Positions 1 to 35,880 of a stretch of DNA of 35,880 nucleotides are shown piece by piece. Numbering within the stretch: the stretch's first letter is position 1; each line of letters opens with the position of its first letter. The DNA comes from Bacteroidota bacterium (GTDB lineage Bacteria; Bacteroidota; Bacteroidia; Chitinophagales; Saprospiraceae): the NCBI GenBank assembly GCA_017857395.1, contig JAFMDF010000063.1, positions 1-35,880 on the forward strand, written 5' to 3'. A program made the translations under genes and the position numbers. Under the pieces are notes generated by a model that worked only from the letters and a program-made list of their open reading frames with translations, was not told where the DNA came from and did not search any database.

Positions 1-51
1 ATTATTTTGATAATATTTTATTTTATTAACTAATTTTGGGCGAACCTAGCG
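1..51 (-). repeat. Terminal fragment of MITE-like element (left window edge)
   Basis: The reverse complement of these 51 bases is identical to the left end of the intact element at 5423-5685, starting with the terminus CGCTAGGTTCGC. The outer end faces into the window and the rest lies beyond base 1. Repeat identity is seen directly; calling it a MITE rests on the intact copy. Confidence 0.85.
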
Positions 52-86
52 ATATTTAGATTATTAAATCGAAATTGATATACAAA

Positions 87-102
87 GGCGAATGAATTCG
101 CC
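87..102. repeat. Short palindromic GGCGAAT repeat
   Basis: Perfect 7-base arms GGCGAAT/ATTCGCC with a 2-base spacer, just upstream of the sigma-factor gene. Relatives lie at 2751-2764 and 2790-2805, so it belongs to a dispersed family. The surrounding bases also follow a 7-base phase. Confidence 0.6.
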
Positions 103-156
103 TGTACAAAAAAGATTGCTTTGAAAAACCCTACAATCTCTTCGTCATTTCAACAA

Positions 157-744
157 ATGACTAAAACAAAGAAGATTGTCTCAACATCAACGTTCTTGGA
201 TACACTCAGTGATGAACACCTGATTAAAAAAGTACAAGAAGGCGACCACAGTCGAATGGGCTTACTCTATGAGCGACACCATAAAGATTTGTACGCTTAC
301 TTCTATCGCTGTACGAGTGATGCGAATAAGAGTGAAGATTTGGTACATACGGTCTTCTTTAAAATTTTGAAAAATTGCCACCAATTTGCTGGTAAAAGTA
401 AGTTTGTTTATTGGTTATTTACCATTGCTAGGAATGTGCAAATTAATGATTTTAGAAAGAAAGACCCTTTGCGACAATCTTATGAAATTAAGGAGATGGA
501 CAGTATGAAATATGCGGTGAATAGTCCAAGTGAGTCCCTAGAAAAATTAGAACAAAAACAACTTTTAGAAAGGGCTTTAAATCAATTGTCTCCAGAAAAA
601 AAGGAGGCGATTATTTTAAGTCGATTTCAAGGAATGAAATACAGAGAAATTGCAGAAATCGCTGGATGTAAGGAAAGTGCAATAAAGTCACGGATTCAAA
701 GAGGTTTGTTGGAAATGCGAGAGCTTATAGAGGCTTGGCAGTAG
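157..744 (+). CDS. ECF-type RNA polymerase sigma factor
   Basis: A sigma-70 family extracytoplasmic-function factor that would direct core RNA polymerase to a stress or envelope regulon. Counting from ATG 157 (195 aa), sigma region 2 spans about residues 30-100, with the LYERHHKDLYAYFYR and SEDLVHTVFFKIL helices, and region 4 spans about 135-190, with the helix-turn-helix MKYREIAEIAGCKESAIKSR. The reading frame also opens at TTG 121, but that start is less likely because other TTG extensions in this window are clearly artefacts. The next gene begins 45 bases downstream and encodes a membrane protein of the type that serves as anti-sigma factor; two DUF4097 genes follow on the same strand, suggesting an envelope-sensing operon. 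Family is certain; the regulon is inference. Confidence 0.9.
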   Translation: MTKTKKIVSTSTFLDTLSDEHLIKKVQEGDHSRMGLLYERHHKDLYAYFYRCTSDANKSEDLVHTVFFKILKNCHQFAGKSKFVYWLFTIARNVQINDFRKKDPLRQSYEIKEMDSMKYAVNSPSESLEKLEQKQLLERALNQLSPEKKEAIILSRFQGMKYREIAEIAGCKESAIKSRIQRGLLEMRELIEAWQ

Positions 745-748
745 AAGG

Positions 749-787
749 GCAATTTTCAATTCTTAATTTAAAATTTTCAATTTTCAA
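749..787. repeat. Heptad repeat, TTTTCAA family
   Basis: Degenerate tandem copies of a 7-base CAATTTT unit fill the spacer between the sigma factor and its downstream gene and reach to 1 base before ATG 789. Its translation gives a false N-terminal extension from TTG 735. Confidence 0.6.
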
Positions 788-788
788 A

Positions 789-1631
789 ATGGATAAGGCA
801 TACAAAAATTCAAATTCAGCTAATTGTTCGGAGGCTATTGACTTATTATTGAGTCAGATGGAAGTGGAGGGTTTTAATAAAAATGATTTTGAAAAATTAG
901 TTCAAAATCATCCAGGCTGTGAAGCAGAACTAAATTCAAATTATAAACTTTGGAGTGATTTAGCTACTTTTGAAACGCCTGAACCAAGTGCCGCTATGAG
1001 TCGAGATTTTTATAAGAAACTTAACGAGTATAGCGCAGAGAATAAAGCCGTCTCAACTACTCAAAGTAGTCTATGGAATTGGTTGAAAAATTTGAGCTTA
1101 ATTGGCAATCCTCAGATGGGCTGGGCTTTAGGATTGGGATTATTCCTCTTCGGCTTTTTTGCAGGACAATTTTTTAAACCAAATCAACAGCAGGCACAAA
1201 TTGATGCACTGGCCCAACAAATACAACAATTACAGGGCAAACAAATACAAGATACCCGCTTCCAAGTAAATTTACAGCAATCAGTTGCTGGCAGAATGAA
1301 AGACATTCAACTGGTTCGGCAAATGGAAAATCCTAATGCTAAAATACTGATGGCACTTAATAAAGCTTTGTGTAATGATCCTAATATTAATGTTCGCCTG
1401 AGCGCTATAGAAAGTTTGGTCTATTTTTCTGAAGACCCTGTAGTTATGGAAATTTTAATTAAAGCGATTACCAAACAAACTTCCCCTATTGTTCAAATGG
1501 AATTAGCAGAAGTGATGGTACAATTAGAAGAAAAACGTTCTTCAGAAGCTTGGAAAGAACTGTTGGAATCAGGGGAATTGGAATTAAATGTGAAGATGCA
1601 ATTAGAAGAGTCTTTGCAGGTGTTGTTGTGA
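789..1631 (+). CDS. Putative membrane-bound anti-sigma factor with HEAT-like repeats
   Basis: A 280-residue single-pass membrane protein. Residues 1-105 are soluble and acidic, residues about 110-129 form a transmembrane helix (MGWALGLGLFLFGFF), residues about 132-165 are Gln-rich and likely coiled coil, and about 185-275 look like alpha-helical HEAT repeats (NVRLSAIESLVYFSEDP). This order, directly after an ECF sigma gene, matches Bacteroidota anti-sigma proteins whose cytosolic N-terminus holds the sigma factor. No zinc-finger HCC motif is visible, so the anti-sigma role rests on context. ATG 789 is chosen because the frame upstream of it, to TTG 735, is translated repeat DNA. The spacer to the next gene is 178 bases and contains an inverted repeat. 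Confidence 0.75.
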   Translation: MDKAYKNSNSANCSEAIDLLLSQMEVEGFNKNDFEKLVQNHPGCEAELNSNYKLWSDLATFETPEPSAAMSRDFYKKLNEYSAENKAVSTTQSSLWNWLKNLSLIGNPQMGWALGLGLFLFGFFAGQFFKPNQQQAQIDALAQQIQQLQGKQIQDTRFQVNLQQSVAGRMKDIQLVRQMENPNAKILMALNKALCNDPNINVRLSAIESLVYFSEDPVVMEILIKAITKQTSPIVQMELAEVMVQLEEKRSSEAWKELLESGELELNVKMQLEESLQVLL

Positions 1632-1633
1632 TA

Positions 1634-1761
1634 CGAGTTGCGGGTTGCGAGTTACGGGTTATATCCAATCTAACCCAACTTGGAGGAACTAGTTGAAATT
1701 TGATTATTTGATACTCAAATTCTATTCCTTTTTGAACTCGCAACCCGCAACTCGCAACTCG
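1634..1761. repeat. Inverted heptad repeat, GCGRGTT family
   Basis: Units GCGGGTT/GCGAGTT repeat with a 7-base period at 1634-1660, and their complement lies at 1735-1761. A 20-base perfect inverted match joins 1634-1653 to 1735-1754 around an 81-base loop. It follows the stop codon of the putative anti-sigma gene; a third arm lies at 2674-2695. Confidence 0.75.
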
Positions 1762-1809
1762 AACCAACTAAATATAATCACCCACTAATAATTTAAAATA
1801 GATTTTACG

Positions 1810-2673
1810 ATGAAAAAATTCAACCTAAGTATCCTACTTTGGGCAGTTACCCTAATGTGTTTACATGCCCAATCCTTTAGCGACGAAAAATCCTATACTT
1901 TTGATGTAAGTCAGCTAGATTTATTACGCGTACATAATAAAGATGGGCAAGTCAAAGTTAAAGGTACGACTGGTAGTCGAGCAACCTTACGAGTTAAGCG
2001 AACGATTAAATCTGCCAATCTACAAAAATTAGCAGCTGCTAAAACCGAAATCTTTTTAGATAGTGTTAATTTGGATGGCGAATTAATGTTTTTTATCCAA
2101 TCTCCTGATTATCAATTGGAAATTAATGAAGACGGTCGAGCTTATTATAATTCGTATCAAAATAATTGGAGCGATAAACGGCAAAAATTTCACAAAGTTA
2201 AAACGACCTTTAGCATAGAATTAGAAGTGCCTGAACAAACTGTTTTATATATGAGTACCCATCGAGAAGATTTAATCGTCCAAAATATCAAGGCAGATGT
2301 GCTGGCGGAAAATCATCATGGCAGCTTGTATTTGGAGAAAATTGGCGGAAATGTGCAAGCCCATACACATCATGGAGACATTAAATTGAACTTAACCAAA
2401 GTACCGACTAGAGATGCTATTTTTAGCACGCATCACGGAAATATAAAAGTTAATTTTCCTGACAATTTAGCAGCAAACGTTGAACTTAAAACTCGACATG
2501 GTGAATTTTACACAGATTTTGACTATCAAACAAAAGCTATGCCTGTTAGTTTGAATACTAGTAAAAAAGGAACAAAATATAAAATTGGAGGTGGCACGCA
2601 TATCAGTATTGGACGAGGAGGCCCCAAATTAAATTTTGAAACTTATCATGGCAGTATTTATTTATTGAAATGA
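1810..2673 (+). CDS. DUF4097 family beta-strand-repeat envelope protein
   Basis: A 287-residue exported protein. Residues 1-20 are a signal peptide ending LHA|Q. The rest is all-beta, with short rungs of about 20 residues typical of DUF4097 adhesin-like solenoids. Five rungs carry a His-Gly turn: NHHGSLYLEKI, THHGDIKLNL, THHGNIKVNF, TRHGEFYTDF and TYHGSIYLLK. In other DUF4097 proteins this position is usually Ser/Asn-Gly-Asp, so the histidine ladder stands out. It is codirectional with the sigma/anti-sigma pair and homologous to the next gene, suggesting an envelope operon. Function is unknown. The start ATG is the first in frame and leads directly into the signal peptide. Confidence 0.85.
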   Translation: MKKFNLSILLWAVTLMCLHAQSFSDEKSYTFDVSQLDLLRVHNKDGQVKVKGTTGSRATLRVKRTIKSANLQKLAAAKTEIFLDSVNLDGELMFFIQSPDYQLEINEDGRAYYNSYQNNWSDKRQKFHKVKTTFSIELEVPEQTVLYMSTHREDLIVQNIKADVLAENHHGSLYLEKIGGNVQAHTHHGDIKLNLTKVPTRDAIFSTHHGNIKVNFPDNLAANVELKTRHGEFYTDFDYQTKAMPVSLNTSKKGTKYKIGGGTHISIGRGGPKLNFETYHGSIYLLK

Positions 2674-2750
2674 TTCGAGTTGCGGGTTGCGGGTTCAACA
2701 ACTAGTCGAATTTGAATATGAAATCTTTAAGGTTTAATTAACTTGTATGG

Positions 2751-2805
2751 GCGAATTCATTCGCTTTTAGCAAAAAATAAAATATTCACGGCGGATGAGT
2801 TCGCC
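2751..2805. repeat. Two GGCGAAT-type palindromes
   Basis: GCGAATTCATTCGC at 2751-2764 is a perfect 6-base-arm palindrome; GGCGGATGAGTTCGCC at 2790-2805 is an imperfect relative. Both belong to the family at 87-102 and lie just before the second DUF4097 gene. They are translated if the false TTG start at 2743 is used. Confidence 0.6.
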
Positions 2806-2835
2806 GATACGTTAAAACACAAATATATATATATC

Positions 2836-3687
2836 ATGAAATCAGTAATAAAATTATTCATATTTGCCTTAATAGGCAGTTTATCATTAAGTGCAATTGC
2901 TCAAGAAAAGGTGTTAGAAACCTATAATGTTCCCTTAAGCAATCCGAATCAATCAGGAAAATTATTCGTCGATTTACAGAATGGAACGATTCAGGTGAAG
3001 GGCTATAATGGAAAAGAAGTAGAAGTCCAATTTATTGAAAGAGGGGAAGATAATCGAAAAAATAAAGATTGGAATTGGGACTGGAATGGTAACGAAGATA
3101 AAGACCATAAAAGCTCTAAAAAAGGACTTAAGAAGATTTCTAATAATTACATTGATTTAGAAATTACAGAAGATAATAATAATGTCTTCGTCAAAGGAAG
3201 TCATAATCGTCGGTCAGATTTATTGATAAAAGTGCCTCAAAATTTTGCTTTAAAATTAAAAGCACATCATAATGGAGATATTTATGTAGAAAATGTCATT
3301 GGAGAATTAGAAATCACCAGCCATCACGGAGAAATTATTATGGAAAAAGTAGGTGGTTCCGTAATAGCCGATACCCATCATGGAGAAATTAGAGCAAGTT
3401 TAGTTTCGGTAGTCTCTGATGTGCCAATGGCTTTTAGTACGTATCATGGAGATGTAGACATTACCCTACCTGCTTCCGTCAAATGCGACACAAAAATAAA
3501 AACAGCTAAAGGAGATATTTATACAGATTTTGACTTAGATTTAAAAACCATCACAGAGAATAAAACGACTGCTAGTGGTCGGAAAAAAATAAAAATAGGT
3601 GGTTGGATGTATGGAAAAATTGGGGCTGGTGGTGAGGAGTTTTTATTTAATACGCATCATGGAGATGTCGTGATTCGGAAATTATAA
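2836..3687 (+). CDS. DUF4097 family beta-strand-repeat envelope protein (paralogue)
   Basis: A 283-residue paralogue of the preceding gene. A signal peptide (MKSVIKLFIFALIGSLSLSAIA) is followed by a charged Asn/Asp/Lys-rich insert at about residues 60-100 and then beta-solenoid rungs with His-Gly turns: HHNGDIYVENV, SHHGEIIMEKV, THHGEIRASL, TYHGDVDITL and the C-terminal THHGDVVIRKL. One rung has AKGD instead, the ordinary DUF4097 form. ATG 2836 is chosen because it starts the signal peptide; the frame upstream to TTG 2743 is repeat-derived. Exported and probably periplasmic or surface located; role unknown. A long hairpin follows immediately after the stop codon. Confidence 0.85.
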   Translation: MKSVIKLFIFALIGSLSLSAIAQEKVLETYNVPLSNPNQSGKLFVDLQNGTIQVKGYNGKEVEVQFIERGEDNRKNKDWNWDWNGNEDKDHKSSKKGLKKISNNYIDLEITEDNNNVFVKGSHNRRSDLLIKVPQNFALKLKAHHNGDIYVENVIGELEITSHHGEIIMEKVGGSVIADTHHGEIRASLVSVVSDVPMAFSTYHGDVDITLPASVKCDTKIKTAKGDIYTDFDLDLKTITENKTTASGRKKIKIGGWMYGKIGAGGEEFLFNTHHGDVVIRKL

Positions 3688-3771
3688 CAATTTTCAATTT
3701 TCAATTTTCAATTTTCAAAGGGTATCAATTGAAGACCTTGTTTGAAAATTGAAAATTGAAAATTGAAAATT
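3688..3771. terminator. 31-bp-stem heptad hairpin between convergent genes
   Basis: Four and a half CAATTTT units (3688-3718) are mirrored exactly by TTGAAAA units at 3741-3771, giving a 31-bp inverted repeat with a 22-base spacer. It begins right after the DUF4097 stop and overlaps the stop codon of the convergent aminotransferase. Position and symmetry suit a bidirectional transcription block; its AT-rich stem is unlike a classic terminator, so activity is inferred. Confidence 0.6.
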
Positions 3772-5005
3772 ACGAATGTTTCAACACTCCATTCATAGAA
3801 ACCTTCTCCGTAGGCGTCCGTCCCGGATATTCTTTCAAAGCAGCTTCTAAACAATCCATTGCTTTTTCAATCGTTTCGGTATTTAATACATAAGCCAATC
3901 GAACTTCTTGCTTGCCTTTTCCAGGCGTCGCATAGAATCCACTAGCAGGCGCTAACATAATGGTAGAATTATTATGTTCAAAATCCGTTAATAGCCATTT
4001 ACAGAATTTTACAGAATCATCAATCGGAATTTTAGCTAAAATGTAAAAAGCACCCTTTGGTTTTTTGCAGATAACATCATCCATATTCGCTAAGCGATTA
4101 TAAATAACATCCCGTCTTTTAACGTATTCCAATTTTACTTCATTAATGTAAGCATCACTTACATCTAGGGTCGCCTCGGCTAATACTTGTCCAAAATGCG
4201 GTGGACTTAATCTAAACTCCGCATATTTATTGACATTTTCTAAGATATGTGGATTTTTAGAGACCAAAGCCCCTACTCTAGCACCACAAGCGGAAAAACG
4301 TTTAGAAATAGAATCAATGACCACTACATGTTGCTCTAATTCTTTGAAATTCAAGACAGAATAAAAGTTATCTTCGTAAGAAAACTCTCGATATACTTCG
4401 TCCACAAAGAAAAATAAATCATTCTTTTTGACAATTTCTCCTAATTGTGCTAATTCTTCTTTTGTATAGACACAGCCTGTTGGATTATTTGGATTACAAA
4501 TAAAAATAGCCTTAGTTCTTGGAGTAATGCAAGCTTCAAATTCTTTGGCACTTGGCAAAGCATATCCAGTTTCTATCGAAGAAGTAATCGTTACAATCTT
4601 GACCCCTGAGACATAACAAAAAGCATTATAAATGGCATAAAATGGCTCTGGTATAATCACCTCATCTCCTGCATCCAAGCAAGAAAACATCGAAAACAAA
4701 ATACCTTCCGAAGCACCATTCGTAATAATAATGTCTTCATAAGATAAATCCGCTCCGAATTTTTTATAATAGTTAACTAACTTTTTTCGATAAGAAGTAA
4801 AACCTTTAGAAGGGCTGTAAGGAACTATCTTATCAACAGAGTCTCTAACGGCTGCTAATGCCACAGGTGGCGTATTAATATCTGGATTTCCAATATTTAG
4901 GTGATACACATGTTTCCCTTTGGCTTTGGCGGCATCTGCATAAGGCCCTAAATGTCTAATAGGGGAAGTGTAAGCGTCTTTTCCTCGACGTGAAATAATT
5001 GGCAT
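3770..5005 (-). CDS. Class I/II PLP-dependent aminotransferase (aspartate aminotransferase type)
   Basis: A 411-residue fold-type I aminotransferase that moves an amino group between an amino acid and a 2-oxoacid using pyridoxal phosphate. Visible motifs are the substrate loop NIGNPDINTP (about residues 37-46), NPNNPTG (171-177), DEVYREF (202-208), the Schiff-base lysine in SISKRFSACGARVG (K235) and the GARVG arginine R243. It resembles aspartate/aromatic aminotransferases, but substrate cannot be fixed from sequence alone. ATG 5005 is in good context and the length is normal. It is a single gene convergent with the DUF4097 gene; its upstream side opens into the 1.3-kb repeat-filled region. 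Cytosolic. Confidence 0.9.
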   Translation of the reverse strand: MPIISRRGKDAYTSPIRHLGPYADAAKAKGKHVYHLNIGNPDINTPPVALAAVRDSVDKIVPYSPSKGFTSYRKKLVNYYKKFGADLSYEDIIITNGASEGILFSMFSCLDAGDEVIIPEPFYAIYNAFCYVSGVKIVTITSSIETGYALPSAKEFEACITPRTKAIFICNPNNPTGCVYTKEELAQLGEIVKKNDLFFFVDEVYREFSYEDNFYSVLNFKELEQHVVVIDSISKRFSACGARVGALVSKNPHILENVNKYAEFRLSPPHFGQVLAEATLDVSDAYINEVKLEYVKRRDVIYNRLANMDDVICKKPKGAFYILAKIPIDDSVKFCKWLLTDFEHNNSTIMLAPASGFYATPGKGKQEVRLAYVLNTETIEKAMDCLEAALKEYPGRTPTEKVSMNGVLKHS

Positions 5006-5023
5006 AATCTACTGTTTTTTTGT

Positions 5024-5145
5024 GGTACACGGTTGACAATGTACGGTATACAGTTAATTGAGTTACTCAAATCAACCGTTTTTCGTTAGCAAGTATTTAT
5101 TAATGTTTTTTTCCATGGTTTCTTGTACACCGTCAACCGTGTACC
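5024..5145. repeat. Inverted heptad repeat, GTACACC family
   Basis: Arms at 5024-5044 and 5125-5145 match inversely at 19 of 21 bases. The flanking bases extend the 7-base phase (units such as GTACACC and GTGTACC). Between them, 5058-5070 is the odd palindrome TTGAGTTACTCAA. The pair lies just upstream of the aminotransferase start; a single related arm occurs near 33983-34000. Confidence 0.65.
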
Positions 5146-5164
5146 GTCTACCATTAAAACACAA

Positions 5165-5250
5165 AAGACCTATCATGCGAAGCACAACTTTTTCAAAAGA
5201 ACAAAAGTTCGGTTAAAAAGTCATAAAGTAGGTTCTACATGATAGGTCTT
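5165..5250. repeat. Inverted repeat with 13-bp perfect arms
   Basis: AAGACCTATCATG at 5165-5177 pairs with its exact complement at 5238-5250 around a 60-base interior that holds a smaller AACTTTT/AAAAGTT stem. It could be a hairpin in RNA or a remnant element; no gene adjoins it on the plus strand. Confidence 0.55.
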
Positions 5251-5322
5251 CTTAGAAACGTATGCGGCAAATATAATAGGAATTTTAATTAGAAGAAATA
5301 CCCTGAATCATTATTTTTTCAA

Positions 5323-5921
5323 TTTTCAATTTATAATTTTCAATTTTCAATTTTCAAACGGGCTCAGAATGATAGAAAGTGGCTGTAGATTAAAGCTTAT
5401 TCAATAATCATTCTTCTAAGAACGCTAGGTTCGCCCAAAATTAGTTAATAAAATAAAATATTATCAAAATAATATTTTGATTTATGTTTAAAATGCAGAA
5501 TTTTATTTATTTTAAATAAACTCTTTTCAGGTTATTATTTTAGGGTTAAAAATAATATTTTAATTATATTTATTTAATAAAAATAAATACGAACAAAATA
5601 CTGTTTTAAAGATAAAAATACTTTTAATACAGAATATTATTTCGTGTAATTTATGTATTAATCAAAAATTTGAGCGAACCTAGCGTAAGAAACGATAAAA
5701 ATAAGTCTATCAATACCTTCAGATTCTGGTATTTATCACTATTTTAAAATTTTAATCCTGATAACTCTCATGGACTAAATTGAAAATTGTCAAAACAGAA
5801 GCTATTCTATTTTATAAAAAACACTTCCTTATTGTCTTTAAATCGATTATTGAATGGGAATAAGTTATTTCGCTACTGCATGCTTTTTGAAAATTGAAAA
5901 TTGAAAATTATAAATTGAAAA
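5323..5921. repeat. 36-bp perfect inverted repeats flanking the MITE-like element
   Basis: Bases 5323-5358 and 5886-5921 are perfect reverse complements over 36 bases. They belong to the CAATTTT heptad family but share an irregular TTTATAATTTT interruption, which shows common origin and not just low complexity. Both run into ACGGG. The MITE-like element sits between them. Confidence 0.75.
5423..5685. mobile_element. MITE-like element with TAAGAA target-site duplication
   Basis: A 263-base AT-rich non-coding element. Its ends are inverted: CGCTAGGTTCGC at 5423 and GCGAACCTAGCG ending at 5685, with similarity continuing into CAAA. TAAGAA flanks both sides (5417-5422 and 5686-5691), as expected for a 6-base target duplication. 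An internal palindrome with 8-base arms lies at 5463-5481. It has no open reading frame, so it would need a transposase encoded elsewhere. Fragments identical to its left end sit at both window edges. Confidence 0.75.
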
Positions 5922-6294
5922 CGGGTGGACATCGTAGATTTAAACAGCTTTTACTGCAAAATATTAACATAGAATGGGTGAATTAACAAAAAACTCCTTT
6001 TCTTTGCAGCTTATTTTTAGAAAATCAAGTAAAACCGTATTTCTATAATCAAATTTTTTCTGGTAGAAAGTTATACTAAAGTGTTGAACAACTTTAATTT
6101 AAGTAAGAAATTTTAAAAAATTGTTTTATTGTTAAATTGTTTTATTGTTGATTTAAGTGACATACTATCAACAATATATCAATAAAACCATATAACAAAT
6201 TATAAAAGTTAAATACTCAAAATTAATCATCGTGCTTCTTCAACTAAAAATAACGCCCCTACTAGATTTATTTTTAAATTGAAAATTAACAATC

Positions 6295-7341
6295 ATGGCT
6301 AAATTAGATTTTGGCGGAACAGTAGAAAACGTAGTAACCAGAGATGAGTTTCCAGTAGAAAAGGCAAGAGAAGTACTTGCTAAAGAAACCATTGCTATTA
6401 TTGGCTACGGCGTACAGGGCCCAGGACAATCAATGAATCTTCGAGATAACGGTTTTAACGTCATCGTTGGTCAAAGAAAACCATCTAAATCTTGGGACAA
6501 AGCCGTAAATGACGGATGGGTACCAGGTGAAACACTATTTGAAATTGAAGAAGCTTGTGAAAAGGCGACCATCATTCAATATTTATTATCTGATGCAGCG
6601 CAAATCGCATTGTGGCCAACGATCAAGAAGCATTTGACGCCAGGGAAGGCATTGTACTTCTCTCATGGTTTTGCGGTAACTTATAAAGAAAGAACAGGCA
6701 TCATTCCTCCAAAGGATGTAGATGTTATTTTGGTTGCACCAAAAGGTTCTGGAACTAGTTTAAGAAGATTATTCGTAGCAGGTAGAGGATTAAACTCTAG
6801 TTATGCTATTTTCCAAGATGCAACAGGTAACGCTTTTGATAGAGTTGTTGCTTTGGGCATCGGTGTTGGTTCTGGATATTTATTCGAAACAACTTTCAAA
6901 AGAGAAGTATTTAGTGATTTAACTGGAGAAAGAGGTACTTTAATGGGTGCTATTCAAGGGTTATTCGCTGCTCAATACGATTTATTGCGTTCTAGAGGAC
7001 ACTCTCCTTCTGAAGCGTTCAATGAAACAGTTGAAGAAGCAACGCAGTCTTTATATCCTTTAGTTGCAGAAAATGGAATGGATTGGATGTATGCCAACTG
7101 TTCTACAACTGCCCAAAGAGGTGCTTTAGATTGGTGGAAGAAGTTTAGAGATGCAACTCGTCCAGTTTTTGAAGAATTATATGATAGTGTTGCGACTGGA
7201 AATGAAGCACAATTATCTATTGATTCTAACAGTAAAGAGGATTACCGAGAAAAATTAGAGGCAGAATTGGAAGAATTAAGAGAATCTGAAATGTGGAGAG
7301 CGGGTAGAACCGTACGTAGTTTACGACCTGAAAATGCTTAA
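6295..7341 (+). CDS. ilvC: Ketol-acid reductoisomerase (NADP+)
   Basis: The second enzyme of branched-chain amino acid synthesis: Mg2+-dependent isomerisation and NADPH reduction of 2-acetolactate or 2-aceto-2-hydroxybutyrate. The 348-residue protein has an N-terminal Rossmann domain with IIGYGVQGPGQS (about 35-46) and a QRKPSKSW cofactor loop (60-67) suited to NADPH. The knotted C-terminal domain has metal ligands in SDLTGERGTL (D208, E212), and the proton-relay histidine lies in SHGF (H124). Wording such as GVQGPGQSMNLRDNG resembles the fungal and Bacteroidota branch more than the common bacterial GSQGHAHA form. The gene stands alone: no ilvB, ilvN or ilvD neighbours are visible. A stem-loop terminator follows. 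Confidence 0.97.
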   Translation: MAKLDFGGTVENVVTRDEFPVEKAREVLAKETIAIIGYGVQGPGQSMNLRDNGFNVIVGQRKPSKSWDKAVNDGWVPGETLFEIEEACEKATIIQYLLSDAAQIALWPTIKKHLTPGKALYFSHGFAVTYKERTGIIPPKDVDVILVAPKGSGTSLRRLFVAGRGLNSSYAIFQDATGNAFDRVVALGIGVGSGYLFETTFKREVFSDLTGERGTLMGAIQGLFAAQYDLLRSRGHSPSEAFNETVEEATQSLYPLVAENGMDWMYANCSTTAQRGALDWWKKFRDATRPVFEELYDSVATGNEAQLSIDSNSKEDYREKLEAELEELRESEMWRAGRTVRSLRPENA

Positions 7342-7384
7342 TTGATTTTATTTTAAATCAATTGTATAATAGATAAGATATATT

Positions 7385-7416
7385 AAGCCGTTCCATTTTT
7401 TGGGGCGGCTTTTTTA
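7385..7416 (+). terminator. Rho-independent terminator after ilvC
   Basis: Arms AAGCCGTTCC (7385-7394) and GGGGCGGCTT (7402-7411) form a 10-bp stem, including two G-U pairs, followed by a T-run. Confidence 0.85.
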
Positions 7417-7468
7417 TTTTTGTTAGGACCACTAATAATATTGGGTGCATTTTTTAAAAAAATAGGGT

Positions 7469-7476
7469 TATTTTTG
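7469..7476 (+). promoter_or_regulatory. Candidate -7 element TATTTTTG
   Basis: Matches the Bacteroidota -7 consensus TAnnTTTG, 46 bases before the hydrolase ATG and after the ilvC terminator. No convincing -33 TTTG is visible at the usual spacing. Confidence 0.4.
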
Positions 7477-7521
7477 TAAATAATAAGCTTATTTATTAGG
7501 CTGTATAAAATCAACAATTAA

Positions 7522-8727
7522 ATGTCAACTAAAAGAAATGTAAGTACTGAATTACAAGGCATTACGCACTTAATTACGGATGCTACACTGGGCATAACAG
7601 ACTTGGTAGAAGCCATGCATAAGCGAGTAGTCCATCCTCCCCTTTTACCTTCTACCCCAATTCAACAGCTAATTACCAATATTGCTAGTATCACTTTTAA
7701 GAATATCAGATGGAGTACTCGGTTAATTAGCAGCGGAGTAAATAAAGCTTTGAGCCAATTAACTACTGTTCTTGGAGAGATGGAAAATACGGATAAAAAA
7801 GAAGCATTACAGGCCGTTTTAAACGGAGTAGTCGGTGATTACTTGGAGGAAAGTAAAAATCCTTTAACCATTACGATGCAATTTAGGCATCAAGCAAAGG
7901 CTATTTCGCTCGATAGTAAAAGCCTTGAAAAAGCATATCCGAGTATCAATGGAAAAATCCTCTTGATGGTACATGGTTCTTGCATGAATGATATTCAATG
8001 GACTCGAAAAGAACATAACCACGGGACTACATTGGCAGACGAATTACATAAAACACCTATTTTCTTACATTATAATAGCGGTCGTCATATTTCAACTAAT
8101 GGGCAAGATTTTAATAAACTATTAGAAAAACTAGTACAAAATTGGCCAGTTCCAGTTGAAGAATTGGTCGTTATTGCGCATAGTATGGGCGGATTAGTCT
8201 CCCGAAGTGCGATTAATTATAGCCAGCAACAGCAAAAATCGTGGACAGGATACCTCAAAAAAATTATTTTTCTGGGCACTCCACATCACGGTGCGCCATT
8301 AGAGCAAGCAGGTAATTATTTAGATGTCGTTTTAGAAGCTATTCCTTATGCAAAACCTTTTGCACGTTTGGGAAAAATTAGAAGTGCTGGCGTAACAGAT
8401 TTAAGGTATGGCAATCTATTAGCTGAGGACTGGCAAGACAAAGATCGTTTTAAAATGCAAGGAGACAACAGGCAAAGTATTTCCTTACCTGAACGGGTTG
8501 AGTGCTATAGCATAGCAGGTACTGTTGGTGAAGCGACTAAATCTGCCTATTCTCAATTACGAGGAGATAACATGGTACCTGTAAAAAGTGCTTTAGGGCA
8601 GCACGAAAACCCTGCTAAAAATTTAGACTTTAAGCAAGAAAATACTTGGATTGCCCATGATACCAATCATTTAGATTTATTAAACAATCCTGAAATCTAT
8701 ACTAAAATTAAGGCTTGGGTAGCTTGA
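7522..8727 (+). CDS. Alpha/beta hydrolase, lipase/PGAP1-like
   Basis: A 401-residue serine hydrolase. An alpha-helical N-terminal region (1-140) without a signal peptide precedes the catalytic domain. Catalytic signs are the oxyanion-loop motif LLMVHGS (147-153), the nucleophile elbow VIAHSMGG (S221), a likely acid in RGDNMVP and the histidine in HDTNHLDLL near residue 384. The GTPHHGAP segment after the elbow is typical of lipases and PGAP1-like esterases. Substrate unknown; probably a lipid or ester hydrolase in the cytosol. A single gene with its own candidate promoter and a bidirectional terminator after it. Confidence 0.85.
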   Translation: MSTKRNVSTELQGITHLITDATLGITDLVEAMHKRVVHPPLLPSTPIQQLITNIASITFKNIRWSTRLISSGVNKALSQLTTVLGEMENTDKKEALQAVLNGVVGDYLEESKNPLTITMQFRHQAKAISLDSKSLEKAYPSINGKILLMVHGSCMNDIQWTRKEHNHGTTLADELHKTPIFLHYNSGRHISTNGQDFNKLLEKLVQNWPVPVEELVVIAHSMGGLVSRSAINYSQQQQKSWTGYLKKIIFLGTPHHGAPLEQAGNYLDVVLEAIPYAKPFARLGKIRSAGVTDLRYGNLLAEDWQDKDRFKMQGDNRQSISLPERVECYSIAGTVGEATKSAYSQLRGDNMVPVKSALGQHENPAKNLDFKQENTWIAHDTNHLDLLNNPEIYTKIKAWVA

Positions 8728-8768
8728 TGAAGGTTTAAAATAGCTTCAAAAAATAGCTTATAAAAATA

Positions 8769-8807
8769 AAAAAGCAGGACATTCTAAAAGAGAATATCCT
8801 GCTTTTT
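8769..8807. terminator. Bidirectional terminator
   Basis: An AAAAAGCAGGA-type stem (8769-8785 with 8791-8807, one mismatch) with A-run and T-run on its two sides lies between the convergent hydrolase and SCP2 genes and can serve both strands. Confidence 0.88.
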
Positions 8808-8833
8808 CATAGATTAATATGGTAAAATTTAGC

Positions 8834-9124
8834 TTACAGTAAAGACTGCAATTTCATCGCAACGCTCATATCTCCATCCACTTTAATTTTTCCACCCATA
8901 AACGCCATCATTGGATTTAAGTCTCCGCTAGTCAAAGCTAAAAAATCGTCTTTATCGACACTAATGGTGCAATCTGCATCTTTATCTTCCGAAGTAACAG
9001 CATTGCCATTATTACCGTCGATATAAATAAATTCACCACCCATGTTAAATTTTAACGTATTTCCTATTGGCGCTACAGCTGCCGCTTTTTTTGACATTTC
9101 GCCTACGATCAAAGAAAGATCCAT
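8834..9124 (-). CDS. SCP2 sterol-carrier domain protein
   Basis: A 96-residue single-domain protein of the SCP2 family, which forms a hydrophobic pocket for fatty acyl chains or acyl-CoA. Features are the ISVDKDDFLALTSGDLNPMMAFM segment, followed by GGKIKVDGDMSVAMKLQSLL, the conserved C-terminal part of the fold. It is the last gene of the minus-strand beta-oxidation cluster, 109 bases after the SDR gene, so a role in delivering acyl-CoA substrate is a reasonable inference. The spacer holds ATTGTTT-type heptad DNA (about 9134-9225). Confidence 0.88.
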   Translation of the reverse strand: MDLSLIVGEMSKKAAAVAPIGNTLKFNMGGEFIYIDGNNGNAVTSEDKDADCTISVDKDDFLALTSGDLNPMMAFMGGKIKVDGDMSVAMKLQSLL

Positions 9125-9133
9125 GTTTTAAAT

Positions 9134-9225
9134 TATTATTATTTGATTGTTTAATTGTCATATTGATATATTGTTTTACAGTTACTACCAACCATATAAC
9201 AATGCAACAATATAACCATACATTT
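9134..9225. repeat. Heptad repeat, ATTGTTT family
   Basis: Units like ATTGTTT and TATATTG on the left and AACAATG/CAACAAT on the right run with a 7-base period in opposite sense, filling the SDR-SCP2 spacer. The same family, including ACCATATAACAA, occurs at about 6119-6205. Confidence 0.55.
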
Positions 9226-9233
9226 TTAAGACT

Positions 9234-10139
9234 TTAAGCGACCTTTTCGGTCACTTTTTCAGCTACCTTTTTTGCAACTGGTTTAACAGGGTTTGCTATT
9301 GCGCTATTTGGTTCAGCACCTAATCTTTTCAAAATGATACCTGCGTATTTAGTTGGCAACAAACGAACCATTCTGTCTATGAATCGAGCATCTGAACCAA
9401 TTAATAACCTAGGCTTTACTTTTTGAATAGCTTTGATGATTTGAGCCGCTGCATCAGCTGCTGTAGTTCCATCGCCACCTTCATCAAAAGCCCTAGCCAT
9501 TTCTGCCTTTTCTGCTTCCGTTACCGTACCTGGTTGATGTTCGACATTTCTAACAATGTCTGTAAATATTCGACCAGGGTGAATGGATAAAGTGCTTACC
9601 TTAGATTCTTGAGCTGCTAATTCTAAGCGCAAAGATTCGGTGAATCCTTTAACCGCAAATTTAGCCGCACAATAAGGGCCTTGCGTAGGAAATCCCATGA
9701 TGCCAAAAACACTAGACGTATTCGCAATTACCGCCTCTGGGCGAGTTTGCATGTGTGGTAAATAGGCTTTTGTTCCGTAAACTACGCCCCAGAAATTGAT
9801 GTTCATTAACTTCTCAAATTCATCATAAGGTGCATCTTCCACATTATAGCTTGGCAAAGCAATTCCTGCATTATTAATTACAATATCTACCTGTCCAAAA
9901 GTATTCAAAACCTCATCCTTAAAAGCATAGACCGCTTCTCGATTGGCTACATCATATCGTTTGGCAATACCTGTACCGCCATTCTTTTTGACAATATCCA
10001 ATGTGGCTTGCAAATTATCTCCATTCCAGTCATTTAAAGCGACTTTCGCCCCTTTTGCTGCTAATTGGATGGCTAATTCTTTGCCCATTCCTGAGCCTGC
10101 GCCTGTGATGACGGCTACTTTTCCGTTGAGGTTTTTCAT
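9234..10139 (-). CDS. Short-chain dehydrogenase/reductase (SDR family)
   Basis: A 301-residue classical SDR. The cofactor motif TGAGSGMG (12-19), NNAG (89-92) and the catalytic set S143, Y156 and K160 (YCAAK) are all present. An aspartate-asparagine pair (NDWNG) after beta-2 bears on cofactor choice but does not settle it. The C-terminus ends in a Lys/Val/Ala-rich tail (KPVAKKVAEKVTEKVA) beyond the usual fold. It lies in the fatty-acid cluster downstream of fadJ and upstream of SCP2, so it probably acts on a hydroxyacyl or lipid-derived alcohol or ketone; the substrate is unknown. Confidence 0.9.
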   Translation of the reverse strand: MKNLNGKVAVITGAGSGMGKELAIQLAAKGAKVALNDWNGDNLQATLDIVKKNGGTGIAKRYDVANREAVYAFKDEVLNTFGQVDIVINNAGIALPSYNVEDAPYDEFEKLMNINFWGVVYGTKAYLPHMQTRPEAVIANTSSVFGIMGFPTQGPYCAAKFAVKGFTESLRLELAAQESKVSTLSIHPGRIFTDIVRNVEHQPGTVTEAEKAEMARAFDEGGDGTTAADAAAQIIKAIQKVKPRLLIGSDARFIDRMVRLLPTKYAGIILKRLGAEPNSAIANPVKPVAKKVAEKVTEKVA

Positions 10140-10153
10140 GACTTTTTTTTAGA

Positions 10154-10249
10154 TGTCAGAAGTCAGACCGTCAATTACATTGACTGTCAGAAGTCAGATA
10201 AGCACTAAGCAATCTGACTTCTGACAATGCAATGGTCTGACTTCTGACC
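10154..10249. repeat. Inverted GTCAGAA heptad pair without a gene
   Basis: Between fadJ and the SDR gene. Each arm has two GTCAGAAGTCAGA units around a short centre; arms at 10154-10199 and 10211-10249 are inverted and 11 bases apart. The outer 15 and inner 14 bases pair perfectly while the centres differ. This is the empty counterpart of the pair that encloses the four-helix-bundle gene. Confidence 0.75.
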
Positions 10250-10259
10250 TCTTAAAAAA

Positions 10260-12566
10260 TTAATATCCTAATTTATTCAATACTTTCTGTAAAGTATCTT
10301 TTTTCAAATCATCTACGGTAGCGGAGACACCAATTGAATTAGCATAAGCCACTAATTCTGGTTCTAGCATCTTCTTGATTTCTGACATACCTAATTTAGC
10401 TGGCTGTCCACCATTAGCTGCAATGCGGTTCTTTCCGTAGAAAGTTTTACCTTCTGCTGCCATTTGGCGTAAACTTGCTGGAACGGTCCATCTAGCACCA
10501 AAACGTGCTGTGTAATCATCACAATCAGCAATGAATTGATCCAAACCAACATAGTCGATATAAGAAATAGCACCACCTGTGTAAGGAGGGAAACCAAATC
10601 CTAATAAAGACCCAACATCTCCGTCTTTAGTCTTTCTTAAAACACCTTCATCGAAGCATCTATAAGTTTCTAAAGCCATTCTATGCAATAATCGTTTTCC
10701 GATAGTTGCCGAATCTAAAGTATTCACATTAGATGGGAACATTTCCTCCAATCCAGGCCAAAGCGTCTTCGTTCTACCTTCGTAATCGTAGTACCCTTTG
10801 CCATTCTTTTTACCATGACGACCTAAATCTACTAATTTTTTCGTTAATTGGTAAACTTTTTCTGTCTCCGCATCTCTTTCTGGCATTTCTCCCATCACAT
10901 GTAGCCCTAGAGTATGCGAAACTTCATCCGTTACGGCTAAAGGCCCTACAGGCATACCAATATGCTTAGCTACATTTTCTATCATTACTGGTGGTACGCC
11001 CTCCATTAATAAATGAGCGCCCTCAGAAGTATAAGTACCAAAAGTTCTAGAAGTAAAGAACCCTTGCTTATCATTCACCACAATCGGCACTTTTCTAATC
11101 GCTACTACATAGTCAATAGCTGCTGCTAAAGCTCTGTCAGAGGTTTTTTCTCCCACGATAATTTCTACCAAAGGCATCTTATCTACTGGAGAGAAAAAGT
11201 GAATGCCGATAAAGTTTTCTGGTCTTTCTGATGCTTTGGCCAACATCGTAATCGGCAAAGTAGAAGTGTTAGAACCGTAGATTTTATCCGCACCTAAAAC
11301 AGCCTCGGTTTCTTTCGTTACTCTAGCTTTTAGGTTTCTATCTTCAAAAACTGCTTCAATCACCATATCACAACCTGCCATATCATTAGGGTCAGTTGTG
11401 GGGTGGATTCTATCTAAAATAGCTTTTGCTTTTTCTTCGGTACTTCTACCTCTAGAAATTTTCTTCTTTAAAATAGCTTCAGAATATGCTTTTCCTTTCT
11501 CTGCCCCTTCTATCTTCACATCCTTCAACATTACTTCCATGCCTGCAACCGCAGAAACATAAGCAATACCAGCACCCATCATTCCAGCACCTAACATTCC
11601 TAACTTCTTAATCTCGTATTTATCATGCCCTTTAGGCTTCATCTTTCCTTTCTTCGCTTCATTAATCGCAAAGAATCCAGTTCTAATTAAGTTTTGTGCT
11701 TCTTTAGAATAAAATGCCGAAATAAATTGACTTGCCTCTACTTCAATGGCTCTATCAATTGGCATTTGCATGCCTTTGTAGATAACAGTCATGGCATATT
11801 TAGCAGCAGGATAATTTCCACCTGTTTGCTTTCTTACATTACCAATACCGCCCATCAAAGTTTGCACCCCTCCTGGAGACATAATGCCACCACCTGGTAC
11901 TCTATATTTTTTATTATCCCAAGGTTGTACGGCACTTCCACCTTCTAAAACATAAGCTTTTGCTGCTGCCAATGCCGCTTCTGGAGAATCCACAACTGCA
12001 TTAATCAACCCAGCTTTTAATGCTTTGTCAGGTCTAACTTGCTGAGATTGCAAAATTGCCATCATTGCTCCTTGAATCCCCATCAAATAAGGTGCTTTGG
12101 AATTACCCATTCCACCAGGAATTAATCCTAATTGTACTTCTGGGAAACCAATCTTAATCTTTGGGTTATTTACTGCAATTCTATGGTGACAAGTCAATGC
12201 CAATTCCAATCCACCACCTAAAGCGTTACCATTGATAACTGCTACAAATGGCTTTCCGCCTTTTTCAAATTCTCTTAATTGTCGATTTTGACCTAATAAG
12301 CCATCATACATCGCTCTTTTATCTTCTGGCGGATTCGCTAATTTTCGCAAATCTGCACCAGCCATAAAATCTCTATGGCTAGAAGTTAAAATCACTCCTT
12401 TTACAGAATCATCTGCAATTGCCATTTTGGCAACTTCATTATAAGGTACGAAGAAATCTTCGCTAAATAAGTTGGTTGGGTGGTTCTTCATGTGAATGTT
12501 CACAATCGCCACGCCATCGTCCCCAACTGAATATTCTAGAATATCGTTTTTAATTACCGTTGACAT
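10260..12566 (-). CDS. fadJ: Multifunctional enoyl-CoA hydratase / 3-hydroxyacyl-CoA dehydrogenase
   Basis: A 768-residue fatty-acid oxidation alpha subunit that hydrates enoyl-CoA and oxidises the L-3-hydroxyacyl-CoA product with NAD+. The N-terminal crotonase domain (about 1-300) has the oxyanion and catalytic segments GGGLELALTCH and FPEVQLGLIPGGMG, each with the expected glutamate. A Rossmann domain follows with LGAGMMGAGIAYVSA (about 328-342), the HFFSPVDKMPLVEII motif, and a C-terminal 3-hydroxyacyl-CoA dehydrogenase domain. Length is slightly above FadB/FadJ (about 715-730 aa). It would act with the thiolase encoded upstream on the same strand, but the spacer between them is taken by an opposite-strand four-helix-bundle element. 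FadB versus FadJ assignment is uncertain. Confidence 0.92.
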   Translation of the reverse strand: MSTVIKNDILEYSVGDDGVAIVNIHMKNHPTNLFSEDFFVPYNEVAKMAIADDSVKGVILTSSHRDFMAGADLRKLANPPEDKRAMYDGLLGQNRQLREFEKGGKPFVAVINGNALGGGLELALTCHHRIAVNNPKIKIGFPEVQLGLIPGGMGNSKAPYLMGIQGAMMAILQSQQVRPDKALKAGLINAVVDSPEAALAAAKAYVLEGGSAVQPWDNKKYRVPGGGIMSPGGVQTLMGGIGNVRKQTGGNYPAAKYAMTVIYKGMQMPIDRAIEVEASQFISAFYSKEAQNLIRTGFFAINEAKKGKMKPKGHDKYEIKKLGMLGAGMMGAGIAYVSAVAGMEVMLKDVKIEGAEKGKAYSEAILKKKISRGRSTEEKAKAILDRIHPTTDPNDMAGCDMVIEAVFEDRNLKARVTKETEAVLGADKIYGSNTSTLPITMLAKASERPENFIGIHFFSPVDKMPLVEIIVGEKTSDRALAAAIDYVVAIRKVPIVVNDKQGFFTSRTFGTYTSEGAHLLMEGVPPVMIENVAKHIGMPVGPLAVTDEVSHTLGLHVMGEMPERDAETEKVYQLTKKLVDLGRHGKKNGKGYYDYEGRTKTLWPGLEEMFPSNVNTLDSATIGKRLLHRMALETYRCFDEGVLRKTKDGDVGSLLGFGFPPYTGGAISYIDYVGLDQFIADCDDYTARFGARWTVPASLRQMAAEGKTFYGKNRIAANGGQPAKLGMSEIKKMLEPELVAYANSIGVSATVDDLKKDTLQKVLNKLGY

Positions 12567-12578
12567 TTTTTTGTTTTT

Positions 12579-13217
12579 AGAAGTCAGAAGTCAGACCGTT
12601 TATTTCATAAACTGTCAGAAGTCAGACTTGGCTTTCGTCTAATTAGAAAAATATTAATTTAAACTTATAGACTATACACCTTTTGATTTAACAAAATATT
12701 TACTAGTTTTAAAACTATTTTTTAACTAAACAAAACTATAATGAGACATAACTTTAAAAATCTCGAAATTTGGAAACGTTCAAGAAAATTAGTCAAAAAT
12801 GTTTATTTGACAACTAAAACCTTTCCGCCAGAAGAAAAATTTTCCTTAATATCTCAAATGAACAGGGCTGCCATTTCTATACCTTCAAACATAGCTGAAG
12901 GTTGTGGTAGAAGTACAGATGCTCAACTAGTTTACTTTTTGGATATAGCCATTGGCTCAAATTGTGAATTAGAAACCCAATTTTATTTGGCTTATGATAT
13001 TGAATATATTTCAGCCGAAACTTTGGATAAGTTCACCGATGAAATTGCTCAAATCAGAAGAATGACTATAAGGTTTAGTGATAAATATCGTAAGTAGAGG
13101 TCAGGAGTCAAACCGAAAATTAAAATTTATTGTCAGAAGTCAGACTTGAGACGGGTTCAACGTCACGTATCTGACTTCTGACAGTTTATGTAATAAACGG
13201 TCTGACTTCTGACTTCT
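12579..13217. mobile_element. Inverted-repeat element carrying a four-helix-bundle gene
   Basis: Arms 12579-12626 and 13170-13217 are reverse complements at 47 of 48 bases. Each arm consists of GTCAGAA-type heptads around a TTTAT..ATAAA core that is itself self-complementary. The enclosed 543 bases carry one complete gene on the plus strand, opposite to the thiolase and fadJ genes on either side. The arms stop 12 bases from the fadJ start codon and 2 bases from the thiolase stop codon. A degenerate third arm lies at 13101-13147. No target duplication was found. Mobility is inferred, not shown. Confidence 0.6.
12741..13097 (+). CDS. Four-helix-bundle protein (S23 / 23S rRNA intervening-sequence protein family)
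   Basis: A 118-residue protein with family hallmarks: an N-terminal NFKNLEIWKRSRKLV segment, FPPEEKFSLISQMNRAAISIPSNIAEG in the middle, and a C-terminal helix around IAQIRRMTIRFSDKYRK. This family is encoded in 23S rRNA intervening sequences of Leptospira and Coxiella and shares its fold with Avd of diversity-generating retroelements; its biochemical role is not settled. Here no rRNA or reverse transcriptase is nearby. The gene runs opposite to the fatty-acid cluster that it interrupts and is framed by 48-base inverted repeats. Start is the only in-frame ATG upstream of the conserved region. Confidence 0.9.
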   Translation: MRHNFKNLEIWKRSRKLVKNVYLTTKTFPPEEKFSLISQMNRAAISIPSNIAEGCGRSTDAQLVYFLDIAIGSNCELETQFYLAYDIEYISAETLDKFTDEIAQIRRMTIRFSDKYRK

Positions 13218-13219
13218 CT

Positions 13220-14425
13220 CTAAACTCGCTCGATAATCGTCGCAATACCCATTCCGCCACCAATACAAAGCGTCGCCAAACCAGTACTTAAATCACGTCT
13301 TTCTAATTCATCCAACAAAGTACCAGTAATCATACAACCCGTAGCACCAAGTGGGTGACCTAAAGCAATTGCACCACCATTTACATTGGTAATAGAATGG
13401 TCAACCCCTAAATCTTCCATGAAACGCATCGCAACTGCTGCAAAAGCTTCATTGATTTCGAATAAATCAATATCAGATTTGTGCATACCTGCTTTCTTCA
13501 ACGCTTTTCTACTTGCTGGAGCTGGGCCAACTAACATGATTGTTGGATCCGTACCGACAACACCTACGGAACGAATTCTCGCTCTTGGCTTGATGCCCAT
13601 TCTTTCGCCAATCTCTTTATTACCAATCAAAGCAATCGCCGCACCATCCACAATGGCAGAAGAGTTCCCTGCGTGGTGTACGTGATTAATAGCTGCTACT
13701 TCTGGGTATTTTTGAATCGCTACATCATCAAAACCAGCCATTTGGCCCATCATTTCAAAAGATGGCTTTAAGGTACCTAAAGAATCTGCGGTTGTACCAA
13801 TTCTTATATTTTCATCTCTATTTAACAAGACAAATCCATTTTCATCTTTAACATCAATTCTTGAGCCTGCGAAATAACCTGCTGCTTCTGCTGCTGCTGC
13901 TCTTTTTTGAGACTCTGCTGCAAATTCATCGACCATTCTTCGAGAATAGCCAAATTTTGAAGCAATCAAATCGGCAGAAACGCCCTGAGGAATTGCATAT
14001 CCTGGCATAGCTACTGCTGGATCCATCATCATCGCTCCTCCATCGGACCCCATGCTTACTCTAGACATAGATTCAACTCCACCAGCTAACATTAAATCTG
14101 TAAAACCAGACTTTACATAAGCAGATGCTTGGTTAATTGCTTCTAAACCAGAACCACAAAAACGGTTTAAAGAGACCCCACAAAGGTGATCGCCATAACC
14201 AGATTGCTGTGCTGCTGTCTTAGCAATATTTGCCCCTTGGTCTTTTACTTGCGTAACACAACCACAAATGAAATCTTCAACCAGCTTAGGGTCAAAATCA
14301 TTTCTCTCGGTTAGAGAATCCAAAAGTGTTACCAGTAATTGAGTAGGCGTAACACCCATTAAAGCTCCTTTCTTATTGCCCTTTCCTCTTACAGTACGGA
14401 CAACATCATAAATGTAGGCTTCCAT
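13220..14425 (-). CDS. Acetyl-CoA C-acyltransferase (thiolase)
   Basis: A 401-residue thiolase that cleaves 3-ketoacyl-CoA with CoA in the last beta-oxidation step. The nucleophilic cysteine is C90 in NRFCGSGLEAIN; the other catalytic motifs are NEAFA, GHPLGATGC and the C-terminal CIGGGMG, all intact. The size is closer to FadA than FadI, but the subtype cannot be decided. It is the first metabolic gene after the TetR regulator in the minus-strand cluster and presumably forms the beta subunit partner of the FadJ-type protein. The stop codon lies 2 bases from the inverted repeat of the four-helix-bundle element. Confidence 0.93.
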   Translation of the reverse strand: MEAYIYDVVRTVRGKGNKKGALMGVTPTQLLVTLLDSLTERNDFDPKLVEDFICGCVTQVKDQGANIAKTAAQQSGYGDHLCGVSLNRFCGSGLEAINQASAYVKSGFTDLMLAGGVESMSRVSMGSDGGAMMMDPAVAMPGYAIPQGVSADLIASKFGYSRRMVDEFAAESQKRAAAAEAAGYFAGSRIDVKDENGFVLLNRDENIRIGTTADSLGTLKPSFEMMGQMAGFDDVAIQKYPEVAAINHVHHAGNSSAIVDGAAIALIGNKEIGERMGIKPRARIRSVGVVGTDPTIMLVGPAPASRKALKKAGMHKSDIDLFEINEAFAAVAMRFMEDLGVDHSITNVNGGAIALGHPLGATGCMITGTLLDELERRDLSTGLATLCIGGGMGIATIIERV

Positions 14426-14450
14426 GATTTATTGATTATTGATTATTAAA

Positions 14451-14665
14451 ATTAAAGACTATTATCCAGTAACTTCCCGTTACTTGATAATTTATTTTTA
14501 TTTAAAAATATATTACTACTGGACATTGGATTCTTGATGCTAGATTCTTGATAGGTATAGAAAGCATCCAGTTTCTATAAAACACTAAATATCAAACAGT
14601 TAAAAAATGTAAAATTGGCTAATTGATTGTTCTAGTGTCTAATATCCAGTATCTAGAATCAAAAT
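14451..14665. repeat. Hairpin and inverted heptad pair upstream of thiolase
   Basis: ATTATCCAGTAAC and GTTACTTGATAAT (within 14451-14482) form a stem with one mismatch. Heptad units such as GGATTCT/TGATGCT at about 14518-14556 have inverted relatives (TAATATC/CAGTATC) at about 14625-14663. Together they fill most of the 297-base spacer between the TetR gene and thiolase. An operator for the regulator could lie here, but none is clear. Confidence 0.5.
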
Positions 14666-14722
14666 GTCCGCTAGTAAGTAAAAATATTGTATACTTGTTT
14701 CAAATTACTGAATATCAATAAG

Positions 14723-15361
14723 TTATCCGGTAATTATTTTCTGCGCTTCCGCAAAAACTTTTCGATAATTTTCTATACCCTTTCGAGTTAATTTAGGATA
14801 AATCATATCCCAGATAGTAAATTCTAATTGCTCCTCTTCTTCTAAAGTACAAGTCTTATCTCGTATCTCTAATTGGTTCAACCAAAAAGTCATAATCATC
14901 CACATTGCATGCGCTAATCGGTCATATTCTCCTTCTACTTTTTCTGGTCGCATATTCCCAGAACCCACAGAATATTCTAAAGTCCCTTTGACATATTCAA
15001 TCGTTTTTTGCATGTATGCTCGATGCAACTTAGCAATTTTAGGATAATTTCGTAAAATATGGGCTGTATCGATATACATAAATAAGTATTTTTTACCCAA
15101 TCGAGTAAATAACTTATTTTGCTTGTAAATTTTATCTAGGGAAGGAATTTGTTGAACGCCACTTAATATCTCATCTCGCTCTGCTTCCATTTTTTGGAAA
15201 GCTTCTTCAATGATTACATCCTTATTTTTATAATGGTAAGCTAGATTGCCTGTACTAATACCCACCGCTTTAGCAATGTCTCGTAAAGTGGTTTTATTTA
15301 ATCCTTCTCGATTGAAGAGTTGAATAGAAGTGGATAATATTTTTTCTTTAGTTGTTAGCAG
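14723..15361 (-). CDS. TetR/AcrR family transcriptional regulator, non-standard start
   Basis: A TetR-family repressor next to beta-oxidation genes, so a fatty-acid-responsive regulator is likely. The in-frame sequence gives a full N-terminal helix-turn-helix: TTKEKILSTSIQLF, then TTLRDIAKAVGISTGNLAYH. An ATG/GTG/TTG start ahead of it does not exist: an in-frame TAG stands at 15368-15370 and the first usable codon is CTG at 15359. The GTG at 15265 would start in the middle of the recognition region and destroy the domain. CTG start gives 212 aa, normal for the family. Residues 60-212 are the helical ligand-binding domain. Either CTG is used, or the start codon has been lost by mutation. Confidence 0.78.
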   Translation of the reverse strand: MLTTKEKILSTSIQLFNREGLNKTTLRDIAKAVGISTGNLAYHYKNKDVIIEEAFQKMEAERDEILSGVQQIPSLDKIYKQNKLFTRLGKKYLFMYIDTAHILRNYPKIAKLHRAYMQKTIEYVKGTLEYSVGSGNMRPEKVEGEYDRLAHAMWMIMTFWLNQLEIRDKTCTLEEEEQLEFTIWDMIYPKLTRKGIENYRKVFAEAQKIITG

Positions 15362-15580
15362 AGTATCCTAGTTTTAAATGGTGGTATAAGAAAGTAGAAT
15401 ATTTACAGGTTTCTAAATTGAAGCGCCAAATTAGAACAAAAAATCTAATTTTAAAAGTTAAATTTGGATTTATATACTAATTAACTGATTTATTTTTGAA
15501 ATGTTGTTGAGAAAAGGTTTTTTCAGGGACAAATATTACCTATTCTTATTTTCTTCTATCAACAAAGTAGATTGTGTGTA

Positions 15581-15621
15581 AAAAAGAAAAACCCGAATCC
15601 CTACAAAAAGGAATTCAGGTT
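15581..15621 (-). terminator. Rho-independent terminator of the 15659 gene
   Basis: On the minus strand AACCTGAATTCC pairs with GGGATTCGGGTT, followed by a T-rich run. It lies 37 bases after the stop codon. The 297-base gap 15362-15658 otherwise shows no gene. Confidence 0.75.
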
Positions 15622-15658
15622 CAATACTTTTTTTACAAAATATTTCTTTTAACAGCAC

Positions 15659-16168
15659 TTAAGCCTGCTCTAAAATATGCCAATCATGTTCTTTCAAGGA
15701 AGCTTCAATTGCTGCTCTTTGTTCGTATAATTTTTTTGAAAAAACGACTATTTGCTTACCGTTACTTTTCCGAATGATAATACCTGATTTGTCTCCAAAA
15801 TTAAAAATACGGCTTCGATGACCAAAATTCATCGCCCAACCTGTGCATAATTCTGCTTCCGTTACTTGAAAGAATTCAATGCTTTCAATTTCTGCTTTCG
15901 TTACTTTAAGCTGCGCCCAAGGTAAAGGGTCAATTTTAAAAGTCATCTTTTTAGGACTGATTCTAATCTTTAGTTTTAAAGTCTTGTAGAATAAAATAGC
16001 CCCAATAATTGATAGCCCTAAAAGACTAAGTGTTGTTGCAGGAACGCCGAGTTCCAAAATAAAATAAGCGGTAATAATTTTATAGCCCATTAACGCCCCA
16101 ATTACTCCTAAAAGACCTATAGAAAATACATCATGATACTTTTGGTCTTCCTTATATAACTTTGCCAT
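15659..16168 (-). CDS. Small two-helix membrane protein with PH-like C-terminal domain
   Basis: A 169-residue protein of unknown function. Two hydrophobic helices (about residues 15-37 and 40-60) are followed by a cytosolic beta-rich domain with KIRISPKKMTFKIDPLPW and GWAMNFGHRSRIFNFGDKSG, then IIIRKSNGKQIVVFS. The pattern of two helices, beta strands and a G-x-R/K turn resembles bacterial PH-like (bPH/DUF6141-type) proteins; this is a resemblance by eye only. Monocistronic, with its own terminator. Confidence 0.65.
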   Translation of the reverse strand: MAKLYKEDQKYHDVFSIGLLGVIGALMGYKIITAYFILELGVPATTLSLLGLSIIGAILFYKTLKLKIRISPKKMTFKIDPLPWAQLKVTKAEIESIEFFQVTEAELCTGWAMNFGHRSRIFNFGDKSGIIIRKSNGKQIVVFSKKLYEQRAAIEASLKEHDWHILEQA

Positions 16169-16250
16169 AATAAAAAATTTTAACTGTTTTGCCCCGTCGA
16201 TTTATCTATAATATTCCTACTAACAAAACAATGATGAATGATTAACTTTT

Positions 16251-16327
16251 GTAAATTTACGTTAATTTTACATTAAATTTACTTTAAATTAATAACTAGT
16301 TTACATTAAGTTAACATTAAAATAAAC
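16251..16327. repeat. AT-rich heptad repeat, TTTACATTAA type
   Basis: TTTACATTAA-like units recur with an approximate 7-base spacing. It lies upstream of the 15659 gene, on the far side of its start. Confidence 0.4.
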
Positions 16328-16541
16328 GTTTAGGGTAGTTAATTAATTGTTTTCTGAGATAAAATAAATAACAATCTAAAAAAATATTTTTCATCAAATA
16401 AGTCATAAATAATTAACAGTCAACTATTTAAGAGCATAATAAGTTCCAATAAATACTAGATAATCTGCTAAAAAATTAATGTAGTAAAACGTAATCTTTA
16501 ATATTATAACGTCTAATATCCGTGTCCCTTTATTATTTTTA

Positions 16542-16743
16542 AGGGTTTTCTTATAAAAATCTCAGTACCTAAAAAATTAAGTCAAAGACTTGAAAAATAT
16601 CGACTCGAAGATACAATCTTCGAATATCGGCTCCAAAGTTGGATTGAAATTCGATGCCGATGGTCGAAGTTTGCAACTTCGACCCAGTATTTTTCATGTT
16701 TTCAACATGATTTCCTGTAAAATCATTTTTATAAGAAAACCCT
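16542..16743. repeat. 202-bp structured inverted-repeat element
   Basis: Perfect 19-base inverted ends at 16542-16560 and 16725-16743 enclose several smaller stems: AAGTC/GACTT, TCGAAGAT/ATCTTCGA, GGTCGAAGTT/AACTTCGACC and TCATGTT/AACATGA, plus GAAAAATA pairing with TATTTTTC further out. CCCTTTAT(T/C)ATTTTT occurs directly repeated at both borders (16526 and 16740). No coding frame. It may be a MITE or a structured RNA. Confidence 0.65.
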
Positions 16744-16856
16744 TTATCATTTTTTTACTGATGCTCTAGTTATGTCTAATAGGTGCAGGGGACAATTTTT
16801 CCTCAAAAGTCTCCTAACCTAAAATTTGATTCCATAAAATCGAAATACTAGCCATT

Positions 16857-16893
16857 AAAAACCCCAAACCTATAGTCAATAGATTTGGGTTTT
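16857..16893 (-). terminator. Terminator of the T9SS protein gene
   Basis: On the minus strand an AAAACCCAAATCTAT-type arm pairs with ATAGGTTTGGGGTTTT, followed by T-rich sequence, 20 bases after the stop codon. Confidence 0.8.
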
Positions 16894-16913
16894 AATAAAA
16901 ATATCCTAATTAT

Positions 16914-19900
16914 TTATTTGAGAATAATCATTTTTTTAGTAGCCAATTCTGTATCCGTTTGTAATTGATAGTAGACTAGCCCTTTACTATCTAAATCCTT
17001 AGTTTGTAAGCTAACTTGATTTAATCCCTGCTCCCCTACTCCATTAATATGATGTAATATTCGACCATTTAAATCTATTACTTTCAACACATAATTTTCT
17101 TGCGTAGGCAATTTAAAACCAATCGTTGTCCAATTATCAGTTGGGTTTGGATGACTTTGCAATAATTCAAAATTTGTAGTGACTTTTTGCCGTTTAAAGT
17201 TAAGGGTTACTGCTTGAATCGTTCTATCAACAGCATAAGCCTCTGCACTTATTTTTTGAGAATTCAATTTTATAAAATCACTAATTAGCCCAGTACTCAA
17301 AGCCTTAAATTTAAAAGTAAGGAGTCTTTCTTTTCCTGTAGAAATACCATTCCAAGAAGTTACGATTTGATGCGGATTGACTATATTCCAATTTTGAGCA
17401 GTCAACATATTTTCTTTTAGGTCTACTAATTCCAATGCTGGGAAATCAAGTGAAAATTGAAAACCATTGTATTTTTTAAGATTTGTTACTTCTAATATTA
17501 CTTCAAAAAATGTCCCTGCTTCTACTAGCTTGTCTTGAATTTCAATAGCCATTTTCGTTAATTTATTTCTAGGCTCAGTAGATTCATCGGTCATTAATAA
17601 ATTGGGGATTGCCGTTCCATTAACATCTCCAATCTTAACCCCCACAAAATTAGCTTTTAGGTTTTGATTTTCAGTATGGTCAATTACCATTGACTCCGAA
17701 AACTTCTGTGATAAAGAAGAAGATATATCTGAACCAAAATTATGTCTCGCATCTATAAATCGCCAAGAAGTATTATCCTTAAATTCAAAAGTTTTACTTA
17801 AAATCAATTGGCGTAATTGCAGCATATCAAAAGCGGTAATATTGCCCGATTTATTGACATCTGCGGCAATATATTGATAAGCCGATGTAAAATGTTTAAT
17901 GTTTAAAATATGCTGATTGATGAGGACTAAATCATAAGTGGAAACCCCATTCGTCACATCTGTATTTTTTTCAGGAGTAATGGTGTATATCTTTCCTTTT
18001 GATAAAGCAAAATTATATTGACCAAATTGAGCCGTACTAATTTTATCAGGCTGTCCGTCCGTAGACGCCCTAATCGTAACGGGTTCTAAAAATTCCCCAT
18101 TATCATTAGTTATTTCTCCTGAAATCATAATTTCATCCGACTCACAATCATTATTATCAGGGTCACTTAAAATCAGTACATCTCCCCAACAAATATTTGT
18201 ATTTCCGTGAACATCCGTCGCTTGTAAAAAAATGCGGATGGTATTCCCTACGTCTTCGCAATTTATATTGATGAATGGTCCAAATGTACCTTCTTGATCA
18301 GAAAGACTTATTCCCAGATTGGCAATACCACAATTATCAGAACTGCCCGCATCAAAATCTACTGCCTGAATTAAATCTTCATTAGACCGTAAGGCAATAT
18401 TTAGTTGATTATTACAACGAGCCTGTGGTTTTACAACATCAACAATAGATAAAACAGCTACGTGAATATTCCCCGGTATTGGCTGAAAATCGGCATTTAC
18501 TGCATCAAATCTTGATGTTTCATTCCCATCTTGGTCCTCCGCGTAATATAAAACAAAATATTTACCAACTCCTAAATTGTAAAATTGCCCGCCATTTTGG
18601 TCATTTTCTTGCAATTTAGCACCTATATTTCCATTTGACTGAATAGCTCTTAATTCTGTTCTATTCGCAACTACGGTTCCACAAGCATCATTCCACGCTG
18701 CGCCCAATAAATTAACCTCACTCCGCTGACATTCAAATAAATTTAGAGAAAATCGCATAGTATCAGGCCCTGCTGTCAATTCTGGTTCTGCATCATCTAC
18801 TATTTTAATAATCTGTACAAAAGATTGAGTCCGTTGCGGTGTAGGGGAACACCAATCTAACCATTTCCAAGTACGAGAGATTTTTTGTGTTTTACCAATT
18901 GTTTGAATCAGTTGATCTTCATAAAAGGTAGCGTAATGGCAATTCGTTTCTTGACTTGGCAAAATGTACTCAATACTATCATTAGGTATCGCTGAAAAAG
19001 GAGACACATACCAAGGTGCTAAATTTTGCTTTGTAAATCGAGGACTTCCGTCTGGGTTTGTCAATGTTAATAATGCCGCTGGCGTAATACTGTCCCCACA
19101 TTTCACTTCAATAGTAGGTATAGTAGGCATAAATAATGTATCGGGTCGAACGTTAATAAATGCCTGAGGGCAGCTTTCATTCGTATTCCCATTACTATCT
19201 GTTGCCTTCCACCTTCTGACAGTAATGCTCTCAAAAGTAACTGGAACATTCCTTGACAAACTGATAATAGAAGACCCTGAACCTGTTAACATAAAGATAC
19301 CAGGAGTGGTTTGAATAAAATTATCGAGGGCTAAAATATCTTGTAACTGATTTACTTCCGCAGCAGAATATTGACCACACGCTCCATATTCTACTTCTTC
19401 ATAACTGGTTGCTATTATTTCATTACAATCTAAAAAATTGGGCACCATATCAGGTATAGGTTCTGAACAAAGCAATCCAATTATATTCGGCCCTATACAC
19501 TGAGGTACTTGAATATCTTTTAAATTTATTTTTCCAAAACAAGCATTATTACAATTGTCTCTAATAATGTAATCATGGTTGCCTTCTTCCAATAATAAGG
19601 GTTCCTCATTTGCATCTAGAAATTCACAAGTTCTGCATCTAGCTGTATAAGTTTTACCTTGAAGGATGATATTAATTGGGTAGGCGGGCGCACAAATGTT
19701 TGATAATATTTCTTTAGGTAATAATTTAGTAGCACAATCATCGCCTAAGGAGATATTCGTTTCTGCGGGACAGACTAAATCTTCTGAATCTAAAATAGTA
19801 AAGGAACAGTCCACCCGTTTTTGTTCCACTAATTGTCCATCAAATGAATCTCCATCTCCGTCTTTATCAAAATATAAGACATAAGTTAAGATATGCCGCC

Positions 19901-20810
19901 CTACCCCAACGGTCATGTCAGGATAGCTCGTTAAATTACCGCCAACAAAACCTAAACTCAATCCATCAATAATTACTTCAACCATATAGGGTGGCGCTAA
20001 TATGGTATTACCACTCCCTGAACAACCATCTACCGCTACAGCAGGTACAGGTAAAGTGGTATTTTCTCCACAACCAATCGTTAACCCATCATAAGAGGCA
20101 ATTCCATTCGGCGCATTCCCATCTCCTGTAGTCGGACAACTTATATCAAATATTCTGGGCGAGCAAGAGGTAGAAAAAAGCCAGCCCAATCCTTTATTAT
20201 TATCGCCATTTGGGCTCCATCCTATCGTGATACAACCAGAAACATTATTACAACTCGCCTCTACCCAACCAGCTCCATAGTCCACTGTTCCGCCTCCTAA
20301 CACTTTAGTCATTTGTCCTGGAGACCCTCCTGCAATTTGAACTAAGTTATTCGTATCTAATTGACTATCATCATCTAATCCTGTAATACCTACAGTTGGA
20401 CTTTCATCGCCATTTGCTAAATCACAAGCACCATCATAAACAAAAAACTGGTCAGATGCATGAATATCAAAAACAGTAAAAGTGAGTCTTATTTTCTCTT
20501 CTACTGGATTATTCGGGCAAAATGTCCATAAAATCGGTTCATAAGCAGCATCTCCATAATCATTAGTGGGGCTATTTTGAGCAGCAACATCTACTAAATC
20601 ATCCCCATATAAGTCAATACCTCCATCATCTGTATAACTACCTCCACAGCCCATAAATACCTGACCGTTGGTATTACAATAACGGTCATTAGCTCTGGTA
20701 TCATTCGATAAATCAAGGGCTGTTTGAGCACTTAGCGTAGTTCCAACAAAGAACAAGGTAAATATAATTAGATTTACTTTTTGTAAAGAATTCATAAAAT
20801 CTAAATTCAT
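16914..20810 (-). CDS. T9SS-exported multidomain protein with CUB-like, dockerin and cohesin-like domains
   Basis: A 1298-residue secreted protein. Signal peptide 1-28 (cleavage near SAQ); Cys-rich CUB-like domain about 31-220 (FFVYDGACDLANGDESP); a long stretch with HYR-like beta-sandwich segments containing WKATDSNGN and YAEDQDGN; a carboxypeptidase-regulatory-like domain about 895-945; a split type I dockerin with calcium loops DVNKSGNITAFD (984-995) and GDVNG (1061-1065); a cohesin-like beta-sandwich about 1083-1205; and a type A T9SS C-terminal domain 1214-1298 (HPNPTDNWTTIGF, ending KKMIILK). Exported and probably surface anchored or released; biological role unknown. A second ATG at 20795 fits the signal peptide equally well. 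A perfect -7 element lies upstream, so transcription is probably independent. Confidence 0.9.
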   Translation of the reverse strand: MNLDFMNSLQKVNLIIFTLFFVGTTLSAQTALDLSNDTRANDRYCNTNGQVFMGCGGSYTDDGGIDLYGDDLVDVAAQNSPTNDYGDAAYEPILWTFCPNNPVEEKIRLTFTVFDIHASDQFFVYDGACDLANGDESPTVGITGLDDDSQLDTNNLVQIAGGSPGQMTKVLGGGTVDYGAGWVEASCNNVSGCITIGWSPNGDNNKGLGWLFSTSCSPRIFDISCPTTGDGNAPNGIASYDGLTIGCGENTTLPVPAVAVDGCSGSGNTILAPPYMVEVIIDGLSLGFVGGNLTSYPDMTVGVGRHILTYVLYFDKDGDGDSFDGQLVEQKRVDCSFTILDSEDLVCPAETNISLGDDCATKLLPKEILSNICAPAYPINIILQGKTYTARCRTCEFLDANEEPLLLEEGNHDYIIRDNCNNACFGKINLKDIQVPQCIGPNIIGLLCSEPIPDMVPNFLDCNEIIATSYEEVEYGACGQYSAAEVNQLQDILALDNFIQTTPGIFMLTGSGSSIISLSRNVPVTFESITVRRWKATDSNGNTNESCPQAFINVRPDTLFMPTIPTIEVKCGDSITPAALLTLTNPDGSPRFTKQNLAPWYVSPFSAIPNDSIEYILPSQETNCHYATFYEDQLIQTIGKTQKISRTWKWLDWCSPTPQRTQSFVQIIKIVDDAEPELTAGPDTMRFSLNLFECQRSEVNLLGAAWNDACGTVVANRTELRAIQSNGNIGAKLQENDQNGGQFYNLGVGKYFVLYYAEDQDGNETSRFDAVNADFQPIPGNIHVAVLSIVDVVKPQARCNNQLNIALRSNEDLIQAVDFDAGSSDNCGIANLGISLSDQEGTFGPFININCEDVGNTIRIFLQATDVHGNTNICWGDVLILSDPDNNDCESDEIMISGEITNDNGEFLEPVTIRASTDGQPDKISTAQFGQYNFALSKGKIYTITPEKNTDVTNGVSTYDLVLINQHILNIKHFTSAYQYIAADVNKSGNITAFDMLQLRQLILSKTFEFKDNTSWRFIDARHNFGSDISSSLSQKFSESMVIDHTENQNLKANFVGVKIGDVNGTAIPNLLMTDESTEPRNKLTKMAIEIQDKLVEAGTFFEVILEVTNLKKYNGFQFSLDFPALELVDLKENMLTAQNWNIVNPHQIVTSWNGISTGKERLLTFKFKALSTGLISDFIKLNSQKISAEAYAVDRTIQAVTLNFKRQKVTTNFELLQSHPNPTDNWTTIGFKLPTQENYVLKVIDLNGRILHHINGVGEQGLNQVSLQTKDLDSKGLVYYQLQTDTELATKKMIILK

Positions 20811-20982
20811 GGATATAGGTTTTCTTAAATGTCTTTATGCAAAACTCATTTTAGTAACGCCTACTAAAACTTATCCTACAACAAACGGTAGTTAGTAGTT
20901 ATTTTAATAATGTGGGTATTAATAATCGGATGGGTTACGCCAATTAGGGATGAGAGGTTATCAAAAGTGGAATAAGACCTAG

Positions 20983-20990
20983 CAAAAGTA
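20983..20990 (-). promoter_or_regulatory. Candidate -7 element TACTTTTG for the T9SS gene
   Basis: Matches TAnnTTTG on the minus strand about 170 bases before the start codon. A clear -33 box is not visible. Confidence 0.4.
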
Positions 20991-21113
20991 ACCTATTTGT
21001 TCGTAAAAAAAGAAAGGTTATAAATCAAAATAAATATTTTTATATAATAATTTATTTTAATGCCTTAAAGCCAATAAAAAGAGAGAAATTAAGCAATGTT
21101 ACCCGATAAATTT

Positions 21114-21121
21114 TATCTTTG
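21114..21121 (+). promoter_or_regulatory. Candidate -7 element TATCTTTG; fixes aldolase start
   Basis: Matches TAnnTTTG 25 bases before ATG 21147 and lies downstream of the alternative ATG at 21096, so the longer reading frame would start upstream of the promoter. Confidence 0.55.
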
Positions 21122-21146
21122 GCCAAAATCAAAAACTCTATATTTT

Positions 21147-22163
21147 ATGCTCATTAATTTAACTAGTGATACGGTTACCAAGCCAACAAAAAGAATGCTG
21201 GCAGCTATGATGGCAGCCGAAGTAGGAGATGATGTCTTTGGCGCTGATCCCACCATTAATCAACTTGAAGCTAAAGCTTCTAAAATGTTTGGCAAAGAAG
21301 CGGCTGTTTTTTGTCCTTCTGGCACCATGACTAATCAAATTGCCATAAAAGTCCATACCCAACCTTTAGATGAAGTAATCTGCCATGAATATTCGCATAT
21401 CTACCAATATGAATCAGCTGGATATGCCTTAACTTCTAGTGTCTCTATGAATCTTTTGCAAGGAGAACATGGAAAAATAACAGCGGAAAGTATCGAAGCA
21501 GCGATCAAACCTGTTTATGACTGGTTGCCTATTAGTAAATTGGTTGTTTTGGAAAATACGACCAATAAAGGAGGCGGTAATTATTATACTAGTAAAGAAA
21601 TACTACCGATTGCCAAATTATGCAAAGCTAAAGGATTGGGGCTTCACTTAGATGGCGCTCGACTTTTTAATGCGTTGGTAGAGACTGGAGAAACGCCACA
21701 ACAAATAGGACAACTATTTGATAGCATTTCTATCTGTTTGTCCAAAGGGTTAGGTGCACCCGTTGGTTCTTTGTTAATTGGTAATCAGGAATTTATCAGA
21801 CAAGCAAGGCGCTTTAGGAAAGTATTGGGCGGCGGTATGCGACAAGCAGGATTTTTAGCTGCCGCAGGCATTTATGCCTTGGATAATCATATTGATCGAC
21901 TAAAAAAAGACCATAAAAATGCACGAAAAATTGGAAAGGTATTGGCTAAAATGAAGGTGGTCGAAAACATCCGTCCTATCAAAACCAATATTTTAATTTT
22001 CGATGTTAAAAAACCTTATACTGCTGATACTTTTTTAGCAAAATTAGCAAAGAAAGGTATTCAAGCAGTAGCTTTTGGTCCACAGACTATTCGGTTTACT
22101 TTGCATTTGGATGTTAGTAAAGAAATGGTATCACAAGTCGTTAAAATTTTACAACAGGTATAA
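21147..22163 (+). CDS. Low-specificity L-threonine aldolase (beta-eliminating lyase family)
   Basis: A 338-residue PLP enzyme that cleaves L-threonine or allo-threonine to glycine and acetaldehyde. The N-terminal LINLTSDTVTKPT, GDDVFGADPT (28-36), the PLP aspartate in HLDGARLFNA (D169) and the Schiff-base lysine in CLSKGLGAPVGS (K200) are family signatures, and the length is typical. The frame extends to ATG 21096, but the added 17 residues are not conserved in style and a promoter-like element lies between the two starts. Not part of an obvious operon; 273 bases separate it from glpD. Cytosolic. Confidence 0.92.
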   Translation: MLINLTSDTVTKPTKRMLAAMMAAEVGDDVFGADPTINQLEAKASKMFGKEAAVFCPSGTMTNQIAIKVHTQPLDEVICHEYSHIYQYESAGYALTSSVSMNLLQGEHGKITAESIEAAIKPVYDWLPISKLVVLENTTNKGGGNYYTSKEILPIAKLCKAKGLGLHLDGARLFNALVETGETPQQIGQLFDSISICLSKGLGAPVGSLLIGNQEFIRQARRFRKVLGGGMRQAGFLAAAGIYALDNHIDRLKKDHKNARKIGKVLAKMKVVENIRPIKTNILIFDVKKPYTADTFLAKLAKKGIQAVAFGPQTIRFTLHLDVSKEMVSQVVKILQQV

Positions 22164-22311
22164 AATAAAACACACTTTCGTCTTTAATTTCGTATATCAA
22201 AAAATGTAAAACAAGAAGTTCTTCTATAATTGACCGCTAAACCGTTTATCACTTTAATAATAAATTCCCTTTAGTTTCCTACAAAAAATAAATAAGTGTA
22301 AATAAAACGCT

Positions 22312-22319
22312 TATCTTTA
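22312..22319 (+). promoter_or_regulatory. Weak candidate -7 element TATCTTTA for glpD
   Basis: One mismatch to TAnnTTTG, 117 bases before the glpD ATG. It is the only candidate seen in the 273-base spacer. Confidence 0.25.
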
Positions 22320-22436
22320 CAGTACACTATCCTATACTACTAGATTAATTCTTAAACCTATTGCTGTTTTTAGAGTTAAGCTATTAGTAAAATTGTATTC
22401 GTCAGATAAATTGATGACTATTTTAAATTTAATTGT

Positions 22437-24137
22437 ATGGAAACCCAATCTACATCTTCTATTCACCGTGCCGCCACTTTAGCCACCTTACAAGATCAAG
22501 AATTTGATTTACTAGTCATTGGTGGCGGTGCTACAGGGACAGGGATTGCCCTAGATGCAGCGGCTCGTGGATTAAAAACGGCATTGGTAGAAAAGAGAGA
22601 TTTTGCCTCTGGAACCAGTAGTAAATCCACTAAATTGATTCACGGTGGATTGCGGTACTTACAACAATTAGATATTGCTTTGGTGAGGGAAACTGGAACA
22701 GAAAGAGCTATTGTTCACCGCTTAGCACCACATATTGTCTTACCAGAAAAAATGCTGATGCCGATTGTCAAAGGCGGAAAATATGGCTATTGGATGGCAT
22801 CTTTTGGCTTAAAAGTATATGATATTTTAGCCAATGTAAAAGGAGATGACCGACGGAAGATGCTGAGCAAAGCAGGTTCATTAAAAAAAGAACCTTTATT
22901 AAGTGCCGAAAATTTGAAAGGCGGTGTATTTTATGCGGAATATAGAACAGACGATGCTAGGCTAACGATAGAATTGCTTAAATCTGCTGTTAGATATGGG
23001 ACAATTGCTGCCAATTATTGCAAGGTTGAAGATTTTACTTATGCAGATGGTCAAATAACAGGCGCTAATTGTAAGGATGAATTAACAGGAGAAAATTTTG
23101 TCATCAAAGCTAAAAAGATAGTCTCGGCAGGAGGTCCTTGGGTAGATAAGTTGCGAAAAAAAGATAACTCTTTAAAAGGTAAGCGACTTCATTTGACCAA
23201 AGGGGTACATTTGGTCGTGCCTCACGAAAAATTCCCACTTAAACATACTATTTATTTTGATGTTCCTGATGGTAGAATGATATTCGCTATTCCAAGAGGT
23301 CGAACGACTTATATTGGTACAACTGACACCACTTATAAAGCAGATTTAAATCGAATTGTAGCAACTCAGGCCGATGCAGATTATCTACTGCATGCAGTCA
23401 ATAGTATTTTCCCCTCGATTAATTTGACGATGGAAGATATAGAGTCTAACTGGGCTGGATTAAGACCTTTGATACATGAAGATGGAAAATCCCCCTCTGA
23501 ATTATCTCGTAAGGATGAAATTTTTATTTCGCCTCAAGGGCTTATTTCTATTGCAGGTGGTAAATTGACAGGCTACCGAAAAATGGCACAAAGAATTGTG
23601 AATTTAGTCATAAAAGAATTTCCTAGCGCTGAAAAAAGAGCTTTCAAAAAATGTCAAACTCGAAAAATTAGCTTAACTGAAAACCCTTTAGCCAATGCCA
23701 AAGCCGTAGAGGCTTATATCCAAGATTTGCAAAAAAGGGTCATCACTCTGGGGCTAAACCCTTATTATGGCTGGTATCTAGCAACTGTTTATGGTAAACA
23801 AGCAGAAGCTATTCTTACAAAAATGAAAGATTTCATCAACAATAAACCTGAGATTGCCTTAGCTAGAGCAGAAGCTTGGTTTGGCGTACATCACGAAATG
23901 GTTAATCGAGCCGATGACTTTTTTGTACGTCGAACAGGTCGATTATATTTTGATATTGGTAGCATATCAGCTATTAAGGAGGCTGTTTTGGCAGATTTGC
24001 AAAATTATTTAAGCTGGGATCCAAATCGTTTGGCCAGAGAAATCGCTAATTTGGAGGAATTGATATATGATGCAACGCATTATTATGAGGCGGAGTTGAT
24101 GCCGACAGTATCAAAAGAAAATACTTTGCATGCTTAA
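22437..24137 (+). CDS. glpD: FAD-dependent glycerol-3-phosphate dehydrogenase
   Basis: A 566-residue flavoenzyme oxidising sn-glycerol 3-phosphate to dihydroxyacetone phosphate and passing electrons to the quinone pool at the inner membrane. The dinucleotide fold DLLVIGGGATGTGIALDAAARG (residues 24-45) is followed by the GlpD signature SGTSSKSTKLIHGGLRYL and by IPRGRTTYIGTTDT in the middle. The C-terminal DUF-type cap is helical. Longer than E. coli GlpD (about 500 aa) but normal for Bacteroidota. No glpF or glpK is adjacent. A terminator-like stem follows. Confidence 0.94.
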   Translation: METQSTSSIHRAATLATLQDQEFDLLVIGGGATGTGIALDAAARGLKTALVEKRDFASGTSSKSTKLIHGGLRYLQQLDIALVRETGTERAIVHRLAPHIVLPEKMLMPIVKGGKYGYWMASFGLKVYDILANVKGDDRRKMLSKAGSLKKEPLLSAENLKGGVFYAEYRTDDARLTIELLKSAVRYGTIAANYCKVEDFTYADGQITGANCKDELTGENFVIKAKKIVSAGGPWVDKLRKKDNSLKGKRLHLTKGVHLVVPHEKFPLKHTIYFDVPDGRMIFAIPRGRTTYIGTTDTTYKADLNRIVATQADADYLLHAVNSIFPSINLTMEDIESNWAGLRPLIHEDGKSPSELSRKDEIFISPQGLISIAGGKLTGYRKMAQRIVNLVIKEFPSAEKRAFKKCQTRKISLTENPLANAKAVEAYIQDLQKRVITLGLNPYYGWYLATVYGKQAEAILTKMKDFINNKPEIALARAEAWFGVHHEMVNRADDFFVRRTGRLYFDIGSISAIKEAVLADLQNYLSWDPNRLAREIANLEELIYDATHYYEAELMPTVSKENTLHA

Positions 24138-24180
24138 TGATTTTTTATTTTAAGAATTTAATAATAGAGACCTAAAAGGT

Positions 24181-24219
24181 AAAACGAGTCGCAGTTATCG
24201 CTTATCTACGGCTTGTTTT
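24181..24219 (+). terminator. Probable terminator after glpD
   Basis: AAAACGAGTCG and CGGCTTGTTTT form an 11-bp stem including two G-U pairs around a 17-base loop; the T-run is part of the stem. Confidence 0.5.
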
Positions 24220-24285
24220 ATTGATCGATTTTATCCATAAACCAATATAATCCTAATAAGGGAGATATTTCACTTACTTCTTTTT

Positions 24286-24948
24286 TTATAATTCAAACCC
24301 CTCATCCTTCAATAAATTAAACAAACCCATCCCTCGTTCATATAATTGGGCAATAGAATTTGCTCGCAAACGATGGTTTTCTTTGTACAAAATCAAATAA
24401 TAATTCACGCCTTCCATATGCCAACCTCGCTCTTGGCTGAAAAAATGTAGTATTTCTTCACTCATTTTAAATCGAATATATTCTTCATCTTCTCCCTGCA
24501 ATAGATAATTGCCAGAAAACTTTGGAAAGCGTTCAAAATCAATATCTTGTTTACCAAAATAGGTGGTAATTTTATCTAAAATAGTTTCTGGTTTCATTAC
24601 AAATTGAGGCAAGCCTAAATTTTTAGACCGCATTAAAAAAACAGTTTGCGCTACAATTCTTCGGTTTTTATTATACCCTTCCTCAAATTGGTAATCAAAA
24701 ATTTTGATATTATTCTCATTCCATTCATCTTGCTTTTGCATAATATTTAATGCCAACCGATTACGCCCTTTTTGGAATAATTCAAAATCAGAAACCTCTC
24801 TTGTTACACTATATTCTTCTTGCTCAATAAAATCCATCTTCAACCGATGCGCAACTGCCCTCAATTGCCCTTCTCTTGACGGATTATGGTTCGCAGTTTG
24901 CTGACGATTTCTTTGACGGCGATAAGCATTATATTTCTGTTGCGACAT
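24286..24948 (-). CDS. Conserved-looking protein of unknown function
   Basis: A 220-residue soluble protein I do not recognise. The N-terminus is Arg/Gln-rich (YRRQRNRQQ). The core has VSDFELFQKGRNRLALN and IKIFDYQFEEGYNKNRRIVAQTV, followed by two more mixed alpha/beta segments ending in LKDEGFEL. The FDYQFEEG..R..QTV pattern is reminiscent of families that sense or bind at the membrane (DUF3137-like), but no transmembrane helix is present. It lies 143 bases downstream of the LytTR response regulator on the same strand and could be cotranscribed with it. Confidence 0.65.
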   Translation of the reverse strand: MSQQKYNAYRRQRNRQQTANHNPSREGQLRAVAHRLKMDFIEQEEYSVTREVSDFELFQKGRNRLALNIMQKQDEWNENNIKIFDYQFEEGYNKNRRIVAQTVFLMRSKNLGLPQFVMKPETILDKITTYFGKQDIDFERFPKFSGNYLLQGEDEEYIRFKMSEEILHFFSQERGWHMEGVNYYLILYKENHRLRANSIAQLYERGMGLFNLLKDEGFEL

Positions 24949-24987
24949 GGATTGCTGGTCTAATTATTCAAAAAACCAAAAATAAGA

Positions 24988-25088
24988 AAGGTTATTGAGG
25001 TTATTAAAGTTATTGGCAGTTATTTTTAGGTTTTAGAGGTAACACTATGCGTCTAACCTGACACCTAGTACCCGATACCTCATACCTT
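24988..25088. repeat. Heptad repeats of the GAGGTTAT family
   Basis: GGTTATT/GAGGTTA units at 24988-25020 and the CTCATAC/CCGATAC type at 25058-25088 fill the spacer, with opposite polarity. Confidence 0.5.
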
Positions 25089-25091
25089 TTC

Positions 25092-25850
25092 TTATAAACC
25101 TAAAGCCAATTTAATGTCGGTAGCATAAGAAGCACTTGATCGAATATTAGTGCCATGCCCATCTCGTAACGTAATAATAAAGCGTCCTTTAAAAAATCGC
25201 CTAGCTTCTAAAATAAAATCTTCGTTAATAATAGTGGAACGATGCACTCGAATAAAATTATCGGCTAATTTTTCCGTCAATTCATTCAAGGTAAAATCCG
25301 TTAACTGTTTTTGCCCACCAATCGTATGAATCGTCACATATTTATCGGTTGCTTCGATATACGTAATTTCTTCAAATCGAAGTAATATAATACGGTCGCC
25401 ATTTTTAATGGTCAAAGCAAATTTTTCTTTTTTAGGTTGAAATTGGGTGAGTAATTGTTGCCAATTATGACTATTCCCAGCTTGATTAGCTCCTTGAAAT
25501 TGATTTAATTTTTGAATAGTTTTCGCTAGCCTGTTGGCTTCAATTGGTTTTACTAAATAATCGACTGAATGTACGTCAAAGGCTTGAATTGCATATTCTT
25601 CATAAGCAGTCGTAAAAATAACCATTGGTTGGTAGGACAAAGCAGCTAATATTTCAAAACCATTTTTATCGGGCATCTGAATATCTAAAAAGACTAAATC
25701 AGGTCTTAATTTTTCTATTTTTGAAATAGCAGTTAGTCCATTATGCGCTTCTCCAATTATATCAAAATTAGCAGGATAGTTTGCTAATAATTGCTGCATT
25801 CTAAGTCTAGCTGCGGATTCGTCATCGACGATTATTATTTTATAAGGCAT
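25092..25850 (-). CDS. LytTR family response regulator
   Basis: A 252-residue response regulator. The receiver domain (1-120) has the acidic pair DD (9-10), phospho-acceptor D56 in DLVFLDIQMP, the conserved T in IFTTAYEEYA and K in YLVKPI. The LytTR DNA-binding domain (about 145-250) has EEITYIEATDKYVTIHT and FIRVHRSTIINEDFI. It should be phosphorylated by the LytS-type kinase encoded 175 bases upstream on the same strand and bind DNA in the LytR/AlgR manner. Targets unknown. Confidence 0.95.
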   Translation of the reverse strand: MPYKIIIVDDESAARLRMQQLLANYPANFDIIGEAHNGLTAISKIEKLRPDLVFLDIQMPDKNGFEILAALSYQPMVIFTTAYEEYAIQAFDVHSVDYLVKPIEANRLAKTIQKLNQFQGANQAGNSHNWQQLLTQFQPKKEKFALTIKNGDRIILLRFEEITYIEATDKYVTIHTIGGQKQLTDFTLNELTEKLADNFIRVHRSTIINEDFILEARRFFKGRFIITLRDGHGTNIRSSASYATDIKLALGL

Positions 25851-25950
25851 TGGGAATCATTGATTTTGTTTATTCTAGAGCGTCAGCTAAAAAAATGATA
25901 TTAAAATAATATTTAACATCTCGGCTAGCTCGTCAAATCCGTTGTCTTCA

Positions 25951-25985
25951 TTCATCCGTTGGTAGAAAATAGACCAACGGATGAA
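25951..25985. repeat. 13-bp hairpin between kinase and response regulator
   Basis: TTCATCCGTTGGT and its exact complement (25973-25985) with a 9-base loop. Heptad-phased CAACGGA/TGAACGG units continue to 25991. It may attenuate transcription from the kinase to the regulator gene. Confidence 0.65.
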
Positions 25986-26025
25986 CGGATGATTATCAAT
26001 TTTTTACCTGACTATCTAGATAATA

Positions 26026-27594
26026 TTATTCTACTGTAGTTTGTAACCTTATTTGAACTTCTTTTTCTGGTGTATTTAATAATTCCAACTGATGTCGATT
26101 GGGAAATAATAAATGCAATTTTTTAGTCACACTATCCAGCCCATACCCTGCTGTAAAATCATCCGCAAAAGGCGCACCACTATCTTTAATTTGTATCACT
26201 AGTTCTTCGTTTTCCATGATTGCAGAAATGGATACCTGAATAGTTTCTGAATCAATTTGATAACCGTGTTTTAAGGCATTCTCTACTAAAGGTTGTAATA
26301 AAAATCTAGGAATCATTTGGTTTTCAGCAGCTTTTTCAATGCTTATTTGAAAGGACAATTGGTCTTCAAACCGAATTTTCTCAATTTTTAAATAAGTATT
26401 TACCATTTCAATTTCTTCTTTTAATGACACTAAATTTGTTCCTTTTCTATTGGTACTGTATTTTAGAAATTTGGACAGTTCTATAGCCATTTTCTCTGTT
26501 TTATCGGCATCCGTTTTCGCTGAGGCAGCAATGGTATTTAACGAATTATAGAGAAAATGTGGGTTTGTTTTGGCGGTTAGGGCTTCTAGTTCTGCTTTTG
26601 TTTTTAGTTCGTTTAAGCGGGTAATTTCATAGTCTTTTTGTTGTACTATTAATTCCTTTTGATGTCTAAAAAGCTTATAAAAAAATGCGGCTATACAAAA
26701 AGAGCTAAAGTAAAAATACATAGCTAATCCTTCTCCATCATATAATCCATAGCTAATGATACTACTTAGGGAAAATACAGCAGATTTTTCCATTATTAAC
26801 ATCGTAATTATTTGCAAAATTATTAATAGCAAAAAACCAAGAATCAAAGTCGTTATCAAGGACAAAAGAGTTGATTTAAGAAATGGGTATTTCTTCTTCA
26901 AAAAAGAACTAGTTTGCAAAAATAAAATATGAACGAATTGGGCAAAAATGATATTTCTAATTATCATAAATCCAAATTTCTCATAATTAATAGGATAAGG
27001 TCTCCCTAAAATAGTAATCATGGAAACAATTATAGCTAAAGAAGCAACCAAGAAGAATTGACTAACTATTGTCCGTTTATTAAATCGAATACATTTTAAG
27101 TTACTAGCCCAAATAATCAAATAATTTAATGCTATAAAACCACTAAAAAATAAAGTTCCAAAAAATATAGAGAGAAAATGAAACATACTAGGACTCGTAG
27201 GACGAAATGTCATAAAAGGATAATGCTTAACTATATCTCCCGTTTTATGAAGTCTAGTAAATTCTTCTAAAGAAATATAGTAAATATCAGAAGTATCAAA
27301 ATAACTAGGAAGCTCCCGCTGCATTAACGCTAATCTACTTTCTTCAAGCTCATAACTGTCTAATAAAAATAAACCTTTCAAAATAGGTATACCTTTTTCC
27401 ATAGGAGGAGAAACATTTGCTATCTGAAAGAATAAAAAACTATCATTCGCTGCCTTTTGTATAAAAATATCACCAGATGCAAAGGAAGGGAGCTGATTTT
27501 TTAAGGTGTCTACTTGGCTAACACAATCAATCGTAGACAATATAGCTATAAGTATCAACAATAAAATCCGATTTAAATTCATTTTAGTTTTCAT
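26026..27594 (-). CDS. LytS-type sensor histidine kinase
   Basis: A 522-residue membrane kinase. An N-terminal hydrophobic segment (7-25, probable signal or anchor) leads into an extracytoplasmic region to about residue 140, then a group of transmembrane helices to about 300 and a short coiled coil. The His_kinase domain has its phospho-histidine in NPHFLYNSLNTI (H346), and the ATPase domain has LLQPLVENALKHG (N-box) and DSGAPF. It is the partner of the downstream LytTR regulator. The sensory input cannot be read from the sequence. Confidence 0.93.
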   Translation of the reverse strand: MKTKMNLNRILLLILIAILSTIDCVSQVDTLKNQLPSFASGDIFIQKAANDSFLFFQIANVSPPMEKGIPILKGLFLLDSYELEESRLALMQRELPSYFDTSDIYYISLEEFTRLHKTGDIVKHYPFMTFRPTSPSMFHFLSIFFGTLFFSGFIALNYLIIWASNLKCIRFNKRTIVSQFFLVASLAIIVSMITILGRPYPINYEKFGFMIIRNIIFAQFVHILFLQTSSFLKKKYPFLKSTLLSLITTLILGFLLLIILQIITMLIMEKSAVFSLSSIISYGLYDGEGLAMYFYFSSFCIAAFFYKLFRHQKELIVQQKDYEITRLNELKTKAELEALTAKTNPHFLYNSLNTIAASAKTDADKTEKMAIELSKFLKYSTNRKGTNLVSLKEEIEMVNTYLKIEKIRFEDQLSFQISIEKAAENQMIPRFLLQPLVENALKHGYQIDSETIQVSISAIMENEELVIQIKDSGAPFADDFTAGYGLDSVTKKLHLLFPNRHQLELLNTPEKEVQIRLQTTVE

Positions 27595-27737
27595 TAATAA
27601 AATTTTGGTACAATAAATCTTTTCCTCAAATAAAGACGTTATATATTCAATTTCAAAACCCTTTCCGATGGATTGGGCATCTCGACTGACGAGTTGGACA
27701 ATTTGACCAACTCATTTTTAAATTCGGTAGCAGATAG

Positions 27738-27781
27738 ACCTTTCAACCCTGTTACCCTTAAACCTCTTAACCACTAATATT
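27738..27781. repeat. Heptad repeat abutting the peroxiredoxin start codon
   Basis: Units such as AACCCTG and TTACCCT continue in 7-base phase up to the ATG at 27782, leaving no room for a separate ribosome-binding site. Confidence 0.5.
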
Positions 27782-28417
27782 ATGGCAATTAAACTAGGAG
27801 AAACTGCTCCAAATTTCACGGCTCAAACTTCAATGGGCGAAATCAATTTCCACGAATGGCTAGGCGATAGTTGGGGGATGTTATTCTCCCACCCTGCGGA
27901 TTTTACGCCTGTATGTACGACAGAATTAGGTAGAACTGCTGCTTTACAAGGCGAATTTCAGAAAAGAAATGTCAAAGCTATGGCAGTAAGTGTAGATGGT
28001 TTAGCCTCTCACATGGATTGGATTAAAGACATCGAAGATACGCAGAATGTAGAAATGAATTTCCCGATTGTGGCAGATGAAGATAGAAAGGTGGCGGAAT
28101 TATATGATATGATTCATCCAGAAGTAACGAATAAAACAACCGTAAGAACGGTATTTGTAATTGGGCCTGATAAAAAGGTTAAGTTGACCTTGACTTATCC
28201 GCCTGCAACTGGTCGAAATTTCTTAGAAATTATTCGAGTCATCGACTCTTTACAATTAACGGCTTATCACAGTGTGGCAACGCCAGCAGATTGGAAAGAT
28301 GGAGAAGATGTGATTGTTTCACCTTCTATTGCAACGGAAGATATTCCAGCAAAATTTCCTAAAGGTCATACGGTTATTCGTCCTTATTTGAGAACGACAC
28401 CTCAACCGAATAAGTAA
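27782..28417 (+). CDS. 1-Cys peroxiredoxin (Prx6 type)
   Basis: A 211-residue thiol peroxidase that reduces hydrogen peroxide and organic hydroperoxides. The peroxidatic cysteine is C45 in HPADFTPVCTTELGR, and the protein has no other cysteine, so it is a true 1-Cys enzyme that needs an external thiol such as a thioredoxin or glutathione-like reductant. The long C-terminal extension (from about residue 150) with TPADWKDGEDVIVSP is the Prx6 dimerisation domain. Convergent with the acyltransferase gene downstream and separated from it by a hairpin. Confidence 0.95.
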   Translation: MAIKLGETAPNFTAQTSMGEINFHEWLGDSWGMLFSHPADFTPVCTTELGRTAALQGEFQKRNVKAMAVSVDGLASHMDWIKDIEDTQNVEMNFPIVADEDRKVAELYDMIHPEVTNKTTVRTVFVIGPDKKVKLTLTYPPATGRNFLEIIRVIDSLQLTAYHSVATPADWKDGEDVIVSPSIATEDIPAKFPKGHTVIRPYLRTTPQPNK

Positions 28418-28425
28418 AATAAGAT

Positions 28426-28494
28426 AATGAGATTTATGAGGTGATGAGTTTAGGAGGCAAACGGCTTATAAACTCATCACCTCATAAACTCATT
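28426..28494. terminator. Heptad hairpin between convergent genes
   Basis: Arms 28426-28452 and 28469-28494 are inverted copies (26 matching bases, one indel) of the GAGGTTAT-type heptad, with a 16-base loop. Placed between the stop codons of peroxiredoxin and acyltransferase, it could block transcription from both sides. Confidence 0.6.
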
Positions 28495-28506
28495 GCCTAA
28501 ATATGC

Positions 28507-29778
28507 TTACCTCATCACCAACCCAGCACGCATACGCCGTATTTCCTCAATCGTCTCTTTATCTAAATTAGAAACTTTTCTCGCATCATTCCACTTATTA
28601 GCGTATTCCCACCAAAGTGCCGTAAAAATACCAAAAGCAGGAAAGGTAAAGATAAATAAAACCCACCAAATATCCCCCCAGATAGCTGCAATAATTAGTA
28701 AGATCCAAAAGTAAATAATATATAAAATAGCGCCCATACCTACTTGCACAGAAGCATAAAACTTCGGTTGTTTAATATTTCTATCCGCATACATTTTGGG
28801 AATTTGGGTAGGGATAAAATTGGTAATCAGACCGATAATAAATGGAATAAATCCAATAATCAAAGCAAAAAAAATAGGCCAACTATAATACCTAGTTTGT
28901 ACCACGCCCATATCTTTTACCCCTAATTGGGCTAATTTCGTATAATACGCATCCATCTTATCAGATAATTCTTTTTTCTCGGTATCATCAATGGCATTAA
29001 ACCGATCTATAAGGGCAATAAATTCAAATTGACGAGATGATTTAGTCGAAACCAATGGCAAAGGTGCATCCATTTGATTATTCTCTAGGAGCGTTAACAA
29101 TTTATCAGCTAACTCATCATCCGCAGGTTTTTCTACATGAATTACTCTTTTTCGTAATTCTACTTTGATTTTATCCGTTAATAATTTAACGGCTCTTCGA
29201 GGATTTTTTTCATGGGCGTCAAAATAATCCGAAAGCGGAATGGGAGGGCCAAAATCTGCATATATTTTACTTCTAAAACGATTGGCATCCATATAATTAA
29301 TACCAATTGGCACGATGACAATGTCTTTTGTACCAAATTTTTCATAAGCGCCAAAAGCCAATCTTGCTGTCCCTTTTTGAATCGGTCGCAATCGCTTTTC
29401 TAGCTTAGAATCTCCTTCTGAAAGAATAAACATATTTTGCCCTTTCTCTAATAGTTCGTAACAGTAATTTAAGGTCGCTTCATTCTTTTTCAAATTAGCC
29501 ATCCCATCTTGCGCCCGATAGATTGGAATACATTTGATGTATCGTAGAAAAGCGGCAATCAATTTACTATCATGAAACATATCCCCACGCAACATAACAT
29601 TCCTAACTTTTGAGGTATAGGCAGCCATATAGACAGGTTCGGTAAAAGCAGTTGGGTGATTGCATGCTAAAATTACAGGCTTATCCGTAGGAATTTTATC
29701 CATTCCTGTAAAATATGTTTTTGAATAAAAATATTGGGCATACCAACTTATCCAAAATCTTATAATATAGTATAGCAT
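28507..29778 (-). CDS. PlsC-like acyltransferase with C-terminal membrane helices
   Basis: A 423-residue membrane acyltransferase, probably acting in glycerophospholipid or other lipid acylation. Motif I is CNHPTAFTEP (H41, E47), an H-x5-E spacing where PlsC has H-x4-D. Motif II-like LSEGDSKLEKRLRP and motif III-like VPIGINY follow. The C-terminal 130 residues carry about three hydrophobic helices (FFALIIGFIPFIIGLI; ILYIIYFWILLIIAAIW; LFIFTFPAFGIFTALWW). It is a paralogue of the gene at 30218, separated from it by a structured repeat element. Exact substrate unknown. Confidence 0.88.
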   Translation of the reverse strand: MLYYIIRFWISWYAQYFYSKTYFTGMDKIPTDKPVILACNHPTAFTEPVYMAAYTSKVRNVMLRGDMFHDSKLIAAFLRYIKCIPIYRAQDGMANLKKNEATLNYCYELLEKGQNMFILSEGDSKLEKRLRPIQKGTARLAFGAYEKFGTKDIVIVPIGINYMDANRFRSKIYADFGPPIPLSDYFDAHEKNPRRAVKLLTDKIKVELRKRVIHVEKPADDELADKLLTLLENNQMDAPLPLVSTKSSRQFEFIALIDRFNAIDDTEKKELSDKMDAYYTKLAQLGVKDMGVVQTRYYSWPIFFALIIGFIPFIIGLITNFIPTQIPKMYADRNIKQPKFYASVQVGMGAILYIIYFWILLIIAAIWGDIWWVLFIFTFPAFGIFTALWWEYANKWNDARKVSNLDKETIEEIRRMRAGLVMR

Positions 29779-29982
29779 TTATCTGTTTTTGTAAAGTGGG
29801 TATAGAGGTTTAATGATAGAAAATTTTGCCCCTTTGTTCCTTTAGACCTTTATATTTTTAGGCGCTTACGCCAGTTTTGAGACCAATGAATTGTCGACAT
29901 TTTGAAAAATTGCTGATTTTTAATTTCAATGACAAAATTCCCATCGAAGATAATTTAAAACTGAGGTTGCTCTTGAAATTTA

Positions 29983-30216
29983 TTGGAACTGTAAAATTAT
30001 CTGGAAGTTGTTTAAAAGAGCTTTCCCGATAGCTATCGGGATGGCTCTGTCTGTAGTTTCGATGTTTAAAAAACATTCCTAAAGAGCGTAGCTTCGTCAC
30101 CAAAATTTTGACGGTGTCGGAGCGATGCTCCTCTGAAAAACTAAAAATTATTATCAACAAATCTACAGACGGTGTTAGGGCGATGCCCTTTTTCAACGGA
30201 TAATTTACAGTTCCAA
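29983..30216. repeat. 234-bp structured inverted-repeat element
   Basis: Ends TTGGAACTGTAAAATTATC (29983-30001) and its near-complement at 30199-30216 differ by one indel. Inside are the 18-base perfect palindrome TCCCGATAGCTATCGGGA (30024-30041), GGAGCGATGCTCC (30119-30131), AGGGCGATGCCCT (30177-30189), a GATGTTT/AAACATT stem and a CTGTAG/CTACAG pairing. It fills most of the 29779-30217 gap and ends at the stop codon of the upstream acyltransferase. The open frame 29858-30196 on the minus strand is translated repeat. Confidence 0.65.
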
Positions 30217-30217
30217 T

Positions 30218-31516
30218 TTATTTAGCCTCTTCTTGCTCAAACGCCCTCAATATCTCCTTTCGTTGAATTTTCAAATCATTAATAATCACAGCATCGGTTT
30301 TATAAAATCGTCGTCCCTTTGTCCATTTTTGCAAATATTCATAAAATTGCAGCGCAAAGAAACCTAAAAAAGGAATCATTCCCACAAAAATTATTAAAAA
30401 TATTGATTTAGAAAAAAGGGCGATGAATAAAAGTATCGGAAAGTAAACGATATAAGCCGCTAAAGCCATGGAAGCTTTAATAGAAGCATAAAAGGTAATA
30501 TTTTTTACTTTATTTTCTGCTAAATATTTACCGAATTTTATGGGCAATATATTAAATATCCAGCCCATAATAAATGGAAGTATGCCAAAAGCAATCCCAA
30601 TGACCCCTAAAGGATGATATTTATGAGGTTGCACAATGACTTCATCTGCTAATTGGTGTTGGGTTAAATTAGCTTGATAACACTTTAGTTTGTCAACTAA
30701 ACTATTTTTCCTTTCTTCCCTTAAACCATTGATTTTATTGGCTATTTGAATACTTCTTTTTAATGGTTTTTCATTTGTAGATTGAACAGGAAAATTCGGC
30801 GTTGGGTAATTATTATGATACAATTCAAACAGTCCTTCGCATAAAAATTCATCTGCTTCTCGCTCAATATGAATCACCAACGCTTCTAGACTTTCGGTTA
30901 ATTTCTGAGTGACCCTTTTAATAATTTTAGCTGGATGTTCTTTTTCCCCCTTTAAATAATCCTGAATAGGAATCGGGTCACCAATTTGTAGCATCACTTC
31001 AGAGCGATAATTTAGTATATCCGCATAATTGACACCAATTGGAATGATATGCACGTCTAAATCAGGATATTTTTTTACCGCCCCTAATGCCATTCTTGCC
31101 GTCCCTTTCTGGATGGGGCGCAAGCGTTTTTCATGTTCTGTAGTGCCTTCTGCTAAAATTAAAACCTGTTCATTATTTTTTAATAAATCATAGCTATAAT
31201 CTAAACTAGAAAAATTATTTTTCACACCTTTAATGCCTATATCCTTCAACCGATACATCGGAATCATGTGCAAAGACATTAATAAGGCTCGATAAATGGG
31301 CTTTTGGAATAAGTCGCCTCTGACCATAAAATGTAACGGTCGTGGCAAGGTTGTTGCTAAAATACAAGGTTCTAGGAAAGCACTTGGATGGTTCGCCGCT
31401 AAAATAATAGGGGTATCATTTGGGATTTTTTCAAGTCCATTGAGGTAAATCTTGCTAAAGTAGGTCTTTAAAGCAATTCTGGCTAATGGTCGAACAAATC
31501 TATATGGTAACCTCAT
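30218..31516 (-). CDS. PlsC-like acyltransferase, paralogue of 28507 gene
   Basis: A 432-residue membrane acyltransferase. Motif I is AANHPSAFLEP (H43, E49), again H-x5-E. It shares with its neighbour the block AEGTTEHEKRLRPIQKGTAR, the IPIGVNY motif and about three C-terminal hydrophobic helices, so the pair is a tandem duplication. The frame opens at TTG 31540, but ATG 31516 is preferred because a -7 element overlaps the TTG. Probable role: acylation of a lysophospholipid or related lipid at the inner membrane. Confidence 0.87.
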   Translation of the reverse strand: MRLPYRFVRPLARIALKTYFSKIYLNGLEKIPNDTPIILAANHPSAFLEPCILATTLPRPLHFMVRGDLFQKPIYRALLMSLHMIPMYRLKDIGIKGVKNNFSSLDYSYDLLKNNEQVLILAEGTTEHEKRLRPIQKGTARMALGAVKKYPDLDVHIIPIGVNYADILNYRSEVMLQIGDPIPIQDYLKGEKEHPAKIIKRVTQKLTESLEALVIHIEREADEFLCEGLFELYHNNYPTPNFPVQSTNEKPLKRSIQIANKINGLREERKNSLVDKLKCYQANLTQHQLADEVIVQPHKYHPLGVIGIAFGILPFIMGWIFNILPIKFGKYLAENKVKNITFYASIKASMALAAYIVYFPILLFIALFSKSIFLIIFVGMIPFLGFFALQFYEYLQKWTKGRRFYKTDAVIINDLKIQRKEILRAFEQEEAK

Positions 31517-31537
31517 TTTTTTCGCTGTATAAGTTGG

Positions 31538-31545
31538 CAAAAATA
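31538..31545 (-). promoter_or_regulatory. Candidate -7 element TATTTTTG for the 30218 gene
   Basis: Matches TAnnTTTG on the minus strand, 21 bases before ATG 31516, and covers the alternative TTG at 31540, ruling that start out if the promoter is used. Confidence 0.5.
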
Positions 31546-31600
31546 GTAAAATCTAATGGTTTAACGACTAGTTAAAGAATTATTAATTTTTAGAGAGATT

Positions 31601-31781
31601 GTTTATAAGGTAATGAGGTTATAAATGAATGAGATTATAAAGTAATCAAATTACACCTAGTCAAAAATTAGTTTTCAACACCTATTATCCTTATCTATAC
31701 TTCCACTCACACATTCCTTATTTTTAAAAAATAATTTTACGTTCATCCACTAATTTTTGGACTTTGTGTACTAAAAATTAG
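31601..31781. repeat. GAGGTTAT heptads and a 9-bp stem upstream of miaA
   Basis: GTAATGA/GGTTATA-type heptads occupy about 31601-31640. CTAATTTTT (31750-31758) pairs with AAAAATTAG (31773-31781). The rest of the 31517-31836 spacer has no visible feature. Confidence 0.45.
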
Positions 31782-31836
31782 CATTACCTAAAAAAAGGGG
31801 TGGAAATATTCTAACATAAAACTTATATTGCCCGCT

Positions 31837-32763
31837 ATGCCAGCTAAAAAATATTTAATCGTTATCGGTGGTCCTACCGCCAGTGGTAAAACAAAGGCCT
31901 CTATTAAGGTTGCAAATCATTTTGGAATAGAAATTATCTCTGCTGATAGTCGTCAGTTTTATAAGGAAATGAATATTGGTACAGCAAAGCCTTCTGCGGC
32001 AGAGTTGGCCCAAGCGCCCCATCACTTTGTCAATAATTTGAGTATTCATGACGATTATTCCGCAGGTGACTTTGAACGAGAGGTGCTTCCATTTCTCGAC
32101 AAATTATACGAAGGGTACGATGCGGCTATATTAACGGGGGGTTCAGGTTTTTTCATTCAAGCAGTCATAGAAGGATTAGATGAATTTCCTGATGTACCCA
32201 AAGAAATTCGGGCATCTATTGAAAAAGATTTTAAAGAGAAGGGTTTAGAATATCTGCGTACCCAAGTCAAGGCAGTAGAACCAGCGTATTTTGAATTGAT
32301 GGATAATCTAAATCCACATCGACTTATTCGAGCTTTATCTGTTTATAAAGCTAGTGGACAACCATTTTCTAGCTTTTTGTATCAAGAACCTAAGATTCGT
32401 AATTTTGAGCCCATCTTCATTTGTTTAGAGATGCAGCGTCCTTTTTTATACAATCGAATTAATAAAAGAGTCGATAAAATGATGAACATAGGGCTCTTGA
32501 AAGAAGCCCAAAACCTCTACCCTTTTAAGCACTTACCTCCCTTACAAACAGTTGGTTATAGTGAATTATTTAATTTTTTTGATGGGCAAGGTACTTTAGA
32601 AGAGGCCATAGAATTAATCAAAAGAAATTCTCGTCGATATGCCAAACGACAAATGACTTGGTTTAGAAAAAAGACTTATTGGAATCGTTTTTATGCTAAA
32701 GACCCTGATGCTATTATTAAGTTTGTCACCTTACGAATGATGGCGGATTTGGAACGGGATTAG
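31837..32763 (+). CDS. miaA: tRNA dimethylallyltransferase
   Basis: A 308-residue MiaA that adds a dimethylallyl group to A37 of tRNAs reading UNN codons. The P-loop GGPTASGKT (11-19), SADSRQFYKEMNIGTAKP (the substrate aspartate and tRNA-binding region), and the later NPHRLIRALSVY and TVGYSELF segments are all family signatures. The C-terminal block KRNSRRYAKRQMTWFRK is the conserved tRNA-contact helix. The frame opens at TTG 31828, but ATG 31837 gives the usual short N-terminus before the first strand. Convergent with the DUF3810 gene, 35 bases apart. Cytosolic. Confidence 0.96.
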   Translation: MPAKKYLIVIGGPTASGKTKASIKVANHFGIEIISADSRQFYKEMNIGTAKPSAAELAQAPHHFVNNLSIHDDYSAGDFEREVLPFLDKLYEGYDAAILTGGSGFFIQAVIEGLDEFPDVPKEIRASIEKDFKEKGLEYLRTQVKAVEPAYFELMDNLNPHRLIRALSVYKASGQPFSSFLYQEPKIRNFEPIFICLEMQRPFLYNRINKRVDKMMNIGLLKEAQNLYPFKHLPPLQTVGYSELFNFFDGQGTLEEAIELIKRNSRRYAKRQMTWFRKKTYWNRFYAKDPDAIIKFVTLRMMADLERD

Positions 32764-32798
32764 TTATTCTCAACGCTTGTCTACGACAGGTAGAGATT

Positions 32799-33872
32799 TT
32801 ATTTCCCAACATTTTTTTTTGTTTCCCAAGCTCGAACCAACATAATAATCGAGCTATAACTCTTCATCCCTTCTGAAATTCCTTGACTTTTTAAATAGGC
32901 ATCATACGCCGCATAGCGCAATTTGGGTAATATATCTGGATACCTATCCAAAGATTCATTGATAACATCCAAATCTTCTAGAAAACCTTTAGGTAAAGTA
33001 GCTCTAAATGCTTGATAATCCTCATAAGCAAATCGCTGATAAGCAATAGCTATATATCGCCAATAACATAGCAAACCGGAATACCGTACATAAATATTAT
33101 CCGAATTTTGAGTAGCAATATAAGCCAAAAAATTACAAACACCTTCGTTCGTGATACCATAACCATGTGATAACTCATGACAAAGTGTAAAGGGCTGTTG
33201 CAAAGGGTGCAAACCACCGTCAATATTGCCTTCTCCAACAAATGGCCAATATACGCCAGATGAACTAAAACGCATTAAAATACCTTTGGTTGGTAAAACT
33301 CGACCTCTAACTTTGCCCGCTACCCGATAATTCAATTCTTTTAAAGTTTTCTCAACTGCTGACCGACATAAATCTTCCATTTCTTTCGGTAATAAGTCCT
33401 CTGCTAAAACAGTCGTCCCAATCGCATCTAGTTCCTTTCTAGTCGCTAATACTTGTATAGTTTTTTCCGTTAATTCCTTTTTTAGGTCTGCTAATTCAAC
33501 AGGTTCTGCTATTAAATCAATTTGCTGAACTAAAGGAATTCGGCCATAGTTAAATCCCCATAAAAAAAAGAAAAAGAATAATACTCCACCGATAAAGGCC
33601 GTAGTTGACAATAGCCAATTGCCAACCCCTTTCCAAGTAAATAATTTCTTCCAATTTGTCTGTATCAATTTGCGAACTGCCCAGATAATTAATACGATAT
33701 AAAATACGTAAAGTAATGGAAAAGGAAACCAGCCTATCGTATTATCAATTATTCGTCGAATCCATAAAAATAATCCTCTGCTATAAATTTGTTCAATAAA
33801 ACTAGGACTTGCTATATACCTTATAAGCAGGGTAATAATTCCTAGTCCAATCCAGATAATACGTTTTTTCAT
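32799..33872 (-). CDS. DUF3810 membrane protein with zinc-peptidase motif
   Basis: A 357-residue membrane protein of the DUF3810 family. Three hydrophobic segments lie in the first 110 residues (IIWIGLGIITLLI; PLLYVFYIVLIIWAV; FIGGVLFFFFFLWGF), followed by a large domain with a gluzincin-like HELSH motif (H232, E233, H236) and a downstream GITNEGVCNFLA glutamate (E243) as candidate third zinc ligand. The motif implies metalloprotease activity, but no substrate is known. The frame extends to TTG 33896; ATG 33872 is preferred because it begins the charged-then-hydrophobic membrane anchor. Confidence 0.88.
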   Translation of the reverse strand: MKKRIIWIGLGIITLLIRYIASPSFIEQIYSRGLFLWIRRIIDNTIGWFPFPLLYVFYIVLIIWAVRKLIQTNWKKLFTWKGVGNWLLSTTAFIGGVLFFFFFLWGFNYGRIPLVQQIDLIAEPVELADLKKELTEKTIQVLATRKELDAIGTTVLAEDLLPKEMEDLCRSAVEKTLKELNYRVAGKVRGRVLPTKGILMRFSSSGVYWPFVGEGNIDGGLHPLQQPFTLCHELSHGYGITNEGVCNFLAYIATQNSDNIYVRYSGLLCYWRYIAIAYQRFAYEDYQAFRATLPKGFLEDLDVINESLDRYPDILPKLRYAAYDAYLKSQGISEGMKSYSSIIMLVRAWETKKNVGK

Positions 33873-33896
33873 AAAGGATGGAATAATTTTTGTCAA

Positions 33897-34189
33897 AACA
33901 GAAGGTGAAATAAGTAGTCACAGTAAAAGACAAAGGTAGAATAGTAATCGCAATAAGTTCAATTGCTCCCTTAAAAAATGCTACCGTCTACCGTGACTCT
34001 TCTGCAAATTTTCGTCTTAATCATAGAAAAATAGGGATTAATCTTGCAGTTTTAACTTTAACTCTTTCTTAATACTTATATTTGCAAACTTTTTTGAAGA
34101 TACTGGCGTTTTATCTTCGCACATTAATTAATTAGAACTTTATGCAGTTGGTCGTAGTCAACTAAACTACCAAATCACAAAAATAAAGT
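33897..34189. other. Divergent spacer before thioredoxin
   Basis: The gap 33873-34219 has no coding frame. It contains a single GTACACC-type heptad arm (CTACCGT repeated near 33983-34000) whose weak inverse lies near 33918-33942, and the promoter element of trxA. Confidence 0.5.
34077..34084 (+). promoter_or_regulatory. Candidate -7 element TATATTTG for trxA
   Basis: Matches TAnnTTTG, 135 bases before the trxA ATG; the -33 region is only weakly like TTTG. Confidence 0.45.
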
Positions 34190-34219
34190 TTGTTTTTTAC
34201 CATAAAAAATTTAAAAATC

Positions 34220-34558
34220 ATGGCTTTCGAATTCACAGATGCTAATTTCCAAGAAGCTGCAATTGTTCAAGAAAATCCTAATACAGATAAAGTTGTTGTT
34301 GTTGACTTTTGGGCAGAATGGTGTGGCCCATGTAGAATGATTACACCACTTATTGAGCAACTTTCTGAAGAATATAAAGGAGATGCAATTGTTGGAAAAT
34401 TAAATGTAGATAATAATCCACAAATTGCTCAAAAATATGGTGTTAGAAGTATTCCAACTATTCTTTTCCTAAAAAATGGAGAAATTTTTGATAAGCAAGT
34501 TGGTGTTACCACTAAAAAAGCTTTAGCTGCTAAGATTGATGCTGCTTTAGCATCTTAA
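34220..34558 (+). CDS. trxA: Thioredoxin
   Basis: A 112-residue cytosolic thioredoxin. The redox site is [10 protein letters not shown] (C35, C38), followed by the conserved cis-proline loop [12 protein letters not shown]. It reduces protein disulfides and could supply electrons to the 1-Cys peroxiredoxin encoded 6 kb away, although that link is only functional inference. The frame opens 30 bases earlier at TTG 34190, but ATG 34220 starts the canonical first strand [11 protein letters not shown] strong terminator follows. Confidence 0.96.
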
Positions 34559-34631
34559 GGTATTACGCTAAAAATTTTAACCAGCAATAATATAAATCCA
34601 ATTTTTTACAAAATAGGATGGATAAAATAAT

Positions 34632-34673
34632 AAAAGCCTTTATTTTGAGTTTTATTCAAAATAGAGGCTTTTT
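34632..34673 (+). terminator. Terminator after trxA
   Basis: AAAAGCCTTTATTTTGA pairs with a TCAAAATAGAGGCTTTT-type arm and is followed by a T-run. The remaining gap 34674-34837 shows nothing I recognise. Confidence 0.85.
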
Positions 34674-34837
34674 TGTTGGTAAATTTGACACAAGCCTCTT
34701 TTTTTAGCGTTATATAAAAAATAGGTTACGGTTAACAGTATATATATGATATGCTAGAACCCTCAAATAATTACTAAAAAGGTTATTTGCCTTATTAATA
34801 AGCTATAAAATATTAGGTTTTGTAGGTACTCCCTCCT

Positions 34838-34870
34838 AACCTTATTACCTCATAACCTTGTTACCTCATT
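34838..34870. repeat. Heptad repeat before the DUF58 gene
   Basis: Units TAACCTT, ATTACCT and CATAACC run in 7-base phase to within one base of ATG 34872, as in front of the peroxiredoxin gene. Confidence 0.5.
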
Positions 34871-34871
34871 T

Positions 34872-35798
34872 ATGAAATTAGCCGACAATTTTGATGTAAG
34901 AGATTTAGGAAATCTGGAATTACTCGCCAAACAAGTGGTGGAAGGATTTATTATTGGTTTACATAAAAGTCCATTTCACGGTTTTTCGGTAGAGTTTGCC
35001 GAACATCGGATTTATAATCAAGGAGAATCTACTAAGAATATTGATTGGAAGGTTTTTGCTCGAACGGGTAAAATGTATTCTAAGCGATATGAAGAAGAAA
35101 CCAATTTACGTTGTCAAATAGTGATTGACGCTTCTTCTTCCATGTATTTTCCTGAATTGGGCAATAAAGGAGAAACCTTTAACAAACTGCAATTTTCCTC
35201 GCTTGCTGCTGCTGCTTTGATGAATTTATTGAAAAAGCAAAGAGATGCTTTTGGTTTAAGTGTTTTTGATGAGGCCGTTCGCACACATACTAAGGCAAAA
35301 TCAAGTACGGCACATTATCGTTTAGTTTTGTCCTATTTAGACCAGTTAATTCAGAATCCTGAACAAAATAAATCTACTTCTGCGGCACAGGCTTTACACC
35401 AAATTGCCGATAGTATCCACAAAAGATCTTTAGTCGTTATCTTTAGTGATATGTTTGAGCAAACGGAACAAACGGAACAATTATTTTCCGCCCTTCAACA
35501 CCTCAAACATAATAAACATGAGGTCGTTTTATTTCATGTTGTGGATAAAAAATATGAAATAGATTTTGAATTTAAAAATCGCCCCTATTTATTTGTCGAT
35601 GTAGAAACGGGAGAAGAAGTTCGCTTGCAATCCAACCAAGTCAAAGAACATTATGTAGAACAAATCACTAAATTCAAAGAAGAACTGAGAATCAAGTGTT
35701 TACAATATAAAATTGATTTTGTAGAAGCAGATATTAATGCAGGTTTCAAACCAATTTTACAGAATTATTTAGTAAAGCGAAGTCGAATGGGAACCTAG
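34872..35798 (+). CDS. DUF58 domain protein (VWA-like)
   Basis: A 308-residue soluble protein of the DUF58 family. The N-terminal signature IDWKVFARTGKMYSKRYEEE (58-77) precedes a VWA-like fold with a metal-site motif DASSS (86-90) and a later VVIFSDMFE. DUF58 proteins usually work with MoxR AAA+ ATPases, often beside further VWA and membrane proteins in a batI-like cluster; no moxR gene is visible here, and the window ends 82 bases later, so the rest of any cluster could lie outside. ATG 34872 follows directly on heptad DNA. Confidence 0.9.
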   Translation: MKLADNFDVRDLGNLELLAKQVVEGFIIGLHKSPFHGFSVEFAEHRIYNQGESTKNIDWKVFARTGKMYSKRYEEETNLRCQIVIDASSSMYFPELGNKGETFNKLQFSSLAAAALMNLLKKQRDAFGLSVFDEAVRTHTKAKSSTAHYRLVLSYLDQLIQNPEQNKSTSAAQALHQIADSIHKRSLVVIFSDMFEQTEQTEQLFSALQHLKHNKHEVVLFHVVDKKYEIDFEFKNRPYLFVDVETGEEVRLQSNQVKEHYVEQITKFKEELRIKCLQYKIDFVEADINAGFKPILQNYLVKRSRMGT

Positions 35799-35822
35799 CA
35801 ATTTTCAATTTATCTTTTTCAA
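35799..35822. repeat. CAATTTT heptads after the DUF58 gene
   Basis: A short CAATTTT-type stretch starts at the stop codon of the DUF58 gene. Confidence 0.4.
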
Positions 35823-35831
35823 GTCTTAAAA

Positions 35832-35880
35832 CGCTAGGTTCGCCCAAAATTAGTTAATAAAATAAAATATTATCAAAATA
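35832..35880 (+). repeat. Terminal fragment of MITE-like element (right window edge)
   Basis: 49 bases identical to the left end of the element at 5423-5685, starting at CGCTAGGTTCGC and cut by the window end inside the internal palindrome, at almost the same point as the left-edge copy. Confidence 0.85.

What the first reader, a model, noticed from the sequence alone, without database searches (positions are those of the whole stretch)
12579..13217. Four-helix-bundle gene enclosed by 48-bp inverted repeats inside a beta-oxidation cluster
Arms at 12579-12626 and 13170-13217 match inversely at 47 of 48 bases and enclose one complete S23/IVS-protein gene. Arms plus gene fill the whole space between thiolase and fadJ, on the opposite strand. 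The known design of 23S rRNA intervening sequences is a base-paired stem around the same protein; here the same layout occurs between protein genes. It may be an intergenic relative of rRNA intervening sequences, or a protein that recognises its own repeats. The family's fold kinship with the retroelement accessory protein Avd makes a nucleic-acid role plausible.
Basis: partly seen in the sequence, partly recalled or inferred. Interest (0 to 1): 0.72.

Follow-up and report, generated by a model that had tools for sequence, protein, structure and literature searches.

The report
S23 genes inside seven-base mirror repeats
The small gene between two fat-burning genes belongs to a widespread kind of apparently mobile DNA: a gene of unknown function (S23) enclosed by mirrored runs of a seven-base word, usually a different word for each gene, which may connect two old puzzles, the inserts in ribosomal RNA genes and the seven-base repeats scattered through many bacterial genomes.

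Summary
The 48-bp inverted arms (47/48) around an S23/IVP gene (12741-13097) are real. The 13-mer GTCAGAAGTCAGA occurs 161 times in this 10-Mb genome (reversed control 0); 18 of 20 fetched places away from S23 are palindromes. Inverted arms are common around S23 genes generally: score >=15 in 41 of 53 in the genus, 43 of 76 in named genomes and 11 of 30 best-scoring phylum loci, against 10 of 398 control genes. Arms favour period 7; the word usually differs between genes, covaries with the protein, and is G-rich upstream. Cyanobacterial plasmids give filled and empty versions of the same junctions (Picosynechococcus 7003/7002, Nostoc C052/C057). A published 23S rRNA intervening sequence has tandem heptamers just upstream of its S23 gene. 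Best reading: small mobile elements with S23 as core, rRNA intervening sequences being the same design inside rRNA, with REPIN-like gene-less satellites in this genome. Not shown: binding, enzyme, transposition. Against: 9 of 55 genus genes lack significant arms; satellites are weak in a second genome; one junction carries different words in different species; no clear target duplication; heptamer loci of Xanthomonas were reported as stable.

The parts
12579..12626 (+). left arm (half-element): GTCAGAAGTCAGA - mini-hairpin GTTTAT/ATAAAC - GTCAGAAGTCAGA
12741..13097 (+). S23 / 23S_rRNA_IVP four-helix-bundle gene, 118 aa
   Evidence: PF05635 E 5.7e-37; TIGR02436; solved relatives 2gsc and 2rld, 5 chains each
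13098..13144 (+). extra left half-element (GGTCAGGAGTCAAACC - hairpin - GTCAGAAGTCAGA), directly after the stop codon
   Evidence: D1, D2
13145..13169 (.). short core of the gene-less palindrome
   Evidence: compared with the copies
13170..13217 (-). right arm, inverse of 12579-12626 at 47 of 48 bases
10154..10248 (.). gene-less GTCAGAA palindrome between the SDR gene and fadJ

Best explanation
The feature is one copy of a widespread family of small mobile elements whose only gene is S23/IVP and whose ends are inverted arrays of a seven-base word peculiar to that S23 lineage. SHOWN: arms, period, polarity, covariation of word and protein, S23-free versions of filled sites, low dN/dS of S23, and in this genome matching gene-less repeats. 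INFERRED: the S23 pentamer (ring of five four-helix bundles) reads about one heptad per subunit on single-stranded or RNA arms, and so protects, folds or delivers the element's nucleic acid; cleavage or reverse transcription comes from a host or other enzyme; gene-less palindromes are mobilised in trans, as is proposed for REPINs and RAYTs; in a transcript the arms fold into one long stem, which lets the element sit inside operons or rRNA with little harm. rRNA intervening sequences would be this element landed in rRNA.
For: Inverted arms: 46 of 55 genus loci at p<=0.05, 57 of 78 named, 9 of 14 plasmid, 16 of 30 phylum; score >=15 in 41/53, 43/76 and 11/30 against 10/398 control genes and 0/88 of those up to 200 aa. 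Excess identity at lag 7 in four S23 sets (3.2-10.2%) against 1.0 and -0.7 in intergenic controls. G>C in the left arm 39/45, 45/54 and 12/12. Protein and repeat similarity correlate at places without homologous flanks (r 0.19, 0/500 permutations; wrong orientation -0.03). Own arms recur at >=2 places of the genome sample in 8/10 (5/7 for families not used to choose the sample), foreign arms in 8/35 and 9/50. Filled and S23-free sites. dN/dS 0.05-0.38 in 14 of 18 chosen pairs, 4 saturated. Closing stem, z -7. Heptamers in the Coxiella IVS.
Against: 9 of 55 genus and 21 of 78 named loci show no significant arms; in the phylum set lag 24 (3.3) slightly exceeds lag 7 (3.2). In a second genome (G041) arms recur (8/13) but dispersed matches hardly exceed the reversed control (3/9 with >=2 places, mean 1.0 against 0.67). 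The GTCAGAA 13-mer occurs in all 9 genus genomes and CAGTAGG pairs in G007 and G008, although none of the S23 genes examined there carries that word. At the thiolase-fadJ junction the word is GTCAGAA in G000 but of AGAGAGT type in G001, G002 and G004. No clear target duplication. S23 is not markedly basic (mean net charge +0.6, 167 genes). Heptamer loci of Xanthomonas were reported as stable and not tied to mobile elements (PMC4692102). No enzyme identified; no binding or movement tested.
Confidence: 0.6

Rival explanations
1. The heptad palindromes are independent elements and S23 is a homing passenger that enters their loops, each S23 lineage preferring one word.
For: In the window S23 lies next to a complete gene-less palindrome. 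At the Nostoc TraM site one plasmid has a palindrome with similar arms but no S23 (L266) and another a palindrome of a different word (L269). The GTCAGAA 13-mer greatly outnumbers S23 genes.
Against: In two plasmids of Nostoc C057, in Picosynechococcus 7002 and in Calothrix NIES-4105 the corresponding site lacks both gene and arms. S23 genes in G041 have arms although cognate gene-less copies are nearly absent from an 800-kb sample.
Confidence: 0.16
2. The heptads are regulatory binding sites or terminators around S23, multiplied locally by slippage; there is no mobile element.
For: TAACTGA heptamer arrays were proposed as binding sites of a post-transcriptional regulator (PMC4679880). Heptamer loci of Xanthomonas were reported as stable (PMC4692102). 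G-rich upstream arms can resemble ribosome-binding sites in some cyanobacteria.
Against: S23-free versions of otherwise matching junctions; inverted pairing; similar words around related S23 at places without homologous flanks; copies far from any S23.
Confidence: 0.14
3. The palindromes are ordinary REPINs moved by a Y1 (RAYT) transposase, and S23 is incidental.
For: Layout like REP/RAYT (PMC2817692, PMC3116915, abstracts); the genome has 7 Y1_Tnp matches.
Against: None of the 7 Y1 loci held contains six heptad words of the S23 families; the inverted-arm test, possible for 5 of 7, found non-heptad palindromes at L204, L205 and L207.
Confidence: 0.05
4. Chance or compositional artefact of AT-rich spacers.
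For: Some arms are short and AT-rich (for example L044, L045), and arms of L004 and L011 match the sample hardly better than their reversed controls.
Against: Mismatched-pair, size-matched gene and intergenic controls; G-rich arms in Gemmatirosa, Azospirillum and Nostoc.
Confidence: 0.01

Closest known systems
23S rRNA intervening sequences (IVS) with S23p ORF, e.g. Coxiella burnetii IVS (PMC4990558, abstract and passages read)
   Different: Lies in rRNA and is cut out by RNase III; there the authors think S23p is not expressed and is decaying. Here: intergenic, gene-specific words, low dN/dS of S23, dispersed gene-less copies in the window genome
RAYT / REP / REPIN systems (PMC2817692, PMC3116915, abstracts read)
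   Same: Gene flanked by inverted repeats, repeat-protein covariation, dispersed intergenic inverted doublets matching the resident gene
   Different: No Y1 transposase; a small four-helix bundle with no catalytic domain found; arms are period-7 arrays
Diversity-generating retroelement Avd (bAvd, PF22296 / NF033474)
   Same: Related four-helix-bundle family (weak HMM matches; passages of PMC10053308)
   Different: Matches below both curated cut-offs; reverse transcriptase and template repeat not looked for
Heptameric tandem repeats of Xanthomonas/Nostoc (GGGAATC; PMC4692102) and Beggiatoaceae/cyanobacteria/Bacteroidetes (TAACTGA; PMC4679880), passages read
   Same: Dispersed, mostly intergenic, period 7; in Xanthomonas G-rich, four units preferred, 70 and 75 inverted pairs in two genomes
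   Different: Term searches of the main texts found no S23 or four-helix gene; Nostoc 7120 had few inverted pairs; Xanthomonas loci reported as stable; whether S23 sits inside such arrays was not testable here

Membership tests
PF05635 / TIGR02436 S23-IVP protein family | profile match over the curated cut-off | tested here: met
   126.6 bits against 33.8; 118.5 against 24
rRNA intervening sequence | lies inside an rRNA gene | tested here: not met
   between fadJ and thiolase; no Rfam match in the window; 0 of 167 S23 loci contain any of four 23S words recalled from memory
rRNA intervening sequence | inverted terminal repeats forming a stem around the ORF | tested here: met
   47 of 48; closing stem in the RNA fold, z -7.0 over 20 shuffles
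rRNA intervening sequence | excised by RNase III without ligation | not testable with these tools
   needs RNA data
RAYT/REPIN | Y1 tyrosine transposase as the flanked gene | tested here: not met
   the flanked gene is S23; no heptad word in any of 7 Y1 loci
RAYT/REPIN | dispersed inverted doublets matching the resident gene's flanks | tested here: inconclusive
   window genome 8 of 10 arms, 5 of 7 for families not used to choose the sample; weak in G041, 3 of 9
DGR Avd | match to the Avd profile over cut-off | tested here: not met
   28 bits against 80 (NF033474); 20.7 against 40 (PF22296)
DGR Avd | adjacent reverse transcriptase and template/variable repeats | not tested
   neighbouring genes scanned are beta-oxidation, SDR and TetR genes; no dedicated search made

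The most novel reading that the evidence does not exclude
S23 proteins are repeat-reading rings of a new class of bacterial mobile element: each lineage carries its own seven-base address, one heptad per subunit of a pentamer, mobilises itself and gene-less satellites without a transposase of its own, has spread through several phyla, and gave rise to the rRNA intervening sequences and to part of the heptamer repeats described in cyanobacteria and Xanthomonas.
Probability: 0.4. Interest if true: 0.93.

Novelty: new variant of a known kind. Interest (0 to 1): 0.84.

Why it matters
S23/IVP matches occur in 157 of 198 sampled Bacteroidota genomes, and the family is described as having no known function (PMC4990558). 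Giving it a partner (its own heptad arms), an element layout and filled/empty sites makes its function, and the origin of rRNA intervening sequences, directly testable. It may also explain heptamer repeats treated until now as simple sequence repeats.

Tried and rejected
Y1/RAYT transposases as drivers: 7 loci, none with heptad words. A permissive 16-mer, 2-mismatch search for dispersed copies did not separate from the reversed control, and exact 12-mers did so poorly (own 9/10 against 7/10 reversed); 13- and 14-mers did better. Replication of the satellite result in G041 was weak. Net charge as support for nucleic-acid binding: not informative. Phage records: no S23 match. Rfam: no match in the window. 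Target-site duplication: only a possible 4-bp TTAG at one site, not claimed. The Anabaena 90 / Dolichospermum pair has 99% identical flanks but a different spacer, so it is not used as a clean empty site. Literature: 10 searches; no listing showed a paper linking S23 genes to heptad arms as a general feature; only listings, abstracts or passages were seen, and the library holds open-licence papers only, so this is not proof of novelty.

Selections and dropped rows. One search kept the 80 loci most similar to the window protein of 587 or more, so that set leans to the window's subfamily and holds some related species; loci are the best-scoring ones. Of 63 S23 rows, 57 were examined (6 fragment rows not fetched); 2 of 57 and 2 of 80 were dropped for short flanks. 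One search used only loci with arm score >=15 (92 of 137) and set aside 87 of 4186 pairs with homologous flanks. Of 24 plasmid records, 14 were examined (the 15 covering >=80% of the query, minus H11, which I took to be a copy of H10). At the TraM site 7 of 29 matching records were read, at cas10|cmr3 2 of 24, at nrdB|nrdA 2 of 2, at cas6|cas4 2 of 12. The 668-kb sample is not random: most stretches and one come from contigs known to hold GTCAGAA or CAGTAGG; the recount gives families not used in that choice 5/7 (mean 4.4; reversed 0.6), without hand-picked arms 6/7, and in the 216 kb chosen by contig number alone a mean of 0.9 (reversed 0.1) against 0.37 and 0.14 for foreign arms. Arms of L004, L009 and L010 were picked by eye. 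L004 and L011 match hardly better than their reversed controls, so six families (L001, L003, L005, L006, L007, L009) carry the result. The 56 places include 4 that are arms of S23 genes themselves (without them 47 of 52 intergenic). Flank definitions differ slightly between calls, hence totals of 53 and 55, and 74, 76 and 78. The 18 pairs were chosen by hand and include one broken gene (L015). The 20 GTCAGAA places were chosen from clustered matches in a listing capped at 100 of 161.

Full report
WHAT IS THERE. The arms are real: 12579-12626 and 13170-13217 match inversely at 47 of 48 bases. They enclose an S23/IVP gene (12741-13097; PF05635 E 5.7e-37; TIGR02436) between fadJ and thiolase. Two details change the picture. 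First, the right side has the layout of a complete gene-less palindrome beginning directly after the stop codon (13098-13217); the left side is a half-element. Second, a palindrome of the same kind without a gene stands at 10154-10248 between the SDR gene and fadJ, and its 13-mer occurs 161 times in the genome, with 0 for the reversed pattern, and 10 to 161 times in each of the 9 genomes of the genus (reversed 0). Of 20 places fetched from clustered matches, 18 show the motif in both orientations and 2 only a half-element.

FINE STRUCTURE OF THE GTCAGAA FAMILY. A full half is GTCAGAAGTCAGA - mini-hairpin - GTCAGAAGTCAGA. In 48 units of distinct context, 79% have a hairpin stem of at least 5 perfect pairs, against 14% when left and right halves are re-dealt; 11 different stem sequences occur, so pairing is kept while the sequence changes. 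Folded as RNA, the whole window element closes by pairing of its arms (z -7.0, 20 shuffles).

OTHER S23 GENES. The window genome has 11 S23 matches. Most have short repeats nearby, but with other words, such as CAGTAGG, CGAGTTG or ATGATGA. I aligned the left flank with the reverse complement of the right flank and compared with mismatched pairs of loci. Significant at p<=0.05: 46 of 55 usable genus loci, 57 of 78 usable named loci, 9 of 14 plasmid loci, 16 of 30 phylum loci. With a fixed score of 15: 7 of 11 own, 41 of 53 genus (own included), 43 of 76 named, 11 of 30 phylum, against 10 of 398 other genes of the window genome sample and 0 of 88 of those up to 200 aa. Genus loci without significant arms: L008, L009, L010, L026, L029, L055, L056, L057, L060; L009 and L010 do have tandem repeats nearby, not inverted ones.

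PERIOD AND POLARITY. Excess base identity in S23 flanks at lags 7, 14 and 21 is, in percent, genus 5.7, 3.2, 3.1; named 4.9, 3.0, 3.2; phylum 3.2, 1.3, 2.7; plasmids 10.2, 8.2, 7.4; intergenic controls 1.0, -0.3, 0.1 (own genome) and -0.7, -1.6, 1.8 (named, 46 segments). In the genus, named and plasmid sets lag 7 exceeds every other lag from 3 to 29; in the phylum set lag 24 (3.3) slightly exceeds it. Upstream arms have G>C in 39 of 45 (6 G<C), 45 of 54 (5 G<C, 4 ties) and 12 of 12. Median arm length is 31-32 nt, about four and a half heptads.

WORD AND PROTEIN. Over pairs of S23 loci without homologous outer flanks, protein similarity correlates with arm similarity (r 0.19; 0 of 500 permutations), not with arms in the wrong orientation (-0.03); for protein similarity 0.8-1 (6 pairs) mean arm similarity is 0.57 against 0.21 in the wrong orientation. 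The correlation is modest: many related pairs have different words. Examples that share words: L023 and L024 in different genomes, L050 and L051 on different contigs of one genome. dN/dS is 0.05 to 0.38 in 14 of 18 hand-chosen pairs (0.075 for L050/L051); 4 are saturated.

GENE-LESS COPIES. In a 668-kb sample of the window genome, exact 14-mers of the arms of its own S23 genes recur at two or more places for 8 of 10 arms (mean 4.8; reversed 0.8), against 8 of 35 arms from other genus genomes and 9 of 50 from named genomes. The sample was partly chosen from contigs known to hold GTCAGAA or CAGTAGG; for families not used in that choice the count is 5 of 7 (mean 4.4; reversed 0.6), and in 216 kb chosen by contig number alone the own mean is 0.9 (reversed 0.1) against 0.37 and 0.14 for foreign arms. 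Of 56 places of six families, 51 are intergenic (47 of 52 without the S23 genes' own arms), although about 79% of the sample is coding. This did not replicate clearly in G041, a single-contig genome of the same order: 8 of 13 S23 genes have arms of score >=15, but only 3 of 9 arms have two or more dispersed places (mean 1.0; reversed 0.67). Within the genus, CAGTAGG pairs occur in 5 of 9 genomes: three with an S23 of that word (G000, G003, G004), and G007 and G008, where no examined S23 has it. Enclosing arms look general; satellites depend on the genome.

PRESENCE AND ABSENCE AT ONE SITE. At the thiolase-fadJ junction of the genus, S23 is present in G000 (GTCAGAA arms), G001, G002 and G004 (AGAGAGT-type repeats; G004 only partly held) and absent in G003, G006 and G007; G003 instead has a broken S23, closest in sequence to that of G004, with AGAGAGT-type arms in the fadJ-SDR junction. 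The difference of words at the same junction means either repeated insertion or replacement of arms; I cannot tell which. Cleaner cases are on named plasmids. TraM|next gene: filled in Nostoc C052 and N. edaphicum, empty in two plasmids of Nostoc C057, a palindrome of similar arms but no S23 in ATCC 53789, and a palindrome of another word in a third C057 plasmid. cas10|cmr3: filled in Picosynechococcus 7003, empty in 7002 (12-bp gap). nrdB|nrdA: filled in N. edaphicum, empty in Calothrix NIES-4105. The spacers also differ by unrelated bases and no clear target duplication is seen.

LINK TO rRNA INTERVENING SEQUENCES. The Coxiella 23S IVS (abstract and passages read) has a 28-bp terminal stem, an S23p gene, and upstream of its start two or three GACAGAT heptamers plus GACAGAA, varying between strains. 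This is the same layout with one more word. Only this one rRNA case could be checked. PMC11270868 (one passage) reports IVP ORFs in rRNA insertions of CPR bacteria.

MECHANISM. Most likely S23 recognises its own heptads. Solved relatives 2gsc and 2rld have five chains each, and the Xanthomonas S23p is described as a homopentameric toroid, so one heptad per subunit on an arm of four to five heptads is an attractive, untested model. The window S23 matched no catalytic family in the scans made, so the moving enzyme would come from elsewhere; Avd kinship (weak matches, same calls) suggests, but does not show, reverse transcription.

WHAT IS KNOWN. Heptamer repeats are described in Xanthomonas and Nostoc (186 arrays in one Xanthomonas genome, four units preferred, 70 inverted pairs, 89% intergenic; few inverted pairs in Nostoc; PMC4692102) and in Beggiatoaceae and others (PMC4679880). 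Term searches of both main texts for S23 and four-helix wording found nothing. Against my reading, PMC4692102 reports increased stability around the repeats, 90% of them between the same genes in two Xanthomonas species, and generally no association with mobile elements. RAYT/REPIN abstracts describe the same logic with a transposase. My ten literature searches listed no general link between S23 and heptads.

VERDICT. A real, general and, as far as I could search, unrecognised association: an intergenic, gene-specific variant of the IVS layout with REPIN-like satellites in at least one genome. Binding and movement remain to be shown. On re-checking, confidence went from 0.62 to 0.60 because of the non-random sample and the stability report.

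Noticed in passing
window 5323-5921: 36-nt arms of TTTTCAA-type repeats, 100% complementary, enclose 527 nt without an ORF of 80 aa; inside lies a second inverted pair, 5422-5442 / 5666-5686 (90%).
   Followed up: partly
window 3689-3771, 1629-1766, 5024-5145, 6093-6226: Further gene-less inverted pairs, mostly with period-7 words; 1637-1751 and 6120-6184 share exact 13-mers with the arms of S23 genes elsewhere in the same genome (L005, L006).
   Followed up: partly
L218, L222, L228: In three cyanobacterial plasmids S23 genes sit inside CRISPR gene clusters (cas6|cas4 twice, cas10|cmr3 once).
   Followed up: partly
L204, L205: Two Y1 transposase genes of the window genome are flanked by their own palindromes (AGACCTCAGAGAGGTCT; AGTCCCTTTAGGGACT), an ordinary RAYT/REP-like layout beside the S23 one.
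   Followed up: no
L153, L100, L116: S23 flanks in three Bacteroidales MAGs contain mini-hairpins between short repeats (GACCGCTTCGCTGT type), like the GTCAGAA family of the window.
   Followed up: partly
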